From: Akkermansiaceae bacterium
GTDB taxonomy: Bacteria > Verrucomicrobiota > Verrucomicrobiia > Verrucomicrobiales > Akkermansiaceae
Direction: 5' to 3'
Length of the DNA: 55,151 nucleotides
Assembly: GCA_023261045.1 (NCBI GenBank)
Contig: JALRJZ010000003.1
Span: 1 to 55,151, forward strand
Position 1 is the stretch's first letter, and the number at the start of each line of letters is the position of its first letter. The notes under the pieces are model-generated. The model searched no databases, had not been told where the DNA came from, and saw only the letters and a list, made by a program, of their open reading frames with translations. Positions 1-55,151 of this stretch are shown here, piece by piece. Made by a program: the position numbers and the translations under genes.

Positions 1-1
1 G

Positions 2-1584
2 TTAGATTATGAAAGCGCCCTCACCTTGCTCGAAGATCCTCAAGGTCTCTCCCTCGTGACGGGGGAGGTCATTGCCCAACGTCTCCCAACGGCCGACGAA
101 GCTGCGCGATTTTTAGTGCAGGCAAGCTTCGGCCCCACCAAAGCTTTGATCCAAGAGGTGAGAGATCTTGGTCTGACCGGTTGGTTTGAGAGCCAGACCA
201 AGAAATCTCTGACCACCACTCAAACCCACATGTTTCGCACGCAGCAGCCGGTGAGCGCGCTCTATTGGAGGCAAGGCTGGTGGAGGGCCGCACTCATTAC
301 GCCGGATCAACTTCGTCACCGCATTGCTTATGCACTGAGCCAGATCTTTGTTGTCAATAACGAGCCCGGCACAGTGATTGGTGATAACGCTCTTGTTCAG
401 GCCGCTTATTATGACCCGTTTATTAAAAATGCTTTTGGCGCTTATCGGGATTTACTCAACCACGTCACCTATAGTTCGACGATGGGGTTTTATTTATCGC
501 ATCTAAATAACCGGAAGTCTGATTTGTCGATTAATCGGTTTCCGGACGAGAATTTTGCTCGTGAGATCATGCAGTTGTTCTCGATTGGTCTATGGGAATT
601 AGAGCTCGATGGATCTCGAAAGAGGGACGCTTTTGGCAATGATATTCCGACCTATGATAATTCGATCATCACCGAGCTTGCTAAAGTCTTTACGGGGATG
701 AGTCACAGCCGAACGAACGGAAGTTTGGCAACCAGTTTTTATGATCTCCCCAATGGGAATGATTATATTTATCCCATGAAAGTTTGGGATGAAGAACATG
801 AGCCGGGCCCCAAGGTTCTTTTTCGGGGAATCACCATTCCCGAAGGGCAATCAGGCGAAGAGGATGTCCAACAAGCGCTCGATGCCCTTGCCAATCACGA
901 CAATACCGCCCCGTTTATGTGTCGGCTCTTAATTCAGAGACTCACCTCCTCAAATCCCAGCACGGACTACATCCGCAGAGTCGTTTCGGCATGGCAGACA
1001 AGTGGAGGAACGCTTGATCGAGTCGTCCGAGCCATTCTCTTCGATCCGGAGGCCAGAGAGGTCGGTATTGACAACGGTCAGAGAGGAAAACTTCGGGAGC
1101 CTTTACTCCGGATGATTCATATCATGAGGGCCTTTGCTCCTTCGGATCAATCGGGGAAGTATGGCGCTCTCGTTCCTACCCTAAAAACCGAGTTGGGACA
1201 GTTTGTCATGTCCTCGCCAACCGTATTTAATTTTTATCTTCCGGATTTCACGCCAGTAGGTCCAATTCAAGATGCGGAGCTTGTTGCCCCTGAGTTTCAG
1301 ATTGCCACATCAAGCACTCTCTTAACAACTCATGACCGCTTGAAGTCCACGGCCTCCTCAGGACATTGGGTCAGGGGATCGATTATACCGAGGAGTTAGA
1401 GATGCTTCAATCACCAGACACCTTAATTGACCACCTTGATAATTTGTTGACTTACGGTCAAATGTCGGCGGTCACTAGAGAGGCTGTGAAAGAACGAATT
1501 TTGGGAGAAGCTGTTGAGGCAGAAAAGGTGAAAGTCGCCGTGCAGACAATTGTCACTTCTCCTGAATTTAGTGTTTTAAGATAG
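2..1584 (+). pseudogene. DUF1800 family protein, 5' partial and frameshifted
   Basis: The frame is open from the window edge, so the true start lies upstream. The block NFAREIMQLFSIGLWELELD and the repeated basic/aromatic pattern are typical of DUF1800, a family of exported proteins of unknown biochemical role usually encoded next to a DUF1501 gene, as here. The main frame stops at 1397-1399, but the expected C-terminal segment (LIDHLDNLLTYGQMS) continues in the -1 frame until a stop at 1582-1584. Both frames overlap between about 1336 and 1399, so a one-base deletion (or two-base insertion) in that stretch would explain it. No clear slippery heptamer is visible, so an indel or a sequencing error is more likely than programmed frameshifting. 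The lost segment is short, so the gene may still be functional if the shift is an error. Confidence 0.78.
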
Positions 1585-1601
1585 AGTAAACTGAAGAGAA
1601 A

Positions 1602-2984
1602 ATGAAACGTCGACGCTTTATAGGTGAAGCAAGTTGTGCCTCGGTAGGTTCGATTTCCGCACTTTCTTCAATTTTTAATTTGCGCCTCACGGGATCACTT
1701 TCAGCTGCAGAAGATCTTCCCGAAGAAGATTATAAAGCGTTGGTCTGCGTCTTTTTGGCAGGAGGGAATGATTCGTTTAACATGTTAGTTCCCTATGGAG
1801 CGGAGGCCTATGATCAGTATGCCTCAGCTCGCGGAAGTCTCGCTCTTCGCCCCAGTGAACTCACTGCCTTTTCTCAAGCCTTACCCGATGGCCGCCAGCT
1901 CGCTCTGAATAAAAACATGCCTGAGCTATGGAGCCTCTATGAAAGCGGCAAGGCGGCTTTTATAGCGAATGTTGGAACCCTTTTGGAGGCCACCACTGTC
2001 GCCGGGATTCAGGCGGGCACCGCGAAGCTTCCTTTGGGTCTTTTCTCTCACTCTGACCAGCAGCTCCATTGGCAGTCAGGACTTCCTGATACGAGATCTC
2101 CCAAGTCAGGTTGGGGGGGGCGCTTAGCAGACCTTTTTGCAGACTTGAATGGGGTTAGTGGAGTATCGATGAATATTTCACTCGCTGGGATGAATGTGTT
2201 TCAGAGCAGCGGGACCACGAGTGTTTTCGCAAAATCTCCCGGGAGTATTCCAGGACTCAAAAATTGGAACCAACCCAGCTACCGAGCAAGACAAAGTGCC
2301 ATTGAGAGTATTTTAGACGCACAGTATCGCAATGTCTTTGAAAAGACTTTTGTAAGCAGGACAAAGGAAGCGATTGCAGCAGGGGAAGAATATAAAGCTG
2401 CGCTTTCAATTGCTGAGCCGGTAAACGCAACCTTCACGCAAACCAATCCCATTTCCATGCAGCTCAAGGATGTGGTGGAAGGCATCTCGGCGAGGAGCGG
2501 GATGAACAAGAAAAGACAAACCTTTTTCGTTTTGGCCGGAGGCTGGGATCACCACTCATCACTCGATCCACATCCCTCCATGTTAGCTCAATTGAGCCAA
2601 GCCATTGGAGAGTTCCAGGCCGCGATTGCAGGGATGGGCATGGAGGATCAAGTGACTCTCTTTTCTTCATCTGATTTCGGTCGCACTCTCTCACCGAATG
2701 GCGGTGGGAGCGATCATGCTTGGGGTGGTAATCAGTTTGTTGTGGGTGGTGCGGTTCGTGGTGGCCAAGTCTTTGGTGAGTATCCAGAGCTTGCGTTGGG
2801 CAGTCTTTTAGACAGCGGTCGAGGGAGATTGGTGCCGACGACTTCTGTGGACCAGTATTTTGCCGAACTCGCTCTCTGGATGGGAGTTTCTAAGGCGAAC
2901 CTTGCTCAGGTTCTCCCGAATATTGGGCGGTTTTATGCTCCGGAAAGCCAAGATCCTCCGCTGGGTCTTATGAATCTTGGATGA
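1602..2984 (+). CDS. DUF1501 domain protein, Tat-exported
   Basis: 460 residues. The N-terminus has a twin-arginine motif (KRRRFIGEAS) followed by a hydrophobic stretch, so export by Tat is likely. The body shows DUF1501 features: an early VFLAGGNDSFNM block, HSDQQLHWQSG, and a late SSDFGRTLSPNGGGSDHAWGG segment. DUF1501 proteins resemble the alkaline phosphatase/sulfatase fold, but their activity is not established. The gene begins 17 bases after the end of the DUF1800 frame and overlaps the next gene by four bases (ATGA), so the three genes look co-transcribed. The pairing with DUF1800 is standard in this phylum and suggests the two proteins act together at the cell envelope. Confidence 0.9.
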   Translation: MKRRRFIGEASCASVGSISALSSIFNLRLTGSLSAAEDLPEEDYKALVCVFLAGGNDSFNMLVPYGAEAYDQYASARGSLALRPSELTAFSQALPDGRQLALNKNMPELWSLYESGKAAFIANVGTLLEATTVAGIQAGTAKLPLGLFSHSDQQLHWQSGLPDTRSPKSGWGGRLADLFADLNGVSGVSMNISLAGMNVFQSSGTTSVFAKSPGSIPGLKNWNQPSYRARQSAIESILDAQYRNVFEKTFVSRTKEAIAAGEEYKAALSIAEPVNATFTQTNPISMQLKDVVEGISARSGMNKKRQTFFVLAGGWDHHSSLDPHPSMLAQLSQAIGEFQAAIAGMGMEDQVTLFSSSDFGRTLSPNGGGSDHAWGGNQFVVGGAVRGGQVFGEYPELALGSLLDSGRGRLVPTTSVDQYFAELALWMGVSKANLAQVLPNIGRFYAPESQDPPLGLMNLG

Positions 2985-3496
2985 AGAAAGGACCTTTTGC
3001 TTTGGCGATGATTGTCGCCTTGAGTTTTTGGGGATGGTTCTCAATTAGAAAATCATCGTTGCCCTCTAACGAAGATTCATCTCAATCTATTCAAAGCGCT
3101 TCCTCCTCAAGCCCTCAAGGGCCCAACCCTCAGCGAGTGATCCTGAAATCTGCCTTTGTGGAGAGCTACGGGCAAAGTGGCAAAACGATCTTACAAGATC
3201 TCGAAACCGTATCGGCGCTTTTAACAAATTCTCAATCGCTTTTGAAGGATTTTGACCACTACTTTTTACCCGATAATCAAGCGATTACGACATTCTTACG
3301 AGGGGGGAATCGTGAGGCAATTGCTTGGATTCCACCTGATCATCCAGCGGTCAACCAAGATGGCGAGTTGACTGATCGCAATGGCATTGCTCTTTTTTTT
3401 CATCGGGAAAGCGCCTTTAAGATTCAGTGTCGATCAGCAGGTAATGACCAGATTATGTGGTCATCAGATGATGTTGTGTATCCTCAAAGCCCCTGA
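2981..3496 (+). CDS. small exported or membrane-anchored protein, unknown
   Basis: 171 residues; family not recognised. It starts within the stop of the DUF1501 gene (ATGA overlap), indicating translational coupling. The first ~20 residues are a basic/hydrophobic segment (MKKGPFALAMIVALSFWGW) that could be a signal peptide or single membrane anchor, followed by a Ser/Asn/Gln-rich linker. The rest is a compact domain of about 110 residues containing one cysteine and ending near MWSSDDVVYPQSP. The context suggests an accessory to the DUF1800/DUF1501 pair. No catalytic motif is visible. Confidence 0.75.
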   Translation: MKKGPFALAMIVALSFWGWFSIRKSSLPSNEDSSQSIQSASSSSPQGPNPQRVILKSAFVESYGQSGKTILQDLETVSALLTNSQSLLKDFDHYFLPDNQAITTFLRGGNREAIAWIPPDHPAVNQDGELTDRNGIALFFHRESAFKIQCRSAGNDQIMWSSDDVVYPQSP

Positions 3497-3550
3497 TTTG
3501 AGAGCTAGATTTGAGCTTGTTCGCCATAGAGAATCGTCCTTAATCCAATC

Positions 3551-4534
3551 ATGAAATCTGAAGAACAACAGGGTGATCATCATCCACCCACTGGTCTGAC
3601 CGTGTGTCAGCTGCAGGTTCTTCCCACCAAGACGCTGATGATGGGCGTGAGCTCTTTGGTGTTATTATTGTGCATGTATTTCATTTATCCAGCATACCCA
3701 ACCACGGCTGGAAAGAGTTTAGCAAAATGGACTTGGCTTGCATGTAATGCTCAAAATGGGTTTTTTCACGGGCGCTTTATTCCTTTTGCGTTTCTGGTCA
3801 TGGTCGCCATGGCTTGGACTAAAGCGCGCGACTACCGAGTGCTTCCCTCATGGTGGGGTCTGGGAGCCTTACTCCTAGGCCTGTTGTTTTACTTTGCCTC
3901 AATTCGCACCATTCAGCCGCGACTTGCTCTCATCGGCGCACCCTTCGTCATTGTTGGATTTGCTCACTATTGTCTGGGTTGGAAAGTTGCGAAGGCGGTT
4001 GTTTTCCCAGCTTTTTTCTTCTGGTTTGCCATTCCAGTGCCCGGGCTTGAAGTTCTCCTGACTGGCCGACTTCAGATTCTCATCACGCAGTTGTGTTATC
4101 ACGTTGGTGTTTTTTGCGGGATGGACCTCACCATGGCGGGAACAAACATTTCTGTAAAAGGCAATGGCCTTGAGATTGCTCCGGGTTGCAGTGGCATTCG
4201 CTCGCTCATGGCTTTGGTCATGATTTCGGCGGTCTACGCGAATTACACCCAAAAAGAACTTTGGAAAAAAGCGGTCCTATTCGCAGCTTCTTTTCCCCTA
4301 GCAATCATCGGGAATTTTGGCCGGATCTTCACGATTTTGGTATTTTCCCAGATGGGCCTAGAAGACTTTGCTAAGCAAACATATCATGATTGGGCTGGGT
4401 TGTTATTCTTTTTCCCCATCGCGCTTTCTGGGCTCTATCTTATCGATTTTCTGTTGAATTATCGCACTCGAGGGAGAAAAAAAATTAAACGTTCAGTGAA
4501 GAAGGTTGTCAAAGCGGGAGAGGAGGGCGTGTGA
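3551..4534 (+). CDS. exosortase/archaeosortase family protein
   Basis: 327 residues, multi-pass membrane protein. Exosortases are proposed cysteine transpeptidases that process PEP-CTERM-type sorting signals. The three expected catalytic residues are present: C213 in APGCSGIRS, R258 in GNFGRIF and H279 in KQTYHDWAG, spread over the last membrane segments. A soluble ~30-residue head precedes the first membrane helix. The next gene overlaps its stop and encodes an EpsI-like partner, and priming transferase and polymerase genes follow, which is the usual exosortase/exopolysaccharide layout. No protein in this window ends in a recognisable PEP-CTERM signal, so the substrates are elsewhere or use another tail. 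The exact Xrt subtype cannot be assigned by eye. Confidence 0.92.
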   Translation: MKSEEQQGDHHPPTGLTVCQLQVLPTKTLMMGVSSLVLLLCMYFIYPAYPTTAGKSLAKWTWLACNAQNGFFHGRFIPFAFLVMVAMAWTKARDYRVLPSWWGLGALLLGLLFYFASIRTIQPRLALIGAPFVIVGFAHYCLGWKVAKAVVFPAFFFWFAIPVPGLEVLLTGRLQILITQLCYHVGVFCGMDLTMAGTNISVKGNGLEIAPGCSGIRSLMALVMISAVYANYTQKELWKKAVLFAASFPLAIIGNFGRIFTILVFSQMGLEDFAKQTYHDWAGLLFFFPIALSGLYLIDFLLNYRTRGRKKIKRSVKKVVKAGEEGV

Positions 4535-5334
4535 TGATGAAACGAAGAATGACGGTCTTGCTTTTGATCATTTTGTCCTTTGTGGGGCTCGTCTTCGCCC
4601 TGCCAAAGACCGCTCAAATGAAGCCCTCGCGTCTCGCGAAGGATTTACCGGAAAGAATTGGACAATGGATGGGGCGTGCCCAAGAGCCGGGAGCACGAGA
4701 GAGAGAGGTTCTCGCTCTTGATACGGAATTTGAGCGGATGGATTATATCAACGCTTCAGATCAAAAGCCTTCCATACAGGTCTCCATTGTTTTCTCAGGA
4801 AAAAACTTAAGCCAGAGTATTCATCGGCCTGAAGTTTGTCTTCGAGCTCAGGGTTGGGAGTTTATGAGTGAACGGTATTTTGAGTGGAAAGGGCTGCTTG
4901 CCAATGAGGAATCATTTCCCGTCAAAGAAATGATTTGCCGCATGGCCATGATCGTTGAAGACGAAAGTGGCAATCCAACGACGAGAAAACTGCCAAATGG
5001 TGAGGTTGCCTACCATTGGCGGGTCTTTTATTATACTTTTTTGGGCCATGAAAAAATCATGGCAGGTCATTATCAAAGAACCGGTGAGGATATCAAAGAT
5101 CGGCTTCTCAAAGGCTATGATCAGAGATGGGCATACGTGACGATTTCGTCGGCAATTTCTCAAAAATACACTGATCAAGGGATTTCTATTGGGGAAACGA
5201 CGCCATTTGATGAGCAAGAGACCCAAGAGTTTGTTGGGGAGTTTTTACAGGAGTTGTTGCCGGTTGTTGTCGCCGACCCAGCGAAAGGTCAGGATCCATC
5301 ACTATCGAAAGGAGGGATTTTGAACTATGAGTGA
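4534..5334 (+). CDS. exosortase-associated EpsI-like protein
   Basis: About 266 residues. The frame could start at a GTG at 4531, but AGGAGG at 4521-4526 is well spaced for the ATG at 4534, which overlaps the exosortase stop as TGATG. One N-terminal membrane anchor is followed by an exported domain with the EpsI signature HRPEVCLRAQGW at about residue 97, and a WRVFYYTFLGHEKIMAGHYQ block later. EpsI-like domains (DUF3485) are found beside or fused to exosortases in exopolysaccharide loci; their molecular role is not settled. The C-terminus overlaps the start of the glycosyltransferase gene by eight bases, so expression is coupled. Confidence 0.88.
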   Translation: MMKRRMTVLLLIILSFVGLVFALPKTAQMKPSRLAKDLPERIGQWMGRAQEPGAREREVLALDTEFERMDYINASDQKPSIQVSIVFSGKNLSQSIHRPEVCLRAQGWEFMSERYFEWKGLLANEESFPVKEMICRMAMIVEDESGNPTTRKLPNGEVAYHWRVFYYTFLGHEKIMAGHYQRTGEDIKDRLLKGYDQRWAYVTISSAISQKYTDQGISIGETTPFDEQETQEFVGEFLQELLPVVVADPAKGQDPSLSKGGILNYE

Positions 5335-6733
5335 GCGCGGAAGTCGGCAGCATTTCTCCGTTCAGCTCCTGCAACTCATCGATGCAGTTCTTGTTTGGTT
5401 GGCCTTTGTCGTTGCGGCTGCTCTCCGGGGTCCACTGAGGGAGCTCATTGGCTTAGATGGCGGGGGAGAAGGCCTAGAGCAAATGACTTGGTCTGTCTTT
5501 CTCGCTGTTCCCCTCACGCCTTTATTCCTAGAAAAATTTGGCCACTACGACCGACTTCTTTCCAAGAGCAAAGGGCAAAGCTTAAATGGCCTTTTACGCG
5601 GCGTGACCTTGATGGCTTTCGTGATCGGGAGTGTCGCCGTGTTTGGTAAGTTTGAAGGCGCGAGACGACTGATTCTCGCGACTGGTTTTATATTGGCATT
5701 CCTTTTCCTCAGTTTGAGGATGCAAGCTACGGCAAAATATCTCCGCAGACGTGCACAGGATGAGGGGTTTTTAGAGAGAGTTGTTTTAGCGGGCGATCGA
5801 GAAGAGACAGAAAGCTTTCTCAGGGAAGTGGACTCCGAGGTTCTTAGCACGTGGATGGTGGTTGAGCATTATGATCTGCAAGAGAAGTCCGTCGAAGATT
5901 TGGACTCCCTTCTCCGGGAAGAAGCGGTTCAGCGCGTGGTCTTTTTAGCCGGTCACGCCCAGTTTGAGAGAGTGGCTCAAGCGGTTGAGGCATGCGAAAC
6001 CCAAGGAGTAGAAGCCTGGATTGGGGCTTCTTTTTTAAGAACTCAGGTGGCGCGCCCAAGCTTCGATGTCGTTGGGGGAAAGCCGATGTTAGTGTTTCGA
6101 TCGACCCCCGATCTCTCATGGCAGCTTTTTGCTAAGAAGCTCGTAGATTGGGTAGGAGCCTTTTTGATTCTTTGCCTCACTTTCCCACTTTTGGTCGTCG
6201 CAATGGTGGGGATTCGTCTGGCTAGCCCGGGTGCTCCGGTGATTTTTCGACAGAAGCGTGGGGGACTCTACGGAAAGCCATTTCGTATTTATAAATTTCG
6301 CACGATGATTCCGGACGCAGAAGCGCAGCTCAGCGATATTAAAGAATCTCACGGCAATGAGTTGGATGGACCAGCCTTCAAATTGCAAAGTGATCCGAGG
6401 GTTTTCCCCTTTGGCGCTTTCTTGCGAAAGTACAGCATCGATGAGTTGCCACAGATGATCAACGTTCTTCGAGGTCAAATGAGTCTTGTCGGGCCTCGTC
6501 CATTGCCAGTCCATGAGATCGCAGCCATTGAGAATTCATCTCACCGAAGGCGACTCAGCATGAAGCCAGGCATCACTTGCCTTTGGCAGATTAGTGGACG
6601 CAGCGACATCACCAGTTTTGACGAGTGGATGAAACTTGATCTCGATTATATTGACCGGTGGTCTATCTGGGAAGATGCCCGCATCCTTTTGAAGACCGTT
6701 CCGGCTGTTTTATTTGGAAAGGGGGCACGATGA
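5327..6733 (+). CDS. exopolysaccharide polyprenyl glycosylphosphotransferase
   Basis: 468 residues. It has the WcaJ/WbaP plan: several N-terminal membrane segments, a central nucleotide-binding-like region, one more membrane helix near residue 270-290, and a C-terminal bacterial sugar transferase domain. Signature blocks are FRQKRGGLYGKPFRIYKFRT, DELPQMINVLRGQMSLVGPR and KPGITCLWQISGRSDI. Members of this family move a sugar-1-phosphate from a nucleotide sugar to undecaprenyl phosphate at the inner membrane, starting a repeat unit. Here it is the priming enzyme of the locus. It overlaps the EpsI-like gene upstream and the polymerase gene downstream (ATGA). The sugar cannot be predicted from sequence. 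Confidence 0.94.
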   Translation: MSERGSRQHFSVQLLQLIDAVLVWLAFVVAAALRGPLRELIGLDGGGEGLEQMTWSVFLAVPLTPLFLEKFGHYDRLLSKSKGQSLNGLLRGVTLMAFVIGSVAVFGKFEGARRLILATGFILAFLFLSLRMQATAKYLRRRAQDEGFLERVVLAGDREETESFLREVDSEVLSTWMVVEHYDLQEKSVEDLDSLLREEAVQRVVFLAGHAQFERVAQAVEACETQGVEAWIGASFLRTQVARPSFDVVGGKPMLVFRSTPDLSWQLFAKKLVDWVGAFLILCLTFPLLVVAMVGIRLASPGAPVIFRQKRGGLYGKPFRIYKFRTMIPDAEAQLSDIKESHGNELDGPAFKLQSDPRVFPFGAFLRKYSIDELPQMINVLRGQMSLVGPRPLPVHEIAAIENSSHRRRLSMKPGITCLWQISGRSDITSFDEWMKLDLDYIDRWSIWEDARILLKTVPAVLFGKGAR

Positions 6734-8955
6734 AGAAGATTCACCTTTGTGCAGCGCTGTTGGTTGGCTTGTCCATTCTTCTCGTTGGCGGGATGGGAGT
6801 CGACCTCACTTATTCGAGGGTAGGGTTTGGCATGCTGACCTTAGCTCTCAGTAGCCTTCTTTTTGTGTTTGGAGCAAAAAGCGCTCAACCCCTCCACAGT
6901 CGCCGACTTTTGCTGGGCGCAACTTTAATTGCAGGGACTTATTTTCTATGGAGGGCTCTGGCTGGGGGACCTCCAGGGGCCGCAGTCGCCGATGCGATTC
7001 TCGTGGCCGTATTTCTCGGGTTTTATTTGGCAAGTGCCTATGGTGGGCGAAGTGTTTTGCGGCTTGTGGTGATCTGTCTCGGGATCAGCTCTCTCGCGAA
7101 TGCTGTGATGGTTGCCTGCCAAGTGAGTTCGGATGCACAGCTGTTTCTATGGAGGGATTCCTTTGCGCTAAAGCCCATGCTCTCAGGAGTTTTCGGCCAT
7201 TACAATTACATGGCTGCTTATTTGAACGGCTCGGTTTTTCTCTTCTTTGCTTTGTCTTTCTATACGAAGAAATGGTGGCTCCGAGGGCTGTGTGTCCTTG
7301 TTGTTTTGGCCTCGGTTGCTTGTCTTCTAGCTTCAGGTTCTCGAGGTGGATGGTTGGGTTTTATCGTTGGATTCGGGGTGTTTGTGGTGGGTGGCCTCAG
7401 TGCCATGAAAGCGGCGAAACACTCGGGCTTTGGAGTCGCAATCGTTGTAAGCTTGGTTGCTTTAGTGGCAGGGATCATCACGGCGCGCCCGGTCATTCAG
7501 GAATTAACAAATCGCAGAGCCGGGATTGAAGAAATCTCCGGAGAAGCCAGCCAAGAAAATGCTCAAATCCATGATGGAGGTCGAATTTACTTTCAGCAGC
7601 TTGCTTTTGAAATGTTTCAGGACTCACCAGTCATCGGTCATGGGCCGCGATCATTTTCATACTTAGCCCTCAAGTATTGGGATCCTGAGGAGCATTCGAT
7701 TTGGAACAATAATCCCGTTTTTGCGCACAATGAGTATCTTCAAGCGATGTCCGATTATGGACTTATTGGAGTGGGATTGATTATTGTTCTGCTTTTTGGT
7801 TATGGAATCCTGACCATTCTCAGTTTGCTCTTCGAGCGAGGCTCACACCCGGCTTGGTTAATTCCGCTCAAAATTGGAGCCCTTGGAGGCGTAGCGGCAA
7901 TGGCAGCTCAAGGCTTCTTTAGTTTTGTCCTTCATCTTCCTGCCTGTGCGATGGTGGTTGGCTTGTTGATGGGAATTTTGGTTCTGGATGGCAAAGCGAG
8001 CTCACCGAGCTTACCTTCAGTGAAATTCTTGCGCCCGATCGCGAGTCTCCTGATTGCATCGGTCTTAGGTTTCTTGGGTGAGAGGCTGACGCGTTCTTTC
8101 CTATTGTATGAAAGCGGACAATCTCGATTGCAGGCTTCAACTCAAAAAAGCGAGACGATCAAAGCGCTCGATCAGCTCAAAGAGTCCGCCACCATTGGAT
8201 TTAGCTCTGACATTCTTGAAGATTCTGCTCGTCAAGCGATGGAACAATCAACCAAGGCCAGAGAAGCCAATGATCTGGAGAGTGAACAAGTATTTGCGCA
8301 AATTGCCTTAGATCACCTTCTTGTTGCGCAGGATCTAGATCCCCATTCTTCGGTTGCGTTGGTAATGGTTCCTCATGTCTATGATCTGATGGGTAATTTC
8401 CCCAAAGCCAATCAATATTATGAATTGGCGATGGAGCGATTGAAGGTTCGTGAGCCATTTTTGAAACCCCACCTCTATGCGGCAAGGAGTCGTTATGGGC
8501 AGGGGCTGCTTGCCTCGGACAAAGGGGAGGGCCAAATCGCGTTGGCTCATTTTAGAAAGTCCCATCACCTCATTGAGAAAAGAACAGAGGTTTTAAATGC
8601 GTGGCGTGAGGCCCCTGCTGACAAGCTCTTTAGGTTAGAACTCGAAGCTCGGATCGCCCTCTTGGAGGGTGAGGCTCTCTATTGGCAAGGTGATCGAGTC
8701 TGGAAACAGGCGAGGCCGCGCAATCCTGAATTGGCATATGCTTTGATGCAATCCGCAGCGATGAGATACCGACAAGCAGAGGATTTCTTCAAAAAAGAGC
8801 CTAGATCTAAGTGGGCTGCTCAATGGACGCAGCTCCAAGAAAACCTAGAACTTCTCAAATTAGTCGGCACAAAACCGGTTGAATTGTCGCAAGAGGCGAT
8901 CGCTGATTATATCAATCAGGAAGCTGGTCTTGATCCCAGCTCCCGGAAACGCTAA
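6730..8955 (+). CDS. O-antigen ligase/polymerase family protein with C-terminal TPR-like region
   Basis: 741 residues from the ATG at 6730, which overlaps the upstream stop (ATGA); the open frame extends further 5' but inside the previous gene. The N-terminal ~460 residues carry many membrane helices and the Wzy_C-type loop, including GHYNYMAAYLNG, SGSRGGWLG and GHGPRSFSY followed by NPVFAHNEYLQAMSDYGLIG. The last ~280 residues are soluble and helical with TPR-like pairs (ALDHLLVAQDLDPHSSVALV, FPKANQYYELAMERL). Such proteins polymerise or ligate lipid-linked glycans outside the inner membrane. It closes the exosortase/EPS operon. The TPR-like part may regulate chain length or bind partners; that is inference. 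Confidence 0.88.
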   Translation: MKKIHLCAALLVGLSILLVGGMGVDLTYSRVGFGMLTLALSSLLFVFGAKSAQPLHSRRLLLGATLIAGTYFLWRALAGGPPGAAVADAILVAVFLGFYLASAYGGRSVLRLVVICLGISSLANAVMVACQVSSDAQLFLWRDSFALKPMLSGVFGHYNYMAAYLNGSVFLFFALSFYTKKWWLRGLCVLVVLASVACLLASGSRGGWLGFIVGFGVFVVGGLSAMKAAKHSGFGVAIVVSLVALVAGIITARPVIQELTNRRAGIEEISGEASQENAQIHDGGRIYFQQLAFEMFQDSPVIGHGPRSFSYLALKYWDPEEHSIWNNNPVFAHNEYLQAMSDYGLIGVGLIIVLLFGYGILTILSLLFERGSHPAWLIPLKIGALGGVAAMAAQGFFSFVLHLPACAMVVGLLMGILVLDGKASSPSLPSVKFLRPIASLLIASVLGFLGERLTRSFLLYESGQSRLQASTQKSETIKALDQLKESATIGFSSDILEDSARQAMEQSTKAREANDLESEQVFAQIALDHLLVAQDLDPHSSVALVMVPHVYDLMGNFPKANQYYELAMERLKVREPFLKPHLYAARSRYGQGLLASDKGEGQIALAHFRKSHHLIEKRTEVLNAWREAPADKLFRLELEARIALLEGEALYWQGDRVWKQARPRNPELAYALMQSAAMRYRQAEDFFKKEPRSKWAAQWTQLQENLELLKLVGTKPVELSQEAIADYINQEAGLDPSSRKR

Positions 8956-8972
8956 CACAACGAGGTCTCAAG

Positions 8973-9926
8973 ATGATTGATAATTTCGGCATGAAACTCT
9001 TCACGGGGTCGGCTCACCCCGAGTTGGCTCAGGGGATCGCTTCCTACTTAAATCACCCACTCGCTGACGTTTCGGTCACAGCCTTTCCTGACGGCGAGAC
9101 GTTTGTGAAAATTAATGAAAACATCAGAGGTGAGGATGTCTTTATTATCCAACCCACGTGTCCTCCAACCAACCACAACCTGATGGAGTTGATGATTATG
9201 GTGGATGCTGCAAAACGGTCTAGTGCAGGCCGCATCAATGCCGTGATTCCCTTTTTCGGATACGCTCGTCAGGATCGAAAAGATCAACCGCGTGTCCCCA
9301 TCACGGCAAAGTTAGTGGCCGACTTACTTTCGGCAGCTGGAGTGGATCGTGTCGTCACGATGGATTTACACGCTGCTCAGATTCAGGGCTTTTTTAATAT
9401 TCCAGTCGACCACCTTTATGGGAAGCCGATTGTCATCAAAGAGTTGCGCGACCGATTTCAAGGAGACTGTTCAAATCTAACGGTCGTCTCACCTGATGTG
9501 GGTGGTGTAAAAATGGCTCGAGCCTATTCAGATGCGCTTGGAGCGCGATTAGCGATTGTTGCCAAACACCGAGTCTCAGCAACTGAAGTTGAAGCGATGC
9601 AGGTCATTGGCGAAGTTGAAGGTCGTGATGTGGTTCTTGTCGATGATATGACCGAAACTGCAGGGACTTTATGTGCGGCCGCTGAAATCCTTCGCGAAGC
9701 CGGCGCACAGCGGATTTTTGCGGCGGTGACGCACGCGGTGATTGGTGATTTGGGGCACGAAAGAATCGAGAGCTCGGTCATTGAGGAGGTTATTACGACA
9801 AACTCCACGCCGGTTGAGGCTCGGGGGAAAGTGAGACCAGTCTCGATTGCTCCCATCCTTGGTGAGGCCATTCACCGAATCAATCGAGGTGAGTCGGTGA
9901 CTTCCCTTTTTGATATTGATAGCTAA
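8973..9926 (+). CDS. prs: ribose-phosphate pyrophosphokinase (PRPP synthase)
   Basis: 317 residues, the normal length for class I PRPP synthase, which makes phosphoribosyl pyrophosphate from ribose 5-phosphate and ATP for nucleotide, histidine and tryptophan synthesis. Visible signatures: FPDGETFVKI, FGYARQDRKDQPR, the metal-binding VVTMDLHAAQIQGFF and the PRPP loop DDMTETAGT near residue 223 (commonly DDxxDTAGT, so Glu replaces Asp here). A second in-frame ATG six codons in could also be the start. It begins 17 bases after the EPS operon and may be read with it. Its 3' end overlaps by a few bases the convergent ThuA-domain gene, which separates it from rplY. Confidence 0.97.
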   Translation: MIDNFGMKLFTGSAHPELAQGIASYLNHPLADVSVTAFPDGETFVKINENIRGEDVFIIQPTCPPTNHNLMELMIMVDAAKRSSAGRINAVIPFFGYARQDRKDQPRVPITAKLVADLLSAAGVDRVVTMDLHAAQIQGFFNIPVDHLYGKPIVIKELRDRFQGDCSNLTVVSPDVGGVKMARAYSDALGARLAIVAKHRVSATEVEAMQVIGEVEGRDVVLVDDMTETAGTLCAAAEILREAGAQRIFAAVTHAVIGDLGHERIESSVIEEVITTNSTPVEARGKVRPVSIAPILGEAIHRINRGESVTSLFDIDS

Positions 9927-12394
9927 AAGGCTAAGCGCAAAAACGTCTGGCGGGCGTTCAATTGGCTCAAGGCGACCCCTACCTTTTCGTAGTTCTCAGG
10001 AGCTGGGCTTTGATCCGGCCAGCGCTCGATAGCGGCTCTAGATCTTTGCCAAACCTCAAGGTCTTGTGACTCTTCGAGCTGAGGGTTTGGGAGATTGGCA
10101 GTTGTTGGCCTGATAAAAGTGTAAAACCAAGCTCCGTCCTGAAACTCGATTTTTGGCAAGACCGGGGTCGATTGAGAGTCGTTTGGATCTCCTGCAAGAG
10201 CCGCCTCGACGCGATTAGGGATGAGGTCCTGATCTAAATCCTCTAGCTCAGAGAGCAGCAAGACGAGTCGGTGGCCCGATGTTGCTTCCACTTGAATCGT
10301 CAAGTGACCATTCCGACTTGGGGGAGGGGTAGCACCTCGCACACCAGACGAGCGGAAAGGGAGAATGTTTTCTACTCGATGTGCAAGACCAGGTCTCTCA
10401 GAAAGAAGCTCCCCTGATTTAAGAACAGAAAAAACAACGGATTGCTCTAGCTGTAGGAGAGCCTTTTGAGTGGCGCCAGGGAAGACCACATCAGCGTGGA
10501 AATAAACCACCCCACTTGGATCTACCGCGAGTGGAGATTCACCTAGATTGGCCCCCAGTCTTGTTGTCGCCCCGATGGCAGGAAGAAGCTCTCCCTCGCG
10601 AACAGCGATTTGAGCGGTATCTCCCAGCGAGAGCAGCGCGCGATCGTTTTCTGCACTCACACCAGAACCTGTTAGGGTGTTATAGAAGAAACACCTTCCC
10701 GTGTCATCTGGAGAAAAGTCAAATGAAGTGAGTTCTCCAACAAAAACATCTGGAGAAAGCTCATCGCCCTCTCTCACAAGAATGGTGGGATGAGTCTCAC
10801 CGAGGCGCAAACGAGCAAGCACAGAATCATTGCTTGCTGAGACGTTGCCTGTCAGAGTAGCGGAGAAAAATAGATCATTTTCGGGGGTGAGTGAAAGCTG
10901 GGTGATTTCTCCCCATTGGGTTCCGCTCCACCCTTGGACTTCCTCTCCTTGGATGGCCACGACTTTTTGAGAACCTGCAATGTCTCCAATGATGGCTGTT
11001 GACCCAGAGTTCAGGGTTGCGGTGAATACCGCATTGCCAGAATAATTGAAGGTGAGAAGCCCATCGGCGAGCGATGAAATTGTGTGGTTGCTTGTGAGGT
11101 GACTCAAGGTGTCCCCCTCGGATAGAACTTCCTGCAAACTTCCATTAAGGATTGCGGTGCGGCGATCGAGAGTTTGAGGGTTTTGAAGGACCGCTCTAAA
11201 AACGAGATCTCCCTGAGAATTGCCGACAAAACTTCGCCCAATCTCACTTCCAAAGCTCGCGATGATTTCTCCACTCAATGAAGACGGAGATGGCTGACCT
11301 TGAAGGGCTAATGTTTGGAGCGTTCCGTCTTTCTCAATTCTACCGAGTGCTGGGATCTGTTGATTGGTTGAGTCCGTGAAAGTGGCATGGAAAAGAGCGC
11401 TTTCTTCAGGAGTCTTGCAAGGAAGCAGGCTTCCTTCGGTAACCCCGTTCCATCTCAACGAGCGGGAATTAAGGAGCAGAGAATCATCTTGAACGGCAAG
11501 TAAGGTTGGCCCATCACCACTGTCGACCCATAAACAGGCTCTTCCAGTTCCTTGGTGAATTGCTTCTCCCCAAACAGCGGTTTTGGTAGGAATCGGACCC
11601 TTGACGGATGAAAAGTGTCGTCTTGTGGTCCAATGAATCCCCCTCATGACGAGGTCGTAGAATTCAGGCTTGGTGATCGCGTTGAAGGGGTCGGTGAGGC
11701 CACTTCCTGGGACGTGACCACTTGCCGTGTAAAAAACCCTACCGAGTTGTTGCGTTCGAGTCCAAGTCCACGCAAAACGCTGGGTGGGGGAATGGACTCG
11801 CTCCTGTAAGACTGTAATATCAGGATTGAGGTCCTTAAGAATGTAAGTTTCATCCCAAGAAGTCAGCGGGGTTAGCCCTTTGGTCAGACAATGATTTGGA
11901 AGAATGGACTCTGGGGTGAACTCACCGTGAAAATGTTGTTCAAAGCGCCCCCCAAGAAGGGCAGCAAAGCGAGTGTCATTACGAAAGGCCGCACTGGCGA
12001 CATGAAGGCCAATCAAAGCGCCGCCTCTCTCGACGTAATCAATGAGAATTGGAACGAGTGGTTGGTTTGGCGAAGTGATTCCGGAGCTTTGAACATTCCC
12101 ATACATCACGAGGGCCTCGAATTGATCCAAGTAGTCCGGATCAATGTCTGACAAAGAATTGGTAAAAGTCGCCTCGATTCTGTCCTCAGAAAAAGAAGGC
12201 GTGAGGGCTTCGTAAACGGCAGAGGGGCTATGGTGAGTGTTTTCCTGATATCCTAGGAAAAGCAAATTGAGGCTTTTTTCGGCAAGAGGATCTTCAATAG
12301 AGAGAATCTGGGTTGTTGCGTGAAGAGCACCAACAAAGTCGCTGAGCACCAACAATCCCAAAACTTGCAGCCTGATGTTCCAAAAGCTCAACAT
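9923..12394 (-). CDS. exported ThuA-domain protein with long repeat C-terminal region
   Basis: About 823 residues from the ATG at 12394, which begins a credible signal peptide; the frame also reaches a TTG at 12430. Residues ~40-270 resemble ThuA-like (class I glutamine-amidotransferase fold) domains: LNLLFLGYQENTHHSPS, GGALIGLHVASAAFRNDTRF, LGGRFEQHFHGEF. ThuA domains are often linked to sugar metabolism, but their chemistry is unclear. The remaining ~500 residues contain repeated units with VREGDELSP/VREGELLPA/LSEGDTLSH elements, probably a beta-propeller-like structure, then a calcium-type motif (LEDLDQDLIPNRVE) and a terminal beta domain common at the ends of Verrucomicrobia secreted proteins. 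It lies reversed inside a housekeeping cluster. Confidence 0.8.
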   Translation of the reverse strand: MLSFWNIRLQVLGLLVLSDFVGALHATTQILSIEDPLAEKSLNLLFLGYQENTHHSPSAVYEALTPSFSEDRIEATFTNSLSDIDPDYLDQFEALVMYGNVQSSGITSPNQPLVPILIDYVERGGALIGLHVASAAFRNDTRFAALLGGRFEQHFHGEFTPESILPNHCLTKGLTPLTSWDETYILKDLNPDITVLQERVHSPTQRFAWTWTRTQQLGRVFYTASGHVPGSGLTDPFNAITKPEFYDLVMRGIHWTTRRHFSSVKGPIPTKTAVWGEAIHQGTGRACLWVDSGDGPTLLAVQDDSLLLNSRSLRWNGVTEGSLLPCKTPEESALFHATFTDSTNQQIPALGRIEKDGTLQTLALQGQPSPSSLSGEIIASFGSEIGRSFVGNSQGDLVFRAVLQNPQTLDRRTAILNGSLQEVLSEGDTLSHLTSNHTISSLADGLLTFNYSGNAVFTATLNSGSTAIIGDIAGSQKVVAIQGEEVQGWSGTQWGEITQLSLTPENDLFFSATLTGNVSASNDSVLARLRLGETHPTILVREGDELSPDVFVGELTSFDFSPDDTGRCFFYNTLTGSGVSAENDRALLSLGDTAQIAVREGELLPAIGATTRLGANLGESPLAVDPSGVVYFHADVVFPGATQKALLQLEQSVVFSVLKSGELLSERPGLAHRVENILPFRSSGVRGATPPPSRNGHLTIQVEATSGHRLVLLLSELEDLDQDLIPNRVEAALAGDPNDSQSTPVLPKIEFQDGAWFYTFIRPTTANLPNPQLEESQDLEVWQRSRAAIERWPDQSPAPENYEKVGVALSQLNARQTFLRLAF

Positions 12395-12568
12395 CTCCGC
12401 TATTCTGGAAGGAGAATAAAAATTGGGCAAGAAAAGGGACTTTTTTTTAAAAAATCCCCAGGAATCTGGCTTTTGATGAAAAACAGGGATTGACTAAACG
12501 GCCTTTCACAGTTTACTCACCCGCCCCGCGCGAGAACGTCTCGCAGGAACCTTTACTATTCTAGATCC

Positions 12569-13180
12569 ATGGCGAAGACCCAATCTCTCAAAGCTGAAAC
12601 CCGCCAGCGCACTGGCTCGGGTGTCCTCAAGCAAATGCGCCGTGAAGGCTATCTTCCCTCTGTCGTCTACGGAAAGGGCCAAGAGAACCTCAATATCAAA
12701 GTGCATGCCAAGACTCTCAAAGACATGTTGGCGCTGAGTGCTTCGGAAAGTATTCTCGTTGATTTAGAGATCGACGGTGGAGCTCCTCAAACGGCTTTCC
12801 TCCAAGCAACCCAGCACAACGCTCTTTCTGGTGACTTGGTGCATGCTGACTTCCTTGCGGTGACTGATGACATGAAGATCAGCGCGAACATCCCAATCGA
12901 GCTTCATGGTGAGCCCGTCGGAGTGCGTGCTGGTGGTATTCTTGAGCAGTTGATCCGTGATCTCGAAATTTCTTGTTCGCCTAAGGATCTCCCTGAAATC
13001 ATTCATGCGGATGTTTCAGAACTTGGCGTTGGTGAATCCATCACCGTGGGTAACCTTGAGTTGCCAGAAGGAGTGAGCGCGACGCTTCCTGATAATGTTC
13101 TTGTGGCCATCGTGAATGAATCACGGGCGACGAAGTCAGCGGCTGCCGAAAGCGGCAAGGAGGGCGCTGCTTCCGAGTAA
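12569..13180 (+). CDS. rplY: 50S ribosomal protein L25 (Ctc family)
   Basis: 203 residues, the long TL5/CTC form with an N-terminal 5S-rRNA-binding L25 domain (KAETRQRTGSGVLKQMRREG, VVYGKG) and a C-terminal beta domain (IPIELHGEPVGVRAGGILEQ, LEISCSPKDLPEIIHADVSE). The protein binds 5S rRNA in the large subunit. The tail is Ala/Glu/Ser-rich. The gene begins with ATG after a 138- to 174-base divergent spacer from the ThuA-domain gene, and is followed by a strong terminator hairpin before pth. Confidence 0.96.
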   Translation: MAKTQSLKAETRQRTGSGVLKQMRREGYLPSVVYGKGQENLNIKVHAKTLKDMLALSASESILVDLEIDGGAPQTAFLQATQHNALSGDLVHADFLAVTDDMKISANIPIELHGEPVGVRAGGILEQLIRDLEISCSPKDLPEIIHADVSELGVGESITVGNLELPEGVSATLPDNVLVAIVNESRATKSAAAESGKEGAASE

Positions 13181-13224
13181 GGGAGCAAGCTCCAAGGCTT
13201 TTGTTCTTTCTTTTTTTTTTTCAA

Positions 13225-13257
13225 AACGCTCGGTACTTCCAGTGCCGGGCGTTTTTT
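13225..13257 (+). terminator. rho-independent terminator after rplY
   Basis: A 12-base stem (AACGCTCGGTAC paired with GTGCCGGGCGTT, including two G-U pairs) closes a five-base loop and runs into a T tract. A separate 11-base run of T lies just upstream at 13210-13221. The position 45 bases after the rplY stop fits termination or attenuation between rplY and pth. Confidence 0.85.
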
Positions 13258-13273
13258 GTGAGGATTGGAGAAG

Positions 13274-13924
13274 ATGACTGCGATTAAAGCCGTTGTTGGA
13301 TTAGGCAATCCTGGCGAAAAATACGTTCGAACGAGACACAACGTGGGTTTTCGCGTTCTTGACCAAATCGCTGATCGTATCGGACAAGATTTCAAACTCG
13401 AAACAAAGTGGGAGTCGAAAATTTGCAAAATTGGGGCTCTCACGCTGATCCAACCGCAAACCTACATGAATGAAAGTGGCCGAGCTGTGGGGTCGATGTC
13501 CCGATTTTACCAGTGGAAGCCGGAGGAGATCTTGGTTGTTTTTGATGATGTTTCACTCGCTTTAGGCACCCTAAGGTTTCGAATGAATGGAGGGCATGGG
13601 GGTCACAATGGAATCCGTTCGTTGCTCAATCATTTACCGTCAAATGCTTTTCCGAGACTTAAAATTGGCATTGATGGAGCATGTGGAGAGCGGCTAGTGG
13701 GTCATGTTTTAGGGCAATTTGCTCCCTCTGAGCGTGAACTCCTAGAAAACACGCTTGCAAGAGCCGCCGATGCTGTGCAGCTTGCCGCTTCGAGCAGCAT
13801 TGAAATTGCTGCCAATGAGTTTAACACTCGATCTCAAAATAAACCGAAACAACCAACGGAAGATGAATCGCAAGTACGAGGGCCTGATTGTGCTAAACAC
13901 CCAGGGAACAGAGAAGAGCGTTGA
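13274..13924 (+). CDS. pth: peptidyl-tRNA hydrolase
   Basis: 216 residues from the ATG at 13274, preceded by GGAG at 13267-13270; a TTG at 13265 is less likely. It cleaves peptidyl-tRNA released from stalled ribosomes. Signatures: VVGLGNPGEKYVRTRHNVGF (catalytic His in RHNVG), QPQTYMNESGRAV with the conserved Asn, and FDDVSLALG...GGHGGHNGIRS. The family is usually about 190 residues; here a polar ~25-residue tail extends into the next gene, so the 3' end overlaps rpsF by 62 bases. Confidence 0.95.
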   Translation: MTAIKAVVGLGNPGEKYVRTRHNVGFRVLDQIADRIGQDFKLETKWESKICKIGALTLIQPQTYMNESGRAVGSMSRFYQWKPEEILVVFDDVSLALGTLRFRMNGGHGGHNGIRSLLNHLPSNAFPRLKIGIDGACGERLVGHVLGQFAPSERELLENTLARAADAVQLAASSSIEIAANEFNTRSQNKPKQPTEDESQVRGPDCAKHPGNREER

Positions 13925-14150
13925 TGATCTTGTCAGCGCGGTCGCCAAAGAACTCGAAGAGGAAGGCGCCAAGCTCGACGAAATCAAGCAACTGGGTCGT
14001 AAACAATTTGTCTACAACGCACGCAAGCTCGACGGAGGCCACTACGTGAACTATATTTTTGAAGCTGATACCGATGTTGTTTCTAAGATTCAAAGTCGTC
14101 TTAAGTTGAATAACACGGTGCACCTTCAGCATTATCAGCGTCTTTCCTAA
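13863..14150 (+). CDS. rpsF: 30S ribosomal protein S6
   Basis: 95 residues from the ATG at 13863 (MNRKYEGLIVLNTQGTEKSV), the only start that gives a normal S6 length; the open frame upstream runs inside pth. S6 is a small-subunit protein that pairs with S18. The KLDGGHYVNYIFEAD and LKLNNTVHLQHYQRLS blocks match the family. The gene overlaps pth by 62 bases and is followed 21 bases later by ssb. The common partners rpsR and rplI do not follow here; a terminator closes the cluster after ssb. Confidence 0.95.
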   Translation: MNRKYEGLIVLNTQGTEKSVDDLVSAVAKELEEEGAKLDEIKQLGRKQFVYNARKLDGGHYVNYIFEADTDVVSKIQSRLKLNNTVHLQHYQRLS

Positions 14151-14171
14151 ACGAATTTAAACTTCTCCATT

Positions 14172-14645
14172 ATGGCTAGTGTAAACAAAGTAATGCTTCT
14201 CGGGAATTTGACCCGGGACCCTGAGATCCGCTATACCCCGAAAGGAACAGCGGTCACTGATCTGGGCATGGCAATTAACCGGATTCGCACGGGAGATAAT
14301 GGAGAGCGCATCGAGGAGGTCACTTATGTGGACGTGACTCTTTGGGGCCGCCAAGCTGAGTTGGCAGGGCAGTATCTTGGAAAGGGCCGTCCGGTCTTTA
14401 TCGAGGGTCGCTTGCAACTTGATCAGTGGGACGACAAGCAGTCTGGCCAAAAAAGAAGCCGTCTCAGAGTGGTGGGAGAAAATATGCAATTTCTTCCTGG
14501 AGGTGGCGGAGGTAATGGGGGAGGAGGTTCGGCCTACGAAAGTGAGCAGTCCTCTCAAGATCAACCTTCCTCGTCGGCTCCGTCGAACCAAGGTGGAGCT
14601 CCTGCAAATGACTTTGACAACGATGATGACGACATTCCGTTTTAG
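14172..14645 (+). CDS. ssb: single-stranded DNA-binding protein
   Basis: 157 residues. The N-terminal OB fold is clear (MASVNKVMLLGNLTRDPEIR, TYVDVTLWGRQAELAGQYLG, KGRPVFIEGRLQLDQWDD). A Gly-rich and Ser/Gln-rich linker follows, then the acidic tip NDDDDIPF that docks replication and repair partners. SSB coats single-stranded DNA in replication, recombination and repair. It is the last gene of the pth-rpsF-ssb group and is followed by a strong terminator. Confidence 0.97.
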   Translation: MASVNKVMLLGNLTRDPEIRYTPKGTAVTDLGMAINRIRTGDNGERIEEVTYVDVTLWGRQAELAGQYLGKGRPVFIEGRLQLDQWDDKQSGQKRSRLRVVGENMQFLPGGGGGNGGGGSAYESEQSSQDQPSSSAPSNQGGAPANDFDNDDDDIPF

Positions 14646-14672
14646 GAGTGCTCTGATTCTTTAAAGTTTTCG

Positions 14673-14707
14673 AAAGCTGCTCTTTCTCATCGAAGAGCAG
14701 CTTTTTT
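14673..14707 (+). terminator. rho-independent terminator after ssb
   Basis: A perfect 12-base stem (AAAGCTGCTCTT with AAGAGCAGCTTT) with an eight-base loop runs directly into a T tract, 27 bases after the ssb stop. It separates the housekeeping cluster from the convergent minus-strand genes. Confidence 0.92.
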
Positions 14708-14770
14708 GTGCTCAGGGTGCTCATCCCAGGATAGAGAGCTCCCTCAGATCGTTGCCTTGTCGCTGACCTC

Positions 14771-15679
14771 TTAGAAATGCTTACGCAAAAGCTCGAGGCT
14801 CTTGGGGACTGCGCTAAGAGGATCGGCTTTCCCCTCAAACTCGAGAGAAATATAACCACGGTAGTTGACCTTTTTCATCAAGGTGGCGATGCGAGCGTAG
14901 TCGAGATCTAGGGTGTACCACCGTCCTCCGCCATAATAAGTCTTAGCCTGAAGGAGTACGGTTTTTGGTGCTAGTTTTGCGAGGCGGTCATAGGGGTCCT
15001 CAAGGAAGTTTCCAGTATCGAGCGTGACTTGTAGCCATGGTGAGTTCACGGCTTCAACAACTCGTAACACTCCTTCGGGTGTTAAGCCTAATCCCCAATG
15101 ATTTTCTAACCCCAAAACAACGCCACACTTTTCTGCGATCGGAACGAGTTGCTCCATTGACTGAATAACCCACTCAAAGCCTTCCTCTTCAGTATGACCT
15201 GGAAGAACTTCTTCGATTCCCCGGTGAGCCATCAGATCATCAAAATTTTTTCTGGTTCCCCAGCCGCCGGTGTTAATCCGAATGGTAGGGATGCCTAAAG
15301 CATAAGCTTGTTCAAGGTAGCAAATGGTCTGTTCGACATTTCGCCTTCTAACCCGTTCGGACGGATCGACGAAGTCTTGGTGGGTGGAGAGACCCATGAG
15401 ATCAATGCCGGCAAGAAACGCGTGGCGTTTGATCTTCTGGAGCGCTGCAGGGGAGAAATCTTCCATCTGAACTTGGAGGATTTCCACGCCATCGAATCCA
15501 GTTTTAGCGGCAAGATCGATACATTTTCCGATATCGCGAAATTCATCTCTTTGAAATCCCCAATAGCTGTAGGTCGAGACCCCAATTGGATTGTGACCTC
15601 TTTCACGGGCTATAGACGCCATGGGAGCGAGCGCGGCAAGAGAGGCCAAAGAGCTGAAACGTCGACGAGAAATGTTCAT
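14771..15679 (-). CDS. exported sugar phosphate isomerase/epimerase-like TIM-barrel protein
   Basis: 302 residues with a twin-arginine signal (SRRRFSSLASLAALAPMAS) and predicted Tat export. The body is an AP-endonuclease-2/xylose-isomerase-like TIM barrel: GFDGVEILQVQMEDFSP, GIPTIRINTGGWG, VVLGLENHWGLG, LQVTLDTGNFLED and a terminal GYISLEFEGKADP. The Glu, His, Asp and Glu residues in these blocks are the usual metal ligands. Many PVC bacteria export such proteins, and their sugar substrates are mostly unknown. It ends about 65 bases from the ssb terminator and lies downstream of dsbD on the same strand. Confidence 0.88.
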   Translation of the reverse strand: MNISRRRFSSLASLAALAPMASIARERGHNPIGVSTYSYWGFQRDEFRDIGKCIDLAAKTGFDGVEILQVQMEDFSPAALQKIKRHAFLAGIDLMGLSTHQDFVDPSERVRRRNVEQTICYLEQAYALGIPTIRINTGGWGTRKNFDDLMAHRGIEEVLPGHTEEEGFEWVIQSMEQLVPIAEKCGVVLGLENHWGLGLTPEGVLRVVEAVNSPWLQVTLDTGNFLEDPYDRLAKLAPKTVLLQAKTYYGGGRWYTLDLDYARIATLMKKVNYRGYISLEFEGKADPLSAVPKSLELLRKHF

Positions 15680-15789
15680 GCTTCGAGTCTGCCCTAGTGC
15701 TCCCGCAATCGGCGATTGGAAAATTACGATTTTAGTAGAGATCTCAAACGAGCAGGATGAATGCCCAGATGGTGAGGTATGGGCCCACT

Positions 15790-18027
15790 CTAAGAGCTTG
15801 CGCCAACTGCTTCTTCGAGAGCCTGGAGAGCTTCTGCCGGACCAAAGAGCTCTGGCATGATGATGACGGGAGCTTCGGGGTTCGATGGGGCGATAATGTT
15901 GACTGGAAGATTAGCACGGTTGTAACGCTTAAGGTCGTCGTTAATTGATTGGAGTCGCTGAGTATTGTCGGCTCGGATTAACATGACATTGAGCTCTTTG
16001 AGCTTATCGAGAACTTTTTGGTCTGAGAACACACGGGCCTCATTGACTTTACAGGTCGCTCACCAATCGGCGGTGTAGTCGAGCCAGATGGTTCGCTTTT
16101 TGGAGCGATTCAACTCCATAATGCCAGGGTACCACTCATGCCAAACGAGGCCATAATTGGCTTCGGGTTTGGACACAGAATAGGCCCAGCTGATACCACT
16201 TAAGCTCAGAAGTCCAGCGACTCCCAAGCCAACGCCGAAGCGCTTTGCTTTGGAGACCATCGGAGTAAAGAAGCGTCCGTAGGTATAAATCCCGAGGCCG
16301 ATGAGGCACAAAGCAAAGAGGAACGAATTGAAGTGGTTCTCGCCGACAAGCTTGAGAAACCCCTTCATAAAGAAGACCGCTGTTGCCATGACGAAAAATG
16401 CCATCACTTGTTTGAAGGTTTCCATCCAAGCACCAGGTCGCGGAAGCTTTTTGATCAGCGAAGGAAAGAAGGAAAGAACGAGATAAGGCGCCGAGATTCC
16501 GAAAGCGAAAACGGTAAAGACCGTAAACTGGACAAGCTTGTTTTCTTGAGAAAGAGCAAATGCCATGACCGCTCCAAGGAAGGGTCCGGAGCACGGAGTC
16601 GCGACTAGGGTGGTCAGTGCTCCGGAGAAAAAGGAACCTGAGAATCCCTTTTTTGCTTGGAGTTCGCCTCCCACGCTCGTCAGGCTCGTCCCAATCTCAA
16701 AAAGACCAAAGAGGTTGAGGCCCATGAGAAAAAAGATGATGATCATCGTTCCCAAGAAGATTGGGTTGGTCAGTTGTTGACCCCAATCGAGTTTGAGCGA
16801 GATGATAATGGCAGCTAAAATCCACATGGCCACGAGGAGCCCGATTGTAAAGACCAAGCCATGGATTTTGATTTTTTTGTCGTCCTCCCCAGCCTGAGAG
16901 ACGAAGCCCATGATTTTGAGACCAAGGACGGGAAAGACACAGGGCATCAAATTGAGAATTAACCCACCAAGAAAGACCAATCCGAGCGAAGAGAGAAAGG
17001 TCACTTTCTTTTCCTTTGCTCCGCCAAGAAGCACAAATTCTGGTCGCGCATCGACATTGTAGAGCTTCTTGCCGAGTTCCCGTTCTTCTCCAGATGCGTC
17101 AACAACATGCGCTTCGGTATTCGTTGCTCCTGCGAGCGAACTCGAATGACCAATGAGCTCTGCCTGAAGCTCTAAGCTAGTTGGGCCATACTCGGAGTTG
17201 TAAGTAAAGAGGCCAGGGAGTTTGTTAGAAGCTTCAGCAGCAGCAATCGCCAGCTCTTTGTTTCCCTGATTTCTGACGAGGGTTAGAGTCGCTCCACTTG
17301 GGGTGATCTCGACTCTTTGAGGAGCTTGCGAATCGATCTGTTGATCATGCGAGAAATAATAGACAGGCTCTTCGATCATGGTGCCTTCTGGCGCGATAAT
17401 CTCTAGAAGAATCTTCTCGGAGTCTTCTCGGGCAATCGCGCCCCATGCCGAACCATCTTTTGGAAGTTGTTCCTGGGCGGCTTCAATCACCTTTTGATCA
17501 TCAGATTGGAAAATGGTTTCTTCTCCAACGGTAAGCTTGAATGAAAATTCAAGGTTTCCTGGAATACACATCGATTCATTGCATTCCTGCCAAAGAAATT
17601 TTCCTGAGAGAAGAAGCTCTTGGCCTACTTCAAGCTCATCAGAGGCTTCGACTTCAGCGATGAAAGTCACCGAGCCCTCGTATCCATAGAGAAGCGCGTC
17701 GAGGTCCGCAAATTTTGAATGGATGACGGAAGGACGAGGAAATTTTAACTCGCTAGCCGTCAAGCCTTCGGGAAGGTCCCATTTTACCGAGGGAGCCGCT
17801 CCGACGATCCCGGGGTTTTTGTAATAGGAATGAAAATGTTCTTGGTGGTGGATTGTAAAGGCCACTCGGAAGTAGTCTCCTGGCTCAACGGAGGATGCCT
17901 CGGCAATGACTTTCGCAGTGGTTTTTTGCTCAAGGGAAAATCCGTCTTCAAAGGGATTGGTTTGTGCGAATGCGCCAGGGAGTGACGCGATGACGAGGAG
18001 ACTGAAAAACGCGCGAATGGAACTCAT
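15790..18027 (-). CDS. dsbD: DsbD-type thiol:disulfide reductase, probable selenoprotein (UxxC)
   Basis: Read through an in-frame TGA (16060-16062) this gives 745 residues with all three DsbD parts. After a signal peptide, the periplasmic alpha domain has the cysteine pair C149/C154 (WQECNESMCIPG). The membrane domain has C363 (LMPCVFPVLG) and C479 (VATPCSGPF). The C-terminal gamma domain is thioredoxin-like. DsbD passes electrons from cytoplasmic thioredoxin across the membrane. The TGA is codon 656, at the first cysteine of the gamma CxxC: YTADW-U-ATCKVNE, with C659 present. The 89 codons after it complete the thioredoxin fold, including a cis-Pro loop (ANLPVNI). A hairpin just after the TGA resembles a bacterial SECIS. 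If TGA is a true stop, the product lacks the gamma domain; a sequencing error for TGC/TGT is the other alternative. Confidence 0.85.
16021..16047 (-). promoter_or_regulatory. candidate bacterial SECIS hairpin
   Basis: In the dsbD mRNA the 27 nt lying 13-39 nt after the in-frame UGA fold as GUC-(AA bulge)-UGAG / CUCA-GAC, seven Watson-Crick pairs with an 11-nt apical loop GCCCGUGUGUU that begins with G; a G-U pair could shrink the loop. Bacterial SECIS elements lie within the coding region just downstream of UGA and have a short stem with a G near the start of the apical loop, roughly 16-37 nt from UGA; the loop G here is at nt 22. The fold was made by eye, without energy calculation. Confidence 0.6.
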
Positions 18028-18294
18028 CTTTTAATCGATCGGTAGTAAGGAGGAAGCGTCACGACTCCCTTTTCCTGTTTTTAAAACGACGAGCATTGGG
18101 ATGGAACGTCGGGCAGGAGATTACCTCATAATAAGAAATCCGCAGCCTTAAAGTTCGGGACCTTTCTCATCAGTTCGTGTCGGGCAAGGCGCGCGTGATC
18201 TTAATTCTTACGACTCAAGTTGATTTCGTGACACCTCCGAGGCATGGAAGTCCTAGCGAAGGATGCTACTGAGTTTAAAACAGAGTTCTTACTC

Positions 18295-19572
18295 CTAAGA
18301 GCTCTTTGCGCGGTAGAGGGCGGCGTAGGCGACACTACCGATCAAAACTGTAATGATGGTCCCAATGGCATTGAGAGGATTTTCAATGACTAGGAAGATT
18401 GCGTTGATCAAAGTGGCAGTGACGAAGATCAGAGGGGCAATGATTTGAAGACCTGTGATGGGCTTTGATTTTTTCTTAAAGAAAAGACAGCTCACAGAGA
18501 GCGCAGCACTCAGAGAGAGGGTGAGACCGAGATAGGAGAGAAGAGTTTGCAGGCTCCCAATCAGGATGAGCAGTAATGCAAGGATCATTTGTAAAAAGAC
18601 GGCAGGCCATGCTCGTGTATTTTTGATCTCAAAGACACTTGGAAGAACTCCATCTGCCGCCATCTTGCTGTACACTCGTGGTCCGGCCATCATCATACTC
18701 AAGACGGAGGTTAAAAGGGCAAAGACAATGATCACCCGCGTGAATTGAGCGAAGCTAGGACCTCCGATCCAGGCAGCAGCCTGAGCTGCAATATCAGCAT
18801 TTCCCGAGGTTACGTGGAGTGGAGGAGCAAGAACAAAGGCCGCGTTTAGCAAAAGATAGAGCAAGGTTACTAGGGCTGTCCCGATGACGAGAGAGAGCGC
18901 CACGATGCGCGAAGATTTGGCCTCGCTTGCGACGTAAACCGCAGCATTGAACCCAGAATAGCTCAGCGAGATCCAAATAAGAGCTTTTGCGAACGAGCTA
19001 AGTGCCCCCTTGGAAGGAGAGGTGATCAGGGATTGATGAGGACAAATCCATTGGTCTCTGAAAAAGCTCATCAGACTGACAATCAGAAAGATGACAAGCA
19101 TCCCTAGCTTCAGGCCGACAGTGATATTTTGAACTTTGGCGCCAAGCTGAATCCGAAATCCATGGATCAACGCTCCCAAAATGACGACCAAGGATGCAAG
19201 CCAACGAGGAGGAAGGATTTCGGGAATATAGGCCTCTAGCGCAAGGGCGGCGAAGGCGATCGCACCACTAAATCCCGCTAAGAGAGAAATCCATCCCGCG
19301 ATAAAACCAAGAAGCGGATGAGCAGCTCGTGAGAGAAATAGATACTCACCACCTGAAAGGGGCATCCGCTCGATGAGCAAACCATAACTCAAAGCTCCAC
19401 AAATCGCGATGATTCCACCAACGAGCCACGCAAGTAAGACGACCTTAGGCTCTCCGAGTGCGGCAAGGGTAAAACCGGAAGTTGTGAAGATGCCCGCGCC
19501 AATCATGTTGGCGACGACCAAGAACGAGAGCGTCCAAAGCCCGAACCTTTTGCCAATGGGCACAGACATCAA
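18295..19572 (-). CDS. APC-superfamily amino-acid permease
   Basis: 425 residues, about 12 hydrophobic segments. The N-terminus carries the APC signature VVANMIGAGIFTTSGF, the glycine-rich substrate-binding stretch of helix 1, and PLSGGEYLFLSRAAHPLLGF of helix 3. Family members import amino acids or polyamines by proton symport or exchange; the substrate cannot be read from the sequence. Its start overlaps by four bases the stop of the upstream exported methyltransferase gene, so the two are translationally coupled. Confidence 0.88.
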   Translation of the reverse strand: MMSVPIGKRFGLWTLSFLVVANMIGAGIFTTSGFTLAALGEPKVVLLAWLVGGIIAICGALSYGLLIERMPLSGGEYLFLSRAAHPLLGFIAGWISLLAGFSGAIAFAALALEAYIPEILPPRWLASLVVILGALIHGFRIQLGAKVQNITVGLKLGMLVIFLIVSLMSFFRDQWICPHQSLITSPSKGALSSFAKALIWISLSYSGFNAAVYVASEAKSSRIVALSLVIGTALVTLLYLLLNAAFVLAPPLHVTSGNADIAAQAAAWIGGPSFAQFTRVIIVFALLTSVLSMMMAGPRVYSKMAADGVLPSVFEIKNTRAWPAVFLQMILALLLILIGSLQTLLSYLGLTLSLSAALSVSCLFFKKKSKPITGLQIIAPLIFVTATLINAIFLVIENPLNAIGTIITVLIGSVAYAALYRAKSS

Positions 19573-20285
19573 TTCTTACGAAAGCGCAAAAAATAGTTCT
19601 CTTTCAAGCCATTGACTTTCACTTCTTCTACGAAGTCAAATCCAGCATCTTCAATCTCTTGGCGAAAGATTGGTTTGCCCGCGCGGACGTGCCCCATGAT
19701 CCAATCGCGCGTGACACCCTCAATACGTTCAAAATCGATGACGACGACGGTTCCACCTTTTTTGATAGCGCGGAAGAGTGAGCTCAAGGTCCCAGTCGGG
19801 TATTCGAAGTGGTGGTAAGTATCACAGATAAAAGCGAGATCAATTGACTCTGGAGGAAGGGGAACAGCGTCTTCGGGGCTTAGAATCGCACTGATGTTCT
19901 GATGCCCTTCTTGTTTGGCTCTCGCCACGATGTGTTTGAGAAATGGAGCGGCAATATCGACAGCATAAACCCAGCCTTTTGGTCCTGTTGCTTGTGCGAA
20001 TTGGCGGGTGTAGAGCCCAGTGCCAGATCCAATATCTGCGACAACCATTCCTTCCTGAATTTGGCATGCTTCTAAGATGCTTTCCTTCGCATGGAAGACC
20101 TCACGGCTTTCGACTTCAAAACGCTTGAGCCAGTCATCGACTTTGAGATCAGGATCGAGATAACTCTTGTTAATTCCAGGCTTTACGCTTTGTTTTCCCT
20201 CCGGTTTGGATTCCTGGCCAATGACGATGGAGGCAATAGCAAGGAGAAAAAGTGGGGCGAGAAGGGTTTGGTAGCGAGTTTTCAT
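19569..20285 (-). CDS. exported class I SAM-dependent methyltransferase-like protein
   Basis: 238 residues. Residues 1-23 form a signal peptide (KTRYQTLLAPLFLLAIASIV), then about 40 polar residues and a Rossmann-type methyltransferase domain with motif I (VADIGSGTGLYTRQF), a following acidic strand end (YAVDIA) and motif IV-like LAFICDTYHHFEYP. The family methylates diverse small molecules or proteins using S-adenosylmethionine. Export of such an enzyme is odd because S-adenosylmethionine is cytoplasmic, yet similar signal-bearing homologues are known in PVC and other bacteria. It is coupled to the amino-acid permease by a four-base overlap. The substrate is unknown. Confidence 0.85.
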   Translation of the reverse strand: MKTRYQTLLAPLFLLAIASIVIGQESKPEGKQSVKPGINKSYLDPDLKVDDWLKRFEVESREVFHAKESILEACQIQEGMVVADIGSGTGLYTRQFAQATGPKGWVYAVDIAAPFLKHIVARAKQEGHQNISAILSPEDAVPLPPESIDLAFICDTYHHFEYPTGTLSSLFRAIKKGGTVVVIDFERIEGVTRDWIMGHVRAGKPIFRQEIEDAGFDFVEEVKVNGLKENYFLRFRKN

Positions 20286-20415
20286 ACTACTTACTGATTC
20301 TTTGATGAAGGAAATTGAGAGGGTGCCTGATTGATCGATCAGATACGGCTTTCAATAGCGTATCGTTTTTGAAAAACGAGTTTAAAGGAAGCTCTGCCAA
20401 CTCAGCAAGCAATCG

Positions 20416-20440
20416 TCGATGGATGGGATCAATCCATCGA
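20416..20440. repeat. perfect 9-base inverted repeat in an intergenic gap
   Basis: Arms TCGATGGAT and ATCCATCGA with a seven-base spacer, in the 208-base gap between the methyltransferase gene and the 20494 gene. On the minus strand it lies about 55 bases after the stop of the 20494 gene but has no following T run, so it is not a standard terminator. It could be a protein-binding site or a weak transcript-end hairpin. Confidence 0.5.
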
Positions 20441-20493
20441 TTAATGATCTGGTGACAGTTTTTTGAATTGGGAGCAGCCCATGACGCTGCCCG

Positions 20494-21660
20494 CTAGAGT
20501 TGCGAAGTCCAGTCATCCCCAAGGAGGACTCGTAACATTTCACCAGTTTCAATCCGATTATCAGTTGCATGAATGACGACGCGATCATTGTGCGCACCCA
20601 ACTGGCGATTCACCAGTTTACGAATTTCACGTTTAATGAGAACATCGGTATGTTCGACGTGCGGGTAGCGTTTCTTGAGTTTTTTGACACTTAAGCCTTC
20701 CGGCAACGGACCTGGTGATTCGCTATTTTGGCAGACGATCGCTTCGACGGGAGCGACCACCCCTCCCGTGTATTTTTCGATCCAATTCCCACCACGCGTA
20801 TTCTCCATGACTTCTACCTGTTGGGTCTTTGTTAAGGAGATTTCACGAAGAATTGAGAAGCGTTGTTTGATGGTTTGCTTCGCTAAGTTTTTTGTTTCTT
20901 GCCCCTCACAATCTGCACGGATGATGAAAATGGTAAGATCCTTCGCTGCTTGAGCATCTTGCTGCATCTTGGAAGTTTGTCTCTGAATCAGAGCGTCAAG
21001 ATAGGAGTGCCTATCAGGCCATCGGGTCATCAGATCATAGGGCATCGCCCACCCTTTTTCTCTCAAGAATTGATCAAGGTTGAAAATGGTGATGATTTGG
21101 GGAAGCACAATGGACGCTTTATGGGCTAAACGAGACAATTCTTCTAAATAGTTTCGCCCAGAATGTGGCTTTGGAGGATCAATCTCAGCTTCCAGAGCAA
21201 TGCCAGAGAGTGGGCCTTTATGATAACAAAGATGATAGGCAAAAGAGAAAAAAGCGTCCCTTTCATTGAGCTCAGTATAACCATCCTGATGGGAAACTGA
21301 GTTGTCCATCATTCGCAATGCCCTTGCTGGGGGATAGTATGGCATCCCCTTGTAGGACGAACCAGATTGCCCCGAAACCGAATAAAAATCACACTTGATG
21401 GGTCCCGAAAAACGAGCAGCAATTCTTCCAATCCTCTGAGCTTGTTGATCGCCAATAAGGTGATCGACGTCATCGCGATAGGCTTGTTCTAATTCTTTGT
21501 TAAGGGGCAGCTCACGGGTCCAGCGAAGGACAACAGGGCGAATGTTTTCCTTTTTTAAAGCCTCATAAAAACTAGACAAATCACGACAATAATATCTTAC
21601 CGTGCCCCCGCGTGCTGCGGCTGCACTATGTCTCATGAGGTTTTTAAGTTTTTGAATCAT
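20494..21660 (-). CDS. unknown protein, possible nucleotidyltransferase-like, surface-glycan context
   Basis: 388 residues, no signal peptide or membrane helix. Residues ~40-70 (RPVVLRWTRELPLN, then DDVDHLIGD) resemble the D-x-D-containing start seen in nucleotidyltransferase-like proteins of LPS/capsule loci, and CDFYSVSG follows where a third acidic residue would be expected. The C-terminal half is rich in Lys/Arg/Gln and not recognised. It lies 18 bases downstream of the WaaP-like kinase gene on the same strand, so the two are probably an operon acting on a surface glycan. The functional call is inference and weak. Confidence 0.6.
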   Translation of the reverse strand: MIQKLKNLMRHSAAAARGGTVRYYCRDLSSFYEALKKENIRPVVLRWTRELPLNKELEQAYRDDVDHLIGDQQAQRIGRIAARFSGPIKCDFYSVSGQSGSSYKGMPYYPPARALRMMDNSVSHQDGYTELNERDAFFSFAYHLCYHKGPLSGIALEAEIDPPKPHSGRNYLEELSRLAHKASIVLPQIITIFNLDQFLREKGWAMPYDLMTRWPDRHSYLDALIQRQTSKMQQDAQAAKDLTIFIIRADCEGQETKNLAKQTIKQRFSILREISLTKTQQVEVMENTRGGNWIEKYTGGVVAPVEAIVCQNSESPGPLPEGLSVKKLKKRYPHVEHTDVLIKREIRKLVNRQLGAHNDRVVIHATDNRIETGEMLRVLLGDDWTSQL

Positions 21661-21678
21661 TGATTGTAATGAGAGTTT

Positions 21679-22452
21679 CTAACAGGGGCGCAAGTGCAAC
21701 CTCGCTCTTTTCCCCTGATGCTTCGAGAGCAAGCGCGCGACTCTCTTTTTAAAAGATTCATCGCTTTGAGGATGCTTTGCGTCTCTGTGGAGACCGGTTA
21801 ACCATTGCTCTTGGAGCGAGCTTCTCGCAGTGCGAGGAGCTTTATGGATAAAATAAGCAGCTAAATGTTCGAGCAACCATTCCGAGCGAGGCTTTACGAA
21901 GTTGGCATATTGCCAATCGATGAGAGTCCAGTTCTCTCCGCTTAAGAGAATATTTTCCTCACGAGCATCGATATGATTCACTCCCTTATTGTAGAGGGCC
22001 GAAAGGGCAGGAATACATTTTTCGGCGGCGATTTCGTAGGGGGTGGATTGGCTCAATTTGAGTGCATCTGTGGCGTCTGAAAGATCGCTCATAATCACCC
22101 CTGAGCAACAAACCAATCCGGCACTTCTTTGCTCAACAAACCCATAGCACTCCGGTGAAGAAACCTGAAGTTGGTGAACCTTCAGGTAGTTTAGAAACTC
22201 CTGTCGAGCATATTTCCGATGCCTCAGTTTGGAGGTGATTTTTTTGAGAGGAAACAACTTAAAGATGATGGTCGTCTCTTTGTGAGCGACACGAACGATG
22301 AGTCTCTGGTTGGCCTTCTTGAGAATATCGTCACTCTGAAAATCGGAATTCCAATGCTCTTTAATGGTTTCGGCGACCTGAGAAGTTTTTTCACCATCGA
22401 GAAAGTCCGAAGCAATAAATCGTAGATTCTTGTCTATTTGGATGGCCTTCAT
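21679..22452 (-). CDS. WaaP/Kdo-kinase-like protein kinase-fold enzyme
   Basis: 257 residues. The protein-kinase-like core is visible: a possible ATP-lysine region (TTIIFKLFPL), catalytic loop HIDAREENILLS (HxDxxxxN) and metal-binding ENWTLIDWQYANF in place of DFG. This matches the lipopolysaccharide core heptose/Kdo kinase clan, which phosphorylates sugars of surface glycolipids in the cytoplasm before export; small-molecule kinases of the same fold cannot be excluded. No membrane segments are visible. The following gene on the strand (20494-21660) is close and probably co-expressed. Confidence 0.78.
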   Translation of the reverse strand: MKAIQIDKNLRFIASDFLDGEKTSQVAETIKEHWNSDFQSDDILKKANQRLIVRVAHKETTIIFKLFPLKKITSKLRHRKYARQEFLNYLKVHQLQVSSPECYGFVEQRSAGLVCCSGVIMSDLSDATDALKLSQSTPYEIAAEKCIPALSALYNKGVNHIDAREENILLSGENWTLIDWQYANFVKPRSEWLLEHLAAYFIHKAPRTARSSLQEQWLTGLHRDAKHPQSDESFKKRVARLLSKHQGKRARLHLRPC

Positions 22453-22641
22453 TTCTCAGTGAGTCATTCGATTTGTGCGGCCATTCATTTCTGACGCATT
22501 CAATGTGATTAAAAGCCGCGGGTCGATAATACCTACGAAAAAGTTGAGCAAGGAGTTTCTCTGAAGACCAGCTGAAGGATCAAGGGTTTTGTGAAAGTAA
22601 ATTGATGGTGCGACTCTGCGAAGAAGCCCGGCAAAGTGAAG

Positions 22642-25620
22642 CTATTTTTTCAAGGGCACCTGTTGCGGAGACATGAGGTAGGAAAGGAGATCTCGGATTT
22701 GAGCTTCAGAGAGATTGTCCATGAGGGCTTCAGGCATGATGGAAGTTGGAAGGCGCTCGATCTTGAGAATGCTTGTTTTTTCGAGAGTCACTTCCTCGGT
22801 GAGAGAGCGGAGATTCAGAGTGCGATCACTTTGTGAGGCAATCACGCCAGTCAGGTTGCGACCATCAGTGAGTTTAAGAAGCTGAAGTTGATATGGCACA
22901 CTCACATTGGCTCCCGGATCGATGATGTTCTCTAGCAAGTAACCTAAATCGGTTCGTCCTGAACCAGTGAGGTCTGGACCAAGTTCCCCGCCCTGACCAT
23001 AAAGTCGGTGGCACGAAGCACAGAGTTGATTAAACAAGAGGCGACCGTTTGAAAGGTCAGCTTGAGCGCGAAGCTCGGGAGTGAGCATCCGCCTGATCTC
23101 ACTGATTTTTTCTGTCTTCTGGCGGGTGGGTGGGTGGATTTGCCCCCATGATTGATGTAATTGTGTCGTGAGAGCATTCTCTTCAAAAGCTTCAATTTGG
23201 CGTGCGTGATAAGCGCTGATCTCCTGGCGAGGAATTCTTTTGGATTCCACCTCCTTGAGAAGTGTCATTGCCCAGTTCGGGCGGGAAACGAGCGTTTCAA
23301 TTGCAATAATCCGTTCATCAGGCCGGAAAGAAGAATACTTTTTGAGGAGAGTTGTCGCGATCGAGGCATCATCAAAAATGGCAAGCCCTCGAATCGCCGT
23401 TTTATTGACATAACGAGTCGAAAGAAGTTCTTCGCAGATTTGACGAAGGTCTTGAGGTCGCGCATCAATGATGGATTGCAACGCTGCGGATCTCTCGAGC
23501 GGGTCGGCTTTGGAGTCAAAAGCAATGGCTTTGATTGATTCCATGGCACGGCCATCCCCAAAAAGGGCAGAGAGGTTACGGACATGATCGGGATTGCTTT
23601 GAGTCAGTTGCTCGACAGCATACTTCCAGTTTTTGGGTGCAGGGGCTTTTTGCCATCCTTGAAAACCTTCGCAGAGGCCTTCAAGAAGGTGCGGCGCTTT
23701 CGTTGGGTGTTGGATCGCTAGGTCGATGATGGGATCTGGTGAAGCCACCATGGATCTTGCTAGATAACCAAGGAGCTTGGGCCATCGTGTGGCACGGGCA
23801 ACCTGTAGGAGTTCATCGGGCGAGTCCTTTAACAACGGAGTGAGACCAAACCATACAAGTTTTGGAAGGTTTTGGTCTTGTCCATCTTCTTGACGGGAGG
23901 CGAGCGCTGCGGCAAGGCTTGGGCGATCTTGAAGAGGAAGTCGTTGAATGATCGAAGCCAAAGCAAGGCGCACTTTTGCTGAGGGGTCTGAAGTCGCTAG
24001 CCGAAGTAGGTGGTTTTGGAGAGCAGGATTTGAAATTGAGTTGTGTTGAGGGTGAAGTCCGTAAACGTGGTCGAGCGGCAGATGGTCAGTCAAGGAGCGG
24101 AGAGCCCAGATTCGGATGAATTCATCTGAATCACCAAGGAAGGCGTAGGGGTCAATTTTCTCGATGTCCCTTAAGAGCTCCAAAGCTCGAAGTCTCAATG
24201 ACGTCGGCTGATTGGACTGAGCAATTCGATGAAGTTCCTTGCTTGCTAGCCGGGGTGTTTTTGTTTTTTCGATCTGTTGTCTTTGTTTTCTTGGGAACCA
24301 AACATTTGTGTGGTTGAGCGTTTTCAAAAAGTCAGGGAGAGTCTCACTAGAAAGGAGCTGGAGCTGCGGCTCTGGAGGTGTTCCTTGAGAAAAACGGTAA
24401 ATCCGACCGGAAGTCCGATGCACGCCGGTGTGATCGTGGCATTCGCCAGTATCAGACCAATCAAGGGCGTAGAGAGCACCCTCAGGTCCTGTTTGGATTT
24501 CAAGCCCGCGGAACCATAAATCACCTGAAAGCAAGACATCGGGTTCATGCTTTCCGATATACCCGCTGCCCGTTGACTCTAATCTTTCTACGTTGAGTCT
24601 TCGACCATGTTGATTCCAAGTTAGAAGCTTGCCCTGCCATGAGCTTGGGAGGTGTCCGCCTTGATAAATGCACATGCCGATATGGGCATGACCGCCCCCA
24701 TAGCCATTGGCTCGACCATCGCGAGATTTTGTCCAGCTTCCCGACCGATCATAATGATAGTGATCGGCGTGCATCTCGATGGGCTCGTAGATGTGTTGAT
24801 TGGGCGAGGGATTAAAGGGCCTTTCAAAGTGGGCCCCTGCAATCAGGTGCCACAGATGTCCATTGACCGTATTGATAAAGAAAAGTTCTCCATGCTGATC
24901 CCAGTCGTGCCCCCAAGGATTCGTCGTTCCATGACAAAGGACTTCAAATGTTTTACGAAGAGGGTGAAATCTCCAAATCCCTCCCTCGAGGGGGACTCTC
25001 TGGTCCTCTGTCGATCCGGGAGGGCCTACCATTCCGGGGCATGAACCACCGCAGCGCCCATAGAGCCAACCGTCTGGTCCAAAGCGCAGTCCATTGGCAA
25101 AGTTATGGTAGTTATTTTGAGCAACTGTGAATCCATCGAGAACGACTTCGGGTGGAGTATCGGGAAGATCATCTCCATTTTTGTCAGCAATAAAGAGAAG
25201 CTGTGGGGGACACATCGCCCAAATGCCACCCTGGCCCATTTCAACTGAGGTCAGCATTTGCAGTTGATCGGTAAAAATCTTTCGTCGATCTGCTTGGCCG
25301 TCATGGTCGGTGTCTTGAAGGATAATAATCCGGTCGCGGAGGCTGAGCTCGAATCGTTTTGATCGCTCCGCGTAGGTGTAGTTCTCTGCGACCCACATGC
25401 GTCCTAGATGATCCCATGTCATGGAAATGGGGTTTTGCACTTCGGGTTCAGATGCAAACACCGTCGTTTGAAACCCTTCGGGGATCTGAAATGATTCGGC
25501 AGCCTCTTGCGCTGTCAGAAGCGGAGTGGACGTTTCTTTTTCCGAGTTAAAAGGAAGAGGGAACTTTTCTGCAAAGAGACAGTGAGGCAGACATAAAAAG
25601 ACAATCCGGAGGTATCGCAT
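22642..25620 (-). CDS. PVC-type heme-binding CxxCH protein with N-terminal propeller
   Basis: 992 residues, signal peptide first (MRYLRIVFLCLPHCLFA). Residues ~45-430 form a sugar-dehydrogenase-like beta-propeller (PEGFQTTVFASEPEVQNPIS, NGLRFGPDGWLYGRCG, LYALDWSDTGECHDH). Residues ~440-800 are helical and HEAT-like. A single c-type heme site CASCHRLYGQG lies near residue 867 with a downstream GPDLTGSGRTDLGYLLENI block typical of this family. Such proteins are exported and thought to act in sugar oxidation or electron transfer, but few are characterised. It lies 96 bases downstream of a DUF1080 gene on the same strand, a common pairing in PVC bacteria. Confidence 0.92.
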   Translation of the reverse strand: MRYLRIVFLCLPHCLFAEKFPLPFNSEKETSTPLLTAQEAAESFQIPEGFQTTVFASEPEVQNPISMTWDHLGRMWVAENYTYAERSKRFELSLRDRIIILQDTDHDGQADRRKIFTDQLQMLTSVEMGQGGIWAMCPPQLLFIADKNGDDLPDTPPEVVLDGFTVAQNNYHNFANGLRFGPDGWLYGRCGGSCPGMVGPPGSTEDQRVPLEGGIWRFHPLRKTFEVLCHGTTNPWGHDWDQHGELFFINTVNGHLWHLIAGAHFERPFNPSPNQHIYEPIEMHADHYHYDRSGSWTKSRDGRANGYGGGHAHIGMCIYQGGHLPSSWQGKLLTWNQHGRRLNVERLESTGSGYIGKHEPDVLLSGDLWFRGLEIQTGPEGALYALDWSDTGECHDHTGVHRTSGRIYRFSQGTPPEPQLQLLSSETLPDFLKTLNHTNVWFPRKQRQQIEKTKTPRLASKELHRIAQSNQPTSLRLRALELLRDIEKIDPYAFLGDSDEFIRIWALRSLTDHLPLDHVYGLHPQHNSISNPALQNHLLRLATSDPSAKVRLALASIIQRLPLQDRPSLAAALASRQEDGQDQNLPKLVWFGLTPLLKDSPDELLQVARATRWPKLLGYLARSMVASPDPIIDLAIQHPTKAPHLLEGLCEGFQGWQKAPAPKNWKYAVEQLTQSNPDHVRNLSALFGDGRAMESIKAIAFDSKADPLERSAALQSIIDARPQDLRQICEELLSTRYVNKTAIRGLAIFDDASIATTLLKKYSSFRPDERIIAIETLVSRPNWAMTLLKEVESKRIPRQEISAYHARQIEAFEENALTTQLHQSWGQIHPPTRQKTEKISEIRRMLTPELRAQADLSNGRLLFNQLCASCHRLYGQGGELGPDLTGSGRTDLGYLLENIIDPGANVSVPYQLQLLKLTDGRNLTGVIASQSDRTLNLRSLTEEVTLEKTSILKIERLPTSIMPEALMDNLSEAQIRDLLSYLMSPQQVPLKK

Positions 25621-25716
25621 TCTCCACGAGTGTGACAGGAAGATTCAACGGAGACGAGAGGGAACTTGGAGAGATCCCAGAGAGGTCTTGGATTGGGAGT
25701 AACAGGCAGGGTTGGT

Positions 25717-26334
25717 TCACTCCTCGTCCTGTGGAGGCGAAATCTCTTTGAGAACGATTTTGCGGAATTTGACCCATCCCGCATGGTTTTGCGCTCCGTA
25801 AGTTTGAAATGCCAAGTGCCCCGCTTTAAGGTGCCCGGCAAGTTTTTTGGAGTCTTGATAATCGACGATTTTGTGGCCGTTGAGCCAGACCTGAATCTGA
25901 GCGCCAACGGCTCGAATGCGCATCGAATTCCACTCATGAGCCTTACGGTATTGATCTTTGGCATCTCCCTGATCGAGCCAATCATCAAGGTAAAGTCCGA
26001 CGGGCTCCTCGGCGACACCCCGGCCGATGTTCACTTGTAGCCTGTGGGATTTCTGTTCTGGGTGGTAGCGCAGGTAAATGCCGCTGTTGTACTTCCCGTG
26101 CTCGTCGATTTTGAAATCCAGAGAAAGTTCAAAATCTTGAAACTGATCCTTCGAAATAAGAAGTCCCGAGCGCTTTGGGTCCCCCTGTTGACCGCCGGAT
26201 AGAATCCCATTTTGATAAGACCATTCAGCGGTTCCGGTTGTTTTCCAATCACCCATTGATTGGGGAGGGAAAAGGGCACGTTGCTCGCCTAAGAGAAGTT
26301 GGCAAGAAAAGAGGAAAATGAAGAAGGGAGGCAT
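25717..26334 (-). CDS. DUF1080 (3-keto-disaccharide hydrolase-like) exported protein
   Basis: 205 residues with an N-terminal signal peptide (PPFFIFLFSCQLLLGE). The rest is a concanavalin-A-like jelly roll with DUF1080 features: ISKDQFQDFELSLDFKID, NSGIYLRYHP, EWNSMRIRAVGAQIQVWLNG and a final HAGWVKFRKIVLKEI. Some DUF1080 members hydrolyse 3-ketoglycosides; most are untested. It precedes the heme-binding propeller gene on the same strand, so the two may act on the same sugar substrate. It is one of three DUF1080-type genes in this window. Confidence 0.88.
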   Translation of the reverse strand: MPPFFIFLFSCQLLLGEQRALFPPQSMGDWKTTGTAEWSYQNGILSGGQQGDPKRSGLLISKDQFQDFELSLDFKIDEHGKYNSGIYLRYHPEQKSHRLQVNIGRGVAEEPVGLYLDDWLDQGDAKDQYRKAHEWNSMRIRAVGAQIQVWLNGHKIVDYQDSKKLAGHLKAGHLAFQTYGAQNHAGWVKFRKIVLKEISPPQDEE

Positions 26335-26396
26335 CTCAAGATCTTGCCAAGGATGGGGCGAGAGACAACCTAATTGAATCCTTCGTGCCCGCTTTA

Positions 26397-26432
26397 TCTA
26401 AAAAGTGCGGCGGGTATGAGCCGCCGCACTTT
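26397..26432 (-). terminator. rho-independent terminator after katG
   Basis: On the minus strand a perfect 12-base GC-rich stem (AAAGTGCGGCGG with CCGCCGCACTTT, seven-base loop) runs into five T, 28 bases after the katG stop. Confidence 0.92.
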
Positions 26433-26459
26433 GGTGGAAAGTTGAGCTTCCGTGAGCTC

Positions 26460-28889
<2,430 letters not shown>

Positions 28890-28950
28890 TCAGGCCGCCC
28901 TGAGATTTAAGCGATCTTGACGCTTTGTCTAAAAATAAAAGAAAATTATA

Positions 28951-28971
28951 TTCTTAGATCTTTTATAAGAA
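28951..28971. promoter_or_regulatory. AT-rich inverted repeat upstream of katG, possible operator
   Basis: TTCTTA and TAAGAA arms separated by nine bases lie in a strongly AT-rich tract 113-133 bases before the katG ATG. Regulated promoters of peroxide-response genes often carry such dyads, but this one does not match a PerR or OxyR consensus well. The rest of the 278-base gap (to 29116) shows only GC-rich direct and inverted fragments around 28995-29050, with no gene. Confidence 0.3.
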
Positions 28972-29116
28972 AAAATAATATCTAACCCAGAAAGCGCCAC
29001 GAGGGCGCCAGTGAGCCACCTGCGCGGAGTGGCGACAGAGAAAGGCGAGGAGCTGACGACACGCCTAAAAGTAGCGCCCTAGAGAGAGGACACTCGATCA
29101 GTGACCAAAGTCTTAC

Positions 29117-30397
29117 CTAGTTTTCTTGGATACAAAAAAGATGCTTCTCGCCTCGAATAAAAATCTGGTTCTCTACGAGAGCAGGGGTGGCATCAACGCC
29201 TTCGCCCACTGAGTTTTTGCCAATGATCTCGAGTTTTTTACTGTCCTTGATCACGACGGTGTCTCCACTGCGTCCTGTAATATAGACATGCCCATTTGCA
29301 GCAACAGGTGTGGCATAAAGCGTTGATAGGCCCGGAATCCTTGAAGCAGTGTAGTAGGCTTCTCCGGTGCGGGGGTTCAGACAGGAGAGGGTGGCGGATT
29401 TCGCTTTATGAAGATAGAGAAGCTCGCCCGAGAGGAGGGGAGAGGCGAGGTCAGGAGTATTGTCATCCCAACTCCAAGCAACATTATCTGTTCCCTTGAG
29501 GTCTCCCCGGCCACTCAGGCGGAATGCTCCACCATAACTTCCTCGAAAGCCACTGGCGACGATTGCTAAGTCATCGATCGCTACGGCAGAAGTGACGGGG
29601 CGTTGGGCCTTGCCCGCTACTCGCCAAAGTTCTTTTCCCGTAGTGAGGTCATAGCCTCGGATGTAGGTTTGACCATTCATCACGATTTGCTTTTTGCCTT
29701 CGTGATCGACGATCAGAGGAGTGCACCAGTTGGTGGGCTCATCTTCTCGCGGAGTTTTCCAAATGGTTTTCCCTGTCTTTTGATCAAGGGCATAAAGCGC
29801 AGAGGGCCCTTCATGATCCCAAGGAAGAATAATCAGGTCATCGACCAAAGTGGGTGAGCTCCCCTCACCGAAGGCATTACGAGTGTCCATCTGGCCAAAG
29901 TCCGCTCTTTTCCAGATCAGCTCTCCTTCCATCGAGTAGCAGTAAAGTCCTCGAGAGCCGAAGTGGGCGTACACGTGCTTGCCATTCGTGCAAGGTGAGG
30001 CAGAGGCGAAACCATTGGTAGAGTGTGTTCCTTGGTGAGGGGTTGCGGAAATCGCGGTACGCTCCCAGAGAAGTTTTCCCTCCAGACGATCGAAGCAAAA
30101 GAGCTTAAAATCGAGTTTCGAAACCTCCTGACCATCAAACCCGAGTCCTCCATCAGGAGCGACCGCCGAGACGACGAAAATCTTGTTTTCCCAGACAACG
30201 GGTGACCCTGAGCCTCTCCCTGGAATGGGAGAGCGCCACTTGATATTTTGTGTCTCACTCCATTTTAAGGGCGGCTTGGCTTCGGGAGAAGTTCCATTGC
30301 CAAGTGGGCCTCTCCAATGAGACCAGTTTGCGTAAGAGCTTAGAGGCACAAGGGTCGTCGTGAGAAGGCAGAAGGTATGAGTCAGGAAGGAGGGCAT
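29117..30397 (-). CDS. exported PQQ-binding-like beta-propeller protein
   Basis: 426 residues from the ATG at 30397, which opens a signal peptide (PSFLTHTFCLLTTTLVPLSS); the frame extends to a TTG at 30448 but adds only polar residues. The mature part starts WSHWRGPLGNGTSPEAKPPL, the typical beginning of exported PQQ-like WD propellers in PVC bacteria, and has repeated blades such as LYALDQKTGKTIW and YDLTTGKELWRVAG. Such propellers occur near sugar and alcohol oxidation genes; whether this one binds PQQ is unclear. It is last in a three-gene minus-strand run with a LamG-like and an SGNH hydrolase gene. Confidence 0.87.
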   Translation of the reverse strand: MPSFLTHTFCLLTTTLVPLSSYANWSHWRGPLGNGTSPEAKPPLKWSETQNIKWRSPIPGRGSGSPVVWENKIFVVSAVAPDGGLGFDGQEVSKLDFKLFCFDRLEGKLLWERTAISATPHQGTHSTNGFASASPCTNGKHVYAHFGSRGLYCYSMEGELIWKRADFGQMDTRNAFGEGSSPTLVDDLIILPWDHEGPSALYALDQKTGKTIWKTPREDEPTNWCTPLIVDHEGKKQIVMNGQTYIRGYDLTTGKELWRVAGKAQRPVTSAVAIDDLAIVASGFRGSYGGAFRLSGRGDLKGTDNVAWSWDDNTPDLASPLLSGELLYLHKAKSATLSCLNPRTGEAYYTASRIPGLSTLYATPVAANGHVYITGRSGDTVVIKDSKKLEIIGKNSVGEGVDATPALVENQIFIRGEKHLFCIQEN

Positions 30398-30480
30398 GGG
30401 AGGTTGTTTGGGTCCCCTATCATTTCCACGATTGCTCTGCCCTGTCAAGAAGGCGCTTGGTGGGTACTTCGGCTCTTTTG

Positions 30481-31158
30481 CTAGCGCCCTCGGAGCTCGA
30501 TATCATCGAAGTCGTTCATATCATCGAAAGAGCCAAGACCGATTTGACCCTGATCGAAGGTTTTGTCCACGGTCGCCATCAGAGGGGCTTGCATATCATC
30601 AAAATAGATTTGGATGAGGCCTGTTTTTCCATCTCGTGTGACTTTGACTTGGTGCCATTGATCATCCCAAGGAACACTTTTTTTATTTTTAGTGAGCGCC
30701 TTTCGAGGGGCTCCATCAACGATCATGATTTGACCACTGTGTGGGTCAGGTCTTGCTCCGAGGTGGACGTAATAGAAGTGAGTGGCATCTTGGTGATTAA
30801 AAAACACACAACAGTCTCGATGGTTGCCTGTGTCTTTCGTGCTACGAACTCGAAAGGTGAGAACAAAGTCACTGACTTTGATCCCTTTGATGAGTGCGAT
30901 GTGATGGGGGCTTCGGACCTGAGGTTTGTAAGCGTTCGTTCGAGATTTGATACCAAAGACATGATTGGTATCGATTTTTCGATGGATCCAACCTTGTGGG
31001 TCTGAGAGTTTCCAACGGTGAAATCCATTTTCAAAATCTTCTCGGAAAATCAGAGGAAGCTCTGCTTGAGTGTCATCCGCCGCGGCTGGTTGCACCAGTA
31101 AGCTTAGGCAGAAGATGTGGGAGAAAGCCTTGGGAATGCTGATTTTTGGAAGAGTCAT
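30481..31158 (-). CDS. exported concanavalin-like (DUF1080/LamG-like) protein
   Basis: 225 residues; signal peptide then a jelly-roll lectin-like domain (FREDFENGFHRWKLSDPQGW, VSDFVLTFRVRSTKDTGNHR, DATHFYYVHLGARPDPHSGQ, GQIGLGSFDDMNDFDDIELR). The closest fit is a concanavalin-A-like glucanase/lectin fold used to bind or cut polysaccharide; no catalytic acid pair of family 16 hydrolases is obvious. It lies 38 bases from the upstream SGNH hydrolase gene. Confidence 0.8.
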   Translation of the reverse strand: MTLPKISIPKAFSHIFCLSLLVQPAAADDTQAELPLIFREDFENGFHRWKLSDPQGWIHRKIDTNHVFGIKSRTNAYKPQVRSPHHIALIKGIKVSDFVLTFRVRSTKDTGNHRDCCVFFNHQDATHFYYVHLGARPDPHSGQIMIVDGAPRKALTKNKKSVPWDDQWHQVKVTRDGKTGLIQIYFDDMQAPLMATVDKTFDQGQIGLGSFDDMNDFDDIELRGR

Positions 31159-31196
31159 GAGTGAAGGGAAAGCGACCTTTAGGAGGGTAAGTCCGT

Positions 31197-32558
31197 CTAT
31201 TTTGTCACTGGTCGGATTTCAAACCGGTGAGCTTTGGGCTGGTTGATTTTAAAGATCTCGTCCTCGATGGCGAGGGCTTGTTTTTGAGCCTCTTTCACGC
31301 GCTCCTCCATGCCGATGATTCTTTTCTCAGCATCAACGAGTCTTTGCTTCTCGGCTTCGTCGTTAGGATTCTTTTGAACTTGTGATTGGAGGTATTTGAC
31401 GGATTGAAAGTGCCCCCACTCATTGCGCAGAGCTTTTACGGGGCCTTCGTTTCGCTTCTTATTGAGGGCTGCAACTTGTGCGGCTTGTTGTACCTGTGGG
31501 GTTTTCGCATTCGCTTGCAGGTGGATGCCAGTCGCGAGCTCTTCATGCGAGGCGGTCGCAATCTCCTTACCGTCGATGAAGACGACATATTGTCCTTGTG
31601 GGAGCCCGGAAGCGGAGAGCGTTTGTTGACTGTAGTTTTCAGCGAGTTTTGTGAGAGAGACACCCAGTTGGGCTTCTTCGGGCAAGATCCATGGAAGAGC
31701 ATCTTCAAGCAAGGTAAAGGAAAGCTGGCCGTGAGAAGTTCCCTTCATTTCTGAGAGAGTCGCTGATTCGGTCGACGAGCTCCATTTCCCATCCTTGAGG
31801 GCCAGCTCTACTTTGGAAACTTGAGTAGGGAGGTTGAGATCATGGATCATCGCAGTCGCCATGACCACTTGGCCCGGAGCATCTGGGTGAACGGAGTCCT
31901 TAATCATCGTAAAGGAAGGATCCTTCTGACGCTCTTGGAAAGTGAGCTGATTTAATGGGCCCCACATATCAACAAAGCCGAGTCCGCTTTGGTAAGCGGT
32001 GTCTCGGAGCCAAGTGCCGTAGTAGGCAAGAGTCGAATTATAGAAGCTGACAGCTTTTGGCCCCATAAATCCACCCCCTTGCATCCGCCTTGCGCGAGCA
32101 TCAAACATGGTGGGAGTCATCAAAATGGCGGTCGCACCGCAGTCGTCGATTCGTTTGAGAAGCCTTGTCATCTCCTCATGGTAACTATTAAAGACGTCAT
32201 CAAAATATTCGGCGTAGCGACCGTCATTCATTCCCAGTAGCACCGTGACATACTTTGGCTTGTAGGAAGCAATGTCTTGATCGAAGCGGAAATGAGCGTC
32301 CCAAGCGCGCGACCCACCGACTCCAGCATTATGGATCTTTAGGCGCATCTTTGGAAAGCGAGTGTAGAAATAATCCTCAACATACTGGGTGTAGAGACAT
32401 TGGTGGGTGATGCTATCGCCAAGGAAAACAATGGAGTCACCATCTTTTAGCTCTAGCTGAGCGAGCGGGCGCTGGGGAACATAGGAGCTCTGCTCTGCGA
32501 GGGCTGAACCTGCGATAGAGAGGAAAAAAGGAAGAATCCGAAGCAATGTGTTTTTCAT
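31197..32558 (-). CDS. exported SGNH/GDSL hydrolase with C-terminal extension
   Basis: 453 residues with a signal peptide. Residues ~40-240 carry the SGNH blocks: block I VFLGDSITHQ with the catalytic Ser, Gly in NAGVGGSRAWD, Asn in VLLGMNDGRY and the catalytic Asp/His in DSVHPDAPGQ. These enzymes are esterases, often deacetylating glycans. Residues ~250-453 form a Ser/Thr-rich beta part and an end rich in charged helices (VKEAQKQALAIEDEIFKI). It is the first gene of a short run towards the PQQ-like gene. The substrate is unknown. Confidence 0.88.
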   Translation of the reverse strand: MKNTLLRILPFFLSIAGSALAEQSSYVPQRPLAQLELKDGDSIVFLGDSITHQCLYTQYVEDYFYTRFPKMRLKIHNAGVGGSRAWDAHFRFDQDIASYKPKYVTVLLGMNDGRYAEYFDDVFNSYHEEMTRLLKRIDDCGATAILMTPTMFDARARRMQGGGFMGPKAVSFYNSTLAYYGTWLRDTAYQSGLGFVDMWGPLNQLTFQERQKDPSFTMIKDSVHPDAPGQVVMATAMIHDLNLPTQVSKVELALKDGKWSSSTESATLSEMKGTSHGQLSFTLLEDALPWILPEEAQLGVSLTKLAENYSQQTLSASGLPQGQYVVFIDGKEIATASHEELATGIHLQANAKTPQVQQAAQVAALNKKRNEGPVKALRNEWGHFQSVKYLQSQVQKNPNDEAEKQRLVDAEKRIIGMEERVKEAQKQALAIEDEIFKINQPKAHRFEIRPVTK

Positions 32559-32779
32559 AAAAAATAAGAATGTACCACCAATGAATCTATCGATGGCGAA
32601 GGGTTGTTAGAAGACGCTTCAAGGATGAGATTCCTTTCGCTTAGCAGCACTTATTTTTTGCTGAAATCAGTCAAACGTTGTTTGAAATGAGCCGTTGAGA
32701 TGTCATGTAAGTTCTTGAGCAATGATCTCGTGATCGATCGTAGTATCGTTATCGAGATTTTTAACCTCACAGTTTTACC

Positions 32780-34735
32780 ATGCGAGTTCCCTGTCTTTTA
32801 TTCATACTCACCACGATCTACTGTGGTGCAGAACTCACTTGGCCCTCTGGGCAAGCCCTTCCCTGGTTCGAAACTCCGGCAGCCACGCTGGATGCTATCT
32901 CGCTACGAGACCATCGTGCTGATGATCTCCTCACGCTTTCAGCCCTTCAGGGGCAAGTGAACCGTAGTCGCCCACGCATCTTTCTGATTGATTCCCGAGC
33001 TGAGGAGGGAAGTCATACTTGGCCTGAAAGTCGGACCATCCAGCTTGGTGAGCGATTGTTGCGAACCAAAGAAGAGCTCCTCGAGAAGTATGCTCATGAG
33101 ATCAGTGGTGTGGTGCTTTATGATCCGACATTGAGTAGTCACTACCGAAATCTCGCGGGCACGATCGCAGGGTTGGAAAAGGCTCTGCCAATGACCCCTT
33201 TATTGCACAATCAGCTCAAATCGAAGGGGATCAATTTGAAGGTCCTTCGAGACCTTACGAAATATCCTTATCGTTCCTCCCTCGAAATCTACCAATACCT
33301 CTACGATCATGAATGGCCTCGCTGCAGTAAGCGTGTGATTTTAAGTGCACGGCCGTCGACTCGTGGTGGGGACCACCATCACACCCGCGATCTTGCTGCT
33401 GCTACTGGAGCAGCGATCATCTGGCTTGATGGACGAGAGCCTCAAGAACGAGCGTTGATGGAGCGTTTTTTCAAGGACATGACCGCTGGTGAGGCAATCG
33501 CGCTTGGGTGGTATGCCACTGAACGTTCTGGGATTACCACGGCCTCAAAGTTTGGTATTGGCACCCTCCCGGCTGATCACTTTAGCAATGGGAGTGTTTA
33601 TGCGGGGGGAGATCATCGAATTCGCGTTGCTCAAGTCCCTCCCTGCCCACCCCTGCAAAACAAAATCTACGTCGCGTTGATGATTAGCGATGGGGATAAT
33701 ATTCAATACATTCAGCATGCGATGCGCCGGATTTGGGATGAATCAGAGCAAGATCGGGGGAAATACGCGCTCAATTGGACGATTGCTCCTGGTCTTGTTG
33801 ATATCGCACCGGGGATTCTCAATCACTACTATACCACCGCGACGCCTCAGGATTGCTTTGTGACTGGCCCATCAGGAATGGGGTATGCGATGCCTGTAAA
33901 TACTCTTGAGGAACCTGGAGCGCCTGTTGGCCCGGTGCTCACCGACCCGCAACGGATGCAAGGTTATGCCGAAATGACGAGCCGCTATTTGCAACGCTCA
34001 GGATTAAGGGTCATGACCATTTGGGATAACGCCACGCCGATGCAACGCCGTGCTTATGAGACCCATTGTCGCAGCCTCTACGGGGCGACGGTCCAAAACT
34101 TCAGAGACCTTCCTTCTGTTCGCAGCAGTATCGAGAACAAAAGACTCCGTTTTGAAAAACTCGTCATTCCCTACACCACAACCTTCGAGCATCTCTACCG
34201 GTCTCTCTCTCTTGAAATTCAAAACAAAGATCCAGATCAACCTCTCTTTCTCGCCTATCAGGTAAATATTTGGAAAGAGCTTAAACCCAAACGCCTCAAT
34301 CAGCTCGCTTCCTCCATTGCCCAATTATATCCCGATCAGGTCGAATTCGTTCGGGCTGATCATTACTTTAATCTTTTTAACCAAGCGAATGATCTCCCCT
34401 ACAATCTCTGCCTTCGAGCGCTCGCTCTACAAGAGGGGGGAGGCACACTGATCGATGGCTCCCCTGACACGAGCTGGCAGAGTGAGCAACCCATGGTCAT
34501 TGACCTGAAAAAAGAAGCATCGATTCTTCGAATTCGCCTTCTTGTGGAAAAACAAATCTCAGAAAACTTAGTGCTTTCAGTGAGCTCCGATGCTCAGAAA
34601 TGGCACACCATCAACTGGGAAAAGAGGCGCTCAGAAAGCTTTCTTGATGTTGATCTCCCGCCTACTAAAGCTCGGTATTTAAAAGTCATGTCGCCAGATC
34701 AATCCGTGAGTGAAATCGAGGTCTACGGACATTGA
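32780..34735 (+). CDS. GxGYxYP-family exported protein with C-terminal discoidin-like domain
   Basis: 651 residues; signal peptide (RVPCLLFILTTIYCG). The N-terminal region (LRDHRADDLLTLSALQGQVNRS) and the central GPSGMGYAMP block identify the GxGYxYP family, putative carbohydrate-active proteins of unknown chemistry. The eponymous GxGYxYP motif reads G366-M-G-Y-A-M-P372, so the second Tyr is replaced. A VALMISDGDNIQYIQHAMRR segment probably contributes acidic active-site residues. Residues ~545-651 resemble an F5/8 type C (discoidin) binding module (TLIDGSPDTSWQSEQPMVID, ARYLKVMSPD). It is the only plus-strand gene between 15 and 48 kb, convergent with the WD40 gene. Confidence 0.85.
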   Translation: MRVPCLLFILTTIYCGAELTWPSGQALPWFETPAATLDAISLRDHRADDLLTLSALQGQVNRSRPRIFLIDSRAEEGSHTWPESRTIQLGERLLRTKEELLEKYAHEISGVVLYDPTLSSHYRNLAGTIAGLEKALPMTPLLHNQLKSKGINLKVLRDLTKYPYRSSLEIYQYLYDHEWPRCSKRVILSARPSTRGGDHHHTRDLAAATGAAIIWLDGREPQERALMERFFKDMTAGEAIALGWYATERSGITTASKFGIGTLPADHFSNGSVYAGGDHRIRVAQVPPCPPLQNKIYVALMISDGDNIQYIQHAMRRIWDESEQDRGKYALNWTIAPGLVDIAPGILNHYYTTATPQDCFVTGPSGMGYAMPVNTLEEPGAPVGPVLTDPQRMQGYAEMTSRYLQRSGLRVMTIWDNATPMQRRAYETHCRSLYGATVQNFRDLPSVRSSIENKRLRFEKLVIPYTTTFEHLYRSLSLEIQNKDPDQPLFLAYQVNIWKELKPKRLNQLASSIAQLYPDQVEFVRADHYFNLFNQANDLPYNLCLRALALQEGGGTLIDGSPDTSWQSEQPMVIDLKKEASILRIRLLVEKQISENLVLSVSSDAQKWHTINWEKRRSESFLDVDLPPTKARYLKVMSPDQSVSEIEVYGH

Positions 34736-34824
34736 AGACAATCGTGGGTTCTCAGCGATGTGATACGAAGAACCCGTCTCGTTGGATCGAAGCCAAAGCG
34801 ACTCTGGATGCTAAGCAGTGGAAT

Positions 34825-35898
34825 CTAACCGAGCACATCATAGATGATGATGCGCCCCCATTTCTTTTCTTCAGCGGGATTGTCTTGGTTGACTCCACCC
34901 GCAAGGATGAGCGACTTCCCATCAGGAGTAAAAACGGAGGATGAGATCCGAAATCCAACATTTTGTTCGTGCACTTTAGAACCACTTTGGTGGTCAAATA
35001 GGGCAGCATTCCATTGCCCTTTGAATAAACGCCCGGCCATCACAAAAAATTCTCCGCCAGGGTGAAATGCGAGGGTCTCCATTAATCCCTCTCCGATCTC
35101 TCCGTCGGAAGCCGCGGAGTCTTTTTTGACGCCCTCTTGCCAGGTGTATTTTTGCCAGAGTTGTTTTCCATTTCCGGCGGCCGGGTCTCGAGTTGTGCCC
35201 ATCCCAGCAAGGTAGAGGGATTGATCATCAGGCGAGAAATGCAGAGCGTAGACACCACCCGTGTAGTAGTGACCTTTGATGATTCCCCATCCTGTAAAAT
35301 CGGGGGTGTTGATCCGTGCGATTTCCTTTCCTCCTTGAGACAGATCCCAGAGAATGACTTCTCCCATTAAGTTTCCTGCGGCAAGTAGTTTTCCGTCGTG
35401 AGAAAAAGCGACTGATTGAACCGGTGGAGTGTGAGATAAAGAATAGAGCAGCTTGCCCGAGGCGATTTCAAAGACCTTCACGGAGGGTTCAGTTTCCGGT
35501 GCCGGTTCATATTTGTAACCTCCACAAAGATACTGGCCGGTTGTGGACGCGATGCAGGTCCCATCGGGTGAAATCCGAGATTGCCACGACCAAAACCGGT
35601 GGGCTTGGATGGAGCGAATTGCCTTCTTTTCCTTGAGGTCGATCCACTTGAGATCCCCATCGTAACTCGCGCTGACTAGTGTGTTTTGAGAAGCCGACCA
35701 ATTGACACCAGAGGCATAGTTTTCATGCCGAGCCAGTTCCTGGTAGGCATTCTCTTTTGTCTCACCGTGGAGCGACGTTTCGTAGATTCCCCCATCCAAA
35801 CATGCTGCGTAGAGATAATCATCCGGGCCGAGGGTGAGATCGAGAACGTGGGACGGGAGAATGATCTCCTTACCTTTTTTGAGGCTGGGAGAATTCAT
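34825..35898 (-). CDS. WD40-repeat protein
   Basis: 357 residues made of WD40-like repeats, for example SVAFSHDGKLLAAGNLMGEV, YALHFSPDDQSLYLAGMG and SSVFTPDGKSLILAGGVNQD. No signal peptide is visible, unlike the upstream partners. Its start overlaps the DUF1501 stop by four bases (ATGA). In PVC bacteria DUF1549/DUF1553, DUF1501 and WD40 genes commonly form this order, and WD40 domains are often fused to PSCyt domains. The partner substrate is unknown. It may act as a scaffold, possibly on the cytoplasmic side; that is inference. Confidence 0.87.
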   Translation of the reverse strand: MNSPSLKKGKEIILPSHVLDLTLGPDDYLYAACLDGGIYETSLHGETKENAYQELARHENYASGVNWSASQNTLVSASYDGDLKWIDLKEKKAIRSIQAHRFWSWQSRISPDGTCIASTTGQYLCGGYKYEPAPETEPSVKVFEIASGKLLYSLSHTPPVQSVAFSHDGKLLAAGNLMGEVILWDLSQGGKEIARINTPDFTGWGIIKGHYYTGGVYALHFSPDDQSLYLAGMGTTRDPAAGNGKQLWQKYTWQEGVKKDSAASDGEIGEGLMETLAFHPGGEFFVMAGRLFKGQWNAALFDHQSGSKVHEQNVGFRISSSVFTPDGKSLILAGGVNQDNPAEEKKWGRIIIYDVLG

Positions 35899-37211
35899 GA
35901 GAGGATTTGAGAGATAGGTTTGGCCTGGTTTTCTACGTGGTGGAAAGTAGGCATGCCAGGAATGTGAAATTCGCGATGAGGGTCGATCCCCAACGCCGTA
36001 AAGATCGTCGCAAAGAGATTTTCTTCGTTAAAGGGGTCCTCGATCACCTCTGCACCATACCGATCGGTTGCGCCGACAATCGCGCCGCCTTTGATTCCTC
36101 CACCCGCCATCGCCAGCGACCAAGCGTTGGGGTAATGATCGCGGCCGCGCGCTTGGTTAATCCATGGAGTGCGGCCGAATTCTCCCATGGCAACGACGAG
36201 GGTATCTTCAAGAAGGCCCCGATCTTCTAAGTCTTTGGTGAGCTGGAAGATGATATTGTCGAGATCGGGGACAACCATTTGGTAAATCTCATGATTAAAA
36301 ACATGAGTATCCCAAGGCATCCCATTCGCCACCATGACAAAAGGCGCACCCTCCTCAACTAAGGTGCGTGCGAGCAATGCGTGTTGTCCAAAAGCCCCCG
36401 GTCCGTATCGGTCGCGGTCAGCTTGTGGGATCCTCTCAAGATCAAAGAGGTGTGAGCAGCTCATCAGTCCATTGACACGCTCAAAGGTCGCATTCCAAGA
36501 GCTGGCGGCAGATGATTTGCGCTCGTTTTCATACTTTTTACTAAAGAATCTCCGCAGAGCTTCCCGAGCTTCGTGGTCGTCCTCTGTGATGGAATCGAGA
36601 CGATCAGCATTGGGGATTTGGAATTCACCACCTACTCGAACAGGCGAGTATTGAGCCCCCAGCCATCCGGCCCAGTTTCCAGCCTTAAAACCTTTGAATT
36701 CGTTCCCCTCTGGACAGGGGTCTAAAAGGATAAAATTTGGGATTTTGGAATCAAGTTGTCCAAGTTGTTGGGAGAGGACTGAACCAAGAGTGGGTCGTGT
36801 AAAGGGTGGGCGAGGTTGGTGCCCACGTTGGAGGAGATTAATGCCTTCGGTATGCTCCTTAGCCGTCGTCTTCATAGAGCGAACGATCGCGAGCTTGTCG
36901 GCAATGGACGCGCATTTGGGCATGAGCTCGGAGAAATGAGTCCCGGGGATTTTTGTTGGGATGCTCTTAAAGGGGCCGCCGGTGGAGGTTCCTGGCTTAG
37001 GATCCCAAGTTTCAAACTGGGAAGGTCCACCGCATAACCAAAGAAGAATGCAGTGTTTTTGCTGACGTTTGGCGATTTCTGCAAAGGCTGGAGCACCAAA
37101 AAGCCCAGCCCAACTCATCGACGAAATGGCACCTGCCGAGAGTCCTTGTAGAAATTTTCGGCGGTGAATGTTGTGGTCGGGAGAGCCACAATCTGGAGCG
37201 GATGGAGTCAC
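35895..37211 (-). CDS. DUF1501 domain protein, Tat-exported
   Basis: 438 residues. Twin-arginine signal IHRRKFLQGLSAGAISSMSW after a polar N-terminus, then DUF1501 blocks: CILLWLCGGPSQFETWDPKP, EHTEGINLLQRGHQP, VVAMGEFGRTPWINQARGRD and DRYGAEVIEDPF. It is the second DUF1501 in the window and belongs to the subgroup encoded with DUF1549/DUF1553 proteins. It begins with GTG and shares one base with the upstream stop (TAGTG), and overlaps the WD40 gene by four bases, so the three are tightly coupled. The activity of the family is undefined. Confidence 0.92.
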   Translation of the reverse strand: MTPSAPDCGSPDHNIHRRKFLQGLSAGAISSMSWAGLFGAPAFAEIAKRQQKHCILLWLCGGPSQFETWDPKPGTSTGGPFKSIPTKIPGTHFSELMPKCASIADKLAIVRSMKTTAKEHTEGINLLQRGHQPRPPFTRPTLGSVLSQQLGQLDSKIPNFILLDPCPEGNEFKGFKAGNWAGWLGAQYSPVRVGGEFQIPNADRLDSITEDDHEAREALRRFFSKKYENERKSSAASSWNATFERVNGLMSCSHLFDLERIPQADRDRYGPGAFGQHALLARTLVEEGAPFVMVANGMPWDTHVFNHEIYQMVVPDLDNIIFQLTKDLEDRGLLEDTLVVAMGEFGRTPWINQARGRDHYPNAWSLAMAGGGIKGGAIVGATDRYGAEVIEDPFNEENLFATIFTALGIDPHREFHIPGMPTFHHVENQAKPISQILS

Positions 37212-39100
37212 TAGTGATTGATACGAAATTCAGCGCCGGTGATCAGCGCCCATACGAGTTGGCGGATTGAACTTTCTTCGTTCGGTCTGACGTAATTCAT
37301 TGCTTGCGATTTTTCAACTTCATCTGGTAAGCGAGTTAAGATTCTTTGAAAGATTATCGTCACCAGATCATCTGGGCTTTCAATCTGCAGTAACTCTTTG
37401 AGAAGCGGAGAGTCAGCAATGAGTTGATCAAAAAAACGATCATTTGTCAGAAACATCGTTTGTTGGACGGTAGGCGAGTAGTTTTCTTCAAAAAGATCGG
37501 GGAAAAGCTTGGTGAAACGTGCGCGGAGTTCCTGATCTTGGGAAGGATCGTGACCCAAGGTAGTGCGAATGGACCGGGCAAGGACCTCCGCGGAAAGGGG
37601 CTTGTCAAGCGAGCGCGCAAAGAGGTGATCTAAGGGTGGATTGGCTGTCTGATCAGCTGGGCGCGAGTCAAGTTGGTAGGCTTGTGATCGAGTGATCTGA
37701 CGTATGAGGCGACGGACATCGTGTCCGTGAGCAGAAAAATCGCGGGCAAGCCACGCGAGAAGTTCTGGGTGACTTGGAGGGTGTGCCGAATCCATCAGAT
37801 CGACGGGATGAACGATTCCCCGCCCCATCAGAAGCGCCCAAATCCTATTGACCAGGGCCCTTGAGAAATCGGGGTTGTCTGTGGTGAGGACGGTCGCGAG
37901 GGCCTCTCGCCGAGAAAACTTAGGGGTCGGTAAGCTTGGAAGGTCCTTTTGGAGTTTCTCGTCTTTCTTTAACTTTCGAAACCACTGTTCAGGTGGGGCG
38001 ATATGATAAAGCTCTTGGGTCTCTTGGTCCTGTTTGCCAGTTGGCTCTGTCACTGGCTCGTTGTGATAGAGGATGAGTTGAGCTGGAGAGGTTTTGCCTT
38101 CGAGGTTGGCGTATTCATCGTATCCGCCTGCTCCTCGTTCTGCAACCTGCGGGCCTTCCGGAGTTTTGACATTGAGACTGCGGTTAAAGAAGGCAACAAG
38201 TCCCCAGTAGTGCCCCTGCTCGATTTCTGGTGCGATTGGGTGATCATGGCATTGAGCGCATTGAACTTGCTTGCCCATAAGGGCTCGTGAGGTTCGCACG
38301 GCCATTTCGTGATGGCTATCGCGTTGCTCATAAAGAAAGTGAGAGGCTCCTTTTTCTTCGGCGCTCTGAGGGCGCGCAATAATGAGATCCCGACCCACCT
38401 GATCCCAAGGTCGATTCGTTTCAAAAACCCAACGAAGGTAATCAATCCATTCTTTTCTCTCTCCACGGTTTCGCTTGCGACTTTCGGCTCTATCTAGGAA
38501 GACCACATTGAAAATTTCGGCAAGGTGAAGGGCATGCCCTTTGCTTTCAGTGAGTTGGTCGATGAGGTCGTGGCGGTCAGGATTCGAGAGAAATGATTGG
38601 AATTCCTGTTGCGTGGGAATTCGACCAATGAGGTCCAGGTAGACTCGGCGAAGGAAACTTTCATTGCTAGCACGGGAGGCAGGCGTGATGCGGTTTTGTT
38701 CCCATGACTGAGTGATGAGCTCATCAATGACTTGTGACGCTTCAAGTTGAGCATCAGGGAGAATGAGTTGCTTCTCTGGTTCGATTTTGACCGTAGCAAT
38801 CCATTCTCGCAGCGCCTGAATTTCCTCTGGCTCTAACTGCTTCTTAGGAGGCATATGAGGATCAGAGCCGATTTGAACTAACTGGAAAAGTGGACTTTTC
38901 TCAGGATCTCCTGGGATGAGAGCGGTGTCTGTCTCACCTCCTTCTACTGCTGAATCAAGCGTTCGTAGGTCGAGGCCTCCCTTCTGTTTCACCCCGCCAT
39001 GGCACTTCAGGCAGTGCTCCTCGATCACGGGATGGGTTTGGCCCAACGCGAGCACGCTCATCCCTGAGATCAGACAAATGGCGAGACGATGGTGGACCAT
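37211..39100 (-). CDS. DUF1549/DUF1553 protein with PSCyt1 CxxCH domain
   Basis: About 629 residues from the ATG at 39100; the frame extends to a GTG at 39112. Signal peptide, then a PSCyt1 segment with a heme-type HCLKCHGG and the distal Met region DPHMPPKKQ, then DUF1549 (FLRRVYLDLIGRIPTQQEFQ, CAQCHDHP) and C-terminal DUF1553 (NPDFSRALVNRIWALLMGRG, RSQAYQLDSRP). These large exported proteins are abundant in Planctomycetes and Verrucomicrobia and are often discussed as parts of polysaccharide or envelope systems, though no function is proven. It heads the operon with DUF1501 and WD40 genes. Confidence 0.93.
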   Translation of the reverse strand: MVHHRLAICLISGMSVLALGQTHPVIEEHCLKCHGGVKQKGGLDLRTLDSAVEGGETDTALIPGDPEKSPLFQLVQIGSDPHMPPKKQLEPEEIQALREWIATVKIEPEKQLILPDAQLEASQVIDELITQSWEQNRITPASRASNESFLRRVYLDLIGRIPTQQEFQSFLSNPDRHDLIDQLTESKGHALHLAEIFNVVFLDRAESRKRNRGERKEWIDYLRWVFETNRPWDQVGRDLIIARPQSAEEKGASHFLYEQRDSHHEMAVRTSRALMGKQVQCAQCHDHPIAPEIEQGHYWGLVAFFNRSLNVKTPEGPQVAERGAGGYDEYANLEGKTSPAQLILYHNEPVTEPTGKQDQETQELYHIAPPEQWFRKLKKDEKLQKDLPSLPTPKFSRREALATVLTTDNPDFSRALVNRIWALLMGRGIVHPVDLMDSAHPPSHPELLAWLARDFSAHGHDVRRLIRQITRSQAYQLDSRPADQTANPPLDHLFARSLDKPLSAEVLARSIRTTLGHDPSQDQELRARFTKLFPDLFEENYSPTVQQTMFLTNDRFFDQLIADSPLLKELLQIESPDDLVTIIFQRILTRLPDEVEKSQAMNYVRPNEESSIRQLVWALITGAEFRINH

Positions 39101-39145
39101 GATTTTACACACTATACGCTTTTTTCGCGTAAAGCTATCGGCAGT

Positions 39146-39832
39146 TTAGGGGATACGCAGAACTTTCACGACCTCGGCAGCCAGCATTCTGGAGCCTTCG
39201 GGAGTGTAATGCACGTTCGCCTTTCTCTGGATTTTGCCTTCGTTCTTTTTGGCAAAGGAATAGAGGTCATGGATTTCAACCCCTTCCGAAGCCATGATTT
39301 TTTCGGCAATGGCATTGTAGATTTTTGCATCTCCGGGAACTCGTCCTTGAGCACCCTGTGGAACGGGAGTGGTGTTGCGCCAGATCAGACGAGCTTTTGT
39401 TTTCTTCAAGCGCTGCACCAACTGACGGAGGTTGTTTTCATAATCAATTTTGGAAACTTGAGGCTTCGAGGTGGGTGCTTTGGGGTCAGCGAGGTTTTGT
39501 CCATTTGGACCCATATATTTGAGATCGTGAAGTCCCCAATTAAAGTGAATGACATCCCATTTCTTTCCAGCGCCGCCAGTTGCAAGCCACTGATCGAGTT
39601 CGGCAAGTCCTTTCGTGGTCGGCCCACAATTGGTCAGAGGGCGATGCACGTTGGCTTTTGCTCGAAGCATGTTGCGAACATCCACGGTGTAACCAATCGA
39701 GATGGAATCTCCGATGAGTAAGACTCGTGGGAGCCCCTCTTGGTCAGTGACAGGAGACATTGGTTTGTCTGCCTTTTGAGCGAAAGCGCAGATCGAAAGA
39801 AAAACAAAGGCAAAGAAAACGCGAGTGATCAT
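39146..39832 (-). CDS. exported SGNH/GDSL hydrolase
   Basis: 228 residues with a signal peptide (ITRVFFAFVFLSICAFA). SGNH blocks are visible: VLLIGDSISIGYT with the catalytic Ser, NCGPTTKG, HFNWGLHDLKYM in the Asn/His block position, and VHYTPEGSRML with the catalytic His. The compact length suits a single-domain esterase, such as a glycan or lipid esterase. It lies 45 bases before the DUF1549 gene on the same strand and may belong to the same transcription unit. Confidence 0.9.
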   Translation of the reverse strand: MITRVFFAFVFLSICAFAQKADKPMSPVTDQEGLPRVLLIGDSISIGYTVDVRNMLRAKANVHRPLTNCGPTTKGLAELDQWLATGGAGKKWDVIHFNWGLHDLKYMGPNGQNLADPKAPTSKPQVSKIDYENNLRQLVQRLKKTKARLIWRNTTPVPQGAQGRVPGDAKIYNAIAEKIMASEGVEIHDLYSFAKKNEGKIQRKANVHYTPEGSRMLAAEVVKVLRIP

Positions 39833-39918
39833 CCTGAAACTTTCTTAGTTTGATCCAGCGATGGCAAGCTCACAGAGAAAGAAGATCATTCGGGCTCTTT
39901 GATCATGGACTTACTTCC

Positions 39919-39955
39919 AAAAAAAATCTCCAGGTGAACAAAGTCACCTGGAGAT
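39919..39955 (-). terminator. rho-independent terminator after the TSP3/LamG gene
   Basis: On the minus strand a perfect 12-base stem (ATCTCCAGGTGA with TCACCTGGAGAT, six-base loop) is followed by about eight T. It lies 20 bases after the stop of the large LamG protein gene. Confidence 0.94.
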
Positions 39956-39974
39956 GGATCAACGTGAGAAATGA

Positions 39975-42900
39975 TTAGTCAACTTTGCGCACCCTAAAGA
40001 AGGCTTTGGCAGCCCCTTCGAGGGGAGGCAAAGTCACAGAAGTTGTCTCTCCTTGGCTCTCCACGTTGTCAGTGACTTCACTCCAAAACTCGAGATCGGT
40101 TGAGTAATCGATAGAGTAAAGGACCTTGCCTCGGGAATCCCAAGTCAGTGTCGTCCGGTCACTTGCCGAATCATAAGCAATCTCGGTGATTGCAAGTTCA
40201 GCAAGACCACCGCCGAAGAGTTCTAGAGGAGTCACTCCACTTGCGAGTTGAGCGATCTGGTCGGCATTGAGTTCTGCGGAGTAAACGGCGAAATCATCAA
40301 TACGACCTTGGAAGCTATTGGTAATGCCAGTTCCCTCAGCTCCGATGGTAAAACTTCCATCGAGCTCAAGCAGATCAACGGTTCCAGTATTTTGCGCGAC
40401 GCGCACTCCATCGACCCAGATCTCTTGATCTCCTGAGAGCGTTCTTTGGAAGACAAAATGTTGCCATTGATCTGTTTGGGCAATTCCTCCGACCGTTAAG
40501 CGTTGATTGGGATTACAGCACCCGGCTTGGTCGAGATAAATTGTTCCATTACTCCACGGAGTGTGAGCTTGGAAACCTCGTTGGTTGGCGCCAGCAGAAG
40601 GAGCGATGAGCCAGAACGCACTGCTATTGGCAAATCCCGCATTGTATTGCCAGAAGCTGACGGCAACGGCGTTGTTCCGATTAATGGCATCAAAGTGAGG
40701 CCCTACTGTGACTGTTGCTGCGGATCCGTCTCCAGCAAAGGCTAAGTCGAGCGCTTCATCGCCTGGCTTGCCACTGGCGCCGCTGCCATCGGAGGTCAAA
40801 GTTGCCGAGCCGACGAGGAGGGCGTCTGGGGCGTTTCCGGTTTGATCCAGTGACTGTCCGTTAAAATCATAATACACCAGAAGTTCGAGGACTTGCGGGA
40901 TGCTGTCGGCAGAGGTTGGATCACTCCCAAGAGCGATTTCAGTCGTGTCGCTGTAGGTATCGTTATCAGTGTCGGCGAGGGTAGGGTTCGTGCCTGGCTG
41001 GCTGGCGTCGACATAAGCGATGCTCGGGTCTTCCACTCCATCCAGCAAAGAGTCTCCATCGGTGTCAGCGTTGAGAGGATCAGTTCCCGTATCGTTTGCG
41101 TCAACATAGGTGCCTGTATTGGTCTCTACTCCATCTTTGAGTCCATCGGAAAATGAGTCTTCGTTGCCAGGATCTGTTCCTGCGAGGTATTCATCAAAGT
41201 TGGCCATGCCATCATTATCGAGATCCCCGTCGGCATCGTTGACAGCGGGGTTGAGTCCATTGGCGAGCTCATAAACATCAGGCATCCCATCGAGGTCTGA
41301 ATCATCGTTGTCGGGAACAAGGGATTGAGGATCATCTCCGGCAGCGAGTTTTGCGATTTCTTCAGGACTAAGAGCATCAGCGAAGAGGGCGAACTCATCG
41401 AGAAGACCCGTGATGTTATGATTTTGATTATCAGTTCCGATGTAGAGCTGATTGAAATCAGAGGGCAGTGGGTCAGTGCTCGTTCCCGATAAGATGAGCA
41501 CGCCATCAACCCAGACCTCTTTGGCGTCGCCATTTTTCTGAAAGACGATGTGCTTCCAGGTGTCGAGAGGTGTCGTCACGTCGACCCCTGAGCCTGAGAT
41601 TCGTTGACGCCCCCCGTCACAGCAGCCGGCGGTATCAAAATAGATATTTCCATCGCTCCAGGTTGCGTGGGCACTGAGTCCTCTCTGGGCATTTGGACTG
41701 CTAGGAGAAATCCCTCGGAAGGATGTTGTTTGGTTGATAGCGTTGATGTTTTGCCAAAAGGAAACGGCAAATTGATTTTGCCTGCTGGCAATGTTGATGA
41801 CTTCCCCAAGCTCCATGAGCATTCCGGTCCCACCCAACGCGACACTGCCCATATCGAGCGCTTTATCTCCAGCGTTTCCACTGCGTCCGCCACCGTCTGT
41901 CGTATAGGCGGTTGTTCCTAGGAAGCTACCCTCGAAGCCTTTGACCAAATCAGTGGACTTCGTCGGATCTGAATCATCATCAAAGTTCCAGTAAGCGAGG
42001 AGATCAAGAAGCCCTGAGCGCAGTGGGCGAGATGCCGAGTTTGTGGGATTAGAGGTTGATAAAAGCGCTTCAAGCCCGTCGTTAAAGCCATCGCCATCGG
42101 TATCAGTGACGAGGGGGTGGGTGCCAGCTTGGCTTTCATCGACAAAGAGGAGAGCGGGATTTTCTGCTCCATCGAGAAGTCCGTCTCCGTCGGTATCGGG
42201 ATTGAGTGGATCGGTGCCGGTGTTGTCGGCATCGACGAAGGTTCCAGTTCCGGTCTCCGCGCCATCTTGATAACCATCTCCATCACTATCAGCATTTTGA
42301 GGGTCAAGACCCCGGAGGTATTCATCGAGGTTTGTAATTGAATCAGCATCGGCATCTCCATTGGCGTCCGAGCTGTCATCTGGATTGAGCGATTTTTCGT
42401 TTTCGTAGACATCAGGCATCCCATCTCCATCCGTATCGGGAAGAGTTTCCACTCTGAGGGCATCAATTTCCCAGTTTGGCAAACCTGCACCAGCAGATCC
42501 TTCATCCCAGGCACCCACGAATCTCACCTGAATGGTAGAACCCGCAGCGACTCCGCCAATATTGGCCACGCTAGTGATGTAGGCTGGATCGTAGTAGCCA
42601 AGAGAGTCACCGTTAAAGCCATCGAGTCCACGCAAGACGTGGTTGCCAATGAGGGGCGCCGGATTTGTGTAGCCATTTTGAGTGAAGGCCGAGTTGGGAA
42701 CATTGACGAACTCCCCACCGTCAATGGAGATTTGTAAGCCACACCCGTCCCAGTCGAGCTCGATGCTGTAGCGGTGATCAAAGCTCACCTGGATTCCTGC
42801 ATTCGAAGGATTCGTGATGATGGGGCTGGTGAGCGTATTTGTCGCGGGGCCTGCGCTATCACCCTCCATGGACCAGGTTCCGCTTGCGGCGTTCCAGAGG

Positions 42901-43055
42901 GAGTCAATGGGAGTGTTTCCGGTCGCTTCTTGGACAAAGCCCCCATCGGAAGTGTTAAAATCTTCGACGAGGAGCTCCGCGGCTTGGGAGGGGGAGACCA
43001 GCGCTGTCACGACAACGGAGGTTAGGAATGTATAATTGGGATACTTTTTGTCCAT
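39975..43055 (-). CDS. large secreted TSP3/LamG repeat protein
   Basis: 1026 residues with a signal peptide. Order: a jelly-roll-like domain (~25-205); a first set of thrombospondin-type-3 aspartate repeats (~207-340, for example DTDGDGMPDVYENEKSLNPD); a LamG domain (~350-580); a second TSP3 set (~590-720); a second LamG domain (~725-945); and a C-terminal beta domain of the type seen on many Verrucomicrobia secreted proteins (YSIDYSTDLEFWSEVTDN). The TSP3+LamG unit is internally duplicated. TSP3 stretches bind calcium, and LamG domains bind glycans or proteins, so this is likely an extracellular adhesion or polysaccharide-binding protein. A strong terminator follows. Confidence 0.9.
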   Translation of the reverse strand: MDKKYPNYTFLTSVVVTALVSPSQAAELLVEDFNTSDGGFVQEATGNTPIDSLWNAASGTWSMEGDSAGPATNTLTSPIITNPSNAGIQVSFDHRYSIELDWDGCGLQISIDGGEFVNVPNSAFTQNGYTNPAPLIGNHVLRGLDGFNGDSLGYYDPAYITSVANIGGVAAGSTIQVRFVGAWDEGSAGAGLPNWEIDALRVETLPDTDGDGMPDVYENEKSLNPDDSSDANGDADADSITNLDEYLRGLDPQNADSDGDGYQDGAETGTGTFVDADNTGTDPLNPDTDGDGLLDGAENPALLFVDESQAGTHPLVTDTDGDGFNDGLEALLSTSNPTNSASRPLRSGLLDLLAYWNFDDDSDPTKSTDLVKGFEGSFLGTTAYTTDGGGRSGNAGDKALDMGSVALGGTGMLMELGEVINIASRQNQFAVSFWQNINAINQTTSFRGISPSSPNAQRGLSAHATWSDGNIYFDTAGCCDGGRQRISGSGVDVTTPLDTWKHIVFQKNGDAKEVWVDGVLILSGTSTDPLPSDFNQLYIGTDNQNHNITGLLDEFALFADALSPEEIAKLAAGDDPQSLVPDNDDSDLDGMPDVYELANGLNPAVNDADGDLDNDGMANFDEYLAGTDPGNEDSFSDGLKDGVETNTGTYVDANDTGTDPLNADTDGDSLLDGVEDPSIAYVDASQPGTNPTLADTDNDTYSDTTEIALGSDPTSADSIPQVLELLVYYDFNGQSLDQTGNAPDALLVGSATLTSDGSGASGKPGDEALDLAFAGDGSAATVTVGPHFDAINRNNAVAVSFWQYNAGFANSSAFWLIAPSAGANQRGFQAHTPWSNGTIYLDQAGCCNPNQRLTVGGIAQTDQWQHFVFQRTLSGDQEIWVDGVRVAQNTGTVDLLELDGSFTIGAEGTGITNSFQGRIDDFAVYSAELNADQIAQLASGVTPLELFGGGLAELAITEIAYDSASDRTTLTWDSRGKVLYSIDYSTDLEFWSEVTDNVESQGETTSVTLPPLEGAAKAFFRVRKVD

Positions 43056-43155
43056 ATTGCTTGTGGGTAAACAAGTATCCTTAGCTATAAAGGGCGAGGT
43101 CTTTCCTCGTCAAGCTAGATAAAGCCCCGGGAGCAAAAACTGTTAGAGAGGATTC

Positions 43156-44547
43156 TCAGGCCAACCAGCAGTAGAGCCCGATGACGACCGCTCCAATAAA
43201 GTTGAGGACAAGCCCCTCCCGAAGCATCCGCGACACAGTCAGGTGCCCTGAACCGAAGACGACCGCGTTTGGGGCAGTTGCTACCGGCAGCATAAAGGCG
43301 CAACTCGCACTTAGAGCGGCTGGGAGCATCAGTAATTTCGGATCAAGATGATTTGCCAAGGCAATCGATCCCAAGATGGGCATCATGAGAATGGTGCTGG
43401 CCGTATTACTTGTGAGCTCAGTGACAAAGGTCATCAGCAGACAGATCAGGAGAATGATGACTAAAATGGGGAGAGTGCCCACTCCTGAGAGCAGAGCGGC
43501 GGCGCTCCCACTCAGACCCGATTCCTTGATGCCCGCTGCGAGGCAAATCCCCCCGCCGAAGAGAAGGAGAATCCCCCAGGGGATTTCTTCAAACACCTTG
43601 GCATGAAGAAGTCGACCCTTTTGGTCTCCTGAAGTTTGACCATTGGGAATGACAAAAAGGAGGAGCACGCCGATGAAGGCCACTGAGGCATCATTTGCCC
43701 CAGAGAGATGGAGCCAAGCTGACCAACCTCCAAAGGGCTCACTCCGAGTGATCCATGCGAGTGCAGTCAGTGCAAAAACAATCAGAGTACGTCTCTCTGC
43801 GGGGCTCCAAGGACCACTCTCCGGGAGCTCAAGAGTCTGACCCCGGTGAAGGTTTCGGGTCAGCCAGAGCCACACGAGCGGAATCATCATGAGCACAATG
43901 GGGACTCCAAAAGACATCCATTGGACAAAGGTCATCTCGATGCCCGAGAATTCTCGGTATTGTTCCATAAAAACCAGATTGGGGGGCGTGCCAATGGGTG
44001 AGCCGAGCCCCCCGATGGAACAAGAGTAAGCAATCCCTAGCATGAGCGGGGCGGCGAGTTGGGCTTGGTCTTTGGAGTTTGCAAGAATGGCCAGAGCAAT
44101 TGGCAAGAGCATTAGGGTGGTTGCGGTATTTGAGATCCACATACTTAGGAGTGCGCCCGCGATCATAAAACCGAGGATGAGCCCCTTACCCCCGCTGCCC
44201 CCACAGGCTCCGACCATGGCGAGAGCGAGGCGACGATGGACGCCGGATTGTTCCAGAGATTTGGAAAGTAAAAATCCCCCGAGAAGCAGAAGAATGAGAG
44301 GGTGCCCATAGCTTTGAGCGACGATGGTCTTCGCTGGAAGAATTCCAAAAAAGGGAAGAAGTGCAATGGGGACCAGAGAGGCCGCAGGAATGGGAATGGC
44401 TCCCGTCATCCACCAAACGGCAGTGACCCAGGTGATAGCGAGGGTGATAGCGGCTTGCTGAGGCATGCCATACGTGCTCGCAATAAGCCAAAGGAGAAGC
44501 CCGGTGATCGGCGTAGCCCAGATGGCGAGTGATTTCAGCGACGGCAT
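43156..44547 (-). CDS. DASS-family (SLC13-like) anion symporter
   Basis: 463 residues, about 11-12 hydrophobic segments. The two characteristic SNT motifs are present: ISNTATTLMLLPIA and LTSNTASTILMMPILG, which coordinate sodium and the carboxylate substrate. The second half carries the family end signature VATAPNAVVFGSGHLTV. Family members import di- or tricarboxylates, sulfate or phosphate with Na+; the substrate is not readable here. It is monocistronic as far as the neighbours show, between the LamG gene and lepA. Confidence 0.92.
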   Translation of the reverse strand: MPSLKSLAIWATPITGLLLWLIASTYGMPQQAAITLAITWVTAVWWMTGAIPIPAASLVPIALLPFFGILPAKTIVAQSYGHPLILLLLGGFLLSKSLEQSGVHRRLALAMVGACGGSGGKGLILGFMIAGALLSMWISNTATTLMLLPIALAILANSKDQAQLAAPLMLGIAYSCSIGGLGSPIGTPPNLVFMEQYREFSGIEMTFVQWMSFGVPIVLMMIPLVWLWLTRNLHRGQTLELPESGPWSPAERRTLIVFALTALAWITRSEPFGGWSAWLHLSGANDASVAFIGVLLLFVIPNGQTSGDQKGRLLHAKVFEEIPWGILLLFGGGICLAAGIKESGLSGSAAALLSGVGTLPILVIILLICLLMTFVTELTSNTASTILMMPILGSIALANHLDPKLLMLPAALSASCAFMLPVATAPNAVVFGSGHLTVSRMLREGLVLNFIGAVVIGLYCWLA

Positions 44548-44675
44548 GTCGATGAGATTAGCTCATGAGAGTAGAGAGTGACAATTCGCAACTCCACTTC
44601 TGTTGTGATGAGAAGCTTCTCCCAAGAGCTTCTAGCAGATCACCTCAAACTGGCCGAGAGAGGCCACGCTTCGCG

Positions 44676-46475
44676 TTAGTCGCCGGACTTCAAGACTTTG
44701 ATGAAAGCTTCCTGGGGAATGTTCACCTTTCCAAAGGCTTTCATCTTCGCTTTTCCTTTCTTTTGCTTTTCGAGGAGCTTTCGTTTCCGGGAGATGTCAC
44801 CTCCGTAGCATTTTGCGGTGACGTTCTTGCGCATGGCGCTGATGGATTCCCGCGCGATGATATTGCCCCCAATGGCAGCTTGGATGGCCACCACAAACAT
44901 CTGTTGAGGAATGACTTCTTTGAGCTTCTGGGCAAGCTCTCGCCCTCGGCTTTGGGCCTTATCTCGGTGGACGATCGTGGAGAAGGCTTCGACTGGTTCG
45001 CCGGCGATAAGCATGTCCATTTTCACCATCTTGGCGGCGCGGTATCCGGCATGCTCGTAGTCCATGGACCCATACCCCCGAGTCATGGATTTTAAGCGGT
45101 CATTAAAGTCGACGAGAATATCGGCGAGTGGAACGACAGCCGTGAGCATGACACGCATCGGATCAATCGTTTCTGTATTTTCGAGATCGCCCCGCTTCTC
45201 TGCGATGAGCTGCATCACATCTCCAATGTAATCGCCAGGCACCATGACAAAAATCCGCACCATGGGCTCGCGGATTTCTTCAATCTCCTGAGTTTCAGGA
45301 AGGTAAGAGGGGTTATCGATGATGACCTCCTCCCCGTCCGTTTTGGTCACTTCGTAAATCACGGAGGGGTAAGTGGAAATGACGTCCATGTCGAATTCAC
45401 GACGCAGACGCTCTTGAATGATCTCCATATGGAGAAGACCTAAAAATCCGCAACGAAAACCAAAACCAAGAGCAGTTGAGCTTTCGGTCTGATAGGTGAA
45501 AGCGGCATCGTTGATCTGAAGTTTCCCCATGGCAGTTTTGAGAGCCTCGTAATCAGAGGTATCCACCGGGTAGATCCCGGAAAAGACCATGGGCCTGATT
45601 TCCTTAAAGCCAGGAAGGGGCTCCGGACAGGGTTTGTCCTTGTGGGTGATGGTATCTCCAATTTTGACCTCAGCAGAGGACTTCATATTTGCGATGACGT
45701 ATCCCACATCGCCAGTTTGAAGCACCTCGGTTTTGGTCATCTTAGGGGTGAAGTGACCGACTTCTTTGATCTCGTAGTTGTTGGGTGTGTGAAAGAGCTT
45801 AATTTTATCGCCCTTTTTCACTTCTCCTGACATGACACGGACGTAGGAGATCACTCCTCGGTAGGCATCATAGAGAGAGTCAAAAACTGAAGCTCGCAAG
45901 AGTCCATCTTCTTGGGTGGGTGGTGGAGGGACGAGCTCCACGACAGCCTCAAGAATGTCCTCGATGCCAATCCCCATTTTCGCAGAAGCGGGGATGCCGT
46001 GTTCACCGGGAATGGCAAGAATGTCCTCGAGCTGCTGGCGGCACTTGTCGACATCTGCCGCCGGGAGGTCGATCTTATTGAGAACCGGAACAATGGAGAG
46101 GTCCTGATCGAGAGCTAGGTTGACGTTCGCCATGGTTTGGGCTTCTACCCCTTGTGCGGCATCGATGATCAAGATTGCTCCTTCACAGGCCGCTAGTGAG
46201 CGTGAGACTTCGTAGGAGAAGTCCACGTGTCCTGGAGTGTCGAGCAGATTGAGTTTGTAGGTTTTGCCATCACGGGCTTTGTAAAACATCGTGACGGGGT
46301 GGGATTTGATGGTAATTCCCTTTTCTCTCTCCAAGTCCATCGCATCCAGAAGCTGGTCTTGAGCCTCACGTTGGCTGACTGTCTGGGTTTGTTCGAGCAG
46401 ACGGTCGGACAGAGTCGTTTTACCATGATCGATATGAGCGATGATGGAGAAATTACGGGTGAGTTCGACGGACAT
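44676..46475 (-). CDS. lepA: elongation factor 4 (LepA), ribosomal back-translocase
   Basis: 599 residues from the ATG at 46475; the frame extends 23 codons upstream without a LepA match. GTPase motifs are clear: P-loop AHIDHGKTTLSDRL, switch/DxxG LLDTPGHVDFSYEV, NKIDLPAADV. The C-terminal LepA-specific domain (NPSYLPETQEIEEIREPMVR to PQEAFIKVLKSGD) is complete, so the protein is full length. EF4 acts on stalled or mistranslocated ribosomes. The gene stands alone on the minus strand. Confidence 0.97.
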   Translation of the reverse strand: MSVELTRNFSIIAHIDHGKTTLSDRLLEQTQTVSQREAQDQLLDAMDLEREKGITIKSHPVTMFYKARDGKTYKLNLLDTPGHVDFSYEVSRSLAACEGAILIIDAAQGVEAQTMANVNLALDQDLSIVPVLNKIDLPAADVDKCRQQLEDILAIPGEHGIPASAKMGIGIEDILEAVVELVPPPPTQEDGLLRASVFDSLYDAYRGVISYVRVMSGEVKKGDKIKLFHTPNNYEIKEVGHFTPKMTKTEVLQTGDVGYVIANMKSSAEVKIGDTITHKDKPCPEPLPGFKEIRPMVFSGIYPVDTSDYEALKTAMGKLQINDAAFTYQTESSTALGFGFRCGFLGLLHMEIIQERLRREFDMDVISTYPSVIYEVTKTDGEEVIIDNPSYLPETQEIEEIREPMVRIFVMVPGDYIGDVMQLIAEKRGDLENTETIDPMRVMLTAVVPLADILVDFNDRLKSMTRGYGSMDYEHAGYRAAKMVKMDMLIAGEPVEAFSTIVHRDKAQSRGRELAQKLKEVIPQQMFVVAIQAAIGGNIIARESISAMRKNVTAKCYGGDISRKRKLLEKQKKGKAKMKAFGKVNIPQEAFIKVLKSGD

Positions 46476-46654
46476 GGTGATCTGGCAGGCGGGAAATAAG
46501 GGCAATTTCCTCAAAATGAAAGAGTGGAATGAACTGATCTTCAATCTCAGGAAATCAGGCAGCTGACTTATCTCCTTGATTTAGAGTGAAGATTTGTGCG
46601 GCTCAAGGTTTCATCTCCTTGAGAGCTTTGATGAGGCTGCGAGAAGGAAGTAGC

Positions 46655-47842
46655 TTATTTGGACCGCTGGATCTTCTCTTGCAGCTCTGTTGAAAGCCCA
46701 CTGGCGGCAAGCCATTGTGCAGCGCCCGCTGGATCCTTGCCGAAAAAAGTTCGCCCCGTGTCGATGAGGGCTTGTTCCCTTGAACTTTGATCAGAAATGG
46801 TGGCGGCCCAGTCGACTCCAGCGGCAGGATCTTCGTGAACGACGCGGGTGGCGTAGCCAAAGGTTGCGGCATCTCGCGGAGCTCCAGAAAGAGAGGCGAT
46901 TTCGGCAGCTGCCGCTTGTGGGTCTTGACTCGCCCAGTTTGCGAACGAGGCTCCAATCGCACGGTTTCTCCCATCGCCACTGGATAATGACAGAGCCCAA
47001 GAGAGGGCTGCTTGTGGATCGTTCTTTGAGATTTCGTCAGCGACTTTTGAAGTGGCTTCTCCTCGAAGCGGACCTTCGGGGAGGCTGCTCGCCCAGGTCA
47101 TAGCTTCTTTTGGATCTCCTCCTCGAAAGATGGCAGCCGCAGCAATGTGCATCATTTTACTAGCGTCTTTGTCTCCTCCCGCAAGCCGGTCGGCTGCGAA
47201 TTGAGTCGCAAGGTAGGGGTCTGCATCGGCTAGGCCGAACGCGGCTCCCCATTTCATAAGACTTGCGCCATTTTGCTCACCGGGTGTCAGGGTGTTAAAA
47301 TAGGCGACTGCGGCGTCAGGATTTGAACTTGCCCAGCCTGCCAGGGTGGCTGCCATGTCTCGCTTGGGGGTGTCTCTCCCATGCGTGACAGCTTGCTCAC
47401 CAGCGATCGAACCCCATGCGTAGTGAAACTCCCGAAACTCAGGGGAGTCCTGAGGCATGTGGGCAATTTGCTCACGGATGAGTTTCGCATTTTCTGCGGT
47501 GAGGCCTTTGAGGAGTTCTGAAAAAGCAAGACGTCGAGCGATCGGCCCTCGAGCTGTGCGGAATTCTTCGCCCAATCGAGTAATCTCTTCTGCGCTTAGG
47601 TTGAGAGATGAGAGCGAGGTGGAAATCTCATTGGATCTCGCTGTCCGACCCCGAGAACGGCTCGAGGACGAAATGGAATCTGAGGAGTTTTGGCGAGATG
47701 AAAGTCCTTGAGACGGAGAGGCTGATCGTCCACCTGTGAGCGCCGACGAGTTGCGACTTTCGGAGTTTGCTTGCAAGCCGACAACGAATGCTCCAGCGGC
47801 GATCAACGCCCACACAAAGTGAGGAAGGTATTTTTTGTTCAT
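46655..47842 (-). CDS. membrane-anchored helical-repeat (DPxxAxxW) protein, paralogue A
   Basis: 395 residues; family not named. An N-terminal membrane anchor or signal (LPHFVWALIAAGAFVVGL) is followed by a Ser/Arg/Gly-rich low-complexity linker, then a helical domain with about seven repeats of a DP(x)2A(x)2W(x)3L type: NPDAAVAYFNTL, DPKEAMTWASSL, DPQAALSWALSL, DPAAGVDWAATI, DPAGAAQWLAAS. The pattern resembles short alpha-solenoid repeats. A close paralogue is encoded at 50415-51605 and a more distant one at 54217 onward; they share TAENAK/TPENAK and the FHYAWGSIAGE block. A role as an envelope scaffold is inference only. Confidence 0.82.
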   Translation of the reverse strand: MNKKYLPHFVWALIAAGAFVVGLQANSESRNSSALTGGRSASPSQGLSSRQNSSDSISSSSRSRGRTARSNEISTSLSSLNLSAEEITRLGEEFRTARGPIARRLAFSELLKGLTAENAKLIREQIAHMPQDSPEFREFHYAWGSIAGEQAVTHGRDTPKRDMAATLAGWASSNPDAAVAYFNTLTPGEQNGASLMKWGAAFGLADADPYLATQFAADRLAGGDKDASKMMHIAAAAIFRGGDPKEAMTWASSLPEGPLRGEATSKVADEISKNDPQAALSWALSLSSGDGRNRAIGASFANWASQDPQAAAAEIASLSGAPRDAATFGYATRVVHEDPAAGVDWAATISDQSSREQALIDTGRTFFGKDPAGAAQWLAASGLSTELQEKIQRSK

Positions 47843-48033
47843 GGAGTTGGAGTGGGTCGAAGTAACTGGCTTCCTAGTGCCTTGAGAAGCCGACGCAGCG
47901 TGCTCATTTGACTACGTGCAATCTGAGGGACTCTTACGTTTTAGGAGTGTTCTCAGAGAGTCAGAGAGGGGACCTTTTGAGTTGGCTCTTCGAGCAGGAA
48001 GAAAGCCTCTTATAAAATAAGGAGTGATTTATA

Positions 48034-48303
48034 ATGTTCGAGATAACATTCGCGTCACAGTCTTCTACTGTCTATGACACCACGATTGTTATGAATCTTT
48101 TTTGGGGCTTTCTCATGTTTTTGATTGGGCTTTGGCTCTTTTGCTGTGGTCGTAAGCAAAGTTCGTCGAAAATCTATCAATTGCTCGTTGCTCGATCTCG
48201 CCTTCTCTGGAAGACCAAAGTGCATTTGGTTCATCAAGTGGCTGGATTGCTCATTATGATCGATGGGTTGTTCGTGGCCATTGGTTTTTGGCAGCGGTTT
48301 TAA
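48034..48303 (+). CDS. small membrane protein
   Basis: 89 residues, unrecognised. A good AAGGAG site lies at 48019-48024 before the ATG. Two hydrophobic segments (LFWGFLMFLIGLWLFCCG and VAGLLIMIDGLFVAIGFW) suggest two membrane helices with a basic loop between them. It ends 12 bases before the acyltransferase gene on the same strand, so it is probably co-expressed with it and may be a partner subunit. Confidence 0.65.
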   Translation: MFEITFASQSSTVYDTTIVMNLFWGFLMFLIGLWLFCCGRKQSSSKIYQLLVARSRLLWKTKVHLVHQVAGLLIMIDGLFVAIGFWQRF

Positions 48304-48315
48304 ACGAGAGGACCG

Positions 48316-50418
48316 ATGAGTAATAAAGCGCAAGGGATCAGCCCCCCAGAGAGGTATCATTTTCTGGATGGCCTGCGTGCTTGGGCCATGTTGTTGGGAA
48401 TTGTTTTACATGCGGCCATGTCGTTTTTGGGATTTCCCATTTGGCCGGCAGTTGACACGAAGTCAGATCCCGTCGTGTTTGGATGGATCCTTGATTCAAT
48501 TCACGGATTTCGCATGCCCTTGTTTTTTTTAGTGAGCGGGTTTTTTACGGCGATGATGTGTCAAAAGCGGGGAGTTCGCGCTTTGATCAAGCATCGAGCG
48601 CTACGGATCGGATTCCCGCTGCTCGCTGGAACTTTGATCGTCTTTCCTGTGATGATTGCCCTCGCTCATTGGGGGAGTGAAGTCAAATCCCAGCAAGAAC
48701 AAGCCCTTCAAAGTAGAGAGAAGAGTCTGGAGAGAGCCCTTCTTGAAGGGAGCGAAGACACCGTGCGCGCACTTCTTGCTGAGGGGGTTGATGCAAATCA
48801 TCGAGATCAAGGTGGAAGCCCTCTGCTGCGTGTGGCTGCAGTCTGGGGCCATGAGGGAATTGTTGAAGCCTTGCTTGACTATGGTGCGGATCCTGAAGCC
48901 AGAGGCTCTGATGGCGGAACCGCCCTCATGTCTGCCGCTTTTTTTGGTCGAACCGGAGTTGTGAAATCGTTGATTGAGCGTCGAGCCGACGTCAATGCAA
49001 CCAATTATGAGGGTTCACCGGTCATTGAATCCGCAACAGTAGATTTCTCCTTGGTCAAAGAGATCGGCAAGATGTTTGCTATTCCCATTGATCAAGGAAT
49101 GGAACAACGAAGACGAGAGTGCGCGAAGATCCTTCGGGAGGCAGGGGCAAAAGATCGTGGCTTTATTGATCAATTCGTCAGTGGGGTCAAAGCTCTTGGG
49201 CGGCAAGCGAACCAGGGTGAGGCTAACAAAGGACAGGCATTTGAAAAAGCGGCCTGGAGTGGTGATTTGGAAACAATCAGAAGACTTCTTGAGCAAGGTG
49301 TTGATCCCAACCGAGTTGATGAGCAGGGCACTCCAATGCTAAGCTTGGCTGCTTTGATGGGACAGGCCCCCGTCGTTGAACTCTTACTTGACTGGGGGGC
49401 AGAAATTGAGGCGAGGGGCGCTGATGGCGGCACGGCTCTGATGGCAGCCGCTTTCTTTGGCCGACTCGATGTGTTAGAGTTGTTGATTGATCGAGGGGCT
49501 GATGTGAATGCCACCAATGAGGCAGGAGCATCGGTCATCCAGTCTGCAACCATGGATTTTGCAATCGTGCAAATGGTCGGGAAAATGTTGACCATTCCGC
49601 TTGATGAGCACATGCCTCAGCGGCGTGAGCAGGCTGCACAGATACTCATGAAGGCCGGGGCTCAGAAAGATTGGTATCGCGACTTAGCTTTTGTGCCAAT
49701 TTTTCATCATCTTTGGTTTCTGCATTATCTTCTATGGCTTGTCGCCATTTTCATTCCGGTCAAATTGCTTTGGACCAAACTTGATTGGAGGATCCCTCGA
49801 GCCTTCATCAAGACTCCAGGGTGTTTTCTTTGGCTGCTTCCGCTGAGCTTTTATTGTCAGTGGCACATGCCCGAAAGTTTTGGCCCCGCCACCGCAACGG
49901 GCCTGCTTCCATGGCCTCCTAAACTAGCTTACTACGGCCTCTTCTTCTTTTTTGGCGTGATGTGCTATGGCAAGGGATGGTGGGAACAAAAAGCGGGCAC
50001 AAGGTGGTGGGCTTGGTTGCTTCTCGCCCTGCCTTGCCTGTGTTTTGGGCGTGAGTGGATCCGTGAAGAGCGAGCTTTTGAAGGGGTGGCTCTCACCATG
50101 ATCTATACTTGGGCGACCATCGTTGGGGTGATCGGGTTTTTCCGGCGTTATTTTAATGGAGGCTCACCGGCTTTAAGGTATTTATCAGATGCGTCTTACT
50201 GGCTTTATCTTGCCCACTTACCTGTGATGATTGCCTTGCAGATCCTCGTGAGCAACTGGGAGTTTCCTGCGCTCATCAAGTGCTCTTTGATCTGCATCTC
50301 TGTCACTGGATCGCTTTTGATCGTTTATCACTACGGCGTGCGCTACACTTGGATTGGAGCCATTCTTAATGGGCGAAAACACCGCTCTTCCAAGCCCATG
50401 GAAAACGGAGGAGCTTAA
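48316..50418 (+). CDS. acyltransferase-3-type membrane protein with inserted ankyrin repeats
   Basis: 700 residues. Residues 1-125 match the start of the acyltransferase 3/OpgC family (RYHFLDGLRAWAMLLGIVLH, FRMPLFFLVSGFFTA). Residues ~136-452 are ankyrin repeats (for example SDGGTALMSAAFFGRTGVVK, ADVNATNEAGASVIQSATMD), and the remaining membrane helices resume from HHLWFLHYLLWLVAI. The ankyrin region is a tandem duplication of about 145 residues, each copy with a family-specific MEQRRR/MPQRRE tail. The acyltransferase 3 family moves acyl groups onto glycans across the membrane. An ankyrin module inside it is unusual and could bind a protein partner. The start has a small upstream membrane protein partner. 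Confidence 0.85.
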   Translation: MSNKAQGISPPERYHFLDGLRAWAMLLGIVLHAAMSFLGFPIWPAVDTKSDPVVFGWILDSIHGFRMPLFFLVSGFFTAMMCQKRGVRALIKHRALRIGFPLLAGTLIVFPVMIALAHWGSEVKSQQEQALQSREKSLERALLEGSEDTVRALLAEGVDANHRDQGGSPLLRVAAVWGHEGIVEALLDYGADPEARGSDGGTALMSAAFFGRTGVVKSLIERRADVNATNYEGSPVIESATVDFSLVKEIGKMFAIPIDQGMEQRRRECAKILREAGAKDRGFIDQFVSGVKALGRQANQGEANKGQAFEKAAWSGDLETIRRLLEQGVDPNRVDEQGTPMLSLAALMGQAPVVELLLDWGAEIEARGADGGTALMAAAFFGRLDVLELLIDRGADVNATNEAGASVIQSATMDFAIVQMVGKMLTIPLDEHMPQRREQAAQILMKAGAQKDWYRDLAFVPIFHHLWFLHYLLWLVAIFIPVKLLWTKLDWRIPRAFIKTPGCFLWLLPLSFYCQWHMPESFGPATATGLLPWPPKLAYYGLFFFFGVMCYGKGWWEQKAGTRWWAWLLLALPCLCFGREWIREERAFEGVALTMIYTWATIVGVIGFFRRYFNGGSPALRYLSDASYWLYLAHLPVMIALQILVSNWEFPALIKCSLICISVTGSLLIVYHYGVRYTWIGAILNGRKHRSSKPMENGGA

Positions 50419-51605
50419 CGACGACGGCGAATGATTTCAGCCTGTTGTTTTTCACTCAAGCCACTCTCTGGCAGCCACTCTTGCGCTGCTTCAGGGTCTT
50501 TGCGGAAGAAGGTCCGCGCTGAGTCGTAGAGTGCTCGTTGACGCATTTTATCGTCAGAAATGGTATTGACCCAATCGATTGCCGCGGCGGGATCTTCCCA
50601 TGCGATCCTGTCGACATAGCCATAGGTCGCGGAATCCCTTTCTGGCGAGCTATTCATGCCATTGAGTTGGTTTGCGGCAGCCTGTGGATCATCACTGGCC
50701 CACTCTCGGTAGGAATTCCAGAGCGCCCGATTTTTGGAGTCGCCCGAGGGGAGACTAGAGGCCCACTGAGCCGCTCCTGATGGATCTTGATTGGCATATT
50801 CTCGAGAGACTCGAGAGACGGCGGTCGCTTGCATCGGGCCATCAGGAATCATTGTCGCCCAGGAAGCTGCTTCTTGCACATCTCCCCCGCGCAAAACCTC
50901 ACGAGTGGCAAGGTCTACGAGGCGGTTTGCTTCTCGGTCACCCGCTTGGTGGCGATCGAGCGCAAAGGCGAGGGCAAGATTGGGATCTGCATCTGCGAGT
51001 CCTTGGGCGGCGCCCCACTTTAAATCATTATTCTTTTTTTGTTCTTCAGAAAGTCCGTTGAAGTAGGCGAGTGCGGCATCTGGATCAGCTCCGGCCCAGC
51101 CGGCCAGCGTAATGGCCATATCTCGCTTCGGAGTCTCCGCACCATTCAGGACTGCCTCTTCTCCGGCGATCGCTCCCCAAGCGTAGTGAAAGTCTTTGAA
51201 CTCAGAACTGTCTGAGTCGAGGTGCTGGATCTGCTCTCGCATGAACTTGGCGTTCTCCGGAGTCAAGTTGGCTAAGAAGGTGGAGAAGAGTTCGCGACGT
51301 TCAAGAGGATTGCGTGCCTGACGAATATCAGCTCCCAGTTTTACCAATTCGGCTTCAGAGAGGTTGCGGCTTTTTAAGTCACCACCCGATCGCGAACGGG
51401 CTGTTTGAGCTCCTGCTTCCTCTCCCCGATTGTGAAGGCCATCATTATTCGCTCTCTTCGAGAGGCTGGGAGTTTCAGAAGATCGATTCCCCAGGCCGGC
51501 CCCTCCTTGATCTTTGTTGGATGAATCAGACTGAGATCCGATCAAATAAGTCATTGTGGCGAAGAGAGCCCATCCCCCATGGATCAAGTAAGATTTTTTC
51601 ATCAA
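50415..51605 (-). CDS. membrane-anchored helical-repeat (DPxxAxxW) protein, paralogue B
   Basis: 396 residues, a clear paralogue of the 46655-47842 protein over its whole length: membrane anchor, low-complexity Asn/Gly/Ser linker, TPENAKFMREQIQHL block, FHYAWGAIAGEEAV, and about seven repeats (DPDAALAYFNGL, DPSGAAQWASSL, DPQAAANQLNGM, DPAAAIDWVNTI, DPEAAQEWLPES). The C-terminus ends in a basic tail (IIRRRR). It overlaps the acyltransferase gene by four bases in convergent orientation. Confidence 0.82.
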   Translation of the reverse strand: MMKKSYLIHGGWALFATMTYLIGSQSDSSNKDQGGAGLGNRSSETPSLSKRANNDGLHNRGEEAGAQTARSRSGGDLKSRNLSEAELVKLGADIRQARNPLERRELFSTFLANLTPENAKFMREQIQHLDSDSSEFKDFHYAWGAIAGEEAVLNGAETPKRDMAITLAGWAGADPDAALAYFNGLSEEQKKNNDLKWGAAQGLADADPNLALAFALDRHQAGDREANRLVDLATREVLRGGDVQEAASWATMIPDGPMQATAVSRVSREYANQDPSGAAQWASSLPSGDSKNRALWNSYREWASDDPQAAANQLNGMNSSPERDSATYGYVDRIAWEDPAAAIDWVNTISDDKMRQRALYDSARTFFRKDPEAAQEWLPESGLSEKQQAEIIRRRR

Positions 51606-51709
51606 AACGAAAGGAAACAGGTCTCAGAACGGTTTTAAGTGGAGGAATCTTTCAGCGTCATCAGGCCCATGCTCCTTAGCTGTTAGATTCCCATGAGCTC
51701 CTTCTGACT

Positions 51710-52477
51710 ATGAAACCACTTCGTCTTCTGCTTCCATTTTCTTTTTCCATCCTCTCTCTCGTTGCTGAACCTCATGTCGGTGTTGGGGCAAAACCTGTCG
51801 AGGGAGCAGAAGTGATTTTTGACGGGACACGTGAAATGCTCGATCAGAAGTGGACTTATTGGAAAGGGCCGCGCTTTTCCTCTGCTCTGCCCATCAAGTG
51901 GAAGATTGTCGATGATCCGGTAGATGATGGAACGGTCCTGATGACGGATGACCCTGCCGCTGCCGGAGGCAAATACGGTGCCGCTGATATCGTGACCAAA
52001 AAGAAGTACCGAGATTTCCGGCTTCATGTCGAATTTCTCATCGTTAATGAGGGCGGTAATAGTGGGGTCTACCTTCAGAACCGCTATGAGATTCAAGTAT
52101 TAGATGGAGATAAGACGAAGCATGGGATGGCTGCGGTGATCAATGAGACCGAATCTCCTTATGAATCCTACCGTGGTCTAGGTAAGTGGAATAGTTATGA
52201 CATTGTCTTTCGGGCCGCTCGATTTGCCAAAGATATTAAGATCGTCGAAAAGCCTCGGGTGAGCATGTACTTCAATGGCAAAAAGGTGCATGAGGAAGTT
52301 GAGATTAATAAGGTCTGGGGCGGCCCAAACTCAGGGCTTGATGGGGGCAATAACAATGGCTTTGGAATTACGAACACGCCCGGGGGCTTAAAGCTTCAGT
52401 GTGAAGGTCATGATGTTCGTTATCGCAATATTTGGATCAAAGAACTCAACTTGGATGAGAAGGGAACCGATTTTTAG
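51710..52477 (+). CDS. DUF1080 (3-keto-disaccharide hydrolase-like) exported protein
   Basis: 255 residues, signal peptide (KPLRLLLPFSFSILSLVA). DUF1080 blocks: IFDGTREMLDQKWTYWKG, KKKYRDFRLHVEFLIVNEGG, GNSGVYLQNRYEIQVLDG, GKWNSYDIVFRAARF and a terminal VRYRNIWIKELN. It is the full-length form with the NSGVYLQ and RYEIQVLD motifs that line the proposed active cleft. It is followed 50 bases later by a PmoA-like gene on the same strand, probably the same unit. Confidence 0.92.
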   Translation: MKPLRLLLPFSFSILSLVAEPHVGVGAKPVEGAEVIFDGTREMLDQKWTYWKGPRFSSALPIKWKIVDDPVDDGTVLMTDDPAAAGGKYGAADIVTKKKYRDFRLHVEFLIVNEGGNSGVYLQNRYEIQVLDGDKTKHGMAAVINETESPYESYRGLGKWNSYDIVFRAARFAKDIKIVEKPRVSMYFNGKKVHEEVEINKVWGGPNSGLDGGNNNGFGITNTPGGLKLQCEGHDVRYRNIWIKELNLDEKGTDF

Positions 52478-52480
52478 AGC

Positions 52481-52494
52481 TCTGATCGATCAGA
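52481..52494. repeat. 14-base perfect palindrome between the DUF1080 and PmoA-like genes
   Basis: TCTGATCGATCAGA is its own reverse complement and lies directly after the DUF1080 stop. It could be an operator or a small hairpin (five-base arms and a TCGA loop). There is no T run, so it is not a standard terminator. Confidence 0.4.
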
Positions 52495-52527
52495 TCGTGA
52501 AATAATTTTAGTCTCTGCTCCGTCTCA

Positions 52528-53436
52528 ATGTGCATGATGAGACATGTATGCGCCTTGCTTGGACTATTGGTTCTTCCCGGATTTGGAGCTTTAGAATTTA
52601 AAGACACCAAGGGGAAGCATTTGGACCTCCTTTCTGAAGGGAAAGTTTTGGTTCGCTACATGTATGAGCACGACACTTCGACCGAAGAAGCTCATCACGC
52701 GACTTACAAACCTTACCTTCATGTCTTTGACGCCGACGGCAAAGCCCCCATTACCAAAGGGCCAGGTGGGCAATTCACACACCACCGCGGGATTTTTATC
52801 GGATGGAGTCAGATCGGCTTCAACGGGAAAAAGTATGATCGCTGGCACATGAAGGGTGGGGACATCGTCCATCAAAAGTTTATTCGTCAGGAAGTCGATA
52901 CTCATTCAGCGGTCTTTACCTCAGTGACCCATTGGATGGATGAGTCCGCTCAAGCGTTCCTCGAGGAGGAAAGGACCTTTACCATCAAGACCGGATCTGA
53001 TCACGGCAGAGCTCTCATCGATTTTGAGTCGAAACTCACTCCGTTGCGAGGCGATGTTTCGCTCAAAGGAGATCCCGAACATGCCGGCATCCAGTATCGG
53101 CCCGCAGATGAAGTCGATAAGAAGAAAACAAAATACCTTTTTGCTAATGGGGTCACTCAAGTGCGTGGTCAGCAAGATCTCCCGTGGGCGGCGGAGAATT
53201 ATACCCTGCATAAGAACCGCTACGGTGTTGTTCATTTGAATCATCCTGAGAATCCCAAAGGCACCGTTTACTCGGCGTATCGGGACTATGGTCGTTTTGG
53301 GGCTTTTTTTGAAAAGGACATCAAGCAGGGCGATTCCCTTTGCGTTCGCTACGGTTTTCTGATCTTGGATGGCGAACTTCCAAAAGCAGAGGAAATCCAG
53401 AATGTGTGGAACTGGTGGAGTCAGGAAAAGAAGTAG
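52528..53436 (+). CDS. exported PmoA-like family protein (DUF6807)
   Basis: 302 residues; short signal peptide with three closely spaced possible starts at 52528, 52534 and 52537. The His-rich core HHRGIFIGWSQIGF, RWHMKGGDIVHQKF and the terminal SVCVRYGF-like SLCVRYGFLILDGE match the DUF6807/PmoA-like family, annotated as methane-oxygenase-like by name only and not expected to be a monooxygenase. The family is common in PVC sugar loci. It lies next to a DUF1080 gene, a known pairing. The substrate is unknown. Confidence 0.88.
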   Translation: MCMMRHVCALLGLLVLPGFGALEFKDTKGKHLDLLSEGKVLVRYMYEHDTSTEEAHHATYKPYLHVFDADGKAPITKGPGGQFTHHRGIFIGWSQIGFNGKKYDRWHMKGGDIVHQKFIRQEVDTHSAVFTSVTHWMDESAQAFLEEERTFTIKTGSDHGRALIDFESKLTPLRGDVSLKGDPEHAGIQYRPADEVDKKKTKYLFANGVTQVRGQQDLPWAAENYTLHKNRYGVVHLNHPENPKGTVYSAYRDYGRFGAFFEKDIKQGDSLCVRYGFLILDGELPKAEEIQNVWNWWSQEKK

Positions 53437-53463
53437 CTCTGGCGAATTATCATGGCGTTACAA

Positions 53464-53502
53464 GAAAGCCCTTCGGTCTCTACCGAAGGGCTTTCGATTT
53501 TT
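53464..53502 (+). terminator. rho-independent terminator after the PmoA-like gene
   Basis: A perfect 14-base stem (GAAAGCCCTTCGGT with ACCGAAGGGCTTTC, four-base loop) is followed by GATTTTT. It lies 27 bases after the stop and 26 bases before the convergent gene end. Confidence 0.93.
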
Positions 53503-53527
53503 GTCGGTAGAGTTGTTTGTGAGGTTC

Positions 53528-54103
53528 TTAGGGCTTCTCTGTGATTTCGAGGTTGCGGAATGAAATCGACATGTCTTTCCCGGCGTGGAGCTGGAGGCCA
53601 AGCGGCCCTCTCTCTATCGCACTCTCCGAGGTGTAGGTCACTCCGGGCACTCCGTTGAGCCAGGTTTGATAGGTTTTGCCCTCGACCTTAATTTTTAGCG
53701 TATTCCAATCTTTTGGTTTTACGGCAGCAATGGCTTCCTTGCCCTCGACCGGATAGCCCTTTCCAGGAATATAAGGGGAGGCTGTGAGATCCCGTTTCAA
53801 CGAGCCTGAGATCCCGATTTGGATTTGGTCGTGCGCATTTTTAATCATAACCCCAGAATCAATGGTTCCTTCGCCAAGTTTAAAATCCAAGCTCAGTGTG
53901 AAGTTGGTAAATTCCTTTTTGGTCCACAAAAGTGAACCGGCTTTTTTGGGTCCGGATTGGCAGTGGATGACCCCATCTTGAGCGGTCCAATGAGTGACTT
54001 TACTCTTAGAATCAACTCGCCATTGGCTCAAATCCTTCCCGTTAAAAAGAGACTCACTTGCAAGGCAGGAGAAAGGTAAAAAAAATGCGATGATAAATTT
54101 CAT
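53528..54103 (-). CDS. DUF1080-type exported protein
   Basis: 191 residues from the ATG at 54103, which opens a signal peptide (KFIIAFFLPFSCLA); the frame extends 36 codons upstream with a basic, non-matching leader. DUF1080 blocks: SLFNGKDLSQWRVDSKSKVT, KKEFTNFTLSLDFKLGEGTI, DSGVMIKNAHDQIQIGISGS, KPKDWNTLKIKVEGKTYQTW and GPLGLQLHAGKDMSISFRN. It is the third DUF1080-type gene here. It is divergent from the third helical-repeat gene, with 113 bases between the starts. Confidence 0.9.
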   Translation of the reverse strand: MKFIIAFFLPFSCLASESLFNGKDLSQWRVDSKSKVTHWTAQDGVIHCQSGPKKAGSLLWTKKEFTNFTLSLDFKLGEGTIDSGVMIKNAHDQIQIGISGSLKRDLTASPYIPGKGYPVEGKEAIAAVKPKDWNTLKIKVEGKTYQTWLNGVPGVTYTSESAIERGPLGLQLHAGKDMSISFRNLEITEKP

Positions 54104-54216
54104 ACACCTATGACTACGCTGAGAACGTGGCCTCCTTTCGTTTTGAGCTCGATGGATGATTGGATGCAACTTTTTGGCGGAAGCGGAGTTTTTACTGAGA
54201 AACCTAATCATGATTT

Positions 54217-55151
54217 ATGAGTAATCCGAAGACACTTCCAATCATCGCCGTCACCGCTGTGGCGGCTTTTGGCCTAGGCTGGGCGGTTAAGCCGAGTTCA
54301 CAGCAGACGGAAGGGGCTCCAGCTTCTGGAGATCAATCCCAAGCAAGTCATCGTTCGAGTCCAAGTTCCTCGAGGTCTGGTGGAGTTCGTTTGGGTTCTG
54401 CACAGGTGACTCCAGAGCGAGAGTTTTTGCGTGAATACCTTGTGGATGGAGAGATTTCGGCGGAGGGCATGAGAGATGCGATCAAAAAGATTGCCCAGAA
54501 TAATGACCCACTCATGCGTCAAAAGATGTTTGCGGCTTTGTTAGAGAATCTGACCGCTGAGAATGCGAAAGACGCGTTTGAGGCTTTGCGTGAAAATCGT
54601 CGGGGAGGCCCTGGAAGAGGCAATGACGAAGAATTGCGTCTCCTTGCCAATGCTTGGGGTCGGATCGATGGTCCTGGAGCGATGGCGGCTTTGAAGGAAA
54701 TGGCCGAGCAGAGCGGCAATGAAGACCGCGGCGGCAGGGGAGGTCGCGGTGGCAGAGGGCCAGGAGGAGGACCGGGAGGCTTGTCTGGAGAAATGATGAG
54801 CGTCTTAACTGGCTGGGCGACTGTGGATGGTGCCGGAGCGAGCGCTTATCTCAACGGGATTGAGGACGATCGTGAGAAGCGTTACGCTTCCTTCGGAGTT
54901 TTACAGGGGATGCTGGTCAATGGGGTTGATGAGGCCTTAAGTTTTGTTCAGTCCCTTCCCGAAGCAGAAGGTGATGACCGCTCAAAAGGAATGCTCATGG
55001 GGATGATTACCAGTGAGATGTTAGAGCAGGGACTCGATCAAGCGAAGGGATGGGTAGATTCTGTCCAAGATCCCGCATTGCGTTCTGGTGCTCTTGCTCG
55101 CGTGGCGATGGAAATCATGAGAGAGGATCGACAGGCTGCCGCGGATTGGAT
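54217..55151 (+). CDS. membrane-anchored helical-repeat protein, paralogue C, 3' partial
   Basis: At least 311 residues; the window ends inside the gene. An N-terminal membrane segment (IIAVTAVAAFGLGWAV) is followed by a Ser/Gly/Gln-rich linker, a LLENLTAENAKDAFEALREN block shared with the two minus-strand paralogues, and shorter repeats (VDGAGASAYLNGI, VDEALSFVQSLP, LDQAKGWVDSV). It carries an RGG/GPG-rich tract between two repeats (roughly residues 173-192), a distinct low-complexity insertion. Its orientation is opposite to that of the two full paralogues. Confidence 0.8.
   Translation, partial: MSNPKTLPIIAVTAVAAFGLGWAVKPSSQQTEGAPASGDQSQASHRSSPSSSRSGGVRLGSAQVTPEREFLREYLVDGEISAEGMRDAIKKIAQNNDPLMRQKMFAALLENLTAENAKDAFEALRENRRGGPGRGNDEELRLLANAWGRIDGPGAMAALKEMAEQSGNEDRGGRGGRGGRGPGGGPGGLSGEMMSVLTGWATVDGAGASAYLNGIEDDREKRYASFGVLQGMLVNGVDEALSFVQSLPEAEGDDRSKGMLMGMITSEMLEQGLDQAKGWVDSVQDPALRSGALARVAMEIMREDRQAAADW

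Follow-up and report, generated by a model that had tools for sequence, protein, structure and literature searches.

In the DsbD protein of Escherichia coli (PMC3961690) and in ScsB, the suppressor of copper sensitivity B (PMC8900818), electrons travel from thioredoxin to a membrane domain, then to a gamma domain, from there to an alpha domain and on to periplasmic partners. The attacking residue of the DsbD gamma domain is Cys461, whose pKa of 10.6 is raised by Asp455 and Glu468. No higher pKa has been reported for a CXXC motif of the thioredoxin family, and this high value shields the reduced gamma domain from side reactions and reoxidation (PMC3961690). Among selenoproteins, the GOS ocean survey of 2008 listed 22 selenocysteine (Sec) sequences with a UxxC motif under 'Trx-like 2 (thiol disulfide interchange protein)', cd02953 (PMC2398784), and an inventory from 2026, covering 119 families of prokaryotic selenoproteins, includes TsoB as well as a UxxC 'thiol:disulfide interchange protein' (PMC13188914).

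We compared these systems with a gene on the minus strand of a window from an Akkermansiaceae bacterium (the whole stretch of DNA analysed, 55,151 nucleotides of contig JALRJZ010000003.1). The source assembly is a draft of 2.93 Mb in 433 contigs and is about 88% complete; among named relatives, the closest are Akkermansiaceae. The features of the gene are as follows.

15790..18027, minus strand: predicted DsbD/ScsB-family selenoprotein gene, 745 residues with U656, TAG stop (read-through translation, Pfam, alignment).
17551..17892, minus strand: alpha domain, DsbD_N, residues 46-159, with redox pair C149/C154 (Pfam, alignment, profile, fold).
16363..16986, minus strand: transmembrane beta domain (DsbD_TM) from residue 348 to 555, in which C363 and C479 are invariant (Pfam, alignment).
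15937..16143, minus strand: gamma domain, Thioredoxin_7, residues 629-697, with U656/C659 (Pfam, profile, and a fold like that of E. coli cDsbD).
16060..16062, minus strand: TGA of codon 656, in frame and predicted to encode Sec (equivalent by alignment to E. coli DsbD Cys461).
16051..16053, minus strand: codon of the resolving Cys in UxxC, C659 (does not vary in the alignment).
16024..16042, minus strand: SECIS hairpin with a 7-bp stem, nt 18-36 after the UGA (RNAalifold, covariation, frozen third codon positions).
16031..16035, minus strand: apical loop CGUGU, with G second (alignments of TGA genes).

The minus-strand frame reads DYTADW-TGA-ATCK around the TGA and stays open to the TAG at 15790-15792. 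DsbD_N, DsbD_TM and Thioredoxin_7 follow one another in this order along the read-through frame, each above its Pfam cut-off. Translation and Pfam confirm what the first-pass annotation had described, namely a lone TGA at codon 656 (ADW-TGA-ATC-K), with C659 intact, in an otherwise complete DsbD-type frame. Each domain holds one redox pair (C149/C154, C363/C479 and U656/C659); all three are kept in the alignment of homologues, and the active-site motif of the gamma domain is UATC in place of CxxC. If the UGA were a true stop, the product would be a gamma-less transporter and the downstream frame a separate small gene. An 80-codon ORF with a GTG start does lie at 15790-16032, and CcdA is a known case of the transmembrane domain without gamma. 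However, a conserved stretch, D-Y-T-A-D-W-U-x-x-C-K-x-N-E, straddles the UGA in a single frame, C659 is encoded upstream of the GTG, and a true stop would leave the SECIS and the Sec machinery without purpose here. We therefore consider termination at codon 656 as the sole outcome very improbable.

The single read-through protein had no phmmer matches in the PDB. A profile built from 26 homologues matched the E. coli DsbD gamma domain there, with U656 placed on Cys461. The AlphaFold model of the transporter has a mean pLDDT of 78.6 and a pTM of 0.42, its membrane part being of modest confidence. Its gamma domain resembles the DsbD C-terminal domain (TM about 0.67) and its alpha domain the ScsB N-terminal domain 6c29 (TM 0.73 on target), which was also matched by profile (E 1e-12). 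The best NCBIfam match was the TsoB model NF045694 with 168.5 bits, yet this is far below its cut-off of 805 bits. As the NCBI DsbD model NF001419 scored 113.9 bits, below its cut-off of 330, we placed the gene in the wider DsbD/ScsB family. The original naming as DsbD thus stands for the family and for a gamma domain like that of E. coli DsbD, but not for the alpha domain, which is nearest to ScsB by profile and fold. The protein is best named a DsbD/ScsB-family three-domain transmembrane thiol electron transporter, its transport function being predicted by homology. No conserved gene neighbourhood was found around the transporter at E 1e-8. Elsewhere in the window, 22642-25620 (minus strand) encodes a large protein resembling, by eye, the dehydrogenase/HEAT/cytochrome c fusions that are frequent in Planctomycetota and Verrucomicrobiota, with a CxxCH motif close to its C-terminus.

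Reading the aligned codon directly, we found TGA in 31 of 145 sampled genomes of the same family (28 genes in loci L019-L046 and three in L161-L163). Homologues elsewhere carry TGC or TGT, with TGA also present in L068, L090 and L076 (Verrucomicrobiia) and in L077 (Kiritimatiellia; a Kiritimatiellota contig). At the aligned codon, 40 distinct TGA genes compare with 84 TGC/TGT genes. The exact motif D[YF]TAxW-TGA-xx-C occurred in 39 of 387 genomes of the order, 11 of which belong to a second family, and a reversed control pattern in none of the 387. We counted a TGA only after reading the aligned codon itself or matching the exact motif, since one genome flagged with an internal TGA (G225) has TGC at the site. 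The 39 genomes include G129, whose match (L207, G129:C223:300-1400, DFTARW-TGA) we set aside as chance or assembly error: it does not lie in a DsbD-like frame and the genome is without selA.

A lone in-frame stop in one draft metagenome assembly resembles, at first, a sequencing error or a nonsense mutation, leaving a miscalled base or a pseudogene. Yet the identical TGA recurs across dozens of separately assembled genomes, in homologues down to about 36-40% protein identity, and the RNA hairpin described below is conserved only in TGA genes. In close pairs, dN/dS is equally low after and before the TGA; for L024/L025, dN is 0.01 and dS 0.50 after it, and 0.01 and 0.45 before. With dN far below dS after the TGA, the C-terminal part must be translated in frame. 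The relatives keep TGA rather than TGC or TGT at codon 656, and purifying selection was found where the first-pass annotation had named C-terminal decay as counter-evidence. This conservation refutes the error or pseudogene reading, whose remaining probability is next to nil.

In a tree built from 124 homologues, the Sec genes, 40 in number, form one cluster with four Cys genes (SH-aLRT 96), and at least four changes between Sec and Cys are required, this being a quick tree with several long branches. The Cys genes inside the Sec group are L093 and L106, on Pirellulaceae contigs (Planctomycetota), and L047 and L048. Judging by their placement, the four may have reverted from Sec to Cys, and the two from Planctomycetota, L093 and L106, may reflect transfer between phyla.

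The genes proposed earlier as a check, selA, selB, selC (tRNA-Sec) and selD, are all in the source assembly. selA (503 bits) and selD (384 bits) score above their cut-offs, as does selB (319 bits, cut-off 242), while the tRNA-Sec exceeds the Rfam gathering score and has the anticodon TCA by ARAGORN. The selD frame (L016 1501-2430; G000:C288:13934-14863) has a single in-frame TGA near its start, SSCAG-TGA-ASKLGQ. Sec-containing SelD proteins with a comparable in-frame TGA are known, and the SelD of the source genome is probably a selenoprotein too, because of this TGA of its own. selA was present in 27 of 31 TGA genomes, compared with 38 among the remaining 114 (Fisher p = 8e-8, kinship ignored), an association that gave p = 0.008 without the window's genus (kinship likewise ignored). 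The four TGA genomes without a selA match are drafts; all four have selB above the cut-off, and one has a tRNA-Sec above the gathering score. In the second family, selA matched in 11 of 11 TGA genomes, ten of them above the cut-off.

Cys is the residue expected at codon 656, as would suit a genome-wide reassignment of UGA (to Trp or Cys) or a Cys suppressor acting without SelB. Against this, TGA terminates 11 of the 36 long ORFs of the window, one being this gene's own truncated frame, and the genome carries tRNA-Sec, selA and selB alongside a conserved SECIS. We hold both reassignment and such a suppressor to be extremely unlikely. Bacterial UGA decoding competes with termination, and partial Sec insertion could turn the ratio of full-length to truncated protein into a selenium-dependent switch of periplasmic reducing power. 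Such a switch would add to Sec insertion rather than exclude it, and fits with the prediction that, without Sec, the one product formed would be missing gamma's catalytic part. Nothing points to a selected function of the truncated form, though, and no Cys-type back-up paralogue was seen, with one match in the source assembly at its completeness of about 88%. We think this addition unlikely.

A hairpin after the UGA had been proposed at nt 13-39. It exists, but the conserved helix covers nt 18-36: the further outer pairs proposed, nt 13-15 with 37-39, are by eye mostly not kept in relatives. The window's own copy has one mismatch in the 7-bp stem and, when folded alone, did not outdo dinucleotide shuffles (z between -0.46 and +1.09), so a single sequence could not prove the hairpin; an Rfam scan of the window gave no matches. 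From 21 distinct TGA genes, RNAalifold yielded a consensus of a 7-bp helix with the five-base CGUGU loop. This helix is paired in 93% of cells, versus 88% in shuffles and 31-69% when slid. Both sides change together at an outer pair (U-A to C-G in three sequences) and at an inner pair (C-G to G-C in four). Synonymous-site entropy is 0 to 0.54 bits at codons +7, +9, +10 and +11, versus an upstream mean of 1.34; Cys genes vary at codons +7 and +9 to +11, and the synonymous freezing is found only in TGA genes. The CGUGU loop appears again in the second family (L202, L206) and is consistent with the features of bacterial SECIS elements, which have a small apical loop with a G (PMC1088965).

The conserved TGA, the purifying selection, the Sec machinery, the SECIS covariation and the invariant redox residues support the reading of the first-pass annotation, that the transporter gene is a selenoprotein. 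With a probability of roughly 94%, Sec would replace the first, nucleophilic Cys in gamma's active site. The parts for Sec insertion are present and conserved, and SelB, carrying Sec-tRNA-Sec and docked on the downstream hairpin at nt 18-36, would put Sec at UGA 656. By homology, cytoplasmic thioredoxin would hand electrons to the membrane pair C363/C479, from which they would move to U656/C659 in gamma, and then via C149/C154 in alpha to periplasmic partners. The gamma domain had been taken for the terminal electron-transfer step, which does not hold by homology, as it passes electrons from the membrane domain to alpha. Lacking selenium or SelB, the cell would end translation ahead of gamma's catalytic part, and the relay would be dead.

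Both acids that raise the pKa of Cys461 have counterparts here. D650, the Asp455 equivalent six residues before U656, is invariant, while E663, the Glu468 equivalent seven residues after it, is Glu in 38 of 40 Sec genes versus 9 of 84 Cys genes, where Lys occupies the position in 74 of 84. Because the E663 codon (window 16039-16041) lies within the SECIS stem and the Sec genes are related, this correlation between Glu and Sec is suggestive only. Since the Sec form retains these two acids, Sec may make transfer to alpha faster while D650 and E663 still protect it. A tentative picture, which we would give less than even odds as a whole, is that of an undescribed lineage-wide selenoprotein family with a selenol at the position of the pKa-10.6 Cys, in which periplasmic reducing power might depend on selenium.

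The predicted Sec sits in the central relay of a periplasmic reducing system, a hub that lies in the membrane and is not a soluble enzyme. It is conserved in a large environmental bacterial group that includes a cultured member; Persicirhabdus sediminis KCTC 22039 has the gene too (L065), with TADW-U-LICK around the predicted Sec. Sec and Cys forms that occur naturally on a single tree can be compared directly, which offers a test of why Sec is used. Ordinary gene calling would shorten the protein at UGA 656, and database entries for this group's transporters are probably cut short by such automatic calling.

Compared with E. coli DsbD (cDsbD, PDB 2FWE/2FWF; 1VRS), the gamma fold is alike, with U656 and C659 equivalent to Cys461 and Cys464 and D650 and E663 to Asp455 and Glu468 (PMC3961690), whereas this transporter has Sec for Cys461 and a larger alpha domain. 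ScsB (Proteus mirabilis, 6C29) matches the alpha domain best, in fold as well as in sequence, and has the three-domain order in common (PMC8900818); the difference is the Sec in gamma. TsoB (NF045694), a rhodanese/DsbD fusion-like selenoprotein, shares the DsbD-like part, but the motif listed for it, UxxxxU, contains two Sec (PMC13188914), in contrast to the single UxxC here. A three-domain DsbD/ScsB protein with Sec in gamma is absent from the 119 families of the 2026 inventory (PMC13188914), and in the text of the GOS paper we found neither a full-length architecture nor an organism nor a SECIS analysis for this family (PMC2398784). Our search of the literature on Sec in Verrucomicrobiota or Akkermansiaceae found nothing on point. 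The GOS entries belong to cd02953, which we take to be the DsbD-gamma domain of CDD; they have a Sec-containing UxxC, as here, and plausibly include reads of this transporter family. They are read-level domain matches in a table (PMC2398784), in contrast to the full-length architecture described here. The transporter family may therefore have been glimpsed earlier at read level. UxxC selenoproteins are well known and, given these and the 22 GOS Sec reads, it is the lineage-wide variant that is new here, not the principle.
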